Source of the DNA: Streptomyces tateyamensis | Lineage (GTDB): Bacteria; Actinomycetota; Actinomycetes; Streptomycetales; Streptomycetaceae | Length of the DNA stretch: 64,000 nt | Direction of reading: 5' to 3' | NCBI RefSeq assembly: GCF_003205575.1 | Contig: NZ_PYBW01000084.1 | Span: 1 to 64,000 of the forward strand | In this document: one piece after another, positions 1 through 64,000 of the stretch | How positions within the stretch are numbered: the first letter of the stretch is position 1 | Layout of the letters: every line of letters starts with the position of its first letter | Notes under the pieces: generated by a model | Told to the model about the DNA's origin: nothing | What the model saw: only the letters and a program-made list of their open reading frames with translations | The model's database searches: none | Program-made: the position numbers and the translations under genes

Positions 1-228
1 TCAACTGTGGAACGCAGGGCAAGTCGCCGAACTGAAAGCGCGATTGCTTACCTAATGCAACAGCATGTCAAGAGGGCTTCGCCCCGATCGGCCCGGAGGG
101 CCGTGCGAGCATCCATGCGGGTGAACCCGCGCGGCATCCGGGTGGGTCGGGCAATCCGAGGGCGTGTATTCCCCGAAAGTTGCGTGGGCAGGCCCGTGAC
201 AGGGCGGGCGCTGAAGGAGAGATGGGGC

Positions 229-1029
229 GTGATGGCGCAAGAGCGTATCGACACCCGGTTGTTGGAAGAGCTGACCGCGCAGTCGCAGGACTTGAACAGC
301 GACGCGCTGCGGATCACGCGTGACGCGCTGACCGACTACTCGCAGAAGGCGGAGCCGCGCACCTTGCGCTGGTGGCAGCGGGGCGGGGTGCTGGCCGGGG
401 TCGCCGGTGCGGCGGCCCTGCTTGGCACCTCGCGCGCCATGGCGGCCTCTCCGTCCGCGTCGGCGGACGACATCATGGCGCTGCAGACCGCCGCGTCGAT
501 CGAGAACCTGGCGATCGCCGTGTACCAGGCCGCCGCCGGGCTGCCGTTCATCAAGGACGGCAACAAGACGGTTGCGGCGTTCATTGCCAAGACCACCACG
601 CAGCACCAGGCCCACGCACAGGCCTTCAACTCCGCCGCCACCGCGGCCGGCGGCCAGGCGCAGAACAATCCCGACCCGAAGTACAAGGCTGTCGTCGACC
701 AGACCCTGCCGACCGTCAAGACCCCAGCCGACGTGGTCAAGCTCGCCATCACCCTGGAAGACGTCGCCGCCCAGACGTACACCAAGAACGTCGGGCAGGT
801 CAGCAACGCCGACCTGCGCAAGCTGTTCGCCTCCGTCGCACCCGTTGAGGCCCAGCACCGCGCCACCCTGCTCGCGGTCCAGGCCCTGCTCGCGGGCAAC
901 GCCGCGGACCTGATCACCATCCCGGTGGACCCGGCGAAGCTGCCCGCCGCCGCCGGCAGTGTTGGCTTCCCCGATGCGTTCTACCCGACCACCAACGCCT
1001 CGCCGACCAGTGAAGGAGCCGTGAAGTGA
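229..1029 (+). CDS. Exported ferritin-like domain protein
   Basis: About 266 residues; the ferritin-like four-helix class (DUF4439-like) common in actinobacteria. A cytosolic stretch of about 50 residues precedes a hydrophobic segment (about 52-66) and an AMA-AS type signal cleavage site, so the bundle should act outside the membrane. Likely metal ligands are visible: Glu in SIENLAIAVY, the histidines of HQAHA, Glu in LEDVAAQTY, and EAQH near residue 207. The GTG start is preferred because AGGAG lies 9 bases upstream; ATG at 232 is possible. The stop overlaps the next start (GTGA), implying translational coupling with a second protein of the same fold. The substrate is unknown; metal binding is inferred from the residue pattern. 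Confidence 0.8.
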   Translation: MMAQERIDTRLLEELTAQSQDLNSDALRITRDALTDYSQKAEPRTLRWWQRGGVLAGVAGAAALLGTSRAMAASPSASADDIMALQTAASIENLAIAVYQAAAGLPFIKDGNKTVAAFIAKTTTQHQAHAQAFNSAATAAGGQAQNNPDPKYKAVVDQTLPTVKTPADVVKLAITLEDVAAQTYTKNVGQVSNADLRKLFASVAPVEAQHRATLLAVQALLAGNAADLITIPVDPAKLPAAAGSVGFPDAFYPTTNASPTSEGAVK

Positions 1030-1850
1030 CCACTGCACAGGGCGGCTGGGAGCTGCCGATCAGCGAGCGTGAACTGAGCCGCCTCACCGGCGACATGGAC
1101 GAGGCCCACCATGAGACGCTGCCCGAGATGCGGGCGAGCGCCGCCGACCTCGCCGAGGAGATCCGGGCGCGGCGCTCGGTCGAGGCTGTGGACAACGGCC
1201 GTCGGCGCTTCCTGCTCGGAACCGGCGGCGCGGCCGCCGCTCTGGTCCTCGCGGCGTGCTCCAGCAGCAAGACCACCAGCAGCGGCTCCTCCTCACCGTC
1301 GGCTGCGGGCTCGTCCGGCTCGGCCGGCGCGTCGGCTAGCGGGCAGTACACCGGGGACCTGAAGGTCGTCGCGCTCGCCACGGCGCTGGAGAACCAGGCG
1401 GTAGGCGCCTACAAGGCCGCCCTGGACGCGGCGGCGGCCGGCAAGCTCGGCACCGTTCCCCCCGCGGTCGCCACCTTCATCACCACGGCGATGGCCCAGC
1501 ACGCCGATCACGCGAAGGCCTGGAACGCCGTGCTCACCGGCGCCGGCAAGCCGGCGATCACCGACGTCCCACTGTCCAACCAGCCCGACACCCTTGCCGC
1601 CCTCGGCAAGGCCACCAGCGTCGGCGACGTCGCCAAACTGGCCCTGCAACTGGAGGACCAGGCCGCCCAGACCTACCTCTTCGCGACCTACAACGTCACC
1701 AGCCCCGCCGGGATCGCCACCGCCGCCACCATCGCCCCCGTCGAAGCCATGCACGCCGCCGTCCTCAACTACGTCCTGGGCCAGTACCCCGTCCCCGACG
1801 ACTTCCTGCCCGTCGACAAGGCCGCCAGCCCCACCCTCCTCACCGTCTGA
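1026..1850 (+). CDS. Tat-type ferritin-like lipoprotein
   Basis: A 274-residue protein of the same ferritin-like class as the preceding gene. A cytosolic region of about 58 residues is followed by twin arginines (RRRFLLG, 59-65), a hydrophobic run and the lipobox LAAC (Cys78), then a Ser-rich linker. This predicts export, probably by Tat since cofactor may be loaded before export, and lipid anchoring on the outer face of the membrane. Bundle residues match the upstream protein: Glu122, His159, His162, Glu210, Glu240 and His243. It starts inside the stop of the previous gene (GTGA). The function, perhaps iron oxidation, storage or oxygen chemistry, is not known. Confidence 0.8.
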   Translation: MTTAQGGWELPISERELSRLTGDMDEAHHETLPEMRASAADLAEEIRARRSVEAVDNGRRRFLLGTGGAAAALVLAACSSSKTTSSGSSSPSAAGSSGSAGASASGQYTGDLKVVALATALENQAVGAYKAALDAAAAGKLGTVPPAVATFITTAMAQHADHAKAWNAVLTGAGKPAITDVPLSNQPDTLAALGKATSVGDVAKLALQLEDQAAQTYLFATYNVTSPAGIATAATIAPVEAMHAAVLNYVLGQYPVPDDFLPVDKAASPTLLTV

Positions 1851-1865
1851 CCCAACTCGTCCCGA

Positions 1866-1898
1866 GCCCGAGGGAGGACTGACACCCTTCCCTCGGGC
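1866..1898 (+). promoter_or_regulatory. 10-bp-stem hairpin before the cupredoxin gene
   Basis: GCCCGAGGGA and TCCCTCGGGC form a perfect 10-bp stem around a 13-base loop, 15 bases after the second ferritin-like gene and 22 bases before the cupredoxin start. No T-run follows, so it may be an attenuator, a weak terminator or an mRNA-stabilising element that sets the ratio between the two genes. Confidence 0.6.
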
Positions 1899-1919
1899 CC
1901 CGACCCGAAGGACTACCTC

Positions 1920-2351
1920 GTGTCCCCCACCCTCAACCGACCGCGCCCCCGGAGCACCATGGCAGTCGGCGCGGTCTTCGCACTGCTCAGCCTCGCCGGC
2001 TGCTCCAGCAGCGGCGGACCTACTACCGCCGGCACCTCGGCCCCGGGCTCCTCCTCCGCACCGGCCGCCACCGCGAACACCGCCACCGCGTCGACGATCA
2101 CCATCAAGGACTTCGCGTTTACCCCCGCCGACCTCACCGTCGCCCCGGGCACCGTGATCACCGTCGTCAACAAGGACTCCACCGCCCACACCCTGACCGC
2201 TACCGGCAGCAAGGCCTTCGACACCGGGACGCTCGGCGCCGGCAATTCCGCGACGATCACCGCCCCTGCCCAGGACGGCAGTTACCCCTACATCTGCACC
2301 ATCCACCAGTACATGAAAGGCACCCTCACCGTGAAGGCCAGCCGTCCGTGA
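1920..2351 (+). CDS. Cupredoxin (type I copper) lipoprotein
   Basis: A 143-residue predicted lipoprotein: short basic N-terminus, hydrophobic core, lipobox LAGC (Cys28), Ser/Thr/Ala-rich linker to about residue 57, then a plastocyanin-like beta-sandwich. All four type I copper ligands can be placed: His90 in STAHT, then Cys126, His129 and Met132 in the C-x2-H-x2-M loop (CTIHQYM). It should be a one-electron carrier on the outer membrane face. GTG start with GAAGGA about 9 bases upstream. It is third in the operon, between the ferritin-like pair and a membrane protein, which suggests electron exchange among them (inference). Confidence 0.85.
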   Translation: MSPTLNRPRPRSTMAVGAVFALLSLAGCSSSGGPTTAGTSAPGSSSAPAATANTATASTITIKDFAFTPADLTVAPGTVITVVNKDSTAHTLTATGSKAFDTGTLGAGNSATITAPAQDGSYPYICTIHQYMKGTLTVKASRP

Positions 2352-2364
2352 CAGGAGCAGCCGC

Positions 2365-2949
2365 GTGATGCGCCCGGTCGATGTTCCACCCGGACGACGG
2401 CGCAGACCAGTTGCAATCATGCGGCTCGTCCTCGCCGTACTGCTGCCGATCGTGGTCTTTGCGGGTCTGTACGCCTTCGGCGGCAGTCACGAACCCGCTT
2501 ACACCAGCAGTTTGTTCGGCCAGTACGGCGACAATGCCAACGGCCTCAAGGCACGCCTGGGCACGGCACTGCTCGGCCTCGCCCTCGTCCAACTCCTGCT
2601 CGCCCTATGGATGTACCGACGACTGCCCGGCGCCGGCCGCGCCCCCGCACCGGTTCGCACCGTCCACCGCCTCACCGGCCTCGCCGCGTTCCTACTCTCC
2701 CTCCCCATCGCCTACCACTGCATCACCGCCTACGGAGTCCGGCTCAACACCACCCGTACCGCCATCCACTCCATCACCGGGTGTGCCTTCTACGGCACCT
2801 TCACCGCAAAGGTTCTGCTGGTGCGCAGCCGCCGTGCGCCCGGCTGGGCGCTGCCGGTCGCGGGCGGATCGCTGGTCACAGCTGTAGCCCTCCTCTGGTA
2901 CACCTCCGCCCTGTGGTGGCTCAACGGGACCACCGTCCCAGGCCTCTGA
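2365..2949 (+). CDS. Small multi-pass membrane protein, DUF6529-like
   Basis: A 194-residue integral membrane protein with about five hydrophobic segments (near 18-38, 62-82, 102-122, 133-153 and 163-186). His101 (HRLTG), His118 (YHC) and His135 (HSITG) sit at membrane-helix ends exactly 17 residues apart, and HxxTG occurs twice, as in b-type heme membrane proteins. It resembles the DUF6529 family from memory, which I could not check. GTG start, with ATG three bases later; AGGAG is 7 bases upstream. It is the last gene of the operon with the ferritin-like and cupredoxin genes. A membrane electron-transfer role is inference. Confidence 0.7.
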   Translation: MMRPVDVPPGRRRRPVAIMRLVLAVLLPIVVFAGLYAFGGSHEPAYTSSLFGQYGDNANGLKARLGTALLGLALVQLLLALWMYRRLPGAGRAPAPVRTVHRLTGLAAFLLSLPIAYHCITAYGVRLNTTRTAIHSITGCAFYGTFTAKVLLVRSRRAPGWALPVAGGSLVTAVALLWYTSALWWLNGTTVPGL

Positions 2950-3341
2950 CCGCAGCAGAGCAAGGACCGCCGCCGCCTCCAGCGCGACCTTGAAGCCGAG
3001 GCTTCGCCGAGCCCGGGTGTGTCCCGGCTCGGGACACCTGGCGGCTGCGGCCTAACTCGAATAGCGGCTTTGAGTAGTCGCTCAAACACACTCCGTGCTG
3101 TTGTGGTGGTAGGCCCCTGGGCCCACTGGACGTGGCAACGGTCACCACGAAGACCCACGCGCGCCAGCTGCTTCGCGCAGCAGAGCCCGCCAAGCGCGTG
3201 GCACCCATCGCTCCCGCGTCCAGCCACTCCCGCAAGGCCCTGTGCCGCGCGGTACCGGTGCCCACACTGACCGCTCTCACCCAGGGACCGCCCGGCCGGG
3301 CGTGCCGCGGACGGGCGGTCACCGCAACAGAAGGACGGGTC
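2950..3341. other. Intergenic stretch, no supported gene
   Basis: This 392-base gap holds a hairpin at 3007-3031 just after the operon and otherwise only short open frames without recognisable domains. It may be decayed DNA linked to the broken TPR gene that follows. Confidence 0.5.
3007..3031 (+). terminator. Possible terminator of the ferritin-like/cupredoxin operon
   Basis: CCGAGCCCGGG and CCCGGCTCGG pair around TGTGT with one bulged base, 58 bases after the last stop of the operon. There is no clear T-run, as is usual for terminators in high-GC actinobacteria. Confidence 0.5.
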
Positions 3342-4200
3342 ATGCAACTTCCGCGTTCGCCACACCTGTCGGCCATTGGCCGCCGCGCCGAGCGGCCCAT
3401 GGCCGGGCTCGGTGTCCTGGCTCTGCTGGCCGTGTCGGCGCGGGCTCGGCTGCCCGTCCGCCGGGGACCGTGAGTGAAACGAGCGCATCCTCCGACGCGC
3501 TGGCCACCGACATCGCCGGGCTCCAGCAGCACCTGCGGCAGGTGCCCGGTGACGCTCCCGCGCTGGGCACCCTGGGCCTGGACTACGTCCAGCAGGCCAA
3601 GGTCACCGTCGACCCGTCGTACTACCCCAAGGCCGAGGCCGTCCTCACGCAGTCGTTGAAGCTCGACGGCGACGAGAACTTCACCGCGATGGCCGGCATG
3701 CCGCCCTGCAGGCGGCCCGGCACAACTTCGCCTCGGCGCTGGAATGGTCACAGCGGGCCATCGCCGTCAACCCCGACAACGCGACGCTCTACGGGATCCT
3801 CGCCGACGCCTACACCCAGCTCGGCCGCTACCCGGAGTCGTACGACGCGGTGCAGCACATGGTCGACCTGCGCCCCGGCACCCCCTCGCTCGCCCGCGCC
3901 TCCTACGCCTGGGAGCTGCGCGGTGACGTCGCCGCGGCGACCGAGAACATGAAGCGGGCGCTGGACGACGCCAACACCCCGGCCGACCGGGCCTTCACGC
4001 TGTACCACCTGGCCCAACTCGCCCTGGACAGCGGTGACCAGAAGACAGCACTGGCTCATGCCGAGGAAGGACTGCGGGTGATCCCCGGCTCCGCCGAGCT
4101 ACTGGAGGGACGTGCCAAGGCCGAGGCGGCGCTCGGCAACACCGACACCGCACTCGCCGACTACACCAGCGCCCTCGCCAAGGTGCCCCAGCCCGCAAAT
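3342..4200 (+). pseudogene. Broken TPR-repeat exported protein gene
   Basis: Three reading frames together encode a protein clearly related to the intact TPR protein at 9922-11238. Shared stretches include VDPSYYPKAEA against ADPSYYPKADE, KAEAALGNTDTA against RAEAALGNTSSA, and SALAKVPQP against SAIAKVPLP. A start with AAGGA upstream (ATG 3342) opens a signal-like N-terminus. The frame shifts near 3430-3475 and again near 3703, where one base gained or two lost in GGCATGCCGCCCTG breaks it. Homology then ends abruptly near 4192, so roughly the last 150 residues are missing. It looks inactive, unless the shifts are sequencing errors; those could not explain the truncation. Confidence 0.8.
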
Positions 4201-4424
4201 CGCGCGCTCGACCCAGCACGCCGCAACAGGCACGCGCGAGACCCGGGATCGCGGGCAGGTTGGGGAGACCGGGCGGGCGTGCCGCCCGCAGCGGGCCGTG
4301 CGCCCGCCTGGTGGCTGCGGTCCGCCGGCCCGCCGTGCGCTTCGACATGATCTCCAAGCACGGCGCGGCGTTCGGATCCTTCGCGAGGCTCGGCACGGGT
4401 TCACCCGGGACGGGGCCGCGCAGG

Positions 4425-4769
4425 TCACGGATTCCCTGCCAGGTGGGTGGGGTCGCCACCCAGGGTGCGATACAGCTGCGTCCACTGCCGGTCCGTCGCC
4501 GTTGCCGGTTTGCCGTCGCAGTAGGCCCTGGTGCCGTTGGCGGTGTAGAAGCGCATCATCGTCAGGACCGACATGGGGTCGGATTCCTCCCCGCCCGTGT
4601 AACGGTGGCCCGGGGCCTGCTGCTGGTGCTGCAGGCACGTGGGCGACGGCGTGGCCGGTTGGGCGTCGAAGCTACCGTCATCGCTGCTGCCGCACCCGGC
4701 GGTGAGGCCGCAGAGCGTGGCGGCCAGGACGAGTGTGGGCAGCGCGTGGCGGTGTCGGGGAATTAGCAC
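4425..4769 (-). CDS. Small putative lipoprotein coupled to NicO
   Basis: About 114 residues with a basic N-terminus, hydrophobic segment and lipobox LTAGC, then a short polar domain with two cysteines (TCLQHQQ and YCDGKP). I do not recognise the family. The GTG start at 4769 is preferred because a perfect AGGAGG lies 6 bases upstream; an in-frame ATG at 4805 would overlap the NicO stop by 4 bases. It directly follows the NicO transporter on the same strand. A surface-exposed partner, for instance in metal capture, is possible but unproven. Confidence 0.65.
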   Translation of the reverse strand: MLIPRHRHALPTLVLAATLCGLTAGCGSSDDGSFDAQPATPSPTCLQHQQQAPGHRYTGGEESDPMSVLTMMRFYTANGTRAYCDGKPATATDRQWTQLYRTLGGDPTHLAGNP

Positions 4770-4801
4770 GAGGAACCTCCTGCTGACGGGGACCGGTGGC
4801 T

Positions 4802-6484
4802 TCACAGGGTGGACGGCAGGCTGCGCACGACCAGGCCGATCCCGACGGTGACGACGAGCAGGGCGGTCAGCAGCGCGGTGTACGGGGTGATCCGGCTGAC
4901 TGCGCGGAGGAAGGGCCGGTCGGCGGCTCCCGTGATCGAGTCGCCGAGGCGGACGAAGAGGAGCCCGGCGGCCGTGAGGGTGCCGGCCATGCCCAGTCCG
5001 TACGCGACTACCAGGCCCGCGCCGAAGAGGGTGCGGCCCAGTGCCACCGCGCCCAGCAGGACCACCAGGGCGGAGGGGCTCGGCACCAGACCGCCGGCGA
5101 TGCCCAAGCCGATCAGGCCGCGTTTGCCGAGCGGTCGGTCGGGTTCGCCGTGGTGGTGATGGTGGCCGAACAGACTGTGGCGGTGGTGGTCGTGATCATG
5201 TCCGTGGCCATGGTGGTGCTCGGGGGGATGCGGGTGCTCGTGCTCGTGCGGATGGGGGTGGTCGTGGTCGTGCTCGTTCTCGTGGTGGACCTGGCCGTCC
5301 GCAGGGGTGTGACTGTGCTGTTGGGCCTGCGTGGCGGGTGCCCCGGCGAGCACCGGGACGGGAACGTCGGTGCGCCGGGCCGGGGTGCTGGATGCCAGGC
5401 CATGGCGGTGGGTGCGGGCGCGGGCGCGGCGGAACGCGTCGAGCAGTAGCCCTGCGCCGACCAGGGTGACCAGGGCGCCGCTGGTGACGCCGAGCCAGCC
5501 GAGGACGAGGTCACCGGCCAGCGAGGAGAAGGCGGTCAGGCACAGCCCGAGGACGAGGACGCCCGCGGTGTGGGTGACGGTGACGGTCGCGCCGACCGTG
5601 AGGGCGTCACGGGTGCTGCCGCGTCGCCCGGCGAGGTACGCCGCCATGATCGTCTTGCCGTGTCCGGGCAGCAGGGCGTGGCCGGCGCCCAGAACAACGG
5701 ACAGGAGTACGGCGAGGAGGCCGACCGGCAGGGTCAGTTCGTGCGTCGCGCCCAGTGTGGCCAGCTTCGCGTCCAGGCGAGCGAGCCAGGCGGTGGGGCC
5801 GCCACCGCGCATGCCGCCAGTGGTGCCGGTGAGCCCGGAGCCTGGTCCGCCGCCGGGCACGGCGGTGAACTGGGCGGTCACGACGCCGCTCGGGTTGTCC
5901 AGCAGGTCCCGCGGGTAGTCCCGCAGCTGATGGGAGAGCGACTGCTCGGGGACGCTGCTGTCCCGCAGGTGGACGCCGTCGCCGGTGGCCGTGATCTCGT
6001 TCCAGCCCACCCGCGTTGCGTCGCTCCCGGTGGCGACGCGCAGTTGCGCACCGGCAGTGCCGAGGTCCAGCGGCGCGTGGAGGACACACTCCAGGCGGCT
6101 GGTATCCAGGCCCGCGGAGCCGGGCGCGTACTGGAACCGCGCCGAACTGACCGTCCAGCGCAGAGCCCGGTTGTCCGCGGTCACGCTGAGCCGTTCGGCG
6201 CTCTGCCGGCACTGCTGAGCCGCCCAGGCGTCTCGTTCGCCGTCATCCGCCGTGCCGTTGCCGTCGCGGTCCACCTGGGGTTTCTGCTGCAGGGTCGGGA
6301 TCTCGGCGGTGTCGGTGACGGAGAGCGCCTCGACGTGGTCGGGGTGCACGGTCAGGCCGGTGTAGTGGTTGATGGAGAAGTTCCCCAGCGGATGGGCTCC
6401 GGCGGGCGGCACGAAGGCCGTAGCCAGCCACGCGGTGCCGGCCAGCAGGACCCCAGCTCGGGCAACGGAACGGGTGATGGCCAC
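4802..6484 (-). CDS. NicO/RcnA-type nickel-cobalt transporter with His-rich loop
   Basis: About 560 residues. An N-terminal hydrophobic signal-like segment leads into an extracytoplasmic domain of about 220 residues (HPLGNFSINHYTG at its start). The membrane part carries the NicO hallmark GHALLPGHGKT and about six helices. Between them, at about residues 386-446, is a loop with dozens of histidines, aspartates and glutamates, a likely metal-binding segment. The family moves Ni2+ or Co2+, usually outward. GTG 6484 is chosen because GGAGG lies 6 bases upstream; longer frames lack this. A small lipoprotein gene follows immediately. A divergent NiCoT-type transporter begins 425 bases away, suggesting joint metal regulation. 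Confidence 0.85.
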   Translation of the reverse strand: MAITRSVARAGVLLAGTAWLATAFVPPAGAHPLGNFSINHYTGLTVHPDHVEALSVTDTAEIPTLQQKPQVDRDGNGTADDGERDAWAAQQCRQSAERLSVTADNRALRWTVSSARFQYAPGSAGLDTSRLECVLHAPLDLGTAGAQLRVATGSDATRVGWNEITATGDGVHLRDSSVPEQSLSHQLRDYPRDLLDNPSGVVTAQFTAVPGGGPGSGLTGTTGGMRGGGPTAWLARLDAKLATLGATHELTLPVGLLAVLLSVVLGAGHALLPGHGKTIMAAYLAGRRGSTRDALTVGATVTVTHTAGVLVLGLCLTAFSSLAGDLVLGWLGVTSGALVTLVGAGLLLDAFRRARARTHRHGLASSTPARRTDVPVPVLAGAPATQAQQHSHTPADGQVHHENEHDHDHPHPHEHEHPHPPEHHHGHGHDHDHHRHSLFGHHHHHGEPDRPLGKRGLIGLGIAGGLVPSPSALVVLLGAVALGRTLFGAGLVVAYGLGMAGTLTAAGLLFVRLGDSITGAADRPFLRAVSRITPYTALLTALLVVTVGIGLVVRSLPSTL

Positions 6485-6909
6485 GCACTGCCTCCAGCGG
6501 ACTGGCCAGGCCGCCTCGTTCGGACTGGGCACCTGGCGGGTGGGGCGCCGCGTGCCGTGCACTCGCACCCGGCCCTGACACCTTCGCGGGACAACGCCCA
6601 GCGCCGTGCCCGCGACACGGCCGGCTGACAGCAGTCACTCGAACGGCCCGCACCAGGTCCTCGGGCCCCGCCCGCCCGAGGCGTCCATGTCCGCACAGGT
6701 GACGAGCAGAAAGCGTCCGTTCCTGCCGGCGCCGCTGTTCGTCTCCCAGCCAGCCCCGACACACGCCGGGCGTGCGAGGCGTACTCCGCCGCATCCCCCA
6801 GATGCCTCAGCGCGCCCTGTGACAGACCTGTGCAACTGCTGGGATTATGCAACTACAAGGTTGAGGCTTCCCGGCGTGCCACCCGCGCCCCAGGTGAGGA
6901 AGAACGCCC
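6485..6909. other. Divergent promoter region of two nickel/cobalt transporters
   Basis: This 425-base gap separates the divergent NicO and NiCoT genes, so promoters in both directions are expected. On the NiCoT side TGCAACT occurs twice, at 6831-6837 and 6848-6854, with a 17-base period, followed by CAACTACAAGGTTG. These could be sites for a metal regulator (Nur- or NikR-like), but neither published consensus fits exactly. Confidence 0.4.
6486..6640 (-). promoter_or_regulatory. Candidate cobalamin-riboswitch-like leader of nicO
   Basis: Read on the minus strand, the leader contains TTGTCCCGCGAAGGTGT (6578-6594) and, about 60 bases later, CAGTCCGAAC (6518-6527). Both resemble conserved pieces of actinobacterial cobalamin riboswitches and lie just before the GGAGG of the NicO gene. 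The B12 box and the 5' GGTG part do not fit cleanly, so this is only a candidate. Confidence 0.25.
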
Positions 6910-8079
6910 ATGACCACAACAGCACCCGTCCGCCCCGCCCGCGTAGACATCAGATCCGCGTGGCGACGCACCGCCGCCACGATGACCCGTCAGGAATGGT
7001 CCCGACTTGCGGCGATGGCGGCCTTCATCACCGCACTGCACATTGTGGGCTGGTTCACGCTCGTGGTGATCGTGGCGCCAGGGCACTACAGCGTCGGCGC
7101 GAAGAGCTTCGGCATCGGGATCGGCGTGACCGCCTACACCCTGGGCATGCGGCACGCCTTCGACGCCGACCACATCGCCGCCATCGACAACACCACCCGC
7201 AAGCTCATGCAGCAGGGCAAGCGCCCGCTGTCGGTCGGGTTCTGGTTCTCTCTGGGCCACTCCAGCATCGTCTTCGCCCTGGCATTCCTGCTCTCACTCG
7301 GTGTCAAAGCCCTCGCCGGCCCGGTCCAGGACGGCGGATCGAAGCTGCACCAGGTCACCAGCCTGATCGGGACCGCCGTGTCCGGCACCTTCCTCTACCT
7401 CATCGCGGCCATCAACCTGGTCGTCCTGGCCGGCATCTGGCGGGTCTTCCGGCGGATGCGCTCCGGCCAGTTCGACGAGGCCGCGCTCGAAGAGCAGCTT
7501 GAAAATCGCGGCCTGATGAACCGTCTGCTCGGCCGGGCCACCCGATCGATCGCCAAGCCCTGGCACATGTATCCGCTGGGGCTGCTCTTCGGCCTGGGCT
7601 TCGACACCGCCACCGAGATCGCCCTGCTCGTCCTCGCCGGGTCGGGCGCGGCCTCGGGCCTGCCCTGGTACGCGATCCTGTGCATGCCCGTCCTGTTCGC
7701 CGCCGGCATGTGCCTGCTCGACACGATCGACGGCTCGTTCATGAACTTCGCCTACGGCTGGGCGTTCTCCAAGCCGGTCCGCAAGGTCTACTACAACCTC
7801 ACCATCACCGGCCTGTCCGTGGCCGTCGCCCTGATCATCGGCACTGTCGAACTGCTGGGCCTGCTCGCCGGGCAGTTCCACCTCCACGGCGGCCTCTGGG
7901 ACCCCGTCGCCGCCCTGGACCTGAACATCGTCGGGTTCGTCATCGTCGGCCTGTTCTTCGCCACCTGGCTCATCGCCCTGGCGGTATGGAAGTTCGCACG
8001 GATCGAGGAGAAATGGACCACCAGCCTGCGTGCGAACCCGGTCGAGGCGCTGCCGGCAGTCCCCGCGAGCGAGGGATGA
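6910..8079 (+). CDS. NiCoT (HoxN/NixA family) nickel/cobalt permease
   Basis: A 389-residue membrane protein carrying all NiCoT signatures: HAFDADHI at 82-89 (the HX4DH metal-selectivity motif in helix II), LGHSS at 115-119, LGFDTATEI at 229-237 and GMCLLDTIDG at 266-275. About eight helices are predicted. The family imports Ni2+ and/or Co2+ with high affinity; which metal cannot be read from the sequence. GAGGAAGAA lies upstream of the ATG. It faces the NicO gene divergently, pairing a probable importer with a probable exporter, and precedes the DUF4331 and TPR genes on the same strand. Confidence 0.93.
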   Translation: MTTTAPVRPARVDIRSAWRRTAATMTRQEWSRLAAMAAFITALHIVGWFTLVVIVAPGHYSVGAKSFGIGIGVTAYTLGMRHAFDADHIAAIDNTTRKLMQQGKRPLSVGFWFSLGHSSIVFALAFLLSLGVKALAGPVQDGGSKLHQVTSLIGTAVSGTFLYLIAAINLVVLAGIWRVFRRMRSGQFDEAALEEQLENRGLMNRLLGRATRSIAKPWHMYPLGLLFGLGFDTATEIALLVLAGSGAASGLPWYAILCMPVLFAAGMCLLDTIDGSFMNFAYGWAFSKPVRKVYYNLTITGLSVAVALIIGTVELLGLLAGQFHLHGGLWDPVAALDLNIVGFVIVGLFFATWLIALAVWKFARIEEKWTTSLRANPVEALPAVPASEG

Positions 8080-8384
8080 CACCCTGACCACAGATTCGGC
8101 GAATCGCTCAGCGCGGCGAAGGAAACCGGGCCGGCGCAGGCCCGCCGAGGTCGCCGAGACCAGGGCTTGGGAAGAGTCACGGCCGCTGGCTGATGTTGGT
8201 CCGTCCGGGCGCAGCTGCTCAACCACGCGGGTGACGCGGCCAGTCCAGGCCCCGCGCGTTCACGAACTTCCGATGGGATCCGGTTCACAGTGCCCAGTGC
8301 GGCTGCTCAGCCGGACCCGCCGCCAAGGGCGCCATCGAGCCCGGGGCGGACGCCGACCCGTCACGGAAGCGAGAACCCGACCGT
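8080..8384. other. Intergenic stretch before the DUF4331 gene
   Basis: A 305-base gap with no convincing gene, repeat or strong hairpin. It presumably carries the promoter of the DUF4331 gene, but I could not pick out a confident -35/-10 pair. Confidence 0.4.
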
Positions 8385-9833
8385 ATGAACGTCACGCGCC
8401 GACCTGCCCGATCGCGCTCGACCGCCCGCACCGCGGCCATCCTGACCACCATGAGCCTGGCCCTGGCCAGCACCGCGCTGCTGGGCACGGGTGCCGGCGT
8501 CAGCAGCGCCTCCAGCCACCGCGAGGCGCCGCTGATCGCCGCCGACCCGCAGGTCGACAACACCGACGTCTACGCCTTCACCAGCCCCGACAAGCAGGAC
8601 ACCGTCACCCTGGTCGCCAACTGGCTGCCGTTCCAGGAGCCCAACGGCGGACCGAACTTCTACCCCTGGGCCGACGGCGCGCACTACGACATCAACATCG
8701 ACTCGCAGGGCACCGGCCACCCCGACATCACCTACCGCTGGACCTTCCACACCGAGGACCAGCGCGGCACCAACACCTTCCTGTACAACAACGGCGTGGT
8801 GAACAACCTCACCGACCCCACCCTGCTCTTCCACCAGTACTACACGCTGGAGGAACTGCGCCCCGGCTGCGAGCCCAAGATGCTGGTCGAGCACGGCACC
8901 GCCGCCCCCTCGGACACCGGCAAGGCGTCCATGCCGAACTACGGGAAGCTGCGCGACCAGGCGACCGTGCAGCTGCCGAACGGCGGGCAGACCGTGGCCA
9001 CCCAGGCCGCAGACCCGTTCTTCCTCGACCTGCGGGTCTTCGACCTGCTCTACGGCGGCAACCTCTCCGAGACCGGCCAGAACACGCTGGCCGGATACAA
9101 CGTCAACACCCTCTCCATCCAGGTCCCCAAGAGCGAGCTGGCCTTCCACGGCGACGCCGGCCGCAACCCTGTCATCGGGGTCTGGAGCAGCACCGAGAAG
9201 CAGACCATGAAGCTCACCCCCGGCGAGCAGGAGCCGGTCGGCAAGTACGTCCAGGTCTCGCGCCTCGGCAACCCGCTGGTCAACGAGGTCGTGGTGCCGG
9301 CCGGTCTGAAGGACGCCTTCAACGCGCTCCCGCCGTCCGAGGACCACAACCAGCCCGCCGTGGTCGCCAAGGTCCTCGACCCCGAGGTCCCGCACCTGGT
9401 CCAGAGCATCTACGGCATCCCCGCCCCGGCGACCCCGCGCACCGACCTGCAGGAGATCTTCCTGACCGGCATCGCCAAGGCCGCGAACGGTCCGCTGGCC
9501 GTCGACCTCAACTCTCAGCTGATGAACCAGGACATCGACGTCAACCAGTTCGTGCCGGCCGAGGAACTGCGGCTGAACATGTCCACCCCGGTCACCGCCA
9601 AGCCCGACCGGCTCGGCGTCCTGAACGGCGACTTCCAGGGCTACCCGAATGGGCGCCGCCTCACCGACGACGTCGTCGACATCGAGCTGCAGGCGCTGGA
9701 GGGAGCCACCCCTGGCCACCTGATCGGCGCACTGGCCGCCGGCGACGGCGTGAACGCCGCTGACAAGCCGTTCGGCACCTCGTTCCCCTACGTTGCGCTG
9801 CCCTACGCCAAGGCGGTCAACCAGGCGCACTGA
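8385..9833 (+). CDS. Secreted DUF4331 domain protein
   Basis: A 482-residue exported protein. A basic N-terminus (about 1-18) and a hydrophobic core to about residue 40 form a signal peptide. The mature chain begins with the DUF4331 hallmark: SSHREAPLI at about 43-51, then NTDVYAF. The rest matches the family's length and its motifs of paired NTD, NGG and NP segments. Function is unknown; members are extracellular and often lie near TPR and metal-transporter genes, as here. Start ATG with GGAAGCGAG upstream. A strong terminator hairpin (9843-9880) follows the stop. Confidence 0.88.
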   Translation: MNVTRRPARSRSTARTAAILTTMSLALASTALLGTGAGVSSASSHREAPLIAADPQVDNTDVYAFTSPDKQDTVTLVANWLPFQEPNGGPNFYPWADGAHYDINIDSQGTGHPDITYRWTFHTEDQRGTNTFLYNNGVVNNLTDPTLLFHQYYTLEELRPGCEPKMLVEHGTAAPSDTGKASMPNYGKLRDQATVQLPNGGQTVATQAADPFFLDLRVFDLLYGGNLSETGQNTLAGYNVNTLSIQVPKSELAFHGDAGRNPVIGVWSSTEKQTMKLTPGEQEPVGKYVQVSRLGNPLVNEVVVPAGLKDAFNALPPSEDHNQPAVVAKVLDPEVPHLVQSIYGIPAPATPRTDLQEIFLTGIAKAANGPLAVDLNSQLMNQDIDVNQFVPAEELRLNMSTPVTAKPDRLGVLNGDFQGYPNGRRLTDDVVDIELQALEGATPGHLIGALAAGDGVNAADKPFGTSFPYVALPYAKAVNQAH

Positions 9834-9842
9834 CGGCTCGGT

Positions 9843-9880
9843 GGGGTGGGTGCGCGAACAGTTCCCCGCGCACCCACCCC
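9843..9880 (+). terminator. Strong hairpin after the DUF4331 gene
   Basis: GGGGTGGGTGCGCG and CGCGCACCCACCCC form a perfect 14-bp stem with a 10-base loop, 9 bases after the DUF4331 stop. It should end or attenuate transcription before the TPR gene. Confidence 0.75.
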
Positions 9881-9921
9881 GTCCGACGTGTAGCGACCCT
9901 TCGGCTCACCGGGACCCGAAC

Positions 9922-11238
9922 ATGCGACGACTTCCCCTTGCGATCACCACCACGCTTCTCTGCGGCGCCCTGGCCGCGGTCGGCGTGTGGCAGGAGCGCC
10001 CCACTGCCAACTCGGCAGCCTCGTCGGACAACGCCCGGCGCGACAGCAGGCCGCTCGCAGGCGGCTCCCTGCCCCAGGCCATCACCGCGGACCAGCGCCG
10101 GCTGCGCGTAGCTCCTGACGACGCGTCGGGCTGGGCACGCCTGGGAGGCGAATACGTGGAGCAGGCCCGGCTGAGCGCCGACCCCTCCTACTACCCCAAG
10201 GCCGACGAGGCGCTGCACCGCTCGCTCACCCTCGCCCCGAAGGACAACATCGAGGCGCTCACCGGCCTCGGCGCCCTGGCCAACGCCCGCCACCAGTTCG
10301 CCCAGGCCCGCGACCTCGCGGACCAGACCATCGCGAGCGCCCCGCTGCACTGGCAGGCCTACGCCGTCCTCGCCGACGCCCGCACCCAGCTCGGCGACGA
10401 CACCGGCGCCACGGAAGCAGTTCAGGCCCTCCTGGACCGCCAGCCCGGCACCGCCTCCTTCACCCGCGCCGCGTACGACCTCGAACAGCACGGCCGCACC
10501 GACGACGCCCGACGGGCACTCCAGCACGCCCTGGGCGGCGCGTTCGACCCCGCCGACAAGGCCTTCTGCCAGTACCAGATCGCCGAACTGGACCGCAACG
10601 CCGGTCACCCCGACCAGGCCCTGACCGGCTACCAGCAGGCCCTGGCCGAAGACGCCGACTACACCCCCGCCCTCGCTGGAAAGGCCCGCGCCGAAGCAGC
10701 CCTCGGCAACACCAGTAGCGCCGTGCGCGACTACGACAGCGCCATCGCCAAGGTTCCTCTGCCCCAGTACCTGCTTGAACTGGGCGAACTCCACCAATCC
10801 CTGGGCCACGCCGACCAGGCCCAGGAGCAGTACCGACTGCTGGACGCCGAACAACGCCTCGCCGCGGCCAACGGCGTCGTCGATGACCTGACCATGGGCC
10901 AATACCACGCCGACCACGGCGACCCGGCCCAGGCAGTACGCCTGCTGCGCGCCGAGTGGAGCCGACGCCACAACGTGCTGGTCGCCGACGCCCTCGCCTG
11001 GGCGCTGCACCGCCAGGGCGCCGACACCGAGGCACTCGACCTCGCCCACCAGGCCCAGCACACTGGTTGGCCGAACGCCCTGTTCGCCTACCACCGCGGT
11101 GAGATCGAACACGCCCTCGGCCGGGATGCCGCCGCCCGAGACGACCTCACCGAAGCACTGCACGACGACCCCTACTTCAACCCACTGCAAGCCCCCCGCG
11201 CCCGCGCCGACCTGACCGCCCTCACCGGCACGACCTGA
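9922..11238 (+). CDS. Exported TPR-repeat protein
   Basis: About 438 residues with a signal-like N-terminus (RRLPLAITTTLLCGALAAVGVW) and then many 34-residue TPR helices up to the C-terminus, for example around DPSYYPKADEALHRSL, KARAEAALGNTSSAVRDY and DALAWALHRQGADTEALDLA. It is a probable extracytoplasmic protein-protein interaction scaffold. ATG 9922 is the first start giving a clean signal peptide. A decayed paralogue lies at 3342-4200. It follows the DUF4331 gene; TPR, DUF4331 and NicO genes together suggest one conserved functional set whose role is unknown. Confidence 0.85.
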   Translation: MRRLPLAITTTLLCGALAAVGVWQERPTANSAASSDNARRDSRPLAGGSLPQAITADQRRLRVAPDDASGWARLGGEYVEQARLSADPSYYPKADEALHRSLTLAPKDNIEALTGLGALANARHQFAQARDLADQTIASAPLHWQAYAVLADARTQLGDDTGATEAVQALLDRQPGTASFTRAAYDLEQHGRTDDARRALQHALGGAFDPADKAFCQYQIAELDRNAGHPDQALTGYQQALAEDADYTPALAGKARAEAALGNTSSAVRDYDSAIAKVPLPQYLLELGELHQSLGHADQAQEQYRLLDAEQRLAAANGVVDDLTMGQYHADHGDPAQAVRLLRAEWSRRHNVLVADALAWALHRQGADTEALDLAHQAQHTGWPNALFAYHRGEIEHALGRDAAARDDLTEALHDDPYFNPLQAPRARADLTALTGTT

Positions 11239-11290
11239 TCAGGAAGATGCCGCGGCACGGGCAGGACTGCGGCAGTGACTCGGCAGCCAG

Positions 11291-11640
11291 ATGAACCTCG
11301 CCACGCAGCTGGTGGACACCTGAGAGGAGGTCAAGACCATCCAGGCCGCACCCCCGCACGCCACCGGCTACACCGTGGACGCCCTCGAACACCTCACCGC
11401 CTGCTACGAGGAGATCTCGCTGCTGGACGGAGTCGGGCACCCGGCCCGCGCCGCGGGTGAGCCGCGCCACAGGCGATCGAAGGCCGCGAACCTGCTCGAC
11501 CGCCTCGACATCGAACGCGACCAAGTGCTCCGGTTCACCTTCGACTGGCGAGTCCCCCTCGACAACAGCACCAGCGAGCAGGCCATCCGGATGGCCAGGC
11601 ACCAGAAAATCCCCGGATGCTCGTGCTGCGCCGCCCTCAT
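11291..11640 (+). pseudogene. IS66-family transposase remnant
   Basis: One frame encodes KAANLLDRLDIERDQVLRF followed by WRVPLDNSTSEQAIRM and QKIPGC, matching the C-terminal IS66 transposase pattern (LRVPFDNNQAERDIRM...KISGC). An in-frame stop lies upstream near 11321 and the rest of the transposase is missing. No terminal repeats were found. It marks old insertion-sequence activity between the TPR gene and the next operon. The 11239-11748 gap holds nothing else recognisable. Confidence 0.7.
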
Positions 11641-11748
11641 CGTGAAGCGCGGTCGGCAGGTCCTCAGGTGTGGAACCCGACGTATGGGACACACTGTGAC
11701 CAGGGGTCGCCGGCGCGGTGACCACCGAGGCGTGGAAGGGACGCTGCC

Positions 11749-12147
11749 ATGGCGAAGACACTGACCGTCCGGTGGGCTGACGCCCCGGCAGAACACGACT
11801 ACCCGGCCGCCGCCTCGTTTCTCTCACTGACGGCCGGCCCCGCGCTGGTGGAGGTCCTGACCGCCCTGCTGTCACGGGCACCCACGGTCCAGCAGTGCGC
11901 CAAGGACATCCTGCGTGCGGCCCGCTTGCCGCTGCTCCCCGCGGACGACCCCGAGGTCGCCCGAGACCTGAAGAAGGTCTCCAAGGGCAAACCGCTCTCC
12001 CCCGTCCTGCTCGTTCGTGGCGACCTGGGGCGGGGCCGCCCCCTGCAGATCGCCGACGGGTACCACCGCGTGTGTGCCTCCTACCACCTCAGCGAGAGCA
12101 CCGACATCCCCTGCCGCGTCGTCGACCTGCCTGCGATCGCGACGTGA
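11749..12147 (+). CDS. Small conserved protein, ParB/sulfiredoxin-like motif
   Basis: A 132-residue soluble protein without signal or membrane segment. Near residues 101-110 it has IADGYHRVCAS, reminiscent of the DGHHR-type motif of ParB/sulfiredoxin-fold nucleases and of small bacterial stand-alone versions. I do not recognise a named family and assign no reaction. ATG is preceded by GAAGGGA at 7 bases. Its TGA overlaps a possible GTG start of the aquaporin frame (GTGA at 12144-12147), so the two genes are probably co-transcribed. Confidence 0.65.
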   Translation: MAKTLTVRWADAPAEHDYPAAASFLSLTAGPALVEVLTALLSRAPTVQQCAKDILRAARLPLLPADDPEVARDLKKVSKGKPLSPVLLVRGDLGRGRPLQIADGYHRVCASYHLSESTDIPCRVVDLPAIAT

Positions 12148-12176
12148 CCCCCCCCCAGCCCGGACGGGCGAGCGGA

Positions 12177-13052
12177 ATGACCGGCGAGGAGCATCCGGGC
12201 GACGCGGTACCTGCTGGCGCTCCCGACGAGTCGGACCACGTCGAGGAGAGCGTGCGCGCCCGCCACGGTCCGCGGATCGCGGCGGAACTGGAGCGCGAGC
12301 CGGTATGGGCCCGCGACTTCACCGACCTCGCCTACGAGGGGCGACGGCTGTTCAGCGAACTCCTCGGCACCTTCCTCCTCGTCCTGGCCGGCGCCGGCGC
12401 AGCGGTACTGGACGCGGCGACCCACGGCCAGATCGGTCGCGGTGCGGAAGTGACGGCCCCCGGGCTGACCGTACTGGCCGTCATCCTCTTCATGGGCGCG
12501 GTCTCCGGCGCCCACCTGAACCCCGTCGTGAGCATCGCCTTCGCACTGCGCGGCGACTTCGCCTGGCGCCGCGTTCCCGCCTACATCGCCGCCCAGTGCG
12601 CGGGCGCCGTGCTGGCATGCCTCGTCCTCAAGGCCACTTTCGGGGACCTGGCCCACGTCGGCGCGACCCTGCCGGGGCCCGGCTTCTCCACCGCCCAGGT
12701 GTTCGTCGTCGAGGCTGTTCTCAGCTTCGGGCTCGTCAGCACCGTCCTGGGTACTGCCTCCAGCGCGCAGAACGTGGGGTCCCTGTCCGCAGTGGGCGTC
12801 GGCGCGTACATCGTGACGGCCGGACTGTGGGCAGGCCCCGTCAGCGGCGCGTCCATGAACCCGGCCCGCTCGCTCGGACCCGCGCTGGTCAGCGCGGACC
12901 TGCACGACTTGTGGATCTACCTCACCGCGCCTGTGGTCGGCGCGCTCACCGCAGTAGGCGCTGCCCTCATCCTGCGCGGGCCCGGCGGCGGACCGGGCGG
13001 ATCCCGGGCCGCCCAGGGCACACTCCAACCACCGCGCACCGGCCGCCGCTGA
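12177..13052 (+). CDS. Aquaporin / MIP-family channel
   Basis: About 291 residues: a hydrophilic N-terminus of about 55 residues, unusually long for the family, then six membrane helices. Both pore half-helices are present: GAHLNPVVS (the first NPA box, here NPV, about 115-117) and GASMNPARS (NPA about 228-230). It transports water or small neutral solutes; selectivity is undetermined. An in-frame GTG at 12144 would overlap the previous stop by four bases and add 11 residues; neither start has a strong Shine-Dalgarno. The NPV in place of the first NPA is a known natural variation. Confidence 0.88.
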   Translation: MTGEEHPGDAVPAGAPDESDHVEESVRARHGPRIAAELEREPVWARDFTDLAYEGRRLFSELLGTFLLVLAGAGAAVLDAATHGQIGRGAEVTAPGLTVLAVILFMGAVSGAHLNPVVSIAFALRGDFAWRRVPAYIAAQCAGAVLACLVLKATFGDLAHVGATLPGPGFSTAQVFVVEAVLSFGLVSTVLGTASSAQNVGSLSAVGVGAYIVTAGLWAGPVSGASMNPARSLGPALVSADLHDLWIYLTAPVVGALTAVGAALILRGPGGGPGGSRAAQGTLQPPRTGRR

Positions 13053-13449
13053 TACTCCAGAACTGACGCTGCGCGGCCGAACGGTGGTGCATCGGCCGCG
13101 CACCGAAGCGGAGGGCCCCCACGCCGGGTAGCACCGGCAGTAGCGCCGACACCCTGCCACCGCGGCGCACATCCGTTGACCAGCCGTGAAGTCCGCTCTT
13201 GGGGGGCGAACGTGGATGAGTGGGGCCGGTAGGGCTGCCTCACTCGGACGGGTGGCGCCGCTACGGGCCCGTCAACATAAGGGCAGGTGACGCATCCCCC
13301 CATGTGACCGTTCCGGGCGCTCACCCTCACGCTCGTCCATTCGCCTCGGCATCCGGCCGAGCCGACATGCGAGCGGCCGGTCCTGCTCCTAGCGTCGGCG
13401 GTGGAGAGGCTGAAATCTCCGAAATCCCCAGACGTGAAGGTGACTTCTC
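13053..13449. other. Intergenic stretch, no supported gene
   Basis: A 397-base gap between the aquaporin gene and a small secreted protein gene. The open frames here are antisense or out-of-frame shadows. No strong hairpin, repeat or promoter could be assigned. Confidence 0.4.
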
Positions 13450-13764
13450 ATGCTCAAGCGCATCGCACAGGCCGCTGCCATCGCCACACTCGCCGTCGGC
13501 GCGGTGGTCATCCCGGCGGGGGCCGCCATGGCCACCCCGATCCACAGCCTGGCGCACTCCGTCCAGTCCTACGGCCACCAGCAGGACTGCGACGAGAACG
13601 GAAACGACGAGGGCCGCCACGAGGAGCACGGCGGCGGTGACCAGTGGCAGAACAACAACAACGACTACGGCCACCACAACGTCTTCGTCAACAGCTTCAA
13701 CGGCAACCACGAGGGCGGCGACCGTTACGGCCGCGGCTTCGGGCTGCTCTCGTTCCTTCTGTGA
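13450..13764 (+). CDS. Small secreted Asn/His/Gly-rich protein
   Basis: A 104-residue protein. Residues 1-28 form a typical signal peptide (LKRIAQ start, AMA cleavage region). The mature part of about 76 residues is rich in His, Asn, Gly and acidic residues, with NNNNDYGHHN and NGNHEGGDRYGRG, and a single cysteine. No family is recognised. Such a composition suggests a disordered or metal-binding surface peptide (inference). AAGGTGA lies 7 bases upstream of the ATG. Coding support is the signal peptide and a codon pattern typical of the region. Confidence 0.6.
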   Translation: MLKRIAQAAAIATLAVGAVVIPAGAAMATPIHSLAHSVQSYGHQQDCDENGNDEGRHEEHGGGDQWQNNNNDYGHHNVFVNSFNGNHEGGDRYGRGFGLLSFLL

Positions 13765-14215
13765 CGGCGTGACAGCCTTTCAGATGGACAGCACGGCTCG
13801 CGGTCGGCTCTCGCACGGCGGCTGATCGAGAAACTCGACGGGTGGAGGTGGACCGGGCATCGATGCCCGGTCCACCTCCACCCGTCGAGCAGTGCTGGGA
13901 GTACCGCCGCGGTTGCCGATCCCGGCCTTCCGCTGGTCTCCGAAGCAGATCCGCTCGCTGTGCGGCGGGGGCGTTCCCCGCGCAGGGTGAAGACGTCTCG
14001 AAGTATGTGAGGGTGAAGTTCCCCCGGGCTCTGGCGCGGGTCCTCCGGGAGGCCCGCGATGCCGCCGGCCTGCGCATCGGTCGAGGCGCTCACCGCCCGC
14101 CCACGCGCAACCCGACCGGCGGGGTTGCCCTCTTACGGACCAGCCGTCAATCCCGCTTCGCAACCGGATCAGTGACTTTTCGATCGCCACCCATCCGGCC
14201 CGGGGACTGCTCCGA
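13765..14215. other. Intergenic stretch with a giant palindrome
   Basis: A 451-base gap containing the 56-bp perfect palindrome at 13834-13889. Downstream, a frame from about 13990 encodes a helical, basic stretch (KFPRALARVLREARDAAGL) that resembles a decayed regulator but has no start or complete domain. Confidence 0.45.
13834..13889. repeat. 56-bp perfect palindrome
   Basis: The 28-base arm from CTCGACGGGTGG to GGGCATC is followed with no spacer by its exact reverse complement. As RNA it gives a very long stem with a minimal loop; as DNA it could extrude a cruciform. It begins 69 bases after the small secreted protein gene, so a terminator role is possible, but it is much longer than usual terminators. 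Confidence 0.9.
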
Positions 14216-15835
14216 ATGGGCGTTGTGACCAACAGTGGAACGCCTGCCGAGGAACCCGCCTCCGTGCACCATCCCCGCCCGGCGCTGCGTGCGGCGGGCG
14301 CCGCGATGATCGGGTTTGCCGCCGCCGCGGCAGCGGTCGGCGCGGGTGAACTGGTCGCGGCGTTCACGGGACCCGAGAGCGCACCGGTGATCGCGGTCGG
14401 CTCGGCCGCGATCGACCTGACGCCCACTGCGCTGAAGGACTACGCCGTCCGCACCTTCGGCACCAACGACAAGCCGGTGCTGCTCGCCGGGATCTATCTG
14501 ACGATGGCGGCTCTCGCCGCCCTCGCCGGCCTGCTCGCGGCCCGACGCCCCCCGCTGGGAGGCGCGGTCTTCGCGCTCTTCGGCGGTCTGGGCATCTGGG
14601 CGGCCCTATCCCGCTCGACGTCGATGCCAACCGACGCCGTGCCATCCATCGCGGCCGGCCTGGCAGGCGCGGCGGCTGTGGTCTGGCTCGCCCGCCTGTT
14701 CCGGCAAGCCAGCGTCCGACCCGGCGTCCAGCCCCCTGTGAAGGGCCCCACGTCATCGTCCAACCCGGACCGGCGAACGGTGCTACTGGCCACCGGCGGC
14801 ACGGTCGCCGTGGCAGCGGTCGCGGGGGTGGGCGGCCGCATGCTCGCGGACAGCCGCAACGACATCACCGCCGCCCGCAACGCGGTCCACCTCCCCGCGC
14901 CTGCGCTTCGCGCCCGGCCGGTCCCACTTGCGGCGCGCCCGGCCATCCCCGGCCTGCCCTCCTTCTACACCCCCAACGCGGAGTTCTACCGGGTCGACAC
15001 CGCCCTCACGCTGCCCAGGATCGACCCGCGCAGCTGGTCGCTGCGGGTGCACGGCCTGGTCGACCGACCACTGCTCATCAGCTTCGACGAACTGCTGCGC
15101 CGACCGCTTGAGGAGCTGGACCACACCCTGTCGTGCGTGTCCAACGAGGTCGGCGGACCCTACGTCGGCACCTCGCGGTGGCTGGGAGCCTCGCTGCCCG
15201 CCCTGCTGCGCGAAGCCGGAGTCCGCTCCGGGGCACAGCAGTTGGTCGGCCGCTCCAAGGACGGCATGACCATCGGCGCCCCGATGGACGCCGTACTCGA
15301 CGGGCGGCAGGCACTCCTGGCGGTGGCCATGAACGGCGAGACCCTGCCCGTGGCGCACGGCTTCCCGTGCCGCACGGTGGTCCCCGGACTCTACGGCTAC
15401 ACGTCAGCCACTAAATGGCTGGTCGACCTGGAGGTCACCACCTTCGCCGCCCACGACCCCTACTGGGTCAAGCGCGGCTGGGATCGTACCGGGGTGGTGA
15501 AGACCACCTCTCGCATCGACGTCCCTGCGCCGTTCGCCCACGTCGCCGCCGGAGACGTCAGCGTCGCCGGCACGGCCTGGGCCACCCACCGCGGTATCGC
15601 GGCGGTGGAGGTCCGGGTGGACGGCGGACCATGGGCCCAGGCCCGCCTGGCAGCCGACGCGGGCACGGACCTGTGGCGGCAGTGGAGTTACGACTGGACG
15701 GGTGCCCAACCCGGAACGCACCGGATCGAGGTCCGCGCCACCGACGCCACCGGCGCCGTCCAGACCGAAGCCCGAGCAACTCCGTTCCCCTCCGGTTCGA
15801 CGGGCTGGCACAGCACCGTCGTGATCGTCACCTGA
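14216..15835 (+). CDS. Membrane-anchored sulfite-oxidase-type molybdopterin oxidoreductase
   Basis: A 539-residue protein. About five hydrophobic segments fill residues 25-205, the last one after RRTV. Then comes an oxidoreductase molybdopterin-binding domain (about 235-425) with the motif LSCVSNEVGG, where Cys307 is the expected Mo ligand, and GYTSATKWLVDLEV. A C-terminal Mo-co dimerisation Ig-like domain (about 440-539) completes the sulfite-oxidase fold. The catalytic part should lie outside the membrane. Substrate is unknown. ATG 14216 or GTG 14225 could be the start; neither has a clear ribosome site. A fasciclin lipoprotein gene follows 84 bases later, probably in one operon. Confidence 0.87.
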   Translation: MGVVTNSGTPAEEPASVHHPRPALRAAGAAMIGFAAAAAAVGAGELVAAFTGPESAPVIAVGSAAIDLTPTALKDYAVRTFGTNDKPVLLAGIYLTMAALAALAGLLAARRPPLGGAVFALFGGLGIWAALSRSTSMPTDAVPSIAAGLAGAAAVVWLARLFRQASVRPGVQPPVKGPTSSSNPDRRTVLLATGGTVAVAAVAGVGGRMLADSRNDITAARNAVHLPAPALRARPVPLAARPAIPGLPSFYTPNAEFYRVDTALTLPRIDPRSWSLRVHGLVDRPLLISFDELLRRPLEELDHTLSCVSNEVGGPYVGTSRWLGASLPALLREAGVRSGAQQLVGRSKDGMTIGAPMDAVLDGRQALLAVAMNGETLPVAHGFPCRTVVPGLYGYTSATKWLVDLEVTTFAAHDPYWVKRGWDRTGVVKTTSRIDVPAPFAHVAAGDVSVAGTAWATHRGIAAVEVRVDGGPWAQARLAADAGTDLWRQWSYDWTGAQPGTHRIEVRATDATGAVQTEARATPFPSGSTGWHSTVVIVT

Positions 15836-15919
15836 AGCCTTTCCGAACCTCCCTCCTGTCCCGGCGCCCGGCTATCGCCCGGCCTGAACCGTCATCACCC
15901 CTCTCAAGGAGCACCTCAC

Positions 15920-16588
15920 ATGTCCGTCATCACCACCCGCACGTCCCTCGCCGTCGCCCTGGCCGTCGGAGCGCTGGCGCTGAGCCTCACCGGGTGCGGC
16001 AGCAGCGGCAGCAGCAAGGCCGGCGGTGATGCGGCATCGTCAGCAGCAGCCGGCGCACCGATGGCCCCGAGCAGCGCCGCGTCCATGCCCGCGACCGGCT
16101 CCGCGATGGCCGACCAGCCGTTCGGCGCCGCCTGTTCCGCCGTCCCCGCCACCGGTGCCGGCAGCTTCGCCGGCATGGGCCAGGACCCGGTGGCCACCGC
16201 CGCCTCCAACAACCCGCTGCTCTCGACCCTGGTGACCGCTGTGAAGGCCGCAGGCCTGGTCGACACGCTCAACTCGGCCAAGGACATCACCGTCTTCGCG
16301 CCGACCAACGACGCCTTCGCCAAGCTCCCCAAGGCCGACCTGGACAAGGTCCTGGCCGACAAGGCCCTCCTCACCAAGATCCTCACCTACCACGTCTCGC
16401 CCAGCCGCCTGTCGCCCGACGCACTGGCCGGCACCCAGAAGACCCTGGAAGGCAGCCCCGTCACCGTCACCGGCTCCGGCCAGGACTTCACCGTCAACAG
16501 CAACGCCAAGGTCCTGTGCGGCAACGTGCACACCGCCAACGCCACCGTGTACATCATCGACACCGTCCTGATGCCGCCCACCTCCTGA
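15920..16588 (+). CDS. Fasciclin-domain lipoprotein
   Basis: A 222-residue predicted lipoprotein: N-terminal hydrophobic segment, lipobox LTGC (Cys26), Ser/Gly/Ala-rich linker to about residue 60, then a single fasciclin (FAS1) domain with the typical TVFAPTNDAFAKLP and TYHVSPSRLSPD segments. FAS1 domains act in adhesion or as partners of membrane proteins. AAGGAG lies 8 bases upstream of ATG. The pairing with a molybdopterin oxidoreductase recalls actinobacterial clusters that also include SigK/RskA, but no sigma factor is present here. A strong terminator follows. Confidence 0.9.
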   Translation: MSVITTRTSLAVALAVGALALSLTGCGSSGSSKAGGDAASSAAAGAPMAPSSAASMPATGSAMADQPFGAACSAVPATGAGSFAGMGQDPVATAASNNPLLSTLVTAVKAAGLVDTLNSAKDITVFAPTNDAFAKLPKADLDKVLADKALLTKILTYHVSPSRLSPDALAGTQKTLEGSPVTVTGSGQDFTVNSNAKVLCGNVHTANATVYIIDTVLMPPTS

Positions 16589-16946
16589 CCCACCACCACC
16601 TCCGTGGGCCGCGCCGGCATCCGGCGCGGCCCACGGCCGTCGGGCAAGTCGACCAGCCGCCCACCCCGGCGGCGTGGATCACGAAACGGTGGACGTACCC
16701 GAAGAACGCGCTCCGGTCTTCGATGGTGTCCCCCATGTCATCGGACGTCCTACTGCGATCGTGGGCCCTGGGACAGCACGCTGAAGGGCTGGCGAGGACA
16801 CGCCACCTCAGGTGCCCGGGGGACGTTTCAGCTCGGTGCAGTTCGACGGCCCGGGCGGCCCGAGCTGCGGCACCGAGGGTCAGTCGGGGCGCGACGGGGT
16901 CGCTCTCGCGGTGATCATGGAGCACGGTTGGTCCGTACCGCGGCCA
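16589..16946. other. Non-coding stretch next to an IS remnant
   Basis: A 358-base stretch holding the fasciclin terminator and then sequence without a supported gene, up to the truncated end of the IS5-type transposase remnant. It may be deletion-scarred DNA. Confidence 0.4.
16602..16636 (+). terminator. Terminator after the fasciclin gene
   Basis: CCGTGGGCCGCGCCGG, loop CAT, and CCGGCGCGGCCCACGG form a perfect 16-bp stem starting 14 bases after the stop. Very stable; no T-run. Confidence 0.85.
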
Positions 16947-17524
16947 CTAGTCGAAGTCGTAGCCCCGGTCGGCATACAGGTATCGCGGCTTGCGGCGAGG
17001 CCGTCCTCGTAGCCCCCGGATCGGCGGGACCGCGTCGAGCAGCGGCAGCAGCTGGGTGACGTCGTGGCGGTTGCCGCCGGTCAGCGTGACGGCGAGCGGG
17101 GTTCCGTGCCGGTCGACTATCAGGTGGTGCTTGGAACCGGGACGGGCGCGGTCGACCGGTGAGGGGCCGACGTGATCCACCCTCTGAGGGCCCGGACATG
17201 CGAGCCGTCAACAGCGCAGTGTTCAAGATCCAGCAGGTCGGCGCGGCGCAGCTCGGTCAGCAGGGCTGCGTGCAAGCGCGGCCAGACGCCGGCCCCGGTC
17301 CAGTCCCGCAGGCGGCGCCAGGCCGTCACCCCGGAGCAGCCGACCGTCTCGGCCGGGACATCACGCCAGGCGACGCCAGTTCGCAGTACGTACATCACCC
17401 CGGCGAGGGCCGCACGGTCGGGAACACGCAGCCGCCCGGGGTAGCGGTGGCGCCGCTCAGGAGCGGGTGGCAGGAGCGGAGCCACGCGCTCCCACAAGTC
17501 ATCCGGAACAAGATCAGCCCGCAC
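16947..17524 (-). pseudogene. IS5-family transposase remnant, frameshifted and truncated
   Basis: On the minus strand the N-terminal part from GTG 17524 reads DLVPDDLWERVAPLLPP through VAWRDVP to AVDGSHVRA (first catalytic Asp). The frame then changes near 17180 into GPSPVDRARPGSKHHLI, NRHDVTQLLPLLDA and LYADRGYD (second Asp), ending at a stop near 16947. The C-terminal third with the catalytic Glu is absent, so the element cannot be active. Some IS5 members use a programmed frameshift at about this place, so the shift itself may be natural. No terminal inverted repeats were identified. Confidence 0.8.
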
Positions 17525-17527
17525 CCG

Positions 17528-17839
17528 GACACCTTGCCGACCAAGATCGCCATACGCAAGACCCGCGGGTTCACCCTCGGCGGCTCCGACGCCGCCGCTG
17601 GCGCGGTCGACGCCGGGATCGTAGCGGAGGCGGCGGCTGCGGCGGATGCCGTTGCCGCCACCGAGGCGAGGCCCCTGAACCTCGCAGCGGCAGCGCCCGG
17701 CGCCGCACCGATCCCCAACCTGCCGCCGGTCGCCCCGCCAACCCCGGCGCCCTACCCGCTGTACACCCCGGCCCAGCAGGCCGCCGCAGCCGCCTGGGCT
17801 TGGTCCAGCGCACCCAAACGGCCCAGACCGATTTCCTGA
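17528..17839 (+). pseudogene. Orphan 3' gene fragment next to IS5 remnant
   Basis: An open frame starting beside the 5' end of the transposase remnant encodes about 103 residues, KIAIRKTRGFTLGGSDA then a long Ala-rich segment, PIPNLPPVAPPTPAPYP and AAAAAWAWSS, ending in a stop. The composition is protein-like and strand-specific, but no start or domain is recognised. It looks like the C-terminal end of a gene cut by the insertion sequence, perhaps from a plasmid or integrative element (inference). Confidence 0.35.
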
Positions 17840-18041
17840 TGACCCGTCAGCCAAGTCAGCAAATGGTCAGCAAGTGTACGAGTAGACCCTGCCGAACGCG
17901 CGTAGACCTGGGAATCGCTCCCTTTACCCGATGAGCCGTCCCCAAGGGTCGGCTAGCTCCCCGCCTATGTCTGGCCGAGTCCAGCTACGGACTCCCGCCG
18001 ACGCTCCGCAGAGAGCCAGCCCGACCATATATTCCCGCAGG

Positions 18042-19010
18042 TCAGCGCACCCTTCCCCGCGGCTTCAGCGGCCCCGGCGGCAACGCCGGCGCCCGCAGCC
18101 GCTCCCCCGTGTACCCGTGCACCACCCCGAAGCGGTCACCCTGATCCCAGTCCTGGACCGCCTGGACGATCTCCGCGTGGTCGCGGCCGATGAAGTTCCA
18201 GAACATCACCAACCGCTCCTCGAACGGCTCGCCGCCCAGCAGCAGCACCGCGGCGTCCGTGCGGGCGAGCAGGGGGAGGGTGGTGCGGCCGGTGCCCAGG
18301 TAGAGGAGCGAGCCCGGTTCGACCCGGACGCCGTCCACCTCGACGCTGCCGCTGATCGACAGCACCGCGTACTCGAAGTCCGGCTCCACCGGGAGCTGGG
18401 CCCGGGCGCCCTCACGCAGTGTCAGGTCGACGCCCACCAGGGGCGTGTACGTGGTGCCGGGCGAGGTGGCGCCGTCGGCGGTGCCCATGATGACCGTGCC
18501 CCGCAGGCCGGCGGCGGTGATCTCGGGGAGCACCGGGTGGTGCTCGAAGTGCGGCGCCACGTGGCGGTGCGCGTCCGGCAGGGCGACCCAGAGCTGGGCG
18601 CCGTGCAGCAGCCGGGGGTGGTCGGCCGGGGACTCCTCGGAGTGCGAGATCGCCCGCCCGGAGGTCATCAGGCCCAGCTCGCGCGGGCGGACGGTTTGCA
18701 GGCTGCCCAGGCTGTCCCGGTGCAGCACCTCTCCGTCGTGCAGCCAGCTGACGGTCTGCAAGCCCATGTGCGGGTGCGGCGGGACCTGCATGCCGGGCTC
18801 GCCGGCGATGTCGTCGGGGCCGTAGTGGTCGACGAAGCACCAGGCGCCGACCATCCGCCGGCCCAGGGTGGGCAGCAGTCGGCGGACCCTGGTGCTCTCG
18901 CCGAGTTGGACGGTGCGCCCGGTCAGCAGGTCGCGGACCGGGCCGGTGGCCGACTGGCCGCCGCAGTCGGTCGCGGTGGGACGCAGGTCGAGGTTGCTCA
19001 CGTCGGCCAC
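18042..19010 (-). CDS. Pirin family protein
   Basis: A 322-residue bicupin of the pirin family. The N-terminal cupin has RRLLPT..RRMVGAWCFVDHYGP, the metal-site stretch HPHMGLQTVSWL (with its two histidines) and GRAISHSEE, all diagnostic of pirins. The C-terminal cupin follows from about residue 190. Pirins are iron-binding proteins with regulatory or quercetinase-like roles; the role here is unknown. ATG 19010 is used. It lies 81 bases downstream of rpe on the same strand. Confidence 0.92.
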   Translation of the reverse strand: MADVSNLDLRPTATDCGGQSATGPVRDLLTGRTVQLGESTRVRRLLPTLGRRMVGAWCFVDHYGPDDIAGEPGMQVPPHPHMGLQTVSWLHDGEVLHRDSLGSLQTVRPRELGLMTSGRAISHSEESPADHPRLLHGAQLWVALPDAHRHVAPHFEHHPVLPEITAAGLRGTVIMGTADGATSPGTTYTPLVGVDLTLREGARAQLPVEPDFEYAVLSISGSVEVDGVRVEPGSLLYLGTGRTTLPLLARTDAAVLLLGGEPFEERLVMFWNFIGRDHAEIVQAVQDWDQGDRFGVVHGYTGERLRAPALPPGPLKPRGRVR

Positions 19011-19091
19011 CGTAGCCGAGCGGGGGTCAGCAGCCCAGCAGGCGGGCGGCTGTCTGCGCGCGGGACCCGCGCGGCCCGGCCGGGGGGTGCT

Positions 19092-19775
19092 TCAGTGCGC
19101 GCAGGCCCAGGCCGCCGTCGCGGTGGCCGCCTCGGCCTGGGCCCGCAGCGCCCGCACCGCCTCGGCGGGGTCCGCGGCGCCGTACACCGCCGAGCCCGCC
19201 ACGAACACGTCCGCGCCCGCCTCCGCGCAACGCTCGATGGTGGCGGCCGAGACACCGCCGTCCACCTGGAGCCACAGCTCCAGGCCGTGCTTGCTGATCA
19301 GCTCCCGGGTGCGGCGGATCTTGGGCAGCATGATGTCCAGGAACGCCTGGCCGCCGAAGCCGGGCTCCACCGTCATGATCAGCAGCATGTCCAGCTCGGG
19401 GAGCAGATCCTCGTAGGGCTCGATCGGCGTGGCGGGCCGCAGCGCCATCGAGGCGCGGGCGCCCTTGGCCCGGATCTCGCGGGCCAGCCGGACCGGCGCG
19501 GCGGCCGCCTCGACGTGGAAGGTGACCGACCCGGCCCCGGCCTCCACGTACTGCGGGGCCCAGCGGTCGGGCTGCTCGATCATCAGGTGGCAGTCGAGCG
19601 GAGTGTCGGTGGCCCGGGCCAGCGACTCCACCACGGGGACGCCGAGGGTCAGGTTCGGCACGAAGTGGTTGTCCATCACGTCCACGTGCAGCCAGTCGGC
19701 CCCGCGCACGGCCTGGGCCTCCTGGGCCAGGCGGGCGAAGTCCGCGGACAGGATGCTGGGGTTGATCTGCGCCAT
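19092..19775 (-). CDS. rpe: Ribulose-phosphate 3-epimerase
   Basis: A 227-residue TIM-barrel enzyme that interconverts ribulose 5-phosphate and xylulose 5-phosphate in the pentose phosphate pathway. Signatures seen: [13 protein letters not shown] at the N-terminus, [12 protein letters not shown] (metal His and catalytic Asp), [19 protein letters not shown] and VDGGV near the phosphate site. ATG 19775 gives the standard N-terminus; an ATG at 19793 is less likely. The gene diverges from an SDR gene across a 261-base gap. Confidence 0.96.
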
Positions 19776-20027
19776 TTCCGAAAGCCTCACCATTCGTCCG
19801 TGTGGGCACTCGCCCGCCCCCATCATCCCCCGAGGCTCTCGCCGCCCGCTCCCCCGCCCCGCTCCGGCACGATCACGTCGTACCGCTCCGACACCGGGCC
19901 GTGCAGTCCGCCGGCAGTTCCGGCAGGGCAGCTCGCTGCCGTTCGTTGCCGTCCTGGCGCGCCGCGGCCGGCCGCGGATCCGCGGGCGCGGACTTCGTCA
20001 ACTTCATCTCCCGTCCGTTGCCCTATC

Positions 20028-20044
20028 TTTGACAATGTGTCAAA
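20028..20044. promoter_or_regulatory. Palindromic operator over the SDR start codon
   Basis: TTTGACA-ATG-TGTCAAA is a perfect 7-bp inverted repeat with a 3-base spacer that spans the GTG start of the SDR gene. This looks like a repressor half-site pair of the TetR, PadR or MarR type. No regulator gene is adjacent. Confidence 0.55.
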
Positions 20045-20861
20045 TCAACTGAGGACCATTCTGATCACCGGATCGACCACCGGACACGGCCAGGCGCTGG
20101 CCGAGCGGCTGGCCGGCCCCGACACCCTCCTGCTGCTGCACGGCCGGGACGAGCAGCGGGCCGGCGAGGTGCGGGACCGGGTGCGCGCGGCGGGCGGGCA
20201 GGCCGAGGTACTGCTCGCCGACCTGGCGGACCTGCACGAGGTGGACGGCCTGGCCACCGCCGTGCTGGCCGACTTCCCCCGCCTCGACGTGCTGGTCAAC
20301 AACGCCGGCATCGGCTCCGGCCCGCCCGGCGCGCCGCGCGAGCAGAGCGCGGACGGGCTGGAGCTGCGCCTCGCGGTCAACTACCTGGCGGGATACCACC
20401 TGAACACCCGGCTGCTGGGCCGCCTCCAGGAGGCGGACGGCCGGATCGTCAACGTCTCCTCGATCGGCCAGCACCCGATCGACTTCGCCGACCCGCAGCT
20501 GCTCGTCGACTACGACGGCGGCCGGGCCTACCGTCAGGCGAAGCTGGCCCAGATCCTGCACACCATCGACCTGGCCGAGCAGCTCACCGCCGCCGGCTCC
20601 ACCGTGACGGTGAACGCCCTGCACCCGGCCACCCTGATGCCCACCGGCATGGTCGCGGAGGCCCTGCTGCCCACCATGAGCGGGGTCGACGAGGGCGCCA
20701 CCACCACCCTGGCCCTGGTCAGCGGCGCCGCGGGCGCCGGGACCGGCCGCTTCTACAACGGCCTGCAGGAGGCCCGCGCCGACAACCAGGCGTACGACCC
20801 GAAGGCCCGCGAGCAGCTGCGCGCCCTGTCGGCGGAGCTGGTCCGCTCGGTGCTGGGCTGA
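20037..20861 (+). CDS. Short-chain dehydrogenase/reductase
   Basis: A 274-residue classical SDR. The nucleotide-binding motif TGSTTGHG is at 11-18, NNAG at 88-91, the catalytic Ser in NVSSIG, and YRQAK with Tyr/Lys of the active site. It should be an NAD(P)-dependent oxidoreductase on an unknown carbonyl or alcohol substrate. GTG 20037 is the only start close to the fold's first strand; it lies inside a palindromic operator and has no Shine-Dalgarno, so the message may be leaderless. The far longer open frame upstream is a shadow over rpe and pirin. Confidence 0.9.
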   Translation: MSNQLRTILITGSTTGHGQALAERLAGPDTLLLLHGRDEQRAGEVRDRVRAAGGQAEVLLADLADLHEVDGLATAVLADFPRLDVLVNNAGIGSGPPGAPREQSADGLELRLAVNYLAGYHLNTRLLGRLQEADGRIVNVSSIGQHPIDFADPQLLVDYDGGRAYRQAKLAQILHTIDLAEQLTAAGSTVTVNALHPATLMPTGMVAEALLPTMSGVDEGATTTLALVSGAAGAGTGRFYNGLQEARADNQAYDPKAREQLRALSAELVRSVLG

Positions 20862-20875
20862 CCTCGGCCTGAACA

Positions 20876-20980
20876 GCTGACCCCGCCCCGAGCACGGGGT
20901 GGCCCGCCGCTACCGACCCGACCCGAGCACACGGTGGCCCGCCGCAGCTGACCCCGACCCGCGCACGGGGTGGCCCGCCG
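20876..20980. repeat. Three imperfect 35-bp tandem repeats
   Basis: Three copies of about 35 bases, each ending in GGTGGCCCGCCG (20898-20909, 20933-20944, 20969-20980), fill the gap between two convergent genes. Copies 1 and 3 share GCTGACCCCG and GCACGGGGTGG. Confidence 0.7.
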
Positions 20981-20997
20981 AGCGGCGGACCACCCCG
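20966..20997. terminator. Bidirectional terminator between convergent genes
   Basis: CGGGGTGG pairs with CCACCCCG and, inside one mismatch, CCGCC pairs with GGCGG around GAGC. It sits between the SDR stop (20861) and the aldo/keto reductase stop (21007), using the last tandem repeat copy as its left arm. Confidence 0.7.
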
Positions 20998-21006
20998 CGC
21001 GCGGCT

Positions 21007-21978
21007 TCACCAGGCGTAGTCCTCCGGCGCCGTCCGGTGGCCCGGGAAGATCTCGTCGAGGCGCTCCAGCGACTTCTGGTCCAGCGTCACCTCGAGCGCG
21101 CGCAGCGCCGCGTGCAGCTGGTCCAGGGTGCGCGGGCCGACGATGGGGGCGGTGACGGCCGGGCGGGTGAGCAGCCAGGCCAGCGCGATGTCACCGGGCT
21201 CGTGGCCGAGCTCGGCGGCGAAGTCCTCGAAGGCCTCGAGCTGGCCGCGGTGCTTGGCCAGCCCCTCCAGCGCCCGGCCGCCCGCCCGGCGCACGCCCTC
21301 GCGCTCCTTGCGCAGCACGCCGCCGAGCAGCCCGCCGTGCAGCGGGGACCACGGGATGACGCCCAGTCCGTAGTGCTCGGCGGCCGGCAGCACCTCCAGC
21401 TCGACGCTGCGCTCCAGCAGGTTGTAGAGCGACTGCTCGCTGGTCAGGCCGAGGAAGTTGCGTGCCTTGGCCCGCTCCTGGGCCTGGGCGATGTGCCAGC
21501 CGGCGAAGTTGCTGGAGCCGACGTAGATGATCTTGCCCTGGGCGACCAGCACCTCCATCGCCTGCCAGATCTCGTCCCACGGGGTGTCCCGGTCGACGTG
21601 GTGCATCTGGTAGAGGTCGATGTGGTCGGTCTGCAGGCGGCGCAGGCTGGCGTCCACCGCGCGGCGGATGTTGAGGGCCGAGAGCCGGCCCTCGTTGGGC
21701 CAGCTGCCCATGTCGCCGTAGACCTTGGTGGCGAGCACGGTCTTCTCGCGCCGGCCGCCCCCCTTGGCGAACCAGCTGCCGAGGATCTCCTCGGTCCGGC
21801 CGCGGTTCTCGCCCCAGCCGTAGACGTTGGCGGTGTCGAAGAAGTTGATGCCCTGCTCCTGCGCGACGTCCATGAGCTGATGGGCGTCGCCCTCTTCGGT
21901 GAACGGACCGAAGTTCATGGTGCCCAGGCAGAGTCGGGAAACCTTGAGGCCGGTGCGGCCCAGACGGGTGTACTCCAT
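21007..21978 (-). CDS. Aldo/keto reductase
   Basis: A 323-residue (beta/alpha)8 NADPH-dependent oxidoreductase. Seen: RLGRTGLKVSRLCLGTMNFG at the N-terminus, FDTANVYGWGENRG (catalytic Asp and Tyr), LATKVYG (Lys), YQMHH (His), and the cofactor-binding end PIVGPRTLDQL. It belongs to the group of general aldehyde/ketone reductases related to YakC and Kv-beta subunits. ATG 21978 is chosen; a TTG at 21987 three codons upstream is possible. Convergent with the SDR gene. Substrate unknown. Confidence 0.93.
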   Translation of the reverse strand: MEYTRLGRTGLKVSRLCLGTMNFGPFTEEGDAHQLMDVAQEQGINFFDTANVYGWGENRGRTEEILGSWFAKGGGRREKTVLATKVYGDMGSWPNEGRLSALNIRRAVDASLRRLQTDHIDLYQMHHVDRDTPWDEIWQAMEVLVAQGKIIYVGSSNFAGWHIAQAQERAKARNFLGLTSEQSLYNLLERSVELEVLPAAEHYGLGVIPWSPLHGGLLGGVLRKEREGVRRAGGRALEGLAKHRGQLEAFEDFAAELGHEPGDIALAWLLTRPAVTAPIVGPRTLDQLHAALRALEVTLDQKSLERLDEIFPGHRTAPEDYAW

Positions 21979-22151
21979 GATCCTCAACCCTGCGCCGCAC
22001 CAGCCGATTTGTCCAGCACCTACCGGAAATCAACGCCCACTCGGCCCAGTTGGCCGGCTGCCTCGGACCTCACCGCCCGTACCGGCGGACCCGCGCACCG
22101 CCAGAACGTCCCCGTCGGCCGCTGGCTGCTCGGCACCGCAGGGCTCCCCCG

Positions 22152-22910
22152 CTACCGCTGAGCCCCCGCCGCCCCGCAGACCGCCCGCGCGATCCCGGCT
22201 GCCAGCACCCGGCGCACCTCGAGCGAGCGGCGCCACTTCCAGCGCCAGTGGCCGTTCACCGCGCCCCCGTAGCGGCGGGCCCGCAGGTCCGCCAGCACCG
22301 CGGTGGAGACCCCGAACTCCGGGAGCAGTGCAAGCGCCTGCCCCTTCGTCAGCAGCTCTCCGGTGCGCAGCGTCGCGGTTGCCCGGGCCAGCGTGTACAG
22401 GCCCAGGTCCACCCAGTCGTCGCGCAGCCACAGGTGCCAGCGGGGCAGTGCCGGGCGCCAGAAGTCCATTAGCGAGGCGCGCACCGCGCGGGCCAGTTCC
22501 TCGTCCGTGACGCCGGGCAGCAGGCCGGCCGGCGGCGGGCCGTACACGGTGCGCGCACCCAGCTGGAGTTCGCGCCGGGTGACCTCGGAGACCGGGCGCG
22601 CCAGCAGTTCCCGGTGCGCCCAGGTGAGGTGGTCCAGCGCCGGATCGGCGAGCCGGTCCGGCAGCAGGTAGGAGCAGTGCAGCTCGAGCGCCAGCGGGCT
22701 GGCCCGCTCCAACTCCCGGTGCAGCGCCGTCAACCGCTCCCGCTCCGCAGGGTCAGGTGCCCGCTCCAGCAGGGCCAGCAGGTCCAGATCACTGCGCCCG
22801 GGCTGGTAGTCGCCCAGCGCCAGCGAGCCGTGCGCCCACACCGCCCGCACCGGCAGCAACGCGCGCAGCCCGGCGACGAACCGCGCGACCAACCACTCCG
22901 TCTCGTCCAT
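22152..22910 (-). CDS. Nucleotidyltransferase, aminoglycoside adenylyltransferase-like
   Basis: A 252-residue protein. Near the N-terminus HGSLALGDYQPGRSDLDLLAL carries the nucleotidyltransferase signature GS...DxD that binds the nucleotide and Mg2+. The C-terminal helical part with WAHRELL and TKGQALALLPEFG recalls the DUF4111 domain of ANT(3'')/AadA enzymes. Whether it modifies an aminoglycoside or another substrate is not known; chromosomal relatives are usually uncharacterised. It starts 9 bases after the GNAT stop on the same strand, so the two are probably co-transcribed. Confidence 0.78.
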   Translation of the reverse strand: MDETEWLVARFVAGLRALLPVRAVWAHGSLALGDYQPGRSDLDLLALLERAPDPAERERLTALHRELERASPLALELHCSYLLPDRLADPALDHLTWAHRELLARPVSEVTRRELQLGARTVYGPPPAGLLPGVTDEELARAVRASLMDFWRPALPRWHLWLRDDWVDLGLYTLARATATLRTGELLTKGQALALLPEFGVSTAVLADLRARRYGGAVNGHWRWKWRRSLEVRRVLAAGIARAVCGAAGAQR

Positions 22911-22919
22911 CGGGCCAGG

Positions 22920-23684
22920 CTAACGCCGGCGCGGCAGCGAGATGTTGAGTTTTTCGGTCACCCGGCGGTAGCCGATCCGCTCGTACATCCGCTCGACCGA
23001 CTCCTCGGCGGGCTCCAGCCAGACCGCCTCCCGCTGGTGGTCCAGTGCGGTGGCGGTGAGCACGGCGCTGACCGCGGCGCCCACGCCGCGGCGGCGGTAG
23101 CGGTCGGCCACCGCTATCCCGGCCAACTCGCTGAGCCCCTCCGCCGATATCGAGGCGGCCCCGCCGCCGGCCGGCTCGCCGTCCACCCGGGCCAGCGCCA
23201 CCGCCCCACCGCCGTGGGCGGTCATCCGCAGCCAGCCGAGCTCGCCGTCGCCCGGCTCGCCCTCCTCGCCGTACGCGCGGTGCTGGACCTGGGCGAGGGC
23301 GACGAACTCGTCCTCGTTCTCCGGCACGCTGACCGCCAACCCCGGCACCGGGCCGGGAACCACCAGGTCCGCGGCGGTGCAGGCGAGCAGCGGGACCCGG
23401 TTCTCCACCTCGAACCCGGCGGCCAGCAGCGCGGGTTCGACGGCGGGCGCCCACTCGGGCAAATACTCCAGCCGGGGCAGCCGCTCCCGCTGCTCGAACG
23501 CCGCTACCAGCTCGCGGATCTGACGCCGGGTCGGCTCGGCGTCCTGCTCGGGTATCGCGTAGTTGGCGTACGGGCTCGGCCAGTCCGGGCTGAACCGGAT
23601 CAGGAACGGACCGACCACGAGGTGGTTCGGGGACCGCCGGGCCAGCGCGCACACGTGCTGCTGGATTCGGACAGCGAAGTCCAC
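22920..23684 (-). CDS. GNAT family N-acetyltransferase
   Basis: A 254-residue protein with a non-conserved N-terminal half and a C-terminal GNAT fold. The acetyl-CoA site is visible as ELAGIAVADRYRRRGVGAAV (motif A, R/QxxGxG/A), followed by WLEPAEESVERMYERIGYRR. Substrate unknown. The GTG start at 23684 has AAGGA 11 bases upstream. It is first of a likely two-gene unit with the nucleotidyltransferase. Confidence 0.85.
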   Translation of the reverse strand: MDFAVRIQQHVCALARRSPNHLVVGPFLIRFSPDWPSPYANYAIPEQDAEPTRRQIRELVAAFEQRERLPRLEYLPEWAPAVEPALLAAGFEVENRVPLLACTAADLVVPGPVPGLAVSVPENEDEFVALAQVQHRAYGEEGEPGDGELGWLRMTAHGGGAVALARVDGEPAGGGAASISAEGLSELAGIAVADRYRRRGVGAAVSAVLTATALDHQREAVWLEPAEESVERMYERIGYRRVTEKLNISLPRRR

Positions 23685-24090
23685 GGTGTTGGTATTCCTT
23701 CAGAGACATGCACGATTCGGACTCGGACATGCCACCGACGCCGGGGCCCTGCCGCCCGCCGCGAGGCGGGCCTCCCCGACGCTGTGCTCAGGCGCGTCGG
23801 CGGCTCTGGTGCTCGAACTCGCCCGCAACCATCGGCTTCACTCCTCGCCTGTTCCCCCGGGACCGGTCGGCCAGCATGCTGCCAGCCCGCCGCCCGCCTG
23901 GCAAGCCCCTCGATCCGGCCGCCCACCAGGCCATCTGCCCACCTGTCAGCCCGGGCCGTCGAGCTACCGCCGGTCAGCCCGAGTCGTCGACCTGTCACCC
24001 GTCAGTCCGGGCCGTCGACCTGCCGCCTGTCAGTCCGCCTGTTCCGCACGGCCATCGCCGACGGCCGGTCAGCGCACCGCCGGCGGCCGG
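23685..24090. other. Repeat-containing intergenic stretch
   Basis: A 406-base gap between rsmB and the GNAT gene, both on the minus strand. Its left half has no recognisable feature; its right half consists of 28-bp tandem repeats (23945-24056) and two copies of GGCCGGTCAGCGCACC 21 bases apart (24063 and 24084), the second overlapping the rsmB stop. Confidence 0.6.
23945..24056. repeat. 28-bp tandem repeats
   Basis: GTCAGC/T starts at 23945, 23973, 24001 and 24029, exactly 28 bases apart. The first three units share GTCAG(C/T)CCG(G/A)G(C/T)CGTCGA; the fourth is degenerate. Located just downstream of rsmB. Confidence 0.75.
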
Positions 24091-25524
24091 TCAGCGCACC
24101 CGTCGCAGCAGCGCCAGGTACATCGCGTCGGTGCCGTGCAGGTGCGGCCAGAGCTGCACGTCCGGTCCGTCGCCGAGCCCGGGCAGATCCGGCAGCAGCG
24201 GACGGGCGTCCACCCACTCCAGCTCCTCGGCCCGCTCGCGCAGCACGTCGTCCACCACCGCCCGGGTCTCGGCCAGGTGCGGCGAGCAGGTCGCGTAGCC
24301 GACCACGCCGCCCACCCGGACCGCGTCCAGCGCCGAGCGCAGCAGGTCACGCTGGAGCGGACCGAAACCGGCCACGTCCTCCGGGCGGCGCCGCCAGCGC
24401 GCCTCGGGCCGGCGGCGCAGCGCGCCCAGGCCCGAGCAGGGCACGTCGACCAGCACCCGGTCGAAGGTGCCGGGCCGCCAGGCCGGGCGGGTGCCGTCCG
24501 CGGCGATCACGGTGTACGGGCCGGGGTTGCCGGCCAGCGCCTTGGCCACCAGGCGGGCCCGGTGCGGCTGCCGCTCGGAGGCGACCAGGGCCGCGCCCCG
24601 CTCGGCGGCCAGCGCGGCGAGCAGCGCGGCCTTGCCGCCGGGGCCGGCGCAGCCGTCCAGCCAGAGCCGGTCCGCGCCGTCCACCGGCGCGTTGGCCAGC
24701 GCCAGCGCGACCAGCTGGCTGCCCTCGTCCTGCACCCCGGCCGCGCCCTCGCGCACCGCGGCCAGGCCGGACGGGTCGCCGCCCTCGGCCAGCGCCAGCG
24801 CGTACGGCGACCAGCGGCCGGGGCCGGCCTCCGGCAGCTCGGCGGCCAGCTGCTCGGTGGAGATGCGGCCGGGGCGGGCCACCAGGGTGACCGCCGGGCG
24901 CTCGTTGTCGGCGGCCAGCAGCTGCTCGATCGCCTCCCGGCCGGCCGAGCCGGGCTGCCAGCGGCCCAGCGCGTCCCAGAGCGCGGCCACCACCCAGCGC
25001 GGGTGCGAGTGGACCACGGACAGGTGGTCCTCCGCGTCGTCCTCGTACGGTGGGGCGACCTGGGCCAGCCAGGCGTCCAGGTCCTGCGCGCTGATCCGGC
25101 GCAGCACCGCGTTGACGAACTTGGCCCGCCCGTCGCCGAGCACCGCACGGGCCAGCTCGACGGTGGCGGAGACCGCGGCGTGGGTGGGGATCCGGGTCGC
25201 CAGCAGCTGGTGCGCGCCGAGCGAGAGCACGTCCAGCACCGGTGGGTCCACCTCGCGCAGCGGGCGGTCGATGCAGGCGGCGATGATCGCGTCGTAGCTG
25301 CCCTGCTGCCGCAGCGTGCCGTAGACCAGCTCGGTGGCGAGTGCCGCGTCGCGCCGGTCCATGCCCTTCTGCTCGGCCTCGCGCAGCAGTGAGGGCAGGA
25401 TCAGGTTGGCGTAGGCGTCCCGCTCGTCCACCGCCCGCAGCGCGCGGAAGGCGACGGTCCGGGCCGGGTCCTTCTTGGGGCGGCGGTGCGGACGGGGTGC
25501 GCGCTTGGCGGGGGGTGTGCTCAT
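24091..25524 (-). CDS. rsmB: 16S rRNA m5C967 methyltransferase
   Basis: A 477-residue protein: N-terminal NusB-like RNA-binding domain (about 20-165), then a Rossmann SAM-dependent methyltransferase. Seen: VQDEGSQLVA, the SAM motif DGCAGPGGKAALLA, VDVPCSGLGALRRRPEARWRR (Cys that assists release) and YATCSPHLAETRAV (nucleophilic Cys). This matches RsmB/Sun, which methylates C967 of 16S rRNA. It is downstream of fmt on the same strand, separated by an array of 16-bp repeats, as in the classical def-fmt-sun order. Confidence 0.95.
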   Translation of the reverse strand: MSTPPAKRAPRPHRRPKKDPARTVAFRALRAVDERDAYANLILPSLLREAEQKGMDRRDAALATELVYGTLRQQGSYDAIIAACIDRPLREVDPPVLDVLSLGAHQLLATRIPTHAAVSATVELARAVLGDGRAKFVNAVLRRISAQDLDAWLAQVAPPYEDDAEDHLSVVHSHPRWVVAALWDALGRWQPGSAGREAIEQLLAADNERPAVTLVARPGRISTEQLAAELPEAGPGRWSPYALALAEGGDPSGLAAVREGAAGVQDEGSQLVALALANAPVDGADRLWLDGCAGPGGKAALLAALAAERGAALVASERQPHRARLVAKALAGNPGPYTVIAADGTRPAWRPGTFDRVLVDVPCSGLGALRRRPEARWRRRPEDVAGFGPLQRDLLRSALDAVRVGGVVGYATCSPHLAETRAVVDDVLRERAEELEWVDARPLLPDLPGLGDGPDVQLWPHLHGTDAMYLALLRRVR

Positions 25525-25559
25525 GGGAAACGACCTCGGGAATGTGCTGCGCTCAAAAG

Positions 25560-25639
25560 TGCTGCGGATCAGAGCTGATGCGGGTCAAAGATGCTGCGGG
25601 TCAGAATTGCTGCGGGTCGAAGCTGCTGCGGATCGCCGC
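25560..25639. repeat. Five 16-bp tandem repeats between fmt and rsmB
   Basis: TGCTGCGG(A/G)TC plus six variable bases recurs with an exact 16-base period at 25560, 25576, 25592, 25608 and 25624, with a partial copy at 25545. They fill the 149-base gap between fmt and rsmB and contain no gene. Confidence 0.85.
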
Positions 25640-25673
25640 TCACGGACTGCGGATCAACGCTCAAGGATAAGGC

Positions 25674-26609
25674 TCACACCCCCAGCAGCTCGCCGCTCTC
25701 GATCCGCGCCCCGCGCGCCCAGTCGGCCGCCCGCATCGGCTTCTTGCCCTGCGGCTGCACCTCGCCCAGCTCCAGGTCGTGGCTGCCGGTGCCGACCCGC
25801 ACGCTGTTCTTCGCCACCGCCAGCTCGCCCGGCGCCAGCGTCTGCTCGCCGGGCAGCAGCCTGACCACCCCGGACAGCTTGAGCCGCTCGCCGCGGAAGG
25901 TGGTCCAGGCACCGGGCGCGGGGGCGCAGCCGCGCACCTGCCGGTCGATCCGCAGCGCCGGGTGCTTCCAGTCGATCCGGGCGTCCTCGACGGTGATCTT
26001 CGGGGCCAGGGTGACCCCGTCGGCGGGCTGCGGGACGGCCACCAGGCTGCCGTCCTCGATGCCGTCCATCGTCGCGGTCAGCAGGTGCGCGCCGGAGCGG
26101 GCCAGCCGGTCCAGCAGCTCGCCGCTGGTGTCGGTGGCGCGGATCTCCTCGGTGAGCACGCCGAAGACCGGGCCGGAGTCCAGGCCGCGCTCGATCAGGA
26201 AGGTGGCGGCGCCGGTCACCTCGTCACCGGCCAGCACCGCGTGCTGCACCGGGGCCGCCCCGCGCCAGGCCGGCAGCAGCGAGAAGTGCAGGTTAACCCA
26301 GCCGTGCACCGGGATCGCCAGGGCGCTCTCGCGCAGCAGCGCGCCGTAGGCCACCACCGGGCAGCAGTCCGGGGCCAGCTCGGTCAGCCGGGCCAGGAAC
26401 TCCGGGTCGCTGGGCGTCGCCGGCTTGAGCACCTCGATCCCGGCCTCGGCCGCCCGCCGGCCGACCGGGCTGGCCACCAGCTTGCGCCCGCGCCCGGCGG
26501 GGGCGTCGGGGCGGGTGACCACCGCGACCACCTCGTGCCGGTCGGAGGCGAGCAGCGCCTCCAGCGAGGGGACAGCGACGTCAGGAGTGCCAGCAAAGAC
26601 CAGGCGCAA
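25674..26609 (-). CDS. fmt: Methionyl-tRNA formyltransferase
   Basis: A 311-residue enzyme that formylates initiator Met-tRNA from 10-formyl-THF. Seen: [30 protein letters not shown], and the formyltransferase catalytic region [20 protein letters not shown] with NLHxSLLP, then a C-terminal tRNA-binding domain from about residue 205. TTG start (26609) with GGAAAGG 9 bases upstream; no ATG or GTG would give the conserved N-terminus. def lies 68 bases upstream on the same strand, the usual deformylase/formyltransferase pair. Confidence 0.96.
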
Positions 26610-26677
26610 CGGGGGAAGCCTTTCCAGAAGGTCAGGGAACGGTGGACGACGGTTAACGGACTTGACCGGGCGTACGG

Positions 26678-27223
26678 TTAGCGGACCGGGCCGAACGTGC
26701 TGTGCGGCGAGAGCCGCACCTCGGGGGCCGGGCCGCCGCCCCAGTCGGCCTCGCGGATCGCCCGCATCGCCTCCTTGCGCAGTTCCCGGTCCAGCCGGTC
26801 GATGAAGATGATCCCGTCCAGGTGGTCGGTCTCGTGCTGGATGCAGCGGGCCAGCAGCTGGGTGCCCTCGACGGTCACCGGCTCGCCGTACTGGTCGAAC
26901 CCGCGCGCCACCACGCCGTGCGCCCGCTTGGTGTCGAACCGCAGCCCGGGCAGCGACAGGCAGCCCTCCGGGCCGTCCTGCTCCTCCTCGCTGAGCGACA
27001 GGTCGGGGTTGACCAGATGCCCCGTCACCCCGTCCACGTGGTAGGTGAACACCCGCAGCGAGATGCCGAGCTGAGGCGCCGCCAGGCCCGCGCCCGGCGC
27101 GTCCAGCATGGTCTCGGTGAGGTCCTTGACCAGGGTCCGCAGCTCCTTGTCGAAGGTGGTCACCGGCTGCGCCTTGGCACGCAGCACCGGGTCACCGAAT
27201 ATCCGGATCGGCTGGATCGCCAC
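26678..27223 (-). CDS. def: Peptide deformylase
   Basis: A 181-residue metalloenzyme that removes the N-formyl group from new proteins. All three motifs are intact: [18 protein letters not shown] (metal Cys) and QHETDHLDG (two metal His and catalytic Glu). GTG start with GAGGAG 8 bases upstream. It is the first gene of the def-fmt-rsmB group and diverges from the small DNA-binding-like protein at 27360. The short C-terminal tail ([10 protein letters not shown]) is typical of streptomycete type deformylases. Confidence 0.97.
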
Positions 27224-27359
27224 TCGGCAGGCTCCTCTCAGACGGCACGGCTCGTCAGTCTAGTTGGTGCGCGGCGCGTGACCCTGGGGCATGCTCCCGC
27301 GTTGGTCAAGTGCGATTGACCGACCAAGGAGATTCACTCCGGAAGGTGGCCCGAGCACG

Positions 27360-27932
27360 ATGGCCGAGCAGATCAACCACGACACCCGGGCACGGGCGAG
27401 TCTGCACCTGTTGGTGCGGGACATCGAGCGGGTCCGCCGCCAGGTGGACGCGCTGCGCACCCTCACCGCCCAGCTGGGCAATGTCTACCGTCCGCGCCGA
27501 CCCAGCAGCTCGGGCGGCTTCGTCGTCTACGGGCGGGCGCCGGCCCCGACCGTCCGGCTGGCCCAGGAGCTGCGGGAGAGCGTGGAGACCCTGGTGGCCG
27601 CCGCCGTGGAGTTCGACCGGGCGCTCGGCTTCTCCTGGGACTCGGTCGGCTCGGCGCTGGGCGTGACCAAGCAGGCGGTGCACCGGCGGTACGGGATGCG
27701 CCGCTCGGCCACCGAGCTGCTCGGCGCGGCCGCCGGGGCCGCGGCGGCGGTGCCCGCCCCGGCGGTGCCGCGCGACGACGAGCCGGCCGCCCCGGCCCAG
27801 CCCGCGCTCGCCCCCCTCGCCCAGCCGGCTCTCGCCCCGCTCGCCCAGCCCGCCGCGGCGCCGCTGGCCCGCACGGTGCCCGCGGCCCGCCAGGGCGGCC
27901 TGGACCGTCCCGGCATCCCGCTGCGCGGCTGA
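27360..27932 (+). CDS. Putative DNA-binding protein with Ala/Pro-rich tail
   Basis: A 190-residue soluble protein. Residues 1-115 are helical; [22 protein letters not shown] near 94-115 reads as a helix-turn-helix. From about 125 the chain is low-complexity, with PALAPLAQ repeated. Family members occur next to def/priA in streptomycetes and are uncharacterised as far as I know. ATG 27360 follows GGAAGG at 12 bases. It diverges from def and converges on priA, with a strong bidirectional terminator at 27976-28007. A nucleoid or regulatory role is only inferred. Confidence 0.7.
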
Positions 27933-27975
27933 TCCCACCCCCGAAGCACGGGACCCCTGAGCGGGCCCCATCAGC

Positions 27976-28007
27976 GGGAAGTCGGCGGGCAGGCCGGCCG
28001 ACTTCCC
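27976..28007. terminator. Bidirectional terminator between convergent genes
   Basis: GGGAAGTCGGC and GCCGACTTCCC form a perfect 11-bp stem with a 10-base loop, between the stop at 27932 (+) and the priA stop at 28024 (-). Confidence 0.8.
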
Positions 28008-28023
28008 GGGGGTGGGCCACCGG

Positions 28024-30102
28024 TCAGCCGATGTCGGTCGGATCCACCCGGACCTTGACCGGCTCCGCCCCGCGCAGCGCCACCCGGGCCACCTGAGCCG
28101 CCTTCAGCGCGGCTGCCAGCGCCCCGCCCTGCCCCGGCCGCACCCGCAGCAGCGCCCGCTCCTGCTCCTGTCCCCGCAGCGGCGGCAGCGGCACCGGCCC
28201 CAGCAGGTCCGTCCCCTCCGGCAGCCGGGCCACCCCGAGCAGGTCCGCCACCGCGCTCGGCGTCCCCGTCACGGTGGCCATCCGCGAGACCGGCGGGAAC
28301 CCCAGCTCCGCCCGCTCCGCCAGCTCCAGCTCCGCGTGGCCGGCCGGGTCCCACCGCACCAGTGCCTGCACCGGCCGCGCCGTCGGCTCCGCCACTACCA
28401 CCACCAGGCCGCCCTCACCTGCCGGTCGCACCAGCGAGGCCGCGGTCAGCCACAGCCGCAGCGCCTCCTCCGAGGCCCGCAGGTCGGCCCTGGTCAGCAG
28501 CGCCCACCCGTCCAGCAGCAGCGCCGCCGCGTAGCCGCCCTCGGCCACCGGCTCGGCCCCCGGTGTGGAGACCACCAGGGCCGGCTCGCCGGGCACGGTG
28601 GGCAGCACCGCGTCCCGTCCCGAGGTCCGCACCGGGATCCCGGGGAAGGCCTTGCCCAGCTCCTCCGCCGTCCGCCGGGCCCCGATCACCTGGGCCCGCA
28701 GCCGGAACGACCCGCACTCCGCGCAGTGCCAGTCCTCCTCGGGCACCCCGCACCAGGCGCAGCGCAGCTCGCCGGCCGCCACCGCCTCCAGCGGACCGGC
28801 GCAGTGCCGGCACCGTGCGGGGGTGCGGCAGCGCTCGCAGGCCAGCCGCGGCGCGTACCCGCGGCGCGGCACCTGGACCAGCACCGGCCCGGTGGCCAGC
28901 GCCTCGCGCGCGGCCTGCCAGGCCACCGTGGGCAGCCGGGCGGCCTGGGCGGCGGCGTCCCTGGCCTGGTCGGCGTCCTCGACGGTGCGCACCCGGGGCG
29001 CCGCCTGGCGCACCGTCGCCCGCTCGGCGGCCAGCGGCCGGGCCCACCCGGTACGCAGCAGCTGGGCCGCCTCCACCGTCATGGCCAGCCCGCCGAGCAA
29101 CACCCCGGCGCCCTCCTCGGCGGCGCGCAGCAGGGCGACCTCGCGCACGTGCGGGTGCGGGGCGCGCGGGTCGCTGTGGCTGCTGTCGCCGTCCGACCAG
29201 ACCACCAGCAGGCCCAGGTCGTGCACCGGGGCGAAGACGGCGGCCCGGGTGCCGATCACGGCGTGCACGGCGCCGCGGCTGACGGACAGCCAGTTCCGGT
29301 ACCGCTCCTTGGGCCCGAGTTCGGCGGTCAGCACGGTGTGCCGCCCCTCGCCGAGCAGCGCGGTGAGCGCCTGGTCGACCCGGCCCACCGCCCGACCGTC
29401 CGGCAGCACGACGAGCGCGCCGCGCCCGCCGGCCAGCGCGGCGGCCACCGCGCGGGCGATCTCGCCCGGCCAGTCGGGGCCGGGCAGCGCCGTCCAGACG
29501 GCGCGGGGGGCGAGCCCGGCGGTCAGCGCGCTCAGGTACTCGGGGCCCTGCGGGTAGCGCTGCCAGCTGCCGGGCGCGGGCGCCGGCGGGGGCGGCAGCG
29601 GCGCGGGCGAGGGCTCGGCCTCCGCCTTGGCGTGCCGCGGCGGCACCGCGAGCTGCAGCACGTCGGCCAGGGTGCCGGCGTAGCGGTCGGCGACGGTGCG
29701 GCTGAGCCGCAGCAGGGCCGGGCTGAGCACCGGCTCCGGGGAGAGCACCTGGGCCAGCGGGGCCAGCGCCCCCGGGTAGTCGCTGGCCGCCAGCCGCTCG
29801 ACCACGAAGCCGTCGTGCAGTTCGCCGCCCTCGCGCCGCCCGCCCGCGGTCATCCGGGCGCCGAACCGCACCCGGACCCGCACCCCGGGCTGGGCGCTGT
29901 CGGCCATCTGCACCGGGACCGCGTAGTCGTAGTACCGGTCCAGGTGGAGCAGTCCCTTGTCCACCACCACCCGGGCCACCGGCAGCTCCTCGGCCAGGTG
30001 GGCGCCGCGCCAGGTGCGCGGCTTGGCCCGGCGCACCGTGTCCCGGATCAGCGCCAGCTGCTCCGGCGGCCCGCCGCCCTCGGGGGTGTTCTCGCTGCTC
30101 AT
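28024..30102 (-). CDS. priA: PriA-like primosomal protein without helicase motifs
   Basis: A 692-residue protein with PriA architecture: N-terminal DNA-binding domain (about 40-150, RVVVDKGLLHLDRYYDYAVP), a RecA-like core and a zinc-binding module with CERC, CRHC, CAWC and CAEC around residues 425-470. The Walker A loop that should follow GRGALVVLPDG has no GKT, and the DEAH box is replaced by WSDGDSSHSDP. Such motif loss is known in actinobacterial PriA homologues, so it probably acts in replication restart as a structural loader rather than a helicase. It lies downstream of metK with a strong hairpin between them. Confidence 0.88.
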   Translation of the reverse strand: MSSENTPEGGGPPEQLALIRDTVRRAKPRTWRGAHLAEELPVARVVVDKGLLHLDRYYDYAVPVQMADSAQPGVRVRVRFGARMTAGGRREGGELHDGFVVERLAASDYPGALAPLAQVLSPEPVLSPALLRLSRTVADRYAGTLADVLQLAVPPRHAKAEAEPSPAPLPPPPAPAPGSWQRYPQGPEYLSALTAGLAPRAVWTALPGPDWPGEIARAVAAALAGGRGALVVLPDGRAVGRVDQALTALLGEGRHTVLTAELGPKERYRNWLSVSRGAVHAVIGTRAAVFAPVHDLGLLVVWSDGDSSHSDPRAPHPHVREVALLRAAEEGAGVLLGGLAMTVEAAQLLRTGWARPLAAERATVRQAAPRVRTVEDADQARDAAAQAARLPTVAWQAAREALATGPVLVQVPRRGYAPRLACERCRTPARCRHCAGPLEAVAAGELRCAWCGVPEEDWHCAECGSFRLRAQVIGARRTAEELGKAFPGIPVRTSGRDAVLPTVPGEPALVVSTPGAEPVAEGGYAAALLLDGWALLTRADLRASEEALRLWLTAASLVRPAGEGGLVVVVAEPTARPVQALVRWDPAGHAELELAERAELGFPPVSRMATVTGTPSAVADLLGVARLPEGTDLLGPVPLPPLRGQEQERALLRVRPGQGGALAAALKAAQVARVALRGAEPVKVRVDPTDIG

Positions 30103-30165
30103 CTAGCCTTTCCCAGCCCGGTGCCCACTGCGACCCGCTCCAGTGGTACCACGCGGCCCGGACAT

Positions 30166-30207
30166 GCGGCGGCGGCGGCCACCCCCAGGGGTGGCCGCCG
30201 CCGCTGC
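30166..30207. terminator. Terminator between metK and priA
   Basis: GCGGCGGCGGCCACCCC and GGGGTGGCCGCCGCCGC pair over 17 bp (about 20 with flanking pairs) around a tiny loop at 30186-30187, eight bases after the metK stop on the minus strand. Confidence 0.75.
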
Positions 30208-30214
30208 GAACGCG

Positions 30215-31408
30215 TCAGCCCTGCACGGCCGCCTTGAGCGCCTCGGCGCGGTCGGTCCGCTCCCAGGTGAACTCCGGCAGCTCACGGCCGAAGTGGCCGT
30301 ACGCGGCGGTCTGGGAGTAGATCGGCCGCAGCAGGTCCAGGTCGCGGATGATCGCCAGCGGGCGCAGGTCGAAGACCCGGGTCACCGCCTCCTGGATCTT
30401 CAGCACGTCGACCGTCTCGGTGCCGAAGGTCTCCACGAACAGGCCCACCGGCTCGGCCTTGCCGATCGCGTACGCGACCTGCACCTCGGCCCGCGTGGCC
30501 AGCCCGGCGGCGACGATGTTCTTGGCCACCCAGCGCATCGCGTACGCGGCCGAGCGGTCCACCTTGGACGGGTCCTTGCCGGAGAAGGCACCGCCGCCGT
30601 GGCGGGCCATGCCGCCGTAGGTGTCGATGATGATCTTGCGGCCGGTCAGGCCGGCATCGCCCATCGGGCCGCCGATCTCGAAGCGGCCGGTCGGGTTGAC
30701 CAGCAGCCGGTAGCCGGAGGTGTCGATGGTCAGCCCCTGGAGCTCCGGCTCCACCACGAACTCGCGGATGTCGGGAGCCAGCAGCGAGTCCAGGTCGATG
30801 TCGCTGGCGTGCTGGGTGGAGACCACCACGGTGTCCAGCCGGACCGCCTTGTCACCGTCGTACTCGATGGTGACCTGGGTCTTGCCGTCGGGGCGCAGGT
30901 ACGGGATGGTCCCGTTCTTGCGCACCTCGGTCAGCCGGCGCGCCAGGCGGTGGGCCAGGGTGATCGGCAGCGGCATCAGCTCGGGCGTGTCGTCGCAGGC
31001 GTAACCGAACATCAGGCCCTGGTCGCCGGCGCCCTGACGGTCCAGCTCGTCCTCGTCGCCCTCGACCCGGTGCTCGTGCGCGGAGTCGACACCCTGGGCG
31101 ATGTCGGGCGACTGCGAGCCGATGGACACCGACACGCCGCAGGAGGCGCCGTCGAAGCCCTTCTTCGAGCTGTCGTACCCGATCTCCAGGATCTTGTCCC
31201 GCACCAGCTGCGCGATCGGCGCGTACGCGGCGGTGGTGACCTCGCCGGCGATGTGGACCTGGCCGGTGGTGATCAGGGTCTCGACGGCGACCCGGGAGGT
31301 CGGGTCGTCCTTGAGCAGGGCGTCGAGGATGGTGTCGCTGATCTGGTCAGCGATCTTGTCGGGGTGCCCCTCGGTGACGGACTCCGAGGTGAACAGGCGG
31401 CGAGACAC
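30215..31408 (-). CDS. metK: S-adenosylmethionine synthetase
   Basis: A 397-residue enzyme making SAM from methionine and ATP; it supplies the methyl donor for most methyltransferases. Seen: [16 protein letters not shown] at the N-terminus, [34 protein letters not shown], and the second signature [22 protein letters not shown] 31408 is chosen: AGGGAG is 5 bases upstream and the product starts just before the conserved [12 protein letters not shown] sigma-70-type promoter lies at 31488-31515. coaBC is upstream and priA downstream, both on the same strand. Confidence 0.97.
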
Positions 31409-31487
31409 AGCGCTCCCTGGGGTTGCAGCGGCTGCTGACTGAACGCTCCCGGCCGGGCCGGGGCATCCGGAAAGACTTGATTCCTGG

Positions 31488-31515
31488 AGTGTAACGGTCA
31501 GCAATCGCCGATCAA
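31488..31515 (-). promoter_or_regulatory. Likely HrdB-type promoter of metK
   Basis: On the minus strand TTGATC (31510-31515) is followed after 16 bases by TACACT (31488-31493), about 80 bases before the metK GTG. No SAM riboswitch fold could be seen in the leader. Confidence 0.5.
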
Positions 31516-31582
31516 TACTCCCCACCGCGTTCTTGGACACTCTGTCTCGCCCACCGGGATCCGCCGAGGTCAGCGGCCCTGC

Positions 31583-32794
31583 TCAGGCCAGCCGGGCCGA
31601 CACCAGGTCCCAGACCACCTCGGCCAGGTCCTCCTTGGGGCCGTGCGGCACCACGGTCTCGGAGCCGTCCGCGCCCAGCACCACGGCCGCGTTGGTGTCG
31701 GTGCCGAAGCCCTTGGCCTCGCCCACCTCGTTGACCACCAGCAGGTCGCAGCCCTTGCGGGCGAGCTTGGCCCGGCCGTTGGCCAGCACGTGGTCGGTCT
31801 CGGCCGCGAAGCCGACCACCAGCTGGCCCGGGCGGGCCCGCCCGGCCGACAGCTCGGCCAGGATGTCGGGGTTGCGGACCAGCTCGACCGGGGCCGGCTC
31901 GACGCCGTCCACCTTCTTGATCTTCGCGGTGGCGTACAGGGCCGGGCGGAAGTCGGCGACGGCGGCGGCCATCACGACGGCGTCCGCGTCCTTGGCCGCC
32001 AGGTGCGCCGCCTCGCGCAGCGACAGCGCCGAGGTGACCCGCACCACGTCCACCCCGGCCGGGTCCGGCAGCTCGGTGTTGGCGGCCAGCAGGGTGACCC
32101 GGGCGCCGCGCGCGGCGGCGGTGACGGCCAGCGCGTAGCCCTGCTTGCCGGAGGAGCGGTTGCCCAGGAACCGGACCGGGTCCAGCGCCTCCCGGGTGCC
32201 GCCGGCCGAGACCACCACGTGACGGCCGGCCAGGTCCGGCGCGGCCGCCCCGCGGGCCAGCACCCGGCGGCAGGCGGCGAAGATCGCGTCGGGGTCGGGC
32301 AGCCGGCCCTTGCCGGTGTCCTTGCCGGTCAGCCGGCCCACCGCCGGCTCCAGCACCACGGCGCCGCGGCGCCGCAGCGTGGCCACGTTCTCCTGGGTGG
32401 CGGGGTGCTCCCACATCTCGGTGTGCATCGCGGGCGCGAAGACCACCGGACAGCGGGCGGTCAGCAGGGTGTTGGTGAGCAGGTCGTCGGCCAGCCCGTG
32501 GGCCGCCTTGGCCATGAGGTCCGCGGTGGCCGGGGCGACCACCACCAGGTCGGCCTGCTGCCCGATCCGCACGTGCGGGACCTCGTGCACCCGCTCCCAG
32601 GTCTCCACCGCGGCCGGGCGCCCGGACAGCGCCGCCCAGGTGGCCTCGCCGACGAAGTGCAGCGCGGCCGCGGTCGGCACCACGGTGACCTGGTGCCCCG
32701 ACTCGGTGAACCGGCGCAGCAGCTCGCAGGCCTTGTAGGCGGCGATCCCGCCGCTGACACCGAGGACGACACGGGGGCTCTGGGTCTCAGTCAC
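31583..32794 (-). CDS. coaBC: Bifunctional phosphopantothenoylcysteine decarboxylase/synthase
   Basis: A 403-residue fusion of two CoA-pathway enzymes. The N-terminal flavoprotein CoaC part (about 1-180) has LGVSGGIAAYKACEL, the FMN-site motif PATADLMAK and the PAMHTEMW substrate-binding segment. The C-terminal CoaB part has VVSAGGTREALDPVRFLGNRSSGKQGYALA and KIKK. Together they convert 4'-phosphopantothenate and cysteine to 4'-phosphopantetheine. GTG start. It follows rpoZ, separated by a strong hairpin, in the conserved gmk-rpoZ-coaBC-metK order. Confidence 0.96.
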   Translation of the reverse strand: MTETQSPRVVLGVSGGIAAYKACELLRRFTESGHQVTVVPTAAALHFVGEATWAALSGRPAAVETWERVHEVPHVRIGQQADLVVVAPATADLMAKAAHGLADDLLTNTLLTARCPVVFAPAMHTEMWEHPATQENVATLRRRGAVVLEPAVGRLTGKDTGKGRLPDPDAIFAACRRVLARGAAAPDLAGRHVVVSAGGTREALDPVRFLGNRSSGKQGYALAVTAAARGARVTLLAANTELPDPAGVDVVRVTSALSLREAAHLAAKDADAVVMAAAVADFRPALYATAKIKKVDGVEPAPVELVRNPDILAELSAGRARPGQLVVGFAAETDHVLANGRAKLARKGCDLLVVNEVGEAKGFGTDTNAAVVLGADGSETVVPHGPKEDLAEVVWDLVSARLA

Positions 32795-32828
32795 GCCCCA
32801 ACCTTAGGCGGGTCCGGCCGCGGACACG

Positions 32829-32864
32829 CGAGGGGCCCACCGGACGGATCCGGTGGGCCCCTCG
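32829..32864. terminator. Hairpin between rpoZ and coaBC
   Basis: CGAGGGGCCCACCGGA, loop CGGA, TCCGGTGGGCCCCTCG: a perfect 16-bp stem 11 bases after the rpoZ stop on the minus strand. Confidence 0.85.
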
Positions 32865-32875
32865 GTGAAAGGCCG

Positions 32876-33142
32876 TCAGGCCGCGTCGACCGCCTCGGCG
32901 GTCAGCATGCCCGCGTTGATCTCGCGGAGCGCGATCGACAGCGGCTTCTCGTGCACGTGGGTGTCGACCAGCGGGCCGACGTACTCCAGCAGACCCTCGC
33001 CGAGCTGGGAGTAGTACGCGTTGATCTGACGGGCCCGCTTGGCCGCGTAGATCACCAGGCTGTACTTCGAGTCCGTGGCCTCGAGCAGCTCGTCGATCGG
33101 CGGGTTGATGATGCCCTCGGGCGCGGTCATGGAAGAGGACAC
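32876..33142 (-). CDS. rpoZ: RNA polymerase omega subunit
   Basis: An 88-residue omega subunit that aids beta-prime folding and RNA polymerase assembly. The sequence [37 protein letters not shown] and [11 protein letters not shown] is the conserved streptomycete form. GTG 33142 has GGAAGG 7 bases upstream. It lies 34 bases after gmk, in the gmk-rpoZ pair conserved across bacteria. In streptomycetes omega loss affects differentiation (established knowledge). Confidence 0.96.
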
Positions 33143-33176
33143 GCGAAAACCTTCCGAAAGGGTGGAAAGGAAAAGG

Positions 33177-33734
33177 TCAGACTACACCGAGCAACGTTAG
33201 CAGCTCGGCCGCCACCTGCTCGACGGAGGTGTTGACCAGTGTGGTGTCGAACTCCGGCTCCGCGGCCAGCTCGACCCGGGCGGCGGCCAGCCGCTCGTCG
33301 ATGACCTCCTGCGGCTCGGTGCCGCGGCCGGTCAGCCGGCGGACCAGCTCCTCCCAGCTCGGGGGCGCCAGGAAGACCAGCTGCGCCTCCGGCATGGACT
33401 GCCGGACCTGGCGGGCTCCCTGCAGGTCGATCTCCAGCAGCACGGGCTCGCCGCGCTCCAACCGCTGCTCCACCGCGGCGCGCGGGGTGCCGTACCGGTT
33501 CCCCGCGAAGACGGCCGACTCCAGCAGTTCGCCGTTGGCGACCAGCTTGTCGAACTCGTCGTGGTCGACGAAGTGGTAGTGGACCCCGTCCTGCTCGCCT
33601 GGCCGGGGACGCCGGGTGGTCGCCGACACCGAGAGCCAGACCTCGGGGTGCTGCTGCCTCATATGAGCGACGACCGTGCTCTTGCCGACCCCGGAGGGGC
33701 CGGAGAGCACGGTCAGCCGCGGACGTTCACTCAT
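33177..33734 (-). CDS. gmk: Guanylate kinase
   Basis: A 185-residue enzyme phosphorylating GMP to GDP with ATP. The P-loop [10 protein letters not shown] is at 9-18, [19 protein letters not shown] binds GMP, and [10 protein letters not shown] follows. ATG 33734 gives the usual short N-terminus. mihF lies 60 bases upstream and rpoZ 34 bases downstream on the same strand, the usual actinobacterial arrangement. Confidence 0.96.
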
Positions 33735-33794
33735 GCACCGATTATCCCGGATCCCGGACAGTACCGGGACCACCGGGGCGCACCGGCGCCCGAG

Positions 33795-34121
33795 TCAGGA
33801 CTGGGTACCGCCGAACTCGCGCTCCAGCGAGGCGATCTGGTTCGTACCGAGGCCACGGACCCGGCGGGACTCGCTGATGCCGAGACGCTCCATGATCTGC
33901 TTGGCACGGACCTTGCCGACACCGGGCAGGCTCTCCAGCAGTGCGGAGACCTTCATCTTGCCGATGACCTCGTTGTCGGCCTTGCCGGCCTTGATCACCT
34001 CGTGCAGGGAAGCGCCCGAGTGCTTGAGCCGGTTCTTCACCTCGGCGCGCTCCCGGCGAGCCTCGGCGGCCTTGGCCAGCGCGGCGGAGCGCTGTTCAGG
34101 GGTAAGGGGCGGAAGAGCCAC
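33795..34121 (-). CDS. mihF: Actinobacterial integration host factor
   Basis: A 108-residue nucleoid protein (mIHF/sIHF). After a helical N-terminus (PPLTPEQRSAALAKAAEARRERAEVKNRLK), the helix-two-turn-helix DNA-binding domain has SALLESLPGVGKVRAKQIME and ESRRVRGLG, nearly invariant in the family. In Streptomyces it shapes the nucleoid and influences development and antibiotic production (established knowledge). GTG 34121 follows GAGG at about 8 bases and gives the known start VALPPLTPEQ. A promoter at 34213-34241 suggests its own transcript, separate from the pyr operon. Confidence 0.95.
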   Translation of the reverse strand: MALPPLTPEQRSAALAKAAEARRERAEVKNRLKHSGASLHEVIKAGKADNEVIGKMKVSALLESLPGVGKVRAKQIMERLGISESRRVRGLGTNQIASLEREFGGTQS

Positions 34122-34212
34122 GCCGTTCACCTCAGGGTCTGGAAGGAAATGAAGTGCTAGGACATTGGTCGTGCGCAGGTGCTACCGCAATCCCGGGCTG
34201 CGGCCGCAGTGG

Positions 34213-34241
34213 AACCTAGCCGCTCTGACCTGCGAGAGCAA
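34213..34241 (-). promoter_or_regulatory. Likely promoter of mihF
   Basis: On the minus strand TTGCTC (34236-34241), a 17-base spacer and TAGGTT (34213-34218) fit the streptomycete HrdB consensus, about 92 bases before the mihF start and after the pyrF terminator. Confidence 0.55.
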
Positions 34242-34312
34242 CGAGATACCCCTGCGTTGGGCACCTATCGCCGGACACTACCCGGATTGGGCGCCCGCGT
34301 CAGGAAAAGAAG

Positions 34313-34354
34313 CCGAAAAGTCCTGGTCAGCACAGGTGGGCCAGGACTTTTCGG
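34313..34354 (-). terminator. Terminator of the pyr operon
   Basis: CCGAAAAGTCCTGG and CCAGGACTTTTCGG form a 14-bp stem. On the minus strand it follows pyrF by 51 bases and is followed by CTTCTTTT, so it looks like a true intrinsic terminator. Confidence 0.85.
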
Positions 34355-34404
34355 GCGAAATCGGCCCGGTTTGGGGCCTCTTCGGCAAAAGATTGTGACC
34401 GCTG

Positions 34405-35238
34405 TCACATGCCGCCGACGGCCCGGACCTGGTCCACGAAGCGCTGCGCGGCCTCCCGCAGGCCGGTGACCGAAGGACCGTACTTGAGCACGTCGCGGCT
34501 CACGCTGGGCACCACGTCGCGCACCGAGGCGCCGAACACCCGCGGCAGGTCGGCCATCGTGGCCCCCTGCGCACCGATCCCGGGGGCCAGCAGCGGGCCG
34601 TTGATCGCCAGGTCCGCGCCCGCGTCGGCCAGGGTGGCGCCGACCACCGCACCGAACGAGCCGAGCGGCTCGGCACCGGCGTTCTCCGCCGCCAGCCGGT
34701 TCAGCACCTGCTGGGCCACGCTCACGCCGTCCGGGCCGGTGGCGCGCTGCACCTCGAAGCCCTCCGGGTTGGAGGTCAGGGCCAGCGCGAAGACGCCGCA
34801 GCCGTTCGCCCGGGCCAGGTCCAGGGCCGGCCGGAGCGAGCCGAAACCCAGGTAGGGGCTGACCGTCACGGCGTCCGAGAAGAGCGGACTGGCCGGCGAG
34901 AGGAAGGCCTGCGCGTAGGCGGCCATGGTGGAGCCGATGTCGCCGCGCTTGGCGTCCATCAGGACCAGCGCGCCGGCCGCCCGGGCCTCGGCCACGGTGG
35001 TCTCCAGCACCGCGAGGCCCTTGCTGCCGAACCGCTCGAAGAAGGCGGCCTGCGGCTTGAGCACCGCGACCCGGTCGGCCAGCGCCTCGACCACGGTGCG
35101 GCTGAAGGTCTCCAGGCCCGCCAGGTCGTCGCCCAGGCCCCAGGCGGTGAGCAGCTCGGCGTGCGGGTCGATGCCGACGCAGAGCTGGCCGCGCTCGTCC
35201 ATCGCGTGGCGCAACCGGGCGCCGAAGGGGGTGGTCAT
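34405..35238 (-). CDS. pyrF: Orotidine 5'-phosphate decarboxylase
   Basis: A 277-residue enzyme, last step to UMP. It is the longer class found in actinobacteria, with CVGIDPHAELL, VAVLKPQAAFFERFG and the catalytic stretch VLMDAKRGDIGSTM (Asp-Lys-Asp). PGIGAQGA forms the phosphate site. ATG 35238; GGAAAGG-type ribosome site upstream. It begins 28 bases after pyrD and ends the operon before a strong terminator. Confidence 0.96.
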   Translation of the reverse strand: MTTPFGARLRHAMDERGQLCVGIDPHAELLTAWGLGDDLAGLETFSRTVVEALADRVAVLKPQAAFFERFGSKGLAVLETTVAEARAAGALVLMDAKRGDIGSTMAAYAQAFLSPASPLFSDAVTVSPYLGFGSLRPALDLARANGCGVFALALTSNPEGFEVQRATGPDGVSVAQQVLNRLAAENAGAEPLGSFGAVVGATLADAGADLAINGPLLAPGIGAQGATMADLPRVFGASVRDVVPSVSRDVLKYGPSVTGLREAAQRFVDQVRAVGGM

Positions 35239-35266
35239 AGGAGGTTTCCTTTCCGGAAGAACAGGG

Positions 35267-36361
35267 TCAGGCGTCGGCGCCGACGGCCTCGGCCAGCGAG
35301 CGGTAGCCGGCGCGGCGCAGCCGGGCGCTCAGGCCCCGGTGGACCCGGCGCATCCAGAACGGGCCCTCGTAGACGAAGGCGCTGTAGCCCTGGACCAGGT
35401 CGGCACCGGCCAGGATCCGCTGCCAGGCGTCCTCGGCGGTCTCGATGCCGCCCACCGACACCAGCACCAGCCGCCCCTCGGTCCGCCGGCGCAGCCGCTT
35501 GAGCACCTCCAGCGAGCGGTCCTTCAGCGGCGCCCCGGACAGCCCGCCCAGCCCGATCGCCCGGACCGCGTCGGCGGGCGCCAGCAGGCCGTCCCGGCCG
35601 ATCGTGGTGTTGGTGGCGATGATCCCGTCCAGCCCCAGCTCCAGCGCCAGGTCGGCGACCGCGTCCACGTCCTCGTCCGCCAGGTCGGGCGCGATCTTCA
35701 CCAGCAGCGGCACGTGGTGCGCGGTGGCCGCGTCGGCCGCCGCGCGCACCGCGGTCAGCAGCGGGCGCAGCACCGAGACGGCCTGCAGGTTGCGCAGCCC
35801 GGGGGTGTTCGGCGAGGAGACGTTGACCACCAGGTAGTCCGCGTGCGCGGCCAGCCGCTCGGTGCTCTTCACGTAGTCGGCGACCGCGTCGGCCTCCTCG
35901 ACCAGCTTGGTCTTGCCGATGTTGACCCCGACGACCGGGGAGAGCGAGCCGCGCTGACGCTTCGCCAGCCGGGCCGCGATCCGGGCCGAGCCCTGGTTGT
36001 TGAAGCCCATCCGGTTGATCAGCGCCCGGTCCTCGACGAGCCGGAACAGCCGCGGCTGCGGGTTGCCCGGCTGCGGCTCGCCGGTCACGGTGCCGATCTC
36101 GACGTAGTCGAAGCCGAGCATCGCCAGGCCGTCGATGCCGATCGCGTTCTTGTCGAAGCCGGCGCCCAGTCCGAACGGGCCGGGCAGGTCCAGCCCGAGC
36201 GCGGTGCTGCGCAGCGCGGCGTCGCGCGGGGCCAGCACCAGGGCGGCCAGCTGCCGCAGACCGGGCACCGAGGCGGCCAGCCGGATCCAGAAGAAGGCCA
36301 GGTGGTGCGCCTTCTCCGGGTCCATCTTCCGGAAGACCAGGTTGAACAGGATCTTGTACAC
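35267..36361 (-). CDS. pyrD: Dihydroorotate dehydrogenase (class 2)
   Basis: A 364-residue flavoenzyme oxidising dihydroorotate to orotate with quinone. Class 2 is shown by the N-terminal membrane-associating helices ([18 protein letters not shown]), [31 protein letters not shown] and ATNTT. GTG start with GAGGAG 5 bases upstream. It follows carB after a 61-base gap that contains a very stable hairpin, so its expression may be partly separated from the upstream genes. Confidence 0.96.
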
Positions 36362-36377
36362 AGGGCTCCTCGCATGG

Positions 36378-36413
36378 GAAGGGGAGGCATCCGGCGACGG
36401 ATGCCTCCCCTTC
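36378..36413 (-). terminator. Strong hairpin between carB and pyrD
   Basis: GAAGGGGAGGCATCCG, loop GCGA, CGGATGCCTCCCCTTC: a perfect 16-bp stem in the 61-base gap, ten bases after the carB stop and 16 bases before the pyrD start. It may attenuate or process the operon message. Confidence 0.8.
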
Positions 36414-36422
36414 AGGATCGTG

Positions 36423-39723
<3,301 letters not shown>

Positions 39724-39731
<8 letters not shown>

Positions 39732-40914
39732 GCTGGCCCTCCATGAGCTCGGCGCTGTGCTTGTTGTCGCCGCGCATGAGCTCGACGAACCGGTCGAACA
39801 GGTAGGCGGCGTCGTGCGGACCGGCCGCCGCCTCCGGGTGGTACTGCACGGAGAAGGCGGGCGTGTCCAGGCACTGCAGGCCCTCGACCACGTCGTCGTT
39901 GAGGCAGACGTGGGAGACCTCGGCGCGCCCGAACGGGGTGTCGCTCACCTTGTCCAGCGGGGCCTCCACGGCGAAGCCGTGGTTGTGCGCGGTCACCTCG
40001 ACCTTGCCGGTGCCGCGGTCCTGCACCGGCTGGTTGATGCCGCGGTGGCCGTACTTGAGCTTGTAGGTGCCGAAGCCCAGCGCCCGGCCGAGGATCTGGT
40101 TGCCGAAGCAGATCCCGAAGAACGGGGTCTTCCTGGCCAGCACCTCGCGCAGCACGGCGACCTGGTGGTCGGCGGTGGCCGGGTCACCCGGGCCGTTGGA
40201 GAAGAAGACGCCGTCCGGGTCGACCGCGTAGATGTCCTCGGCGGTCGAGTTGGCCGGCAGCACGTGCACCTCGATGCCGCGCTCGGCCATCCGCTGCGGG
40301 GTCATCGCCTTGATCCCGAGGTCCACCGCGGCGACGGTGAACTTCTTCTCACCGACCGCCGGGACCACGTAGGGCTCGTTGGTGGCGACCTCGGCGCACA
40401 GGTCGGCGCCCTTCATCTCCGGCGCCCGCAGCACCCGCTGCAGCAGCTCGGCCGGCTCGGCCACCGCCGCACCGGAGAAGATGCCGACCCGCATCGCGCC
40501 GCGCTCGCGCAGGTGGCGGGTGAGGGCGCGGGTGTCCACGCCGCTGATCCCGACCACGCCCTGGGCGGCCAGCTCGGCGTCCAGCGAGCGGTTGGACCGC
40601 CAGTTGGAGGGGATCCGGGCCGGGTCGCGGACCACGTAGCCGGAGACCCAGATCTGCTGGGACTCGTCGTCCTCGTCGTTCCAGCCGGTGTTGCCGATCT
40701 GCGGGGCCGTCATGACCACCACCTGGCGGTGGTAGGACGGGTCGGTGAGGGTCTCCTGGTAGCCGGACATGCCGGTGTTGAAGACCGCCTCGCCGAAGGT
40801 CTCGCCGACCGCGCCGTACGCCTGGCCGCGGAAGGTGCGCCCGTCCTCCAGGACCAGCACGGCGGGCACGCGTTCGCGCCAGGGGCGCGGCTCGGTGGGG
40901 GCAGGTGCGGTCAT
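39724..40914 (-). CDS. carA: Carbamoyl-phosphate synthase small subunit
   Basis: A 396-residue glutaminase subunit that feeds ammonia to CarB. N-terminal CarA domain with [29 protein letters not shown] and [17 protein letters not shown]-terminal class I amidotransferase with [15 protein letters not shown] (nucleophile Cys) and [11 protein letters not shown] (His/Glu). ATG 40914 overlaps the stop of the upstream membrane protein gene by 4 bases (ATGA). Its 3' end overlaps carB. Confidence 0.97.
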
Positions 40915-41504
40915 GGTGCTACGCCTTCCGTCTTCTTCGTCCGTACTGCAACGTCTTCGATGGCGGTGACCCATTCGGGGTGCCGGTCCGGGTGGTCCAG
41001 CCGGAAGCCGGACTCCAGTTCCTGCTCCCCGAGCCGCCAGCCGACCACCATCAGTCCCGCCGGGACCACCTTGCCGGCGATGCCGGTGTCGGTCCGAGCC
41101 CCCGTCAGTTCCCCGGCGGGCAGCCACAGGTCGGTGTCCCCGGGGCGGCGGACCAGCAGCCCGCGCTCCGTCAGGGTCAGCTCCGCCAGGCTCCTGGTGC
41201 CCAGGCCGTGGGCCACCACCCGGTCGAGCCAGTTCCCGGCGGTGGTGCTGCCGTGGTAGCGGCCGCCGCTCTCCAGGATGGTGGCACCGGGCTCGCTCGG
41301 CACGGCGGGCAGCGCCGGCAGGCCGGACTGCAGGGTGCGCCGCCAGTTCCAGCCCTGGCGCATCAGCCAGTAGACCAGGCCGACCAGGATCAGCAGGCCC
41401 ACGATCCAGCCGATGTGGGTGGGCCAGTCGTTGACCTTGGCCTTCTGCATGGCCGTCAGGGTGTCACTGCCCGCCCTGACGGTCAGTGCGCTCCGCGCGC
41501 TCAC
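40911..41504 (-). CDS. Membrane-anchored protein of the pyr operon
   Basis: A 197-residue protein with one membrane helix (about 31-50, [17 protein letters not shown]), a short linker and a soluble domain of about 130 residues that resembles a PH-like fold ([21 protein letters not shown]). Function unknown. It sits inside the pyrimidine operon with 4-base overlaps on both sides (GTGA with pyrC, ATGA with carA), so it is made with the pathway enzymes. The same gene occupies the same place in other streptomycetes from memory, but no role is established. Confidence 0.8.
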
Positions 41505-42805
41505 GCCAGCTCTTCCGGTGCGACCAGCTCGCCGGCCAGCACGGTGGCCACCCCGCGCAGGAAGGTGGCGTGCACCCGCCCGGGCAGGTCCAGGCCCCGG
41601 TAGGGGGTGTTGCGGCTGCGGGTGGCAAAGCTGTCGGGGTTCACGGTGCCACGGTACGCGGGGTCGAACAGCACCAGGTTCGCGGGTTCACCGACCGAGA
41701 CGGGGCGCCCGTGGCCGACCAGCCGGCCGATCCGGGCCGGGCGGTGCGACATCCGGTCCGCGACGCCCTCCCAGTTCAGCAGGCCGGTGTCGACCATCGC
41801 CTGCTGGACTACCGAGAGCGCGGTCTCCAGGCCGACCATGCCCATCGCGGCGACCGCCCACTCGCAGTCCTTGTCCTCGGCCGGGTGCGGCGCGTGGTCG
41901 GTGGCGACGGCGTCGATCGTGCCGTCGGCCAGCGCCTTGCGCAGCGCGTGCACGTCCTCGGCGGTGCGCAGCGGCGGGTTGACCTTGTAGACCGGGTCGT
42001 AGGAGCGGACCAGCTCGTCGGTGAGCAGCAGGTGGTGGGGGGTCACCTCGGCGGTCACGTCCCAGCCCTTGGCCTTGGCCCAGCGGATGATCTCCACCGA
42101 GCCGGCCGTGGACACGTGGCAGACGTGCAGCCGGGAGCCGACGTGCGCGGCGAGCAGCACGTCGCGGGCGATGATCGCCTCCTCGGCCACGGCCGGCCAG
42201 CCGCCCAGGCCCAGCTCGCCGGAGACCCGGCCCTCGTTCATCTGGGCGCCCTCGGTCAGCCGCGGCTCCTGCGCGTGCTGGGCCACGACGCCGTCGAAGG
42301 CCTTCACGTACTCCAGCGCGCGGCGCATGATCACCGCGTCGTCCACGCACTTGCCGTCGTCGGAGAAGACCCGCACGCCGGCCGCCGACTCGTGCATGGC
42401 GCCCAGCTCGGCGAGCTTCTTGCCCTCCAGGCCGACGGTGACGGCGCCGACCGGCTGCACGTCGCAGTAGCCGGACTCCTTGCCGAGCCGCCAGACCTGC
42501 TCGACCACGCCGGCGGTGTCGGCCACCGGGAAGGTGTTGGCCATCGCGTGTACGGCGGTGTAGCCGCCCTTGGCGGCCGCCTGGGTGCCGGTCAGCACCG
42601 TCTCGGCGTCCTCGCGGCCGGGCTCGCGCAGGTGGGTGTGCAGGTCGACCAGGCCGGGCAGCGCGATCAGGCCGGTGGCGTCGATCTCCACCTCGGCCTC
42701 GGCGGTCAGGCCGGCGCCGATCTGCCGGATCACGCCGCCGTCGATCAGGATGTCCTGCGCGGGGCCGCCGAGCAGCTGGGCGTTGCGGATCAGGTACGTA
42801 CTCAC
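41501..42805 (-). CDS. pyrC: Dihydroorotase
   Basis: A 434-residue metal-dependent amidohydrolase closing carbamoyl-aspartate to dihydroorotate. Seen: [10 protein letters not shown] near residue 60 (two metal His), FSDDGKCV, a His in [15 protein letters not shown] and the catalytic Asp in ATDHAPH. This is the class I dihydroorotase. ATG 42805 overlaps the pyrB stop by 4 bases, and its stop overlaps the next start. Confidence 0.96.
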
Positions 42806-43779
42806 TTCGCGGCCTCACTCTGGTTCGTGCTGGGGGTGTCGGCGAGCGTCGCCCCGCCGAGCAGGAGGTACAGGACGGCCATCCGGATCGAGACGCCGTT
42901 GGCGACCTGCTCGACCGCGGTGCAGCGGGGCGAGTCGGCGACCTCGGCGGTGATCTCCATGCCGCGGACCATCGGGCCCGGGTGCATCACGATGGCGTGC
43001 TGGGGCAGCCTGGCCAGCCGGCCGCCGTGCATGCCGTAGCGACGCGAGTACTCGCGCTCGGTCGGGAAGAAGGCGGCGTTCATCCGCTCACGCTGGACCC
43101 GCAGCATCATCAGCGCGTCGGTCTTGGCCAGCGTGGCGTCCAGGTCGTAGGAGACCTCGCAGGGCCAGCTGTCGATGCCGATCGGCAGCAGGGTCGGCGG
43201 GGCGACGAAGGTGACCTGGGCGCCCAGCGTCTTGAGCAGCAGCACGTTGGAGCGGGCCACCCGGCTGTGCAGGACGTCGCCGACGATGGTGATCCGGCGG
43301 CCGCTCAGGTCGTTGCCCAGGCCCGGGTTGAGGTGCCGGCGCATGGTGAAGGCGTCCAGCAGGGCCTGGGTGGGGTGCTCGTGGGTGCCGTCGCCGGCGT
43401 TGATCACGCTGCCGTGCAGCCAGTCGGACTGGGCCAGGCGGGCCGGTGCGCCGGAGGCGTGGTGGCGGATCACCACGGCGTCGGCGCCCATCGCCTGCAG
43501 GGTCAGCGCGGTGTCCTTGAGGCTCTCGCCCTTGGAGACCGAGGAGCCCTTGGCGGCGAAGTTGATCACGTCGGCGGACAGCCGCTTCTCGGCGACCTCG
43601 AAGGAGGTCTTGGTGCGGGTGGAGTCCTCGAAGAACAGGTTGACGACGGTGCGACCGCGCAGCGTGGGGAGCTTCTTGACGGCCCGTCCGGAGAGCTGGG
43701 CCAGCTCCTCGGCGGTGTCCAGGATCAGCAGCGCGTCGTCGCGGCTGAGATCGGCGGCGGAGACGAGGTGGCGCTTCAC
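42802..43779 (-). CDS. pyrB: Aspartate carbamoyltransferase catalytic subunit
   Basis: A 325-residue enzyme joining carbamoyl phosphate and aspartate. Seen: the carbamoyl-phosphate loop [13 protein letters not shown] at about 51-63, [11 protein letters not shown], and the aspartate region [10 protein letters not shown]. No pyrI regulatory subunit gene is present. GTG or ATG start region at 43779 lies 5 bases after the pyrR stop, so the two are co-transcribed. Confidence 0.96.
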
Positions 43780-43784
43780 GGGGT

Positions 43785-44420
43785 CTACTCCGGGTGGATC
43801 GGGTCGGCGGCGAGCGCCTGGGAGCTGCTGTCATGGCGCGCGGAGCGCGACGGAGCGGCGTGGTCGCGGTCCCCGACCAGCACGGCGTCCTGGCCGTCGG
43901 TGTCGGCGAGCCGGACCTGCACGGCCTCGCGCAGCGAGGTGGGCAGGTTCTTGCCCACGTAGTCGGCGCGGATGGGCAGCTCGCGGTGGCCGCGGTCGAC
44001 CAGCACGGCGAGTTGCACGGCGCGCGGGCGGCCGATGTCGCCCAGGGCGTCCAGCGCGGCGCGCACGGTGCGGCCGGAGAAGAGCACGTCGTCGACCAGG
44101 ATCACCAGCCGGCCGTCGATGCCGTCGGCCGGGATGTCGGTGTGCTCCAGGGCGCGGGCGGGCTTGAGCCGCAGGTCGTCCCGGTACATGGTGATGTCGA
44201 GGGTGCCCAGCGGGATCTCGCGGCCGGTGATCTGCGTCAGCCTGGCGTGCAGCCGGCGGGCGAGGTGGACCCCGCGGGTGTGGATGCCGAGGAGGACCAC
44301 GTCCTCCGCGCCCTTGGCGCGCTCCACGATCTCGTGCGCGATCCGGGTGATCACCCGGGTGATGTCCGCGCCGTCCAGCACCTGGTGCGGCGGGCGGGGC
44401 AATTCGTTTTGAGTGGTCAT
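43785..44420 (-). CDS. pyrR: Bifunctional PyrR regulator / uracil phosphoribosyltransferase
   Basis: A 211-residue protein of the PyrR family. The PRPP-binding motif [21 protein letters not shown] is at about 108-128. PyrR binds pyr mRNA when UMP is high and also converts uracil plus PRPP to UMP. It is the first gene of the operon. AAGGAGGT is 10 bases upstream of the ATG and lies at the base of a hairpin (44431-44460), so PyrR probably blocks ribosome binding here. The C-terminal tail (about 185-211) is longer than usual. Confidence 0.95.
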
Positions 44421-44430
44421 GCCGAAGCGG

Positions 44431-44460
44431 ACCTCCTTCCCCGCCTCACGGGACGGGCTT
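44431..44460 (-). promoter_or_regulatory. PyrR-binding leader hairpin overlapping the ribosome site
   Basis: On the minus strand CCCGTCCCG-TGAGG-CGGGG is followed directly by AAGGAGGT. The loop with TGAGG and the pairing stem match the PyrR-binding element described in mycobacteria, where PyrR represses translation. No separate anti-terminator is visible. Confidence 0.7.
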
Positions 44461-44510
44461 TAAAGGATGCCTGGAAGGGTGGCTGCCCGGTCGTACTGGC
44501 GGCCTCGGAC

Positions 44511-44519
44511 ATGCTACCA
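44511..44519 (-). promoter_or_regulatory. Extended -10 promoter candidate for pyrR
   Basis: TGGTAGCAT on the minus strand fits an extended -10 (TGnTAnnnT) about 90 bases before pyrR. No good -35 is seen. Confidence 0.4.
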
Positions 44520-44601
44520 GGGCGATCATGCGGCGCCCGCCGAGCGTTGTGTCGTGTTCACGCAGAGGTAGCAGACCATTCGCACGACTGCCCCATTCGG
44601 C

Positions 44602-44643
44602 TTGACGCGGCTACCTTACTCTACGTAACCTCACAGTGAGTTA
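44602..44643 (+). promoter_or_regulatory. bldD promoter with two BldD-box-like sites
   Basis: TTGACG (44602-44607) and TAACCT (44626-44631) are 18 bases apart. TTACTCTACGTAA (44616-44628) and TCACAGTGAGTTA (44631-44643) each match the BldD box TNACNC(A/T)GNGTNA with one mismatch, and overlap or abut the -10. This fits the known autoregulation of bldD. Confidence 0.65.
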
Positions 44644-44744
44644 CGGAATGCGCGACCTACCCACCAGTAGGCCGACTGGGAAGCAGGGGCACCCCTCCAC
44701 TCCCCCGTGACCGTCACGAACACGCACTTCGTCCGGGGAGAACA

Positions 44745-45248
44745 ATGTCCAGCGACTACGCGAAGCAGCTCGGAGGCAAACTCCGCGCCATCCGCACACA
44801 GCAGGGGCTCTCCCTGCACGGCGTCGAGGAGAAGTCCCAGGGGCGCTGGAAGGCCGTCGTCGTCGGCTCCTACGAGCGTGGGGACCGGGCGGTGACCGTG
44901 CAGCGGCTCGCCGAGCTGGCCGAGTTCTACGGCGTCCCGGTCCAGGAGCTGCTGCCCGGCGGGACCCCGGGCGGGGCGGCCGAGCCGCCGCCGCGCCTGG
45001 TGCTGGACCTGGAGAGACTGACCCAGGTCCCCAGCGAGAAGGCCGGCCCGCTGCAGCGCTACGCAGCCACCATCCAGTCCCAGCGCGGCGACTACAACGG
45101 CAAGGTGCTGTCGATCCGCCAGGACGACCTGCGCACCCTGGCCGTGATCTACGACCAGTCGCCGTCCATCCTCACCGAGCAGCTGATCAGCTGGGGCGTG
45201 CTCAACTCCGACGCCCGCCGCGCGGTGCGCGAGGAGGAGGCGAACTGA
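44745..45248 (+). CDS. bldD: BldD developmental master regulator
   Basis: A 167-residue transcription factor repressing sporulation genes during vegetative growth. N-terminal XRE-type helix-turn-helix (about 7-70, KLRAIRTQQGLSLHGVEE, YERGDRAVTVQRL). The C-terminal domain has the bipartite c-di-GMP signature RGD (114-116), eight residues, RQDD (125-128), at the same positions as in the characterised Streptomyces protein, so it should dimerise through tetrameric c-di-GMP. ATG 44745 follows GGGGAG. A terminator follows at 45282-45310. Confidence 0.98.
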   Translation: MSSDYAKQLGGKLRAIRTQQGLSLHGVEEKSQGRWKAVVVGSYERGDRAVTVQRLAELAEFYGVPVQELLPGGTPGGAAEPPPRLVLDLERLTQVPSEKAGPLQRYAATIQSQRGDYNGKVLSIRQDDLRTLAVIYDQSPSILTEQLISWGVLNSDARRAVREEEAN

Positions 45249-45281
45249 GCCTGGCTCAGTTGCCCCGCCTGAAGAAACGTC

Positions 45282-45310
45282 ACGGCGTGACCCCCTCGGG
45301 GTCACGCCGT
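45282..45310 (+). terminator. Terminator of bldD
   Basis: ACGGCGTGACCCC, loop CTC, GGGGTCACGCCGT: a perfect 13-bp stem 33 bases after the bldD stop. Confidence 0.85.
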
Positions 45311-45363
45311 TGCCGTCCGGGTTCACGCCCCCGCGCACGGTGGTGCGCGGAGGAGGGCGCGGT

Positions 45364-46203
45364 CTACTTCGCGCGCGGCGTGCGGGCCAGCTGACGGGAC
45401 TGCGCGACCAGGCGGCCCGCCTCGTCCCAGATCTCGCAGTCCTCCTCGAAGTACCCGCCGGCCAGGTTCCGGGTGGCGTGCGAGACCCGCAGCCAGCCCG
45501 CCGCCGGCAGCGCCCGCAGGTGCACGGTCAGCTCGATGGTCGGCGCCCAGCCGGGGCGGCCCAGGTCGAAGGTGACCGGCGGCAGCGCGTCGGCGACCAG
45601 CAGCAGCGCCAGCGGGTCCGGCTCGCGGTCGTCGGCCAGCCGGAACCAGCCCTGGATCCGCCCGTTGCCGGACGGCTGCCCGAGCGCCCAGCCCACGCAG
45701 GCCGGGTCCAGCCGCAGGTCGAAGCGGCGCAGCAGTGCGGCCTGCTCGACGAACTGCGGCGGGGCGTGCTCGGCCCCGATGCACTGCTCGCGCGGCGGCA
45801 TGGCCGGCGGCTCGGCCGCGGTGCCCACCTCGGCGTCCAGTGCGGCCAGGTCGGTGTAGCTCGCCAGCACCCGCAGCCGCTCCACCTGCTGCCCGTGCTC
45901 GTCCTGCTGGTAGAGCACCGCGGTCGCGTTGGAGAGCGAGTTGCCCTTGCGCACCACCTCGGTGCGCACCGTGTACGGGCCCGGAGTGGAGGCGGAGAGG
46001 TAGTAGCCGCTGATCGACAGCGGGTCCGGGTGCTGCGGCAGCTCCTGGCGCAGCGCGTTGGCGGCCGCGGCCAGCAGGAAGCCGCCGTTGATCCCGCCGC
46101 CGATCTGCCAGCCCTCGCCCAGTTCGCCGCGGTACCAGCCGGCCTCGCCGTCCGGCCGCAGGGCGATGCCCTGGTCGAACTCACTGCTGCTCGCGGGAGT
46201 CAT
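45364..46203 (-). CDS. Acyl-CoA thioesterase-like (double hot-dog) protein
   Basis: About 279 residues. The N-terminal half has the TesB-like hot-dog pattern GEGWQIGGGINGGFLLAAAANAL, followed by DPLSISGYYL; the C-terminal half has FDLGRPGWAPTIELTVHLR and ATRNLAGGYFEEDCEIWDEAG, the second hot-dog domain with the conserved tail. It probably hydrolyses an acyl-CoA. Start ATG 46203 has GGAAGG about 10 bases upstream. It lies 176 bases after nusB with a repeat-bearing hairpin between them, so it is probably transcribed separately. Confidence 0.85.
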   Translation of the reverse strand: MTPASSSEFDQGIALRPDGEAGWYRGELGEGWQIGGGINGGFLLAAAANALRQELPQHPDPLSISGYYLSASTPGPYTVRTEVVRKGNSLSNATAVLYQQDEHGQQVERLRVLASYTDLAALDAEVGTAAEPPAMPPREQCIGAEHAPPQFVEQAALLRRFDLRLDPACVGWALGQPSGNGRIQGWFRLADDREPDPLALLLVADALPPVTFDLGRPGWAPTIELTVHLRALPAAGWLRVSHATRNLAGGYFEEDCEIWDEAGRLVAQSRQLARTPRAK

Positions 46204-46291
46204 GGAGGTGCCGCCTTCCGGTGATGTTACTGACGAGTAGGAAGCAGCGTACTCCACCGGGACGACCGGGCCCAGGGCCGGTCGGTGAACG

Positions 46292-46362
46292 CACCGCGGC
46301 CGCCGGATGGGAGGGTCCCCCCGGCCGAAGGCAGGGGGAAAGCTCGTCCGGCGGCCGCGGTG
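46292..46362. repeat. Streptomycete REP-like element inside an inverted repeat
   Basis: CACCGCGGCCGCCGGA (46292-46307) and its complement TCCGGCGGCCGCGGTG (46347-46362) bracket GGGAGGGTCCCCCCGGCCGAAGGCAGGGGGA. The core with CCGGCCGAAGGC is a dispersed streptomycete repeat; another copy is at 56481-56511. Likely acts as the nusB terminator. Confidence 0.75.
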
Positions 46363-46379
46363 GTGCGGGCGCGCTGCGG

Positions 46380-46817
46380 TCAGCGGCGGATCGCCGCCTT
46401 GTTCTCCTGGAACCGGGCCAGCAGGCCGTTGACGAACCCCGGGGAGTCGTCCGTGGAGAACTCCTTGACGATCTCCACCGACTCGTCCAGGACCACGGCA
46501 TCCGGGACGCCGTCCTCCCAGAGCAGCTCGTAGGCACCGATCCGCAGGACGTTGCGGTCCACCAGCGGCATCCGGTCCAGCGTCCAGCCGACCGCGTAGG
46601 TCGAGATCAGCTCGTCGATCCGGCGGGCGTGCTGGACGTAGCCCTCGACCAGCTCCATGGTGTACTCGGCGACCTGCGGGACGCCGTCACCCGGCTTGGC
46701 GTCCCGGCCCCGGGCCACCCAGTCGGCGAGCACCGACAGCGGGTCGGCGTCCCGGTGGTCGGCCTCGAAGAGGATCTGGAAGGCGTGCGTGCGCGCCTTG
46801 GTGCGTGCAGAGGCCAC
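46380..46817 (-). CDS. nusB: Transcription antitermination factor NusB
   Basis: A 145-residue helical protein that binds boxA RNA with NusE (S10) in rRNA antitermination. Seen: SARTKARTHAFQILFEADHRD, LDRMPLVDRNVLRIGAYELLW, PDAVVLDESVEIVKEFSTDDSPGFVNGLLARF. The GTG start lies 2 bases after the efp stop, so translation is coupled. A repeat-bearing hairpin follows. Confidence 0.97.
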   Translation of the reverse strand: MASARTKARTHAFQILFEADHRDADPLSVLADWVARGRDAKPGDGVPQVAEYTMELVEGYVQHARRIDELISTYAVGWTLDRMPLVDRNVLRIGAYELLWEDGVPDAVVLDESVEIVKEFSTDDSPGFVNGLLARFQENKAAIRR

Positions 46818-46819
46818 GG

Positions 46820-47380
46820 TTACTTGACCCGGCCGAGGTAGCTGCCGTCGCGGGTGTCGACCTTGACCTTCTCGCCGGTGGTGACGAAGAGCGGCACCTG
46901 GATCTCGGCGCCGGTCTCCAGGGTGGCCGGCTTGGTGCCACCGGTGGAGCGGTCGCCCTGCAGGCCCGGCTCGGTCTCCGCGATGACCAGCTCGACCGCG
47001 GCGGGGAGCTCGACGTACAGCGGGGCGCCGTCGTGCTGCGCCACCAGGGCGTCGAAGCCCTCCAGCAGGTACTTGGCGGCGTCGCCGACCACACCCGGCT
47101 CGACCGTGATCTGGTCGTAGGTGTCCATGTCCATGAAGATGAAGTTCTCGCCGTCCTTGTACGAGAACTGCATGGTGCGCTTGTCGACGTTCGCGGTCTC
47201 GACCTTGACGCCCGCGTTGAAGGTCTTGTCGACGACCTTGCCGGTCAGGACCTCCTTGAGCTTGGTGCGCACGAAGGCCGGGCCCTTGCCGGGCTTGACA
47301 TGCTGGAACTCCACCACGGACCAGAGCTTGCCGTCCAGGTTGAGAACCATGCCGTTCTTGAGATCGTTCGTGGAAGCCAC
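46820..47380 (-). CDS. efp: Elongation factor P
   Basis: A 186-residue three-domain protein that relieves ribosome stalling at polyproline. Seen: [21 protein letters not shown], the tip loop KPGKGPAF with Lys32, and C-terminal [24 protein letters not shown]. The PGKGP palindrome marks the subfamily reported to work with an unmodified lysine; no EarP, EpmA or YmfI type gene is nearby. GTG 47380 has AGGAG 11 bases upstream. nusB follows 2 bases later and a PepQ-like gene precedes by 66 bases. Several products here are Pro-rich. Confidence 0.97.
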
Positions 47381-47446
47381 GGGCGCACTTACTCCTGATA
47401 TAGCTGTCAAGGAACCAAGGGTGCGGTCCTGCCTCCGCCTGGGCGG

Positions 47447-48553
47447 TCACAGGGCGAGGAGCTCCTTGGTGGTGATGGTGAGCAGCTCAGGCCCGCCCGC
47501 TTCCGCGGGACGCACCACGAGCGTGTCCTCGATCCGGACACCGCCGCGACCCGGGAGGTGGACCCCTGGACCGACGGTGACCGGCACGCGATTGTCCAGT
47601 TTACCCATCTCGCCGGGCCCAAGCTGCGGCGCCTCCCGAACCTCCAGGCCCACACCGTGTCCGAACGGCCGCGGCTGCTGCTCCACGTGCCCTGCCGCGC
47701 GCAGCAGTTCGCGCGCGGCCAGGTCCGGGGCGGCGGCCAACACGCCCGGGACCAGCGCCTCCCGGGCGGCCCGCTGCGCCTCGAAGACCAGCCGGTGCAG
47801 CTCGACCTGCCAGGCCGCCGGCGCCGCGCCGATCACGAAGGTGCGGGCCGAGCAGACCGTGTAACCCCGGTACTGGGCGCCCAGCGAGACGGTCAGGAAG
47901 TCGCCCTCCTCCACCCGCCGGTCGGTCGGCCGGTGCACCGGGCGGCCGGAGTGGCTGCCGGTGCCGACCGAGACCGGGAACCCGGCCCGGTCCGCGCCGT
48001 GGTCGATCATCCGGCGCTCCAGCTCCATCGCCAGGTGCCGCTCGGTCCGCCCGACCAGGATCGACTCCAGCAGTTCGCCCAGCGCCTGGTCGCCGATCTC
48101 GGCGGCGATCCGCAGGTCGGCCACCTCGTGCTCGTCCTTGACCACCCGCAGCTGCTCCACCGCCCGGTTGAGGTCGCCGAAACGCACCCCGGGCGCCAGC
48201 GCCTGCACCGCGCGCAGCCGACTGACCGTCAGGTCGTGCTCCTCCACCGCGAGGTCGGCCACGCCGTAGGAGGCGGCGGCCTCGGCGGCCAGCTCGGCGG
48301 TGTCGCGCCCGCCCGGGGCGGCCAGCTGGGGCAGGTCCACGGCGTACGGGTGCTCGCCGGTGTCGTCCGGGGGCAGGTCGGCCGGCAGCACCAGCAGGGC
48401 GCGCTCGCGGGTCAGCAGCAGGGTGGCGCCGCACGGCGCGCAGCCGGTCAGGTAGCGGACGTTGGCCGGCTTGGTGACCAGTGCCGCGTCCGCCCCGCCG
48501 GCGCTGCAGTACTCGCCGAGCCGTTCCCTGCGGACCGCGTGCGCATCAGCCAT
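47447..48553 (-). CDS. PepQ-like M24 family protein, probably inactive
   Basis: A 368-residue protein with creatinase-like N-terminal domain (about 1-130) and pita-bread M24 domain. It has RHLAMELERRMIDHGADRAGFPVSVGTG, GHGVGLEVRE and RGGVRIEDTLVV. Compared with Xaa-Pro peptidases, the two Asp ligands are missing (VSLG in place of DxG; VCSART in place of SDxTR) and the TVEPG Glu is Gly (TVGPG). Only the His of GHGVG and the Glu of RIEDT remain, so classical dimetal peptidase activity is doubtful. It heads the pepQ-efp-nusB set. ATG 48553. Confidence 0.85.
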   Translation of the reverse strand: MADAHAVRRERLGEYCSAGGADAALVTKPANVRYLTGCAPCGATLLLTRERALLVLPADLPPDDTGEHPYAVDLPQLAAPGGRDTAELAAEAAASYGVADLAVEEHDLTVSRLRAVQALAPGVRFGDLNRAVEQLRVVKDEHEVADLRIAAEIGDQALGELLESILVGRTERHLAMELERRMIDHGADRAGFPVSVGTGSHSGRPVHRPTDRRVEEGDFLTVSLGAQYRGYTVCSARTFVIGAAPAAWQVELHRLVFEAQRAAREALVPGVLAAAPDLAARELLRAAGHVEQQPRPFGHGVGLEVREAPQLGPGEMGKLDNRVPVTVGPGVHLPGRGGVRIEDTLVVRPAEAGGPELLTITTKELLAL

Positions 48554-48631
48554 GTCGGCCAGCCTAGGGATGCCGAGGCCGCCACGCCCGTCCTGCTGCG
48601 CCGGGCGGGCGAGCGGTGGTTGGCTGAGGGG

Positions 48632-50035
48632 GTGGAGTGGTTCGGCGCACCCGACTTCGCGCTCAGCCGGCTGGTGCTGCAGCGGCTGCTGGCGCTCGTC
48701 TACCTGGTGGGCTTCGTCGCGGCGGCCCGGCAGTTCCGGGCGCTGATCGGCGAGCACGGGATGCTGCCGGTGCCGCGCTACCTGCGCCGGCGGGGCTGGC
48801 GCCAGGCGCCGAGCCTGTTCCAGTGGGGCTACACCGACCGGCGGTTCGCGATGGTGTCCTGGAGCGGCGCGGCGGTGGCCGCGGCGGTGCTGGCGGGCGC
48901 CGCCGACGCGGTGCCGCTCGGGGCGGCCATGGCGCTGTGGGCGGTGCTCTGGGTGCTGTACCTCTCCATCGTCAACGTGGGGCAGACCTGGTACTCCTTC
49001 GGGTGGGAGTCCCTGCTGCTGGAGGCCGGGTTCCTGGCGGTCCTGCTCGGCAACGCCGAGGTCGCACCGCCGCTGCCGGTGCTGCTGCTCTACCGCTGGC
49101 TGCTGTTCCGGGTCGAGTTCGGGGCCGGGCTGATCAAGCTGCGCGGCGACCCCTGCTGGCGGGATCTCAGCTGCCTGCGGTACCACCACGAGACGCAGCC
49201 GATGCCGGGCCCGCTGAGCTGGTACTTCCACCACCTGCCGGCCCCACTGCACCGGGTGGAGACGGCCGCCAACCACCTGGCCCAGCTGGGTTTGCCGGTG
49301 TTGCTGTTCGCCCCGCAGCCGTTCGCCTCGGTGGCGGCCGGCGCGGTGGTCGTCACCCAGCTCTGGCTGGTCGCCTCCGGCAACTTCGCCTGGCTGAACT
49401 GGCTCACCATCGCGCTCGCCTTCGGGGCGTTGCGGCTGCCCGGCTCGGGCCGGTCGGCGATGGGTGCGGCGCCGCTCTGGTTCGAGGTGCTGGTCCTGGG
49501 CTGCACCGCGCTGCTGCTGGTGCTCAGCTACCGGCCGGCCCGCAACCTGCTGTCGCGCCGTCAGCTGATGAACCACTCGTTCGACCGGCTGCACCTGGTG
49601 AACGCCTACGGGGCGTTCGGCAGCATCAGCCGGGTCCGCTTCGAGGTGGTGCTGGAGGGCACCGAGGAGGCGGTGCTCACCGAGCGCACGGTCTGGCGGG
49701 AGTACGGCTTCAAGGGCAAGCCGGGGGCGCTGAGCCGGCGCCCGCGCCAGTACGCCCCCTACCACCTGCGGCTGGACTGGCTGATGTGGTTCGCCGCGCT
49801 CTCCCCCGAGTACGCGCGGCCCTGGCTGCGGCCGTTCGCCGAGCGCCTGGCGGCCGGGGACCGGGGCACCCTGCGCCTGCTGCGGCACAACCCGTTCCCC
49901 GACCGGCCGCCGCACTGGGTCCGCGCGGTCAGCTACCGGTACCGCTTCACCACCCGCGCCGAACGGCGCGCCACCGGCCACTGGTGGCACCGGTCCGACC
50001 CGCGCCCGTACCTGGCCCCGGTCAGCCGGCGCTGA
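48632..50035 (+). CDS. Lipase maturation factor family membrane protein
   Basis: A 467-residue integral membrane protein related to LMF1. EWFGAPDFALSRLVLQRLLA opens the family signature, then several helices, RVEFGAGLIKLRGDPCWRDLSCLRYHHETQPMPGPLSWY, and the C-terminal REYGFKGKPG, RRPRQYAPYHLRLDWLMWFAA and HNPFPDRPP. Human LMF1 acts in lipase folding; bacterial roles are unknown. GTG 48632 is chosen because the product then starts at the conserved VEWF; AGGG is very close upstream. It diverges from the PepQ-like gene over a short gap. Confidence 0.87.
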   Translation: MEWFGAPDFALSRLVLQRLLALVYLVGFVAAARQFRALIGEHGMLPVPRYLRRRGWRQAPSLFQWGYTDRRFAMVSWSGAAVAAAVLAGAADAVPLGAAMALWAVLWVLYLSIVNVGQTWYSFGWESLLLEAGFLAVLLGNAEVAPPLPVLLLYRWLLFRVEFGAGLIKLRGDPCWRDLSCLRYHHETQPMPGPLSWYFHHLPAPLHRVETAANHLAQLGLPVLLFAPQPFASVAAGAVVVTQLWLVASGNFAWLNWLTIALAFGALRLPGSGRSAMGAAPLWFEVLVLGCTALLLVLSYRPARNLLSRRQLMNHSFDRLHLVNAYGAFGSISRVRFEVVLEGTEEAVLTERTVWREYGFKGKPGALSRRPRQYAPYHLRLDWLMWFAALSPEYARPWLRPFAERLAAGDRGTLRLLRHNPFPDRPPHWVRAVSYRYRFTTRAERRATGHWWHRSDPRPYLAPVSRR

Positions 50036-50081
50036 GCACCATGCGGGCCGGACCCGGCGCCCGCACGGCATCCGATGTTTC

Positions 50082-50112
50082 TCTCGACATCAATTATCTT
50101 GACATCAAGAGA
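50082..50112 (+). promoter_or_regulatory. Tandem operator and promoter before the MFS gene
   Basis: TCTCGACATCAA (50082-50093) and TCTTGACATCAA (50097-50108) repeat with a 15-base period; the second is part of the near-palindrome TCTTGA-CA-TCAAGA. TTGACA at 50099-50104 can serve as -35 with GAGGCT at 50122-50127 as -10, giving a start of transcription at or near the ATG 50136. This looks like a MarR- or PadR-type operator over a -35. Confidence 0.55.
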
Positions 50113-50135
50113 CATCTCGGCGAGGCTGCTCCCCG

Positions 50136-51479
50136 ATGATCGTGTACGACGGGGAACGGGGCCGAAGGATGGCACGGCACGGAAGCGGTGACGGGTTGCT
50201 GGCGCAGCTGCGGCGGCCGCCGGGCGGGCGCGATGCGCGGACCATGCTGGCCGCGCAGGCGGTGGACCGGACCGGGAGCGGGGTGTGGGCGGCCGCCTCG
50301 GTGCTGTACTTCACCTTCGTCTGCCACCTGGACGCCCGGCAGGTCGGCCTGCTGGTGGGCGTGGCGGCGGTGGCCGGGATCGCGGGCTCGCCGGTCGCCG
50401 GGCGGCTGGCCGGGCGGCTGCCGGTGCGCGGCCTGCTGATGGGCAGTCACCTGCTGCGGGTGGGCACCATGGCGCTGATGCTGCTGGTGCACAGCTTCGC
50501 CGCACTGACGGCCGTGGTGGCCGTCACCTGCCTGGCCGAGCGCGGCGCCAAGACGCTGGAGATGATCTTCGCCACCCGGGTGGCGGGCGAGCGGCGCGGC
50601 ACCTACCAGGCGCTCTTCCGGACCGTGGCCAACGCGGGCACGGCGGTCGGCGCCGGCCTGGCGGCGGTCGGGCTCGCCGTCGGGACCACCGACGCCTACC
50701 GCGCACTGATCGTGGCCAACGGGCTCTCCTACCTGGCCGCGGCCTTCCTCGCCTGGCGCACCGGCGAGCTGCCGCCCGCCCCCCAGGCGGCCCCGGCCGA
50801 GCAGGCACAGGCCGGGACCAACCCCTGGCGGGACCGCGGCTACCTGCTCTTCGTGCTCCGGGACACCGCGCTCTGCCTGGACGACTCGCTGCTGGGCGTC
50901 GGCCTGCCGCTCTGGCTGATCCACCACACCGCGGCCCCGCACGCCCTGGTACCGGTCTTCCTGGTCCTCAACACGGTGCTGGTGGTGTTCCTCCAGCTGC
51001 CGGTCTCGCGCCGCACCGACGGACCGCGCCGGGCGGCCACCGCGGTCGGCTGGTACGGGGTGGCCCTGCTCGGCGCCTGCGCCGCGATGGCGGCCGCGAC
51101 CGGGGGCGGGGCGGTACGGGGCTCGGTGGCGCTGCTGGCGGCGGCGGTGCTGGTCACGCTGGCCGAGCTGATCCGCTCGGTCAGCTCCTGGGAGCTGGCG
51201 GTCAGCCTGGCCCCGGACCAGGCGCAGGCGGCCTACCTGGGGGTGGCCGGGATGTCCCAGTCGGTGCAGAAGTCGCTCGGCCCGCTGCTGCTCACCGGCG
51301 TGGTGATGACGGCGGGTCCGCTCGGCTGGCTGGCGCTGGGCACCGGGGTGACGGCGGTCGGCGCGGTGCAGCGGCTCGGCGCCCGGCGGCGGCTGGCGGC
51401 CCTCGGGCGGCCGGGGAGCGTCCTGGTGGCGGCCTCGGCGGCGCAGCCGGCCCGCGCGGTCAGCGCTGCTGGCAGCTAG
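50136..51479 (+). CDS. MFS transporter
   Basis: A 447-residue major facilitator with about 12 helices and the loop-2-like GRLAGRLPVRGLLMGSHLLRVG. It resembles drug-efflux permeases of the DHA type. ATG 50136 lies at the predicted transcription start, so the message may be leaderless; ATG 50169 (MARHGSGDG) is an alternative. An operator-like repeat lies upstream, but no regulator gene is adjacent. Its stop codon overlaps the convergent Nei-like gene by 20 bases. Substrate unknown. Confidence 0.88.
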   Translation: MIVYDGERGRRMARHGSGDGLLAQLRRPPGGRDARTMLAAQAVDRTGSGVWAAASVLYFTFVCHLDARQVGLLVGVAAVAGIAGSPVAGRLAGRLPVRGLLMGSHLLRVGTMALMLLVHSFAALTAVVAVTCLAERGAKTLEMIFATRVAGERRGTYQALFRTVANAGTAVGAGLAAVGLAVGTTDAYRALIVANGLSYLAAAFLAWRTGELPPAPQAAPAEQAQAGTNPWRDRGYLLFVLRDTALCLDDSLLGVGLPLWLIHHTAAPHALVPVFLVLNTVLVVFLQLPVSRRTDGPRRAATAVGWYGVALLGACAAMAAATGGGAVRGSVALLAAAVLVTLAELIRSVSSWELAVSLAPDQAQAAYLGVAGMSQSVQKSLGPLLLTGVVMTAGPLGWLALGTGVTAVGAVQRLGARRRLAALGRPGSVLVAASAAQPARAVSAAGS

Positions 51480-52266
51480 CACACCAGAACAGGTTGCGGG
51501 CCGCGTGCTCCTCGGTGCGGACCTCGCTGCCGCAGACCAGGCAGGGCTGCCCGGCCCGGCGGTAGACGTAGACCTCGCCGCCGTGGTCGTCCACCCGGGG
51601 CGGGCGGCCCATCGCCTCGGGGGTGTGCTCGGGGCGCACGGTGTCGATCCGGCCGGTCTCGGCACCCGCGCGCATCAGCTCGACCAGGTCCTGCCAGATC
51701 GGCTCCCACTCGGCGCGGGTCAGCTCGCGGCCGGGGCGGTGCGGGTCGATGCCGTGCCGGAACAGCACCTCGGCGCGGTAGACGTTGCCGACGCCGGCCA
51801 GCACCTTCTGGTCCATCAGGAGCGCGGCGACCGTGCTGCGGCTGCGGCTGATCCGGTGCCAGGCCCGCTCGGGGTCGGCATCGGCGCGCAGCGGGTCGGG
51901 GCCCAGGCGGGCGTGCACCGCGTCCTTCTCGGCCGGGGTGAGCAGCTCGCAGGTGGTGGGGCCGCGCAGGTCCGCGTAGTGGTCCTGGTTCGCCAGCCGC
52001 AGCCGGACCAGGCCCACCGGCTCGGGGGCGGGCGCCGCACCGAAGGTGACGACGCCGTAGAGGCCGAGGTGGATGTGCAGCCAGGCGTGCGGGAAGCCGA
52101 GGAAGAGGTGCTTGCCGTCGGCCTCGGCCCGCTCCAGCGGCCGGCCGTCCACCAGCTTCGCCCCCGCGGCGAACCGCCCCTGCGGACTGGCCACCGCGAC
52201 CGGCGCACCGCCGAACAGGCGCAGGTGCTCACGGGCGAGTCGGTGCAGGATGTGGCCTTCGGGCAT
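51460..52266 (-). CDS. Fpg/Nei family DNA glycosylase
   Basis: A 268-residue bifunctional base-excision glycosylase/AP lyase. MPEGH at the start supplies the N-terminal Pro nucleophile and Glu; DGKHLFLGF, DQKVLAGVGNVYRAEVLF (helix-two-turn-helix) and the zinc finger CLVC...CASC complete the fold. The PEGH start rather than PELPE favours endonuclease VIII (Nei) over MutM. It removes oxidised bases. Tail-to-tail with the MFS gene, overlapping 20 bases. A P-loop protein gene follows 42 bases downstream of its 5' end on the same strand in reverse order. Confidence 0.9.
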   Translation of the reverse strand: MPEGHILHRLAREHLRLFGGAPVAVASPQGRFAAGAKLVDGRPLERAEADGKHLFLGFPHAWLHIHLGLYGVVTFGAAPAPEPVGLVRLRLANQDHYADLRGPTTCELLTPAEKDAVHARLGPDPLRADADPERAWHRISRSRSTVAALLMDQKVLAGVGNVYRAEVLFRHGIDPHRPGRELTRAEWEPIWQDLVELMRAGAETGRIDTVRPEHTPEAMGRPPRVDDHGGEVYVYRRAGQPCLVCGSEVRTEEHAARNLFWCASCQQR

Positions 52267-52308
52267 GCGGGCGAGCTTAGACCAGGTGGCGAGCGGGGCC
52301 CGCGCCGG

Positions 52309-53139
52309 TCAGCGGACCGGGCGGCCCGACAGGCGGGCCGCGATGATCCGGTCCAGAGCCTCGGCGGTGGCCGGCACGTCGAGCTGGGAGTTGTCGATGA
52401 TGGGCAGCCCGGAGTTGTACCAGCCGGCCATCCGCCCGTGGATCAGGGCCACCTGCTCGTCGCTCAGCCGCCTGGTCCCGCTGCGGCGGGCGTTGCGGGC
52501 CAGCACCGAGTCCAGCCCGGGCAGCAGCACCACCGGGATCATCCCGGGCCCGATGTGCCGCCGCCAGCCGCCCAGGCCGATCGCCGGGCGGTCCGGGAAG
52601 ACCGCGTCGTCGATGATGCAGGAGATGCCGTTGGCCAGGAAGTTGCGGCAGGAGAACCCGCAGGTGCGCCGGGCCAGCCGGTACTGCGCCTCGGAGTCGC
52701 TGTTCCACCCCGACTGCGGGTTGGCGAACCCGGACCGCACCCACTCCCGCACGTCGTCCAGGCTGATGTGCGCGGTCGGCGTGGTGCGCCGCTCGGCCCA
52801 GTGCCGGGCCACCGTGGTCTTGCCCGCGCCGGCCGGCCCGATCAGCAGCACCGCGAGCGGACCGGCCGGGGCCCCGGGCTGCGGCGAGGGGGCCGCGGGC
52901 AGCTGGACCGGCGCACCGGTGGGCATCACGAAGTGGCCGGTACCGCCGGGCGGCACCGCGGCGCTGGGTGCGCTCACCGACCGCCGCGGCGGCACCGCCG
53001 GCGGTGGCGGGACGGCCGGTGGCGGCGGCAGTTGAGCCCCGGTCGGCTGACCGGCGGTCAGCTGGGCGGCGGCGGGCGCGGGCGTGCCCGGCGGCAGTGG
53101 CGGACGCGGCGGCACCTCCCGGCCGTACTGCTGAGTCAC
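52309..53139 (-). CDS. P-loop ATPase with Pro-rich N-terminus
   Basis: A 276-residue protein. The first 95 residues are Pro-rich (LPPPPAVPPPPAVPPRR), then a kinase-like P-loop fold with LLIGPAGAGKTTVARHW, a Mg-site HISLDDVREW and IIDDAVFPDR. Similar AAA or chloramphenicol-phosphotransferase-like kinases occur next to aroQ in streptomycetes; the substrate is unknown. GTG 53139 is chosen because GGAGGT lies 6-7 bases upstream; the GTG at 53145 is too close. Polyproline translation would depend on the efp gene nearby. Confidence 0.75.
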   Translation of the reverse strand: MTQQYGREVPPRPPLPPGTPAPAAAQLTAGQPTGAQLPPPPAVPPPPAVPPRRSVSAPSAAVPPGGTGHFVMPTGAPVQLPAAPSPQPGAPAGPLAVLLIGPAGAGKTTVARHWAERRTTPTAHISLDDVREWVRSGFANPQSGWNSDSEAQYRLARRTCGFSCRNFLANGISCIIDDAVFPDRPAIGLGGWRRHIGPGMIPVVLLPGLDSVLARNARRSGTRRLSDEQVALIHGRMAGWYNSGLPIIDNSQLDVPATAEALDRIIAARLSGRPVR

Positions 53140-53210
53140 GGTCACACCTCCCGCCCGGGACACTACACGGCGCCCCGGCGGCGAGCCCAGCCCGCAACCG
53201 GGGCGCCAGC

Positions 53211-56447
<3,237 letters not shown>

Positions 56448-56750
56448 CGGTGCTCCTTCGTCAGCGGGCCGGGCGGCATTGGGGGTACCTCCCGGCCGAA
56501 GGCTGGGGGAGGGGCCGCGGGCCCGACCGGGCTCTCTTGCCGGGCCCGGAACGCCAGGCCCTCCCCCGGATCCTTTCACGACCGCGGTGCGGGCCGGTCC
56601 TGCGGTCCGCCCAGCGGACAGCGTGGCGGACAACTCTCGCATGTCTGTTCGGCGATCGGGCATCCTGGGAGCGGACCGCGACCGCGGGCCACCGGACGAG
56701 ACGCGCCGTCCCCGGACCGACAGACGACGCAGCCTCGTCAGGAGTGTGCC
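56448..56750. other. Divergent intergenic region with a REP copy
   Basis: A 303-base gap between divergent aroC and a small membrane protein gene, containing a dispersed streptomycete repeat at 56481-56511. Promoters for both directions are expected but not confidently placed. Confidence 0.5.
56481..56511. repeat. Streptomycete REP-like element
   Basis: GGGGGTACCTCCCGGCCGAAGGCTGGGGGAG, the common streptomycete dispersed form with the CCGGCCGAAGGC core, also found at 46311-46341. Confidence 0.75.
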
Positions 56751-57005
56751 GTGATGGAGCAGGTCGTCCAGGTCCTCGGGTCGGTTCTCGTGCTGATCCC
56801 GTTCGCGCTGTCCCAGTGGGGGCGGACCAGCGCACACTCGCGCTGGTACCTCGCGCCGAACCTGGCCGGGTCGGCGATCCTGGCCACCGACGCCGCGCTC
56901 ACCTCGCAGTGGGGGTTCCTGCTGCTGGAGGGGGTGTGGGCGGTGGTCTCGCTGGCGGGCCTGATCGCGGTGCTGCGCGGCCGCGAACCGCGCGGCGCCC
57001 ACTGA
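56751..57005 (+). CDS. Small membrane protein, CBU_0592-like
   Basis: An 84-residue protein with three hydrophobic segments (about 4-20, 32-46 and 52-72) and a short basic tail. The pattern [20 protein letters not shown] followed by [15 protein letters not shown] resembles the CBU_0592 family of small bacterial membrane proteins; function unknown. GTG 56751 follows AGGAG by 6 bases; ATG 56754 is next. It converges on aroE, whose stop is 17 bases away. Confidence 0.75.
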
Positions 57006-57021
57006 CCGGCGCGCCGTCCGG

Positions 57022-57867
57022 TCAGCCCGCCAGGGCCCGCTCGCCCGCCTCGCGCATGGCGGCCAGCGGGCCCGGGGCCACCCCCGTGAAGCGCTCGAAC
57101 TGGAGCACCGCCTGGTGTACCAGCAGGTCCAGCCCGCCCAGCACCACCCCGCCCCGGTCCGCGCAGGCGGCCGCCAGCGGAGTCGGCCACGGGTGGTAGA
57201 GCACGTCGAACAGCGCCCCGGGCGCACCCGGCACCCCGGCGGCGAAGGCGTCCGTGGCCCCGACCGGCGTGGTGGAGATCGTCAGCGGCCCGGCCAGCGC
57301 CTCGGCGCCGCGCTCCCAGGCCACCGCCCGCACCACCAGCCCGAGCCGCTCGCCCAGCGCGAGCATCTCCTTGGCCCGCTCCGGGCTGCGCACGTACACC
57401 GACACCTCGCCGGTGCACAGCTGCGCCAGCGCGGCCAGCGCCGAGGAGGCGGTGGCCCCGGCCCCCAGCACCGCCGCGACCGGCACCCGCTCGACCCCGC
57501 GCTCGCGCAGCGCCGCGACCAGGCCCGGCACGTCGGTGTTGTCCCCGGTCCGGCGCCCGTCGGCGGCCAGGACCAGCGTGTTCACCGCGTCGACCGCCAG
57601 TGCGGTCTCGCTCACCTCGTCCAGCAGCGGGATCACCACCCGCTTGAGCGGCATGGTGAGCGAGAACCCGGCCCACCCGGCCGCCGGGTCCAACCCGGCC
57701 AGGAAGTCGGCCAGTTCGGCCTCCTGGACCTCGAACCGCCCGTACTCCCAGCCGGCCAGGCCCGCGGCCCGGTACCCGGCGTTGTGCAGCACGGGCGAGA
57801 GCGAGTGCGCGATCGGCGCGCCGAGCACGGCGGCCCGGTGCCGGACGGGGGTCACGGAGGCGCTCAC
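57022..57867 (-). CDS. aroE: Shikimate dehydrogenase
   Basis: A 281-residue NADPH-dependent enzyme reducing 3-dehydroshikimate. N-terminal catalytic domain with [18 protein letters not shown] and SLTMPLKR (catalytic Lys), C-terminal Rossmann domain with [15 protein letters not shown], and TTP. GTG 57867 overlaps the mltG stop by 4 bases, so it is made with the mltG genes rather than with aroC. Confidence 0.95.
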
Positions 57868-59663
57868 GTGCAGGTGATGTTCTTGTCGTCGAAGCCCTGG
57901 TTGTGCGCGGTGCAGTACTCCTTGACGTTCGCCGCGAACTCCTTCGAGTCGGTGGAGAACCGGGTCTCGGTGGGGCTCATCGCGATGAAGTACATCCAGC
58001 TGCCCGGCGTCGGGTCGAGCACCGCCTTGAGCGCGTCCTCGCCGGGGTTGGAGATCGGCGTGGGCGGCAGGCCGGCGTTGACATAGGTGTTGTACTTGTT
58101 CGACCCGTCGGCGATCTGCTGCTTGGTCAGCGTCTTGGAGCCCACCGAGTACTGCAGCGTGGTGTCCATGCCCAGCTTGTGGTGGGTGATGCCCTCGCTG
58201 TTCAGGCGGTTCTGGATGGTGCGGGCCATCTTGCCGAAGTCGGCGGTGTTGTTGCCCTCGGCCTGCAGGATGCTGGCCTCGGTGACCACCTCGTAGGCGT
58301 TCTTCAGGCCGATCTTCTGCGCCCCGCCGGCCAGGTCCAGCTGGTTGTACTCGTTGGTGGCGTTGGTCACCATCTGCTTGAGCAGTTCCTCGGGCTTCAT
58401 GCCCTGGCTGACCGAGTACTTGGCGGGCCAGAGGTAGCCCTCGGGGTTGTTGTTCGCCTCCGCCGGCAGGCCCAGCCCGGCCGCGTTCGCCTTGGCCGCG
58501 TCGGCGGTCGCGCCGGACTGCAGCTTCAGCTTCTTGTCGATCATGGCGTAGATGTCGCTGGCCCGCTTGCCCTCGGGGATGATCAGCGCGTCGCCGCCGG
58601 CCTCACTGAGCATCAGCTGCACCGCGGCGTCGCCGGACATCTGCAGCTGCATGTAGTAGTAGCCGGGCTGGATCGGCTTGTTGAGCTTGTTGTAGGCGTT
58701 GTTGAAGGCGCCCACGCTCTTCACCACGCCGGCGTCCTGGAGCACCTTGGCCATGTCGGCCGCGGTGGCGCCCTCCTTGATCTGGATCTGCACCTTGCCG
58801 GTGCCGGCACCGGAGAAGTCCGGCGGCGGGCCGAAGGTGCGCTGGTAGAAGCCGTAGCCCCACCAGCCCGCGCCGCCCACGCCGCCGAGCAGCACCAGGG
58901 CGACCAGCAGGCAGGCGCCGCCGTTGCGGCGGCCGGACTTCTTCGCCTTCTTGGACTTCTTGCCGCCGTCCTCGTCCTCGGTGCGGTCGCTCAGGAAGCC
59001 GGAGCGCTCGGGCTCCTCCTCGGCGTACTCGTCCTCGGTGTAGGCGCCGTGCTCCTCGTACTCCTGGTACTCGTCGAGCTCCTGGTCGGCCTGCGGGGCG
59101 TCGAGCGCGGCGGCCTCGGCCTCCCAGTCGATCCCGTCCGGTCCGGGGCCGGTCACCGGCTCGGGCGCGGGCGGGCGCGGCGGCTGCTGCTGCTGCATCG
59201 GCGGCTGCTGCATGCTGGGCGGCACCTGCTGACCGGGGGGCATCTGCTGTCCCGGGGGCATCTGCTGCGGGTACCCGCCCTGCTGGGGGTAGCCCGGCTG
59301 CTGCAGGCCCTGCTGCCCGTACCCCTGCTGCTGCGGGTAGACCGGCTGCGGCATGCCCTGCTGCGGGTAGCCGGGCTGCTGGGGCATCCCCTGCGGCGGC
59401 ACCCCCTGCTGGGGGTAGCCCCCCTGCTGCTGCCACTGCCCGTGCTGCTGCTGTTGCTGTTGCTGCTGCATCTGCTGCTGGTACGGGTCCATCGGCTGGT
59501 ACCCCGGCTGCCCGTACGGCTGCCCGCTGCCCTGCACCGGGTACTGGCCCTGCGGGAGGTACTCCGGGCCGCCGGGAGCGGCAGCCTGCGGCGACTGCTC
59601 ACCGTAACCGGGAGCGCTGGGGTGCCACGGCTGCGCGCCCTGGTCCCGGCCCAGATCAGTCAT
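57864..59663 (-). CDS. mltG: Endolytic transglycosylase MltG with long Gln/Pro-rich N-terminus
   Basis: A 599-residue protein that cuts nascent peptidoglycan glycan strands. Residues 1-165 are low-complexity, with many QQ, PQQG and GYP units; an acidic segment (about 190-225) follows, then one membrane helix (about 246-265) and the YceG/MltG domain. The catalytic region has [12 protein letters not shown], with the conserved Glu, and [11 protein letters not shown]. The cytosolic Gln/Pro-rich part is not found in enterobacterial MltG and is likely for interaction. A second mltG lies directly upstream. Confidence 0.93.
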
Positions 59664-59838
59664 CGAATCCCTCAGGTGACGAAGACAACCGGCCCCGCGG
59701 CCGGCGGTCCGGGACGGCGTCCCGTACGGTGTCCCCCCGTGGCCCGACCACCCAACGGTCGAACCGGCGTGCTAGCGCACCGCCTGGGGGGAGACGTTAC
59801 CGTACCGCAGGGTACGCGCCGAGTCGCCATCTCGGCGC

Positions 59839-61038
59839 TCAGCGGCTGCTCGCGCTCGGCGAGCCGCCCGCCACCCCCGGTGCCGGGGAACCGTGTTGGG
59901 CCTGGTAGGCGTTGAACTCGTCGACGTTCTTGCGGTGCTGCTCCTCACTGTCCGTGAACCTGGTGTCCCCGGGGCGGACCGTCACGAAGTAGAGCCAGTC
60001 CCCCGGTGCGGGGTTGAGCGCCGCGGCCAGCGCGTCGTGCCCGGGGTTGTCGATCGGGGTCGGCGGCAGGCCGGGCGCGCGGTAGGTGTTGTAGGGCGAG
60101 TCGAGCTGGGTGTCCGTGACGCTGGTGTGCAGGGTGGTGCGCCCGAGCGCGTAGTTGATGGTGGAGTCCAGTTGCAGCGGCAGCTGCTTGGCCAGCCGGT
60201 TGTAGACCACCCGGGCGACCTTGGCCATGTCCTCCGGATTGTCCGACTCGCCCTGCACCAGGCTCGCCACCACCAGCACCTGGTAGGCCGTCAGCCGGCC
60301 GCTGCCCTCGTCCAGCCCGGCGGTGGTGAACTCCCCCGCGCCGTGGTGCACCATCTGCTGCAGCAGGCTCAGCGGCGTGGTCTCCCCGGTCACGCTGTAG
60401 GTGGCGGGAAAGAGCAGGCCCTCCGGGTTGCCCGCCGCGTAGTCCGGCAGGCCCAGCTCGGTGGCGTGCTGCTCGGCGGCGCGCTGGGTGGTGCCGGCCG
60501 GCAGCGCCAGCCGCTGGTCCACCGCGGCGTACACCTGCAGCGCCCGCCAGCCCTCCGGCACGGTGAGCGCGTTGGCGTTGGCCGGGTCGCCGAGCACCGC
60601 GAGCGCCGCGCCCGCGGACATCCGCCGGTGCAGCGCGTACGTCCCCGGCTGGATCCGGTCCGCCAGCCCGGCGCCGGCGGCCGCGTCGGTGAACGCCTTG
60701 ACGCTGGCCACCACCTGGCTGCGCTGCAGGATCTGCCCGATCCGGGTCAGGCTGGCGCCCTGCGGCACCGAGATCTGCAGCGCCGCACCGTCGCCGGTGC
60801 CCGGGAAGTCGACGGCCGGCGCCGGGCCGCGGACCCGGAAGGAGTCCACCACCCGCTGCCCGGTCCACAGCGCACCGCCGACCAGCGCGGCCAGCAGCAC
60901 CGCGGTGACCGAGCAGGCCAGCCCGGTCCGCCGCGGCCGGCGCGGCCCGGGCGCAGCGGGCTCGCGCACCGGGTCGGGCCCGGGCTCCTCGACCGGGGCG
61001 CCCAGGTGACCCGGCGTCAGCCCCGGCAACGCGTCCAT
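59839..61038 (-). CDS. Second MltG-family endolytic transglycosylase
   Basis: A 399-residue paralogue of the downstream MltG with a short cytosolic tail, one membrane helix (about 38-60) and a full YceG domain. It keeps ASLVQGES with the conserved Glu and GLPPTPIDNPG, so it is probably active. It lacks the long Gln/Pro-rich region. ATG 61038 has GGGGAGAG 7 bases upstream. A 36-bp palindrome lies between it and ruvX, and 175 bases separate it from the next mltG. Tandem copies suggest division of labour in hyphal wall growth (inference). Confidence 0.9.
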   Translation of the reverse strand: MDALPGLTPGHLGAPVEEPGPDPVREPAAPGPRRPRRTGLACSVTAVLLAALVGGALWTGQRVVDSFRVRGPAPAVDFPGTGDGAALQISVPQGASLTRIGQILQRSQVVASVKAFTDAAAGAGLADRIQPGTYALHRRMSAGAALAVLGDPANANALTVPEGWRALQVYAAVDQRLALPAGTTQRAAEQHATELGLPDYAAGNPEGLLFPATYSVTGETTPLSLLQQMVHHGAGEFTTAGLDEGSGRLTAYQVLVVASLVQGESDNPEDMAKVARVVYNRLAKQLPLQLDSTINYALGRTTLHTSVTDTQLDSPYNTYRAPGLPPTPIDNPGHDALAAALNPAPGDWLYFVTVRPGDTRFTDSEEQHRKNVDEFNAYQAQHGSPAPGVAGGSPSASSR

Positions 61039-61074
61039 CCGACGACTCTCCCCGGGCTCGGCCACCGATACGGC

Positions 61075-61110
61075 AAAGGGCCCGTCCGGACGCGTCCGGA
61101 CGGGCCCTTT
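61075..61110. terminator. 36-bp perfect palindrome between ruvX and mltG
   Basis: AAAGGGCCCGTCCGGACG is followed with no gap by its reverse complement. It lies 25 bases after the ruvX stop and 36 bases before the second mltG start on the minus strand, leaving little room for a new promoter, so it may be a partial terminator. Confidence 0.8.
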
Positions 61111-61135
61111 GGGCAGCAACGCTAGGCCGGGCCGA

Positions 61136-61609
61136 TCAGACGACCGGCTCGACACTCTCGCCGGGCGGCCGACCGCTCACCCGTTCGGTCTCCAGCGCGT
61201 TCTGCAGGATCACCACGGCGGCGGCCTGGTCGATCGCGGCCCGGCCCTTCTTGGCCTTGACCCCGGAGGCCCGCATCCCGGCGGCGGCGGTGACCGTGGT
61301 CATCCGCTCGTCCACCAGCCGCACCGGCACCGGTGCCAGCAGCGCCGCCAGCCGGCCCGCGTAGCCGCGCACCTTGGCGGCGGCCGGGCCCTCCTTGCCG
61401 TTCAGCGAGCGGGGCAGGCCGACCACCACCTCGACGGCGTCGTACTCCTCGACGAGCTGCTTCAGCCGCGCCTGGGAGCGGCCCCCCGCGGGGACCGTCT
61501 CCACCGGCGTGGCGATCAGCCCGTCGGGGTCGCAGGAGGCGACCCCGATCCGGGCGTCACCGACGTCGACGGCGAGCCGCCGGCCCCGGCGCCAGACACG
61601 TTCCTCCAT
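61136..61609 (-). CDS. ruvX: RuvX / YqgF RNase H-fold protein
   Basis: A 157-residue RNase H-like protein (YqgF family) with roles in pre-16S rRNA 5' end processing and DNA repair. Seen: LAVDVGDARIGVASCDPDG (first Asp), VVVGLPRSLNG, VRLVDERMTTVTAA (catalytic Glu/Arg) and a final Asp in AAIDQAAAVVILQ. ATG 61609; a 17-bp tandem duplication spans its 5' end. It lies between alaS and mltG, a common conserved neighbourhood. Confidence 0.95.
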   Translation of the reverse strand: MEERVWRRGRRLAVDVGDARIGVASCDPDGLIATPVETVPAGGRSQARLKQLVEEYDAVEVVVGLPRSLNGKEGPAAAKVRGYAGRLAALLAPVPVRLVDERMTTVTAAAGMRASGVKAKKGRAAIDQAAAVVILQNALETERVSGRPPGESVEPVV

Positions 61610-61639
61610 CAAGCACGGCCTTCCATCAAGCACGGCCTT
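61606..61639. repeat. 17-bp tandem duplication at the ruvX start
   Basis: CCATCAAGCACGGCCTT occurs at 61606-61622 and again at 61623-61639, with a partial third copy. Each copy carries an ATG and a GGAAGG on the minus strand, giving duplicate possible ruvX starts. Confidence 0.8.
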
Positions 61640-61642
61640 CCA

Positions 61643-64000
<2,358 letters not shown>

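Follow-up and report, generated by a model that had tools for sequence, protein, structure and literature searches.

In the current analysis of the window, a stretch of 64,000 nucleotides from Streptomyces tateyamensis (assembly GCF_003205575.1, contig NZ_PYBW01000084.1, positions 1-64,000), two genes for exported ferritin-like proteins, F1 and F2, have been identified as the core of a conserved unit that frequently includes a gene for a copper protein, CUP. Based on sequence comparisons, the recurring unit is F1-F2(-CUP). It is probably a pair of extracytoplasmic ferritins that handles metal or peroxide under the control of the sigma factor SigK and RskA, with CUP as an electron carrier; the regulation is read from sequence and the chemistry is conjectural. 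The genes, the fold predicted for F2, the conservation of the ligands, the promoter motif and the link to sigK-rskA are features of the sequence itself. The features considered are collected in Table 1.

Table 1. Features of the window considered in the analysis
Feature	Position	Strand	Description
GGGTGAAC half-site	119..126	+	upstream of SigK-type promoter
SigK-type promoter motif GCAATCCG-N15-CGAA	151..177	+	ends 51 bp before F1
F1	229..1029	+	exported Ferritin_2 protein; PF13668 3.9e-16
F2	1026..1850	+	Tat-type ferritin-like lipoprotein; PF13668 3e-19
Hairpin between F2 and CUP	1866..1898	+	strong; attenuator- or terminator-like; without T run
CUP	1920..2351	+	type 1 copper lipoprotein; Cupredoxin_1 PF13473 2.6e-14
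DUF6529 membrane protein	2365..2949	+	PF20139 5.6e-64; local addition outside the recurring unit
Second SigK-type motif CCCATCCG-N15-CGAA	14190..14216	+	1 mismatch
Oxidored_molyb + Big_7 oxidoreductase	14225..15835	+	PF00174 4.3e-39

The preliminary description of this DNA had proposed four closely spaced genes on the same strand, and this layout is confirmed, with 4 bp shared by the reading frames of F1 and F2 and a gap of 13 bp between CUP and the DUF6529 gene. Its two exported ferritin-like proteins are borne out by matches to the Ferritin_2 profile (PF13668) of 59.9 bits for F1 and 70 bits for F2, where the Pfam cut-off is 24.7, and by predicted export signals, namely a hydrophobic, export-like segment in F1 and a Tat-like RRRFL with a lipobox Cys78 in F2, both read off the sequence by eye. 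Its type 1 copper lipoprotein also holds, as CUP matches the cupredoxin profile, has a lipobox Cys28, likewise read by eye, and carries the type 1 ligands H90, C126, H129 and M132, which are present in 20-21 of 21 sequences. The evenly spaced histidines of the fourth product are H101, H118 and H135, 17 residues apart. A simple operon is at odds with one detail, the strong hairpin that separates F2 from CUP. Hairpins with a score of at least 10 are found 3' of F2 in 30 of 41 loci, as against 80 of 426 control genes taken from a crude gene caller.

F1 adjoins F2 in 56 of the 57 F2 loci, which were chosen for their F1/F2 matches, and CUP is next in 29 of them, spread over several families, and absent from the other 28. 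These counts include a decayed copy lacking F1 (L178) and three diverged F1-F2 pairs (L170, L176 and L177). Within about 6 kb, a survey of the 45 top neighbour clusters, those in at least 5 loci, has revealed no further neighbour in more than 9 of 41 loci beyond F1, F2, CUP and frames overlapping any of these three or the DNA immediately 3' of F2. No relative of F2 was found in the viral contigs searched.

Loss of the ligand residues among relatives had been named beforehand as a finding that would speak against one system; the ligands of both proteins are instead kept near-invariantly. The residues E92, Y99, H126, H129, E177, E207 and H210 of F1 are conserved in 40/40 sequences of the family and 17/17 of a wider set, with the window counted in both, and those of F2 in 40-41 of 41 and 17/17. 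The 40 family regions were hand-picked from F1 and F2 matches, and for the wider set 15 regions from 13 genomes were retrieved, G568 having been left out as its pieces lie on different contigs. Canonical ferritins and bacterioferritins have the ferroxidase ligands E, ExxH, E and ExxH across four helices. The E/Y/HxxH/E/ExxH site common to F1 and F2 is a variant of the bacterioferritin set and departs from the canonical one at helix 2, which carries HxxH in all aligned F1 (40/40) and F2 (41/41) and in 17/17 of each in the wider set. One bridging glutamate of the canonical ferritins is thus a histidine, and ferroxidase chemistry is therefore not to be assumed. As far as the aligned sequences tell, the ligand set of this ferritin-like pair is both unusual and conserved. 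The preliminary description had also called for fold prediction, and a model of the mature part of F2 matches ferritin folds, with a best Foldseek E-value of 1.3e-4 and VIA matches of Z up to 17.4 (rmsd 2.7, 143 aligned). A sequence search of the PDB with F1 gave a best E-value of only 0.2.

The consensus boxes of SigK are CCATCC and CGAA. The name SigK-type is given here to the motif upstream of F1 for its place before a putative sigK of the own genome, not for its agreement with a published consensus. The own genome contains three exact matches to the pattern [C/G]CAATCCG-N14-16-CGAA, where the reversed control gives 0, and these precede F1, sigK-rskA and an FAD oxidase gene; F1 and sigK thus share the same motif. 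The pattern has 288 matches in 70 genomes of the genus, where its reverse has 18, and of the 14 genus loci whose spacer is 15 bp, 6 have none of the recognised genes downstream. Upstream of F1, scores of 11 or 12 of 12 are found in 29 of 41 family loci and in 1 of 199 control segments, but these scores are in part built in, since the motif was itself recognised in the DNA preceding F1; the tests independent of this are the search of whole genomes and the occurrence of sigK as a neighbour. A good motif is missing from 12/41 family loci and from 5/14 scorable class loci, the diverged pairs included, and L313, in which F1 begins at the contig edge, was left out of the scoring.

Many bacteria have SigK-RskA, and the outputs for which it is best known, MPB70 and MPB83, are antigens. 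The SigK of the own genome that bears the motif scores 286 bits (cut-off 226), and its partner, with an RskA_C domain, 209.5 bits (cut-off 100). The own genome also holds a second F1-F2-CUP copy, which lies 372 bp from another sigK-rskA pair and is divergent to it (SigK 292.1 bits, anti-sigma factor 184.8 bits). Between them the motif occurs with one mismatch in either direction, facing F1 on one strand and sigK on the other. At L302 and L312 of another family the layout is the same, the motif again lying on both strands of the interval that separates sigK from F1. The promoter motif and the sigK-rskA neighbours go beyond the preliminary description, which does not mention them. Genes like sigK lie at 9 and genes like rskA at 7 of the 57 F2 loci, against 0 of 79 DUF6529 control loci, which are shorter (552 kb for the 79, two window copies included, against 971 kb for 56 fetched F2 loci). 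The SigK cut-off is passed at 8 of the 9, L151 lying below it at 215.3 bits, and the stretch fetched holds no sigK at 48/57 F2 loci.

A scan of the window gives 8 matches with at most 2 mismatches, which is the chance level, and support for the second motif therefore comes from other genomes, in which the exact motif stands 8 nt ahead of two confirmed Oxidored_molyb genes. The oxidoreductase is possibly co-regulated with F1-F2. That exported metalloproteins share this motif with an extracytoplasmic molybdoenzyme in soil actinobacteria hints at metal or redox stress on the outer side of the membrane as a possible signal of SigK-RskA.

The half-site upstream of the promoter is extended in some relatives to a full palindrome, TTCACYC-N4-GRGTGAA, as at the second copy of the own genome (G000:C27:22716-22733), and the palindrome occurs in 45 of 70 genus genomes (reversed control 0). 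It was rejected as a shared operator, as a promoter motif score of at least 11 (of 14) lies beside only 5 of 30 loci, 3 of them F1 loci, and its identity as a PhoP box is not supported.

These observations suggest a scheme in which an envelope signal would lead RskA, a membrane anti-sigma factor, to release SigK, and free SigK would drive F1-F2 in the cell from the promoter upstream of F1. Both proteins would be exported, F2 being held by a lipid anchor, and may assemble into a mixed complex beyond the membrane; they are probably made in similar amounts because their genes overlap. Each is predicted to hold a four-helix di-metal site formed by Glu, HxxH, Glu and ExxH, close to which lies an invariant Tyr. 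At the cell surface the likely task of the pair would be to oxidise, hold or detoxify either peroxide or a redox metal, iron or copper. CUP could serve as a one-electron carrier, and is perhaps made in smaller amount because the hairpin precedes it. DUF6529, perhaps a haem-b membrane protein joined to the end of the unit in this strain, may connect CUP to a membrane pool. It is a more tentative suggestion, for which we hold less than even expectation, that the pair represents a novel class of ferritin at the cell surface, built of two subunits and having a three-His/three-Glu di-metal site. It would act in the envelope as a metal oxidase or peroxidase, pass electrons to a dedicated cupredoxin and be a main output of SigK-RskA outside mycobacteria; SigK-RskA would then be an envelope redox and metal stress system. 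No description of the F1-F2 pair was found in the titles and abstract openings of the literature searched, nor any paper combining a ferritin-like protein, a cupredoxin and copper in a Streptomyces operon. In soil actinobacteria F1-F2(-CUP) gives SigK-RskA likely targets that are new and open to test.

The preliminary description had taken all four genes as the parts of one metal-oxidation or electron-transfer chain outside the cytoplasm. A role of this kind is possible, but a dedicated chain of all four, in which F1/F2 would oxidise a metal and pass electrons through CUP and DUF6529 to the membrane, is quite unlikely, even with the common strand, the tight spacing, the extracytoplasmic or membrane location of all the products, DUF6529 genes beside cupredoxins at L008, L013, L021, L022, L060, L063, L066 and L081 and beside a cytochrome c at L010, and the invariance of H101 and H135 in 31/31 aligned DUF6529 sequences, window included (H118 is Gln in 3). 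The F1-F2 pair and its frequent CUP have stood, but one four-gene system is not supported because DUF6529 occurs independently, an outcome named in advance as refuting: it is present at 1 of 57 F2 loci, the window, the same gene order being found at 0 of the 56 others; it shares a genome with F1 about as often as chance would have it (in 17 of 200, where 20 would be expected, the two samples being taken as the same set); and the window is alone among the matches listed for 70 genus genomes. Of 79 DUF6529 loci, which include the window twice, none has a SigK-type motif scoring at least 11 ahead of the gene, and the CUP of the window is closest to other ferritin-linked CUPs, not to DUF6529-linked cupredoxins. 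The cytochrome b561 profile (PF03188) gives the DUF6529 protein 17.3 bits (E 0.006), below the cut-off of 23 bits. For its model Foldseek gives no hit with an E-value of 0.001 or better, and lists b561 (4o6y) at E 2.0; the VIA list, which includes cytochrome b6 (2e74) and designed haem proteins, is mostly of general helical bundles. A sequence search of the PDB gave no match up to E 10, and no mention of DUF6529 was found in the literature searched.

The unit could also comprise copper- or iron-binding sequestration proteins devoid of catalysis, with CUP a separate copper lipoprotein. Three His per site, the adjoining cupredoxin, the copper-binding CopM (5ffc) among the Foldseek matches of F2 (E 0.017), the hairpin that sets CUP apart and the loci that lack CUP agree with this reading. 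Di-metal catalytic sites have a Glu/His/Tyr pattern across four helices; the conserved pattern of F1/F2 resembles it, and we regard mere sequestration as unlikely. A still less probable role is that of metallo-phosphatases acting outside the cytoplasm, like the Ferritin_2 members RvFeMP-1 from a tardigrade and DRB0118 from Deinococcus. RvFeMP-1 shares the Pfam family of F1/F2, and Foldseek lists RvY_06210 (8wai) as one of the matches of F2 (E 0.012, TMq 0.62, 21% identity). Phosphatase activity is reported for this type of protein, and the ligands of RvFeMP-1 are given as E51, E90xxH93, E132xxD135 and D162 (PMC11616004). By comparison of motifs, without superposition, F1/F2 depart from this E, ExxH, ExxD, D pattern, having HxxH, ExxH on helix 4 and no ExxD at the third-helix Glu, and are nearer to bacterioferritin.

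F1 and F2 share family and fold with the Ferritin_2/PCC13-62/RvFeMP proteins, and differ from them in being an exported gene pair whose helix 2 has HxxH where those proteins have ExxH, and whose helix 4 carries ExxH. They resemble the bacterioferritin-type di-iron site in the order E ... xxH ... E ... ExxH over four helices, whereas the bridging Glu of helix 2 is replaced by His. The fourth gene product of the window far exceeds the cut-off of the DUF6529 family (PF20139), at 215.3 bits against 23.3. At the other loci examined no F1/F2 adjoins; the recognised neighbours are Lipoprotein_15, PAP2-type haloperoxidase-like proteins, a metallophosphoesterase together with a cupredoxin, a cytochrome c, or an unnamed secreted protein, and a number of loci have no recognised neighbour. 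DUF6529 may be a membrane partner of secreted redox carriers. Among known systems the unit is close to the SigK-RskA regulon and the mpt83-sigK-rskA cassette of mycobacteria and Yersinia, with the same regulator families, sigK-rskA beside exported targets in several loci and a shared promoter motif. The targets elsewhere are MPT70/MPT83 and DipZ (PMC7509140, PMC9861118, PMC10540498) and the stimuli are described as obscure (PMC9861118). The likely targets here are, in contrast, not fasciclin-domain lipoproteins or DipZ but a pair of Ferritin_2 proteins together with a cupredoxin.

The placement of the four genes proposed in the preliminary description has been confirmed in the window, and the reading frames of the two exported Ferritin_2 proteins (F1 and F2) share a four-base overlap. 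They are followed by a type 1 copper lipoprotein (CUP) and a membrane protein of the DUF6529 family, whose histidines, described as regularly spaced, are indeed 17 residues apart. Downstream, at 3242-4350, a TPR gene seems to be split into frames; a run annotated as DUF4331, class F sortase, TPR and nickel transporter occurs near the F1-F2-CUP genes of the Streptomycetaceae plasmid of NBC_01309.

Genes and motif matches in the window and in the genome of the same strain
Feature	Position	Strand	Remarks
F1	229-1029	+	Ferritin_2 profile score; hydrophobic export-like segment (read from sequence)
F2	1026-1850	+	Ferritin_2 profile score; Tat-type RRRFL and lipobox (read from sequence)
CUP	1920-2351	+	Cupredoxin with type 1 ligands; lipobox (read from sequence)
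DUF6529 (gene 4)	2365-2949	+	Profile score; H101, H118, H135
Second window motif, one mismatch	14190-14216	+	Eight bases before Oxidored_molyb gene
Oxidored_molyb + Big_7 gene	14225-15835	+	11 kb from ferritin pair
Exact motif 1	window		Upstream of F1
Exact motif 2	contig C24		59 bp before SigK gene (NCBIfam SigK 286 bits, cut-off 226), followed by RskA-type anti-sigma factor gene
Exact motif 3			146 bp before FAD amine-oxidase-type gene

The gene order has been compared in 57 F2 loci, made up of 40 regions of Streptomycetaceae and 15 of other families in the class, all picked for their F1/F2 matches, plus the window and the plasmid locus. F1 adjoins F2 in 56 of the 57, the exception (L178) being a decayed copy, and a cupredoxin follows F2 in 29 (21/41 in the family, 7/15 in other families and the plasmid locus). 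Only one of the 57, the window, contains DUF6529. Among the matches listed for 70 genus genomes, a DNA match spanning F1 to DUF6529 is likewise confined to the window; in the other genomes the match extends no further than CUP or F2, and DUF6529 is matched at separate places. DUF6529 is encoded in 77 of 200 family genomes and an F1 match, fragments counted, in 52; both occur in 17 genomes against 20 expected. Thus the shared gene order stands for F1-F2 and partly for CUP, and the proposal that all four genes form one extracytoplasmic metal-oxidation or electron-transfer system is not borne out. The window CUP scores 74 to 144 bits against 20 other cupredoxins with a ferritin link and at best 67 bits against those linked to DUF6529, so that it stands nearest to the former. 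Since the window is moreover the only one of the 57 F2 loci with DUF6529, a junction is placed between CUP and DUF6529, where, judged from gene order and similarity, the boundary of the recurring unit falls. Short scattered pieces of the cassette in four genomes (G328:C1:477879-478080, G338:C1:7971142-7971379, G229:C28:83085-83440 and G360:C2:8330296-8330544) are apparent relics of lost copies.

DUF6529 has been compared in 79 loci, two of them copies of the window and many of them short stretches. The recognised neighbours include Lipoprotein_15 secreted repeats, PAP2/haloperoxidase-like proteins, a metallophosphoesterase with cupredoxin and an unnamed secreted protein (X25); a number of the 79 loci have no recognised neighbour. 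Three loci of distant Actinomycetota (L013, L021, L022) have the order CUP-DUF6529-multi-cupredoxin, the last protein bearing three cupredoxin domains, and could represent a membrane electron-transfer unit of its own. In one locus (L010) a CxxCH cytochrome c directly follows DUF6529. The model of DUF6529 has five predicted helices (pLDDT 78), and two histidines are invariant in 31/31 aligned sequences. The Cytochrom_B561 profile scores weakly, below threshold, and fold searches with the model gave no decisive match. That DUF6529 serves secreted redox carriers as their partner in the membrane would be a reasonable guess at most.

A motif, [C/G]CAATCCG-N15-CGAA, derived from k-mer counts upstream of F1 and called SigK-type from its place before sigK, sits about 50 bp before the F1 start in most loci. 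Scores of 11 or 12 of 12 are attained upstream of F1 in 29/41 family loci against 1/199 control segments, in 9 of 14 scorable loci of the class against 0/157, and in the plasmid locus; none of 79 regions upstream of DUF6529 reaches them. Because the motif was derived from F1 regions, the genome-wide search serves as an independent test. The genome of this strain has exactly three exact matches (Table) and none to the reversed pattern, and 70 genus genomes have 288 against 18. Neighbours were inspected in 30 of the genus loci, 14 of them with the 15-bp spacer: the motif precedes sigK in four, an Oxidored_molyb-type gene in three (two confirmed by Pfam), an oxidase resembling that of L246 in one and none of these in six. 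In other genomes the exact motif stands 8 nt before such Oxidored_molyb genes; a scan of the whole window with up to two mismatches gives 8 matches against 8.1 expected, the level of chance. In two genomes an exact motif is immediately followed by a gene whose protein has no Pfam match (L267:1566-3026, L272:1536-2837); these are possibly further SigK targets. A palindrome resembling GTTCACYC-N4-GRGTGAAC lies upstream of a -35-like box before F1 in L150, L149, L153, L156, L163 and others; a good promoter motif is absent beside 25 of 30 genus sites inspected.

A sigK-like gene is present in 9/57 and an rskA-like gene in 7/57 F2 loci. A protein passes the SigK cut-off in eight of the nine, and that of L151 (215.3 bits) is under the cut-off of 226. 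The passing protein is encoded no more than about 2 kb from F1 or F2 in six of the eight (L142, L152, L156, L181, L302, L312) and about 6 kb away in L144 and L167, L144 having also a nearer SigK-like protein of 221.2 bits. L142, on contig C27, is a second F1-F2-CUP copy of this strain, divergent to its own sigK-rskA pair (matches 372 bp apart; 292.1 and 184.8 bits, both above NCBIfam cut-offs), distinct from the pair on C24. Its intergenic stretch has GCAAGCCG-N15-CGAA towards F1 and GCAATCTG-N15-CGAA towards sigK; both differ from the motif by a single mismatch. In L302 and L312, of another family, sigK-rskA is also divergent from F1-F2, with the motif on both strands of the common intergenic region. 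None of the 79 DUF6529 loci, which are shorter (552 kb in total against 971 kb in 56 fetched F2 loci), has a sigK-like gene. A strong hairpin (score ≥10), placed between F2 and CUP where CUP is present, follows F2 in 30/41 loci, with or without CUP, against 80/426 other genes of those loci. Its sequence varies while a stem is maintained, and CUP may be expressed at a lower level than F1-F2 on account of it.

F1 and F2 are 34% identical. The expected conservation of ligand residues is upheld: E92/Y99/H126/H129/E177/E207/H210 are invariant in 40 F1 sequences, the F2 equivalents are conserved in 40-41 of 41, and the set is complete in both proteins in 17/17 loci (15 of the class, plasmid and window). 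The mature F2 model (pLDDT 72, from a two-sequence alignment) matches the ferritin fold (best Foldseek match Rv2844, 1.3e-4; highest VIA Z 17.4, with 143 aligned at rmsd 2.7). In it each helix carries one set of these residues: helix 1 has E and Y, helix 2 HxxH, helix 3 E and helix 4 ExxH. Canonical ferritins have a bridging Glu on helix 2, whereas F1 and F2 have His; the exact canonical set is therefore not found. The Ferritin_2 phosphatase RvFeMP-1 offers another reading, in which F1 and F2 are phosphatases. Its ligands include ExxH, ExxD and Asp (PMC11616004) in place of the HxxH, E and ExxH of F1/F2, and this reading is less likely on account of that difference.

The F1-F2(-CUP) unit is most likely an envelope stress output, in which SigK would drive the production of the exported ferritin pair. 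The regulation and anatomy of the unit are supported by the sequence comparisons; what we infer concerns the metal, reaction and electron flow of its proteins. Outside the membrane the pair may deal with a redox metal or peroxide, CUP serving as an optional electron carrier and DUF6529, in this strain, possibly providing a link to the membrane.

The mpt83-sigK-rskA cassette has been described, with SigK sites conserved among Actinobacteria (PMC7509140); the M. bovis SigK regulon is small (PMC10540498) and the stimuli of SigK-RskA are called obscure (PMC9861118). Brief mentions in these papers credit SigK-RskA with redox sensitivity, reportedly shown by Shukla 2014. Their passages on SigK name no ferritin, a text search for 'ferritin' in PMC7509140 giving no occurrence. 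The known cassette has a fasciclin target, which is not found in the F1-F2(-CUP) unit; a ferritin-like pair stands there instead. The unit looks like a SigK-RskA target cassette carrying ferritin-like proteins.
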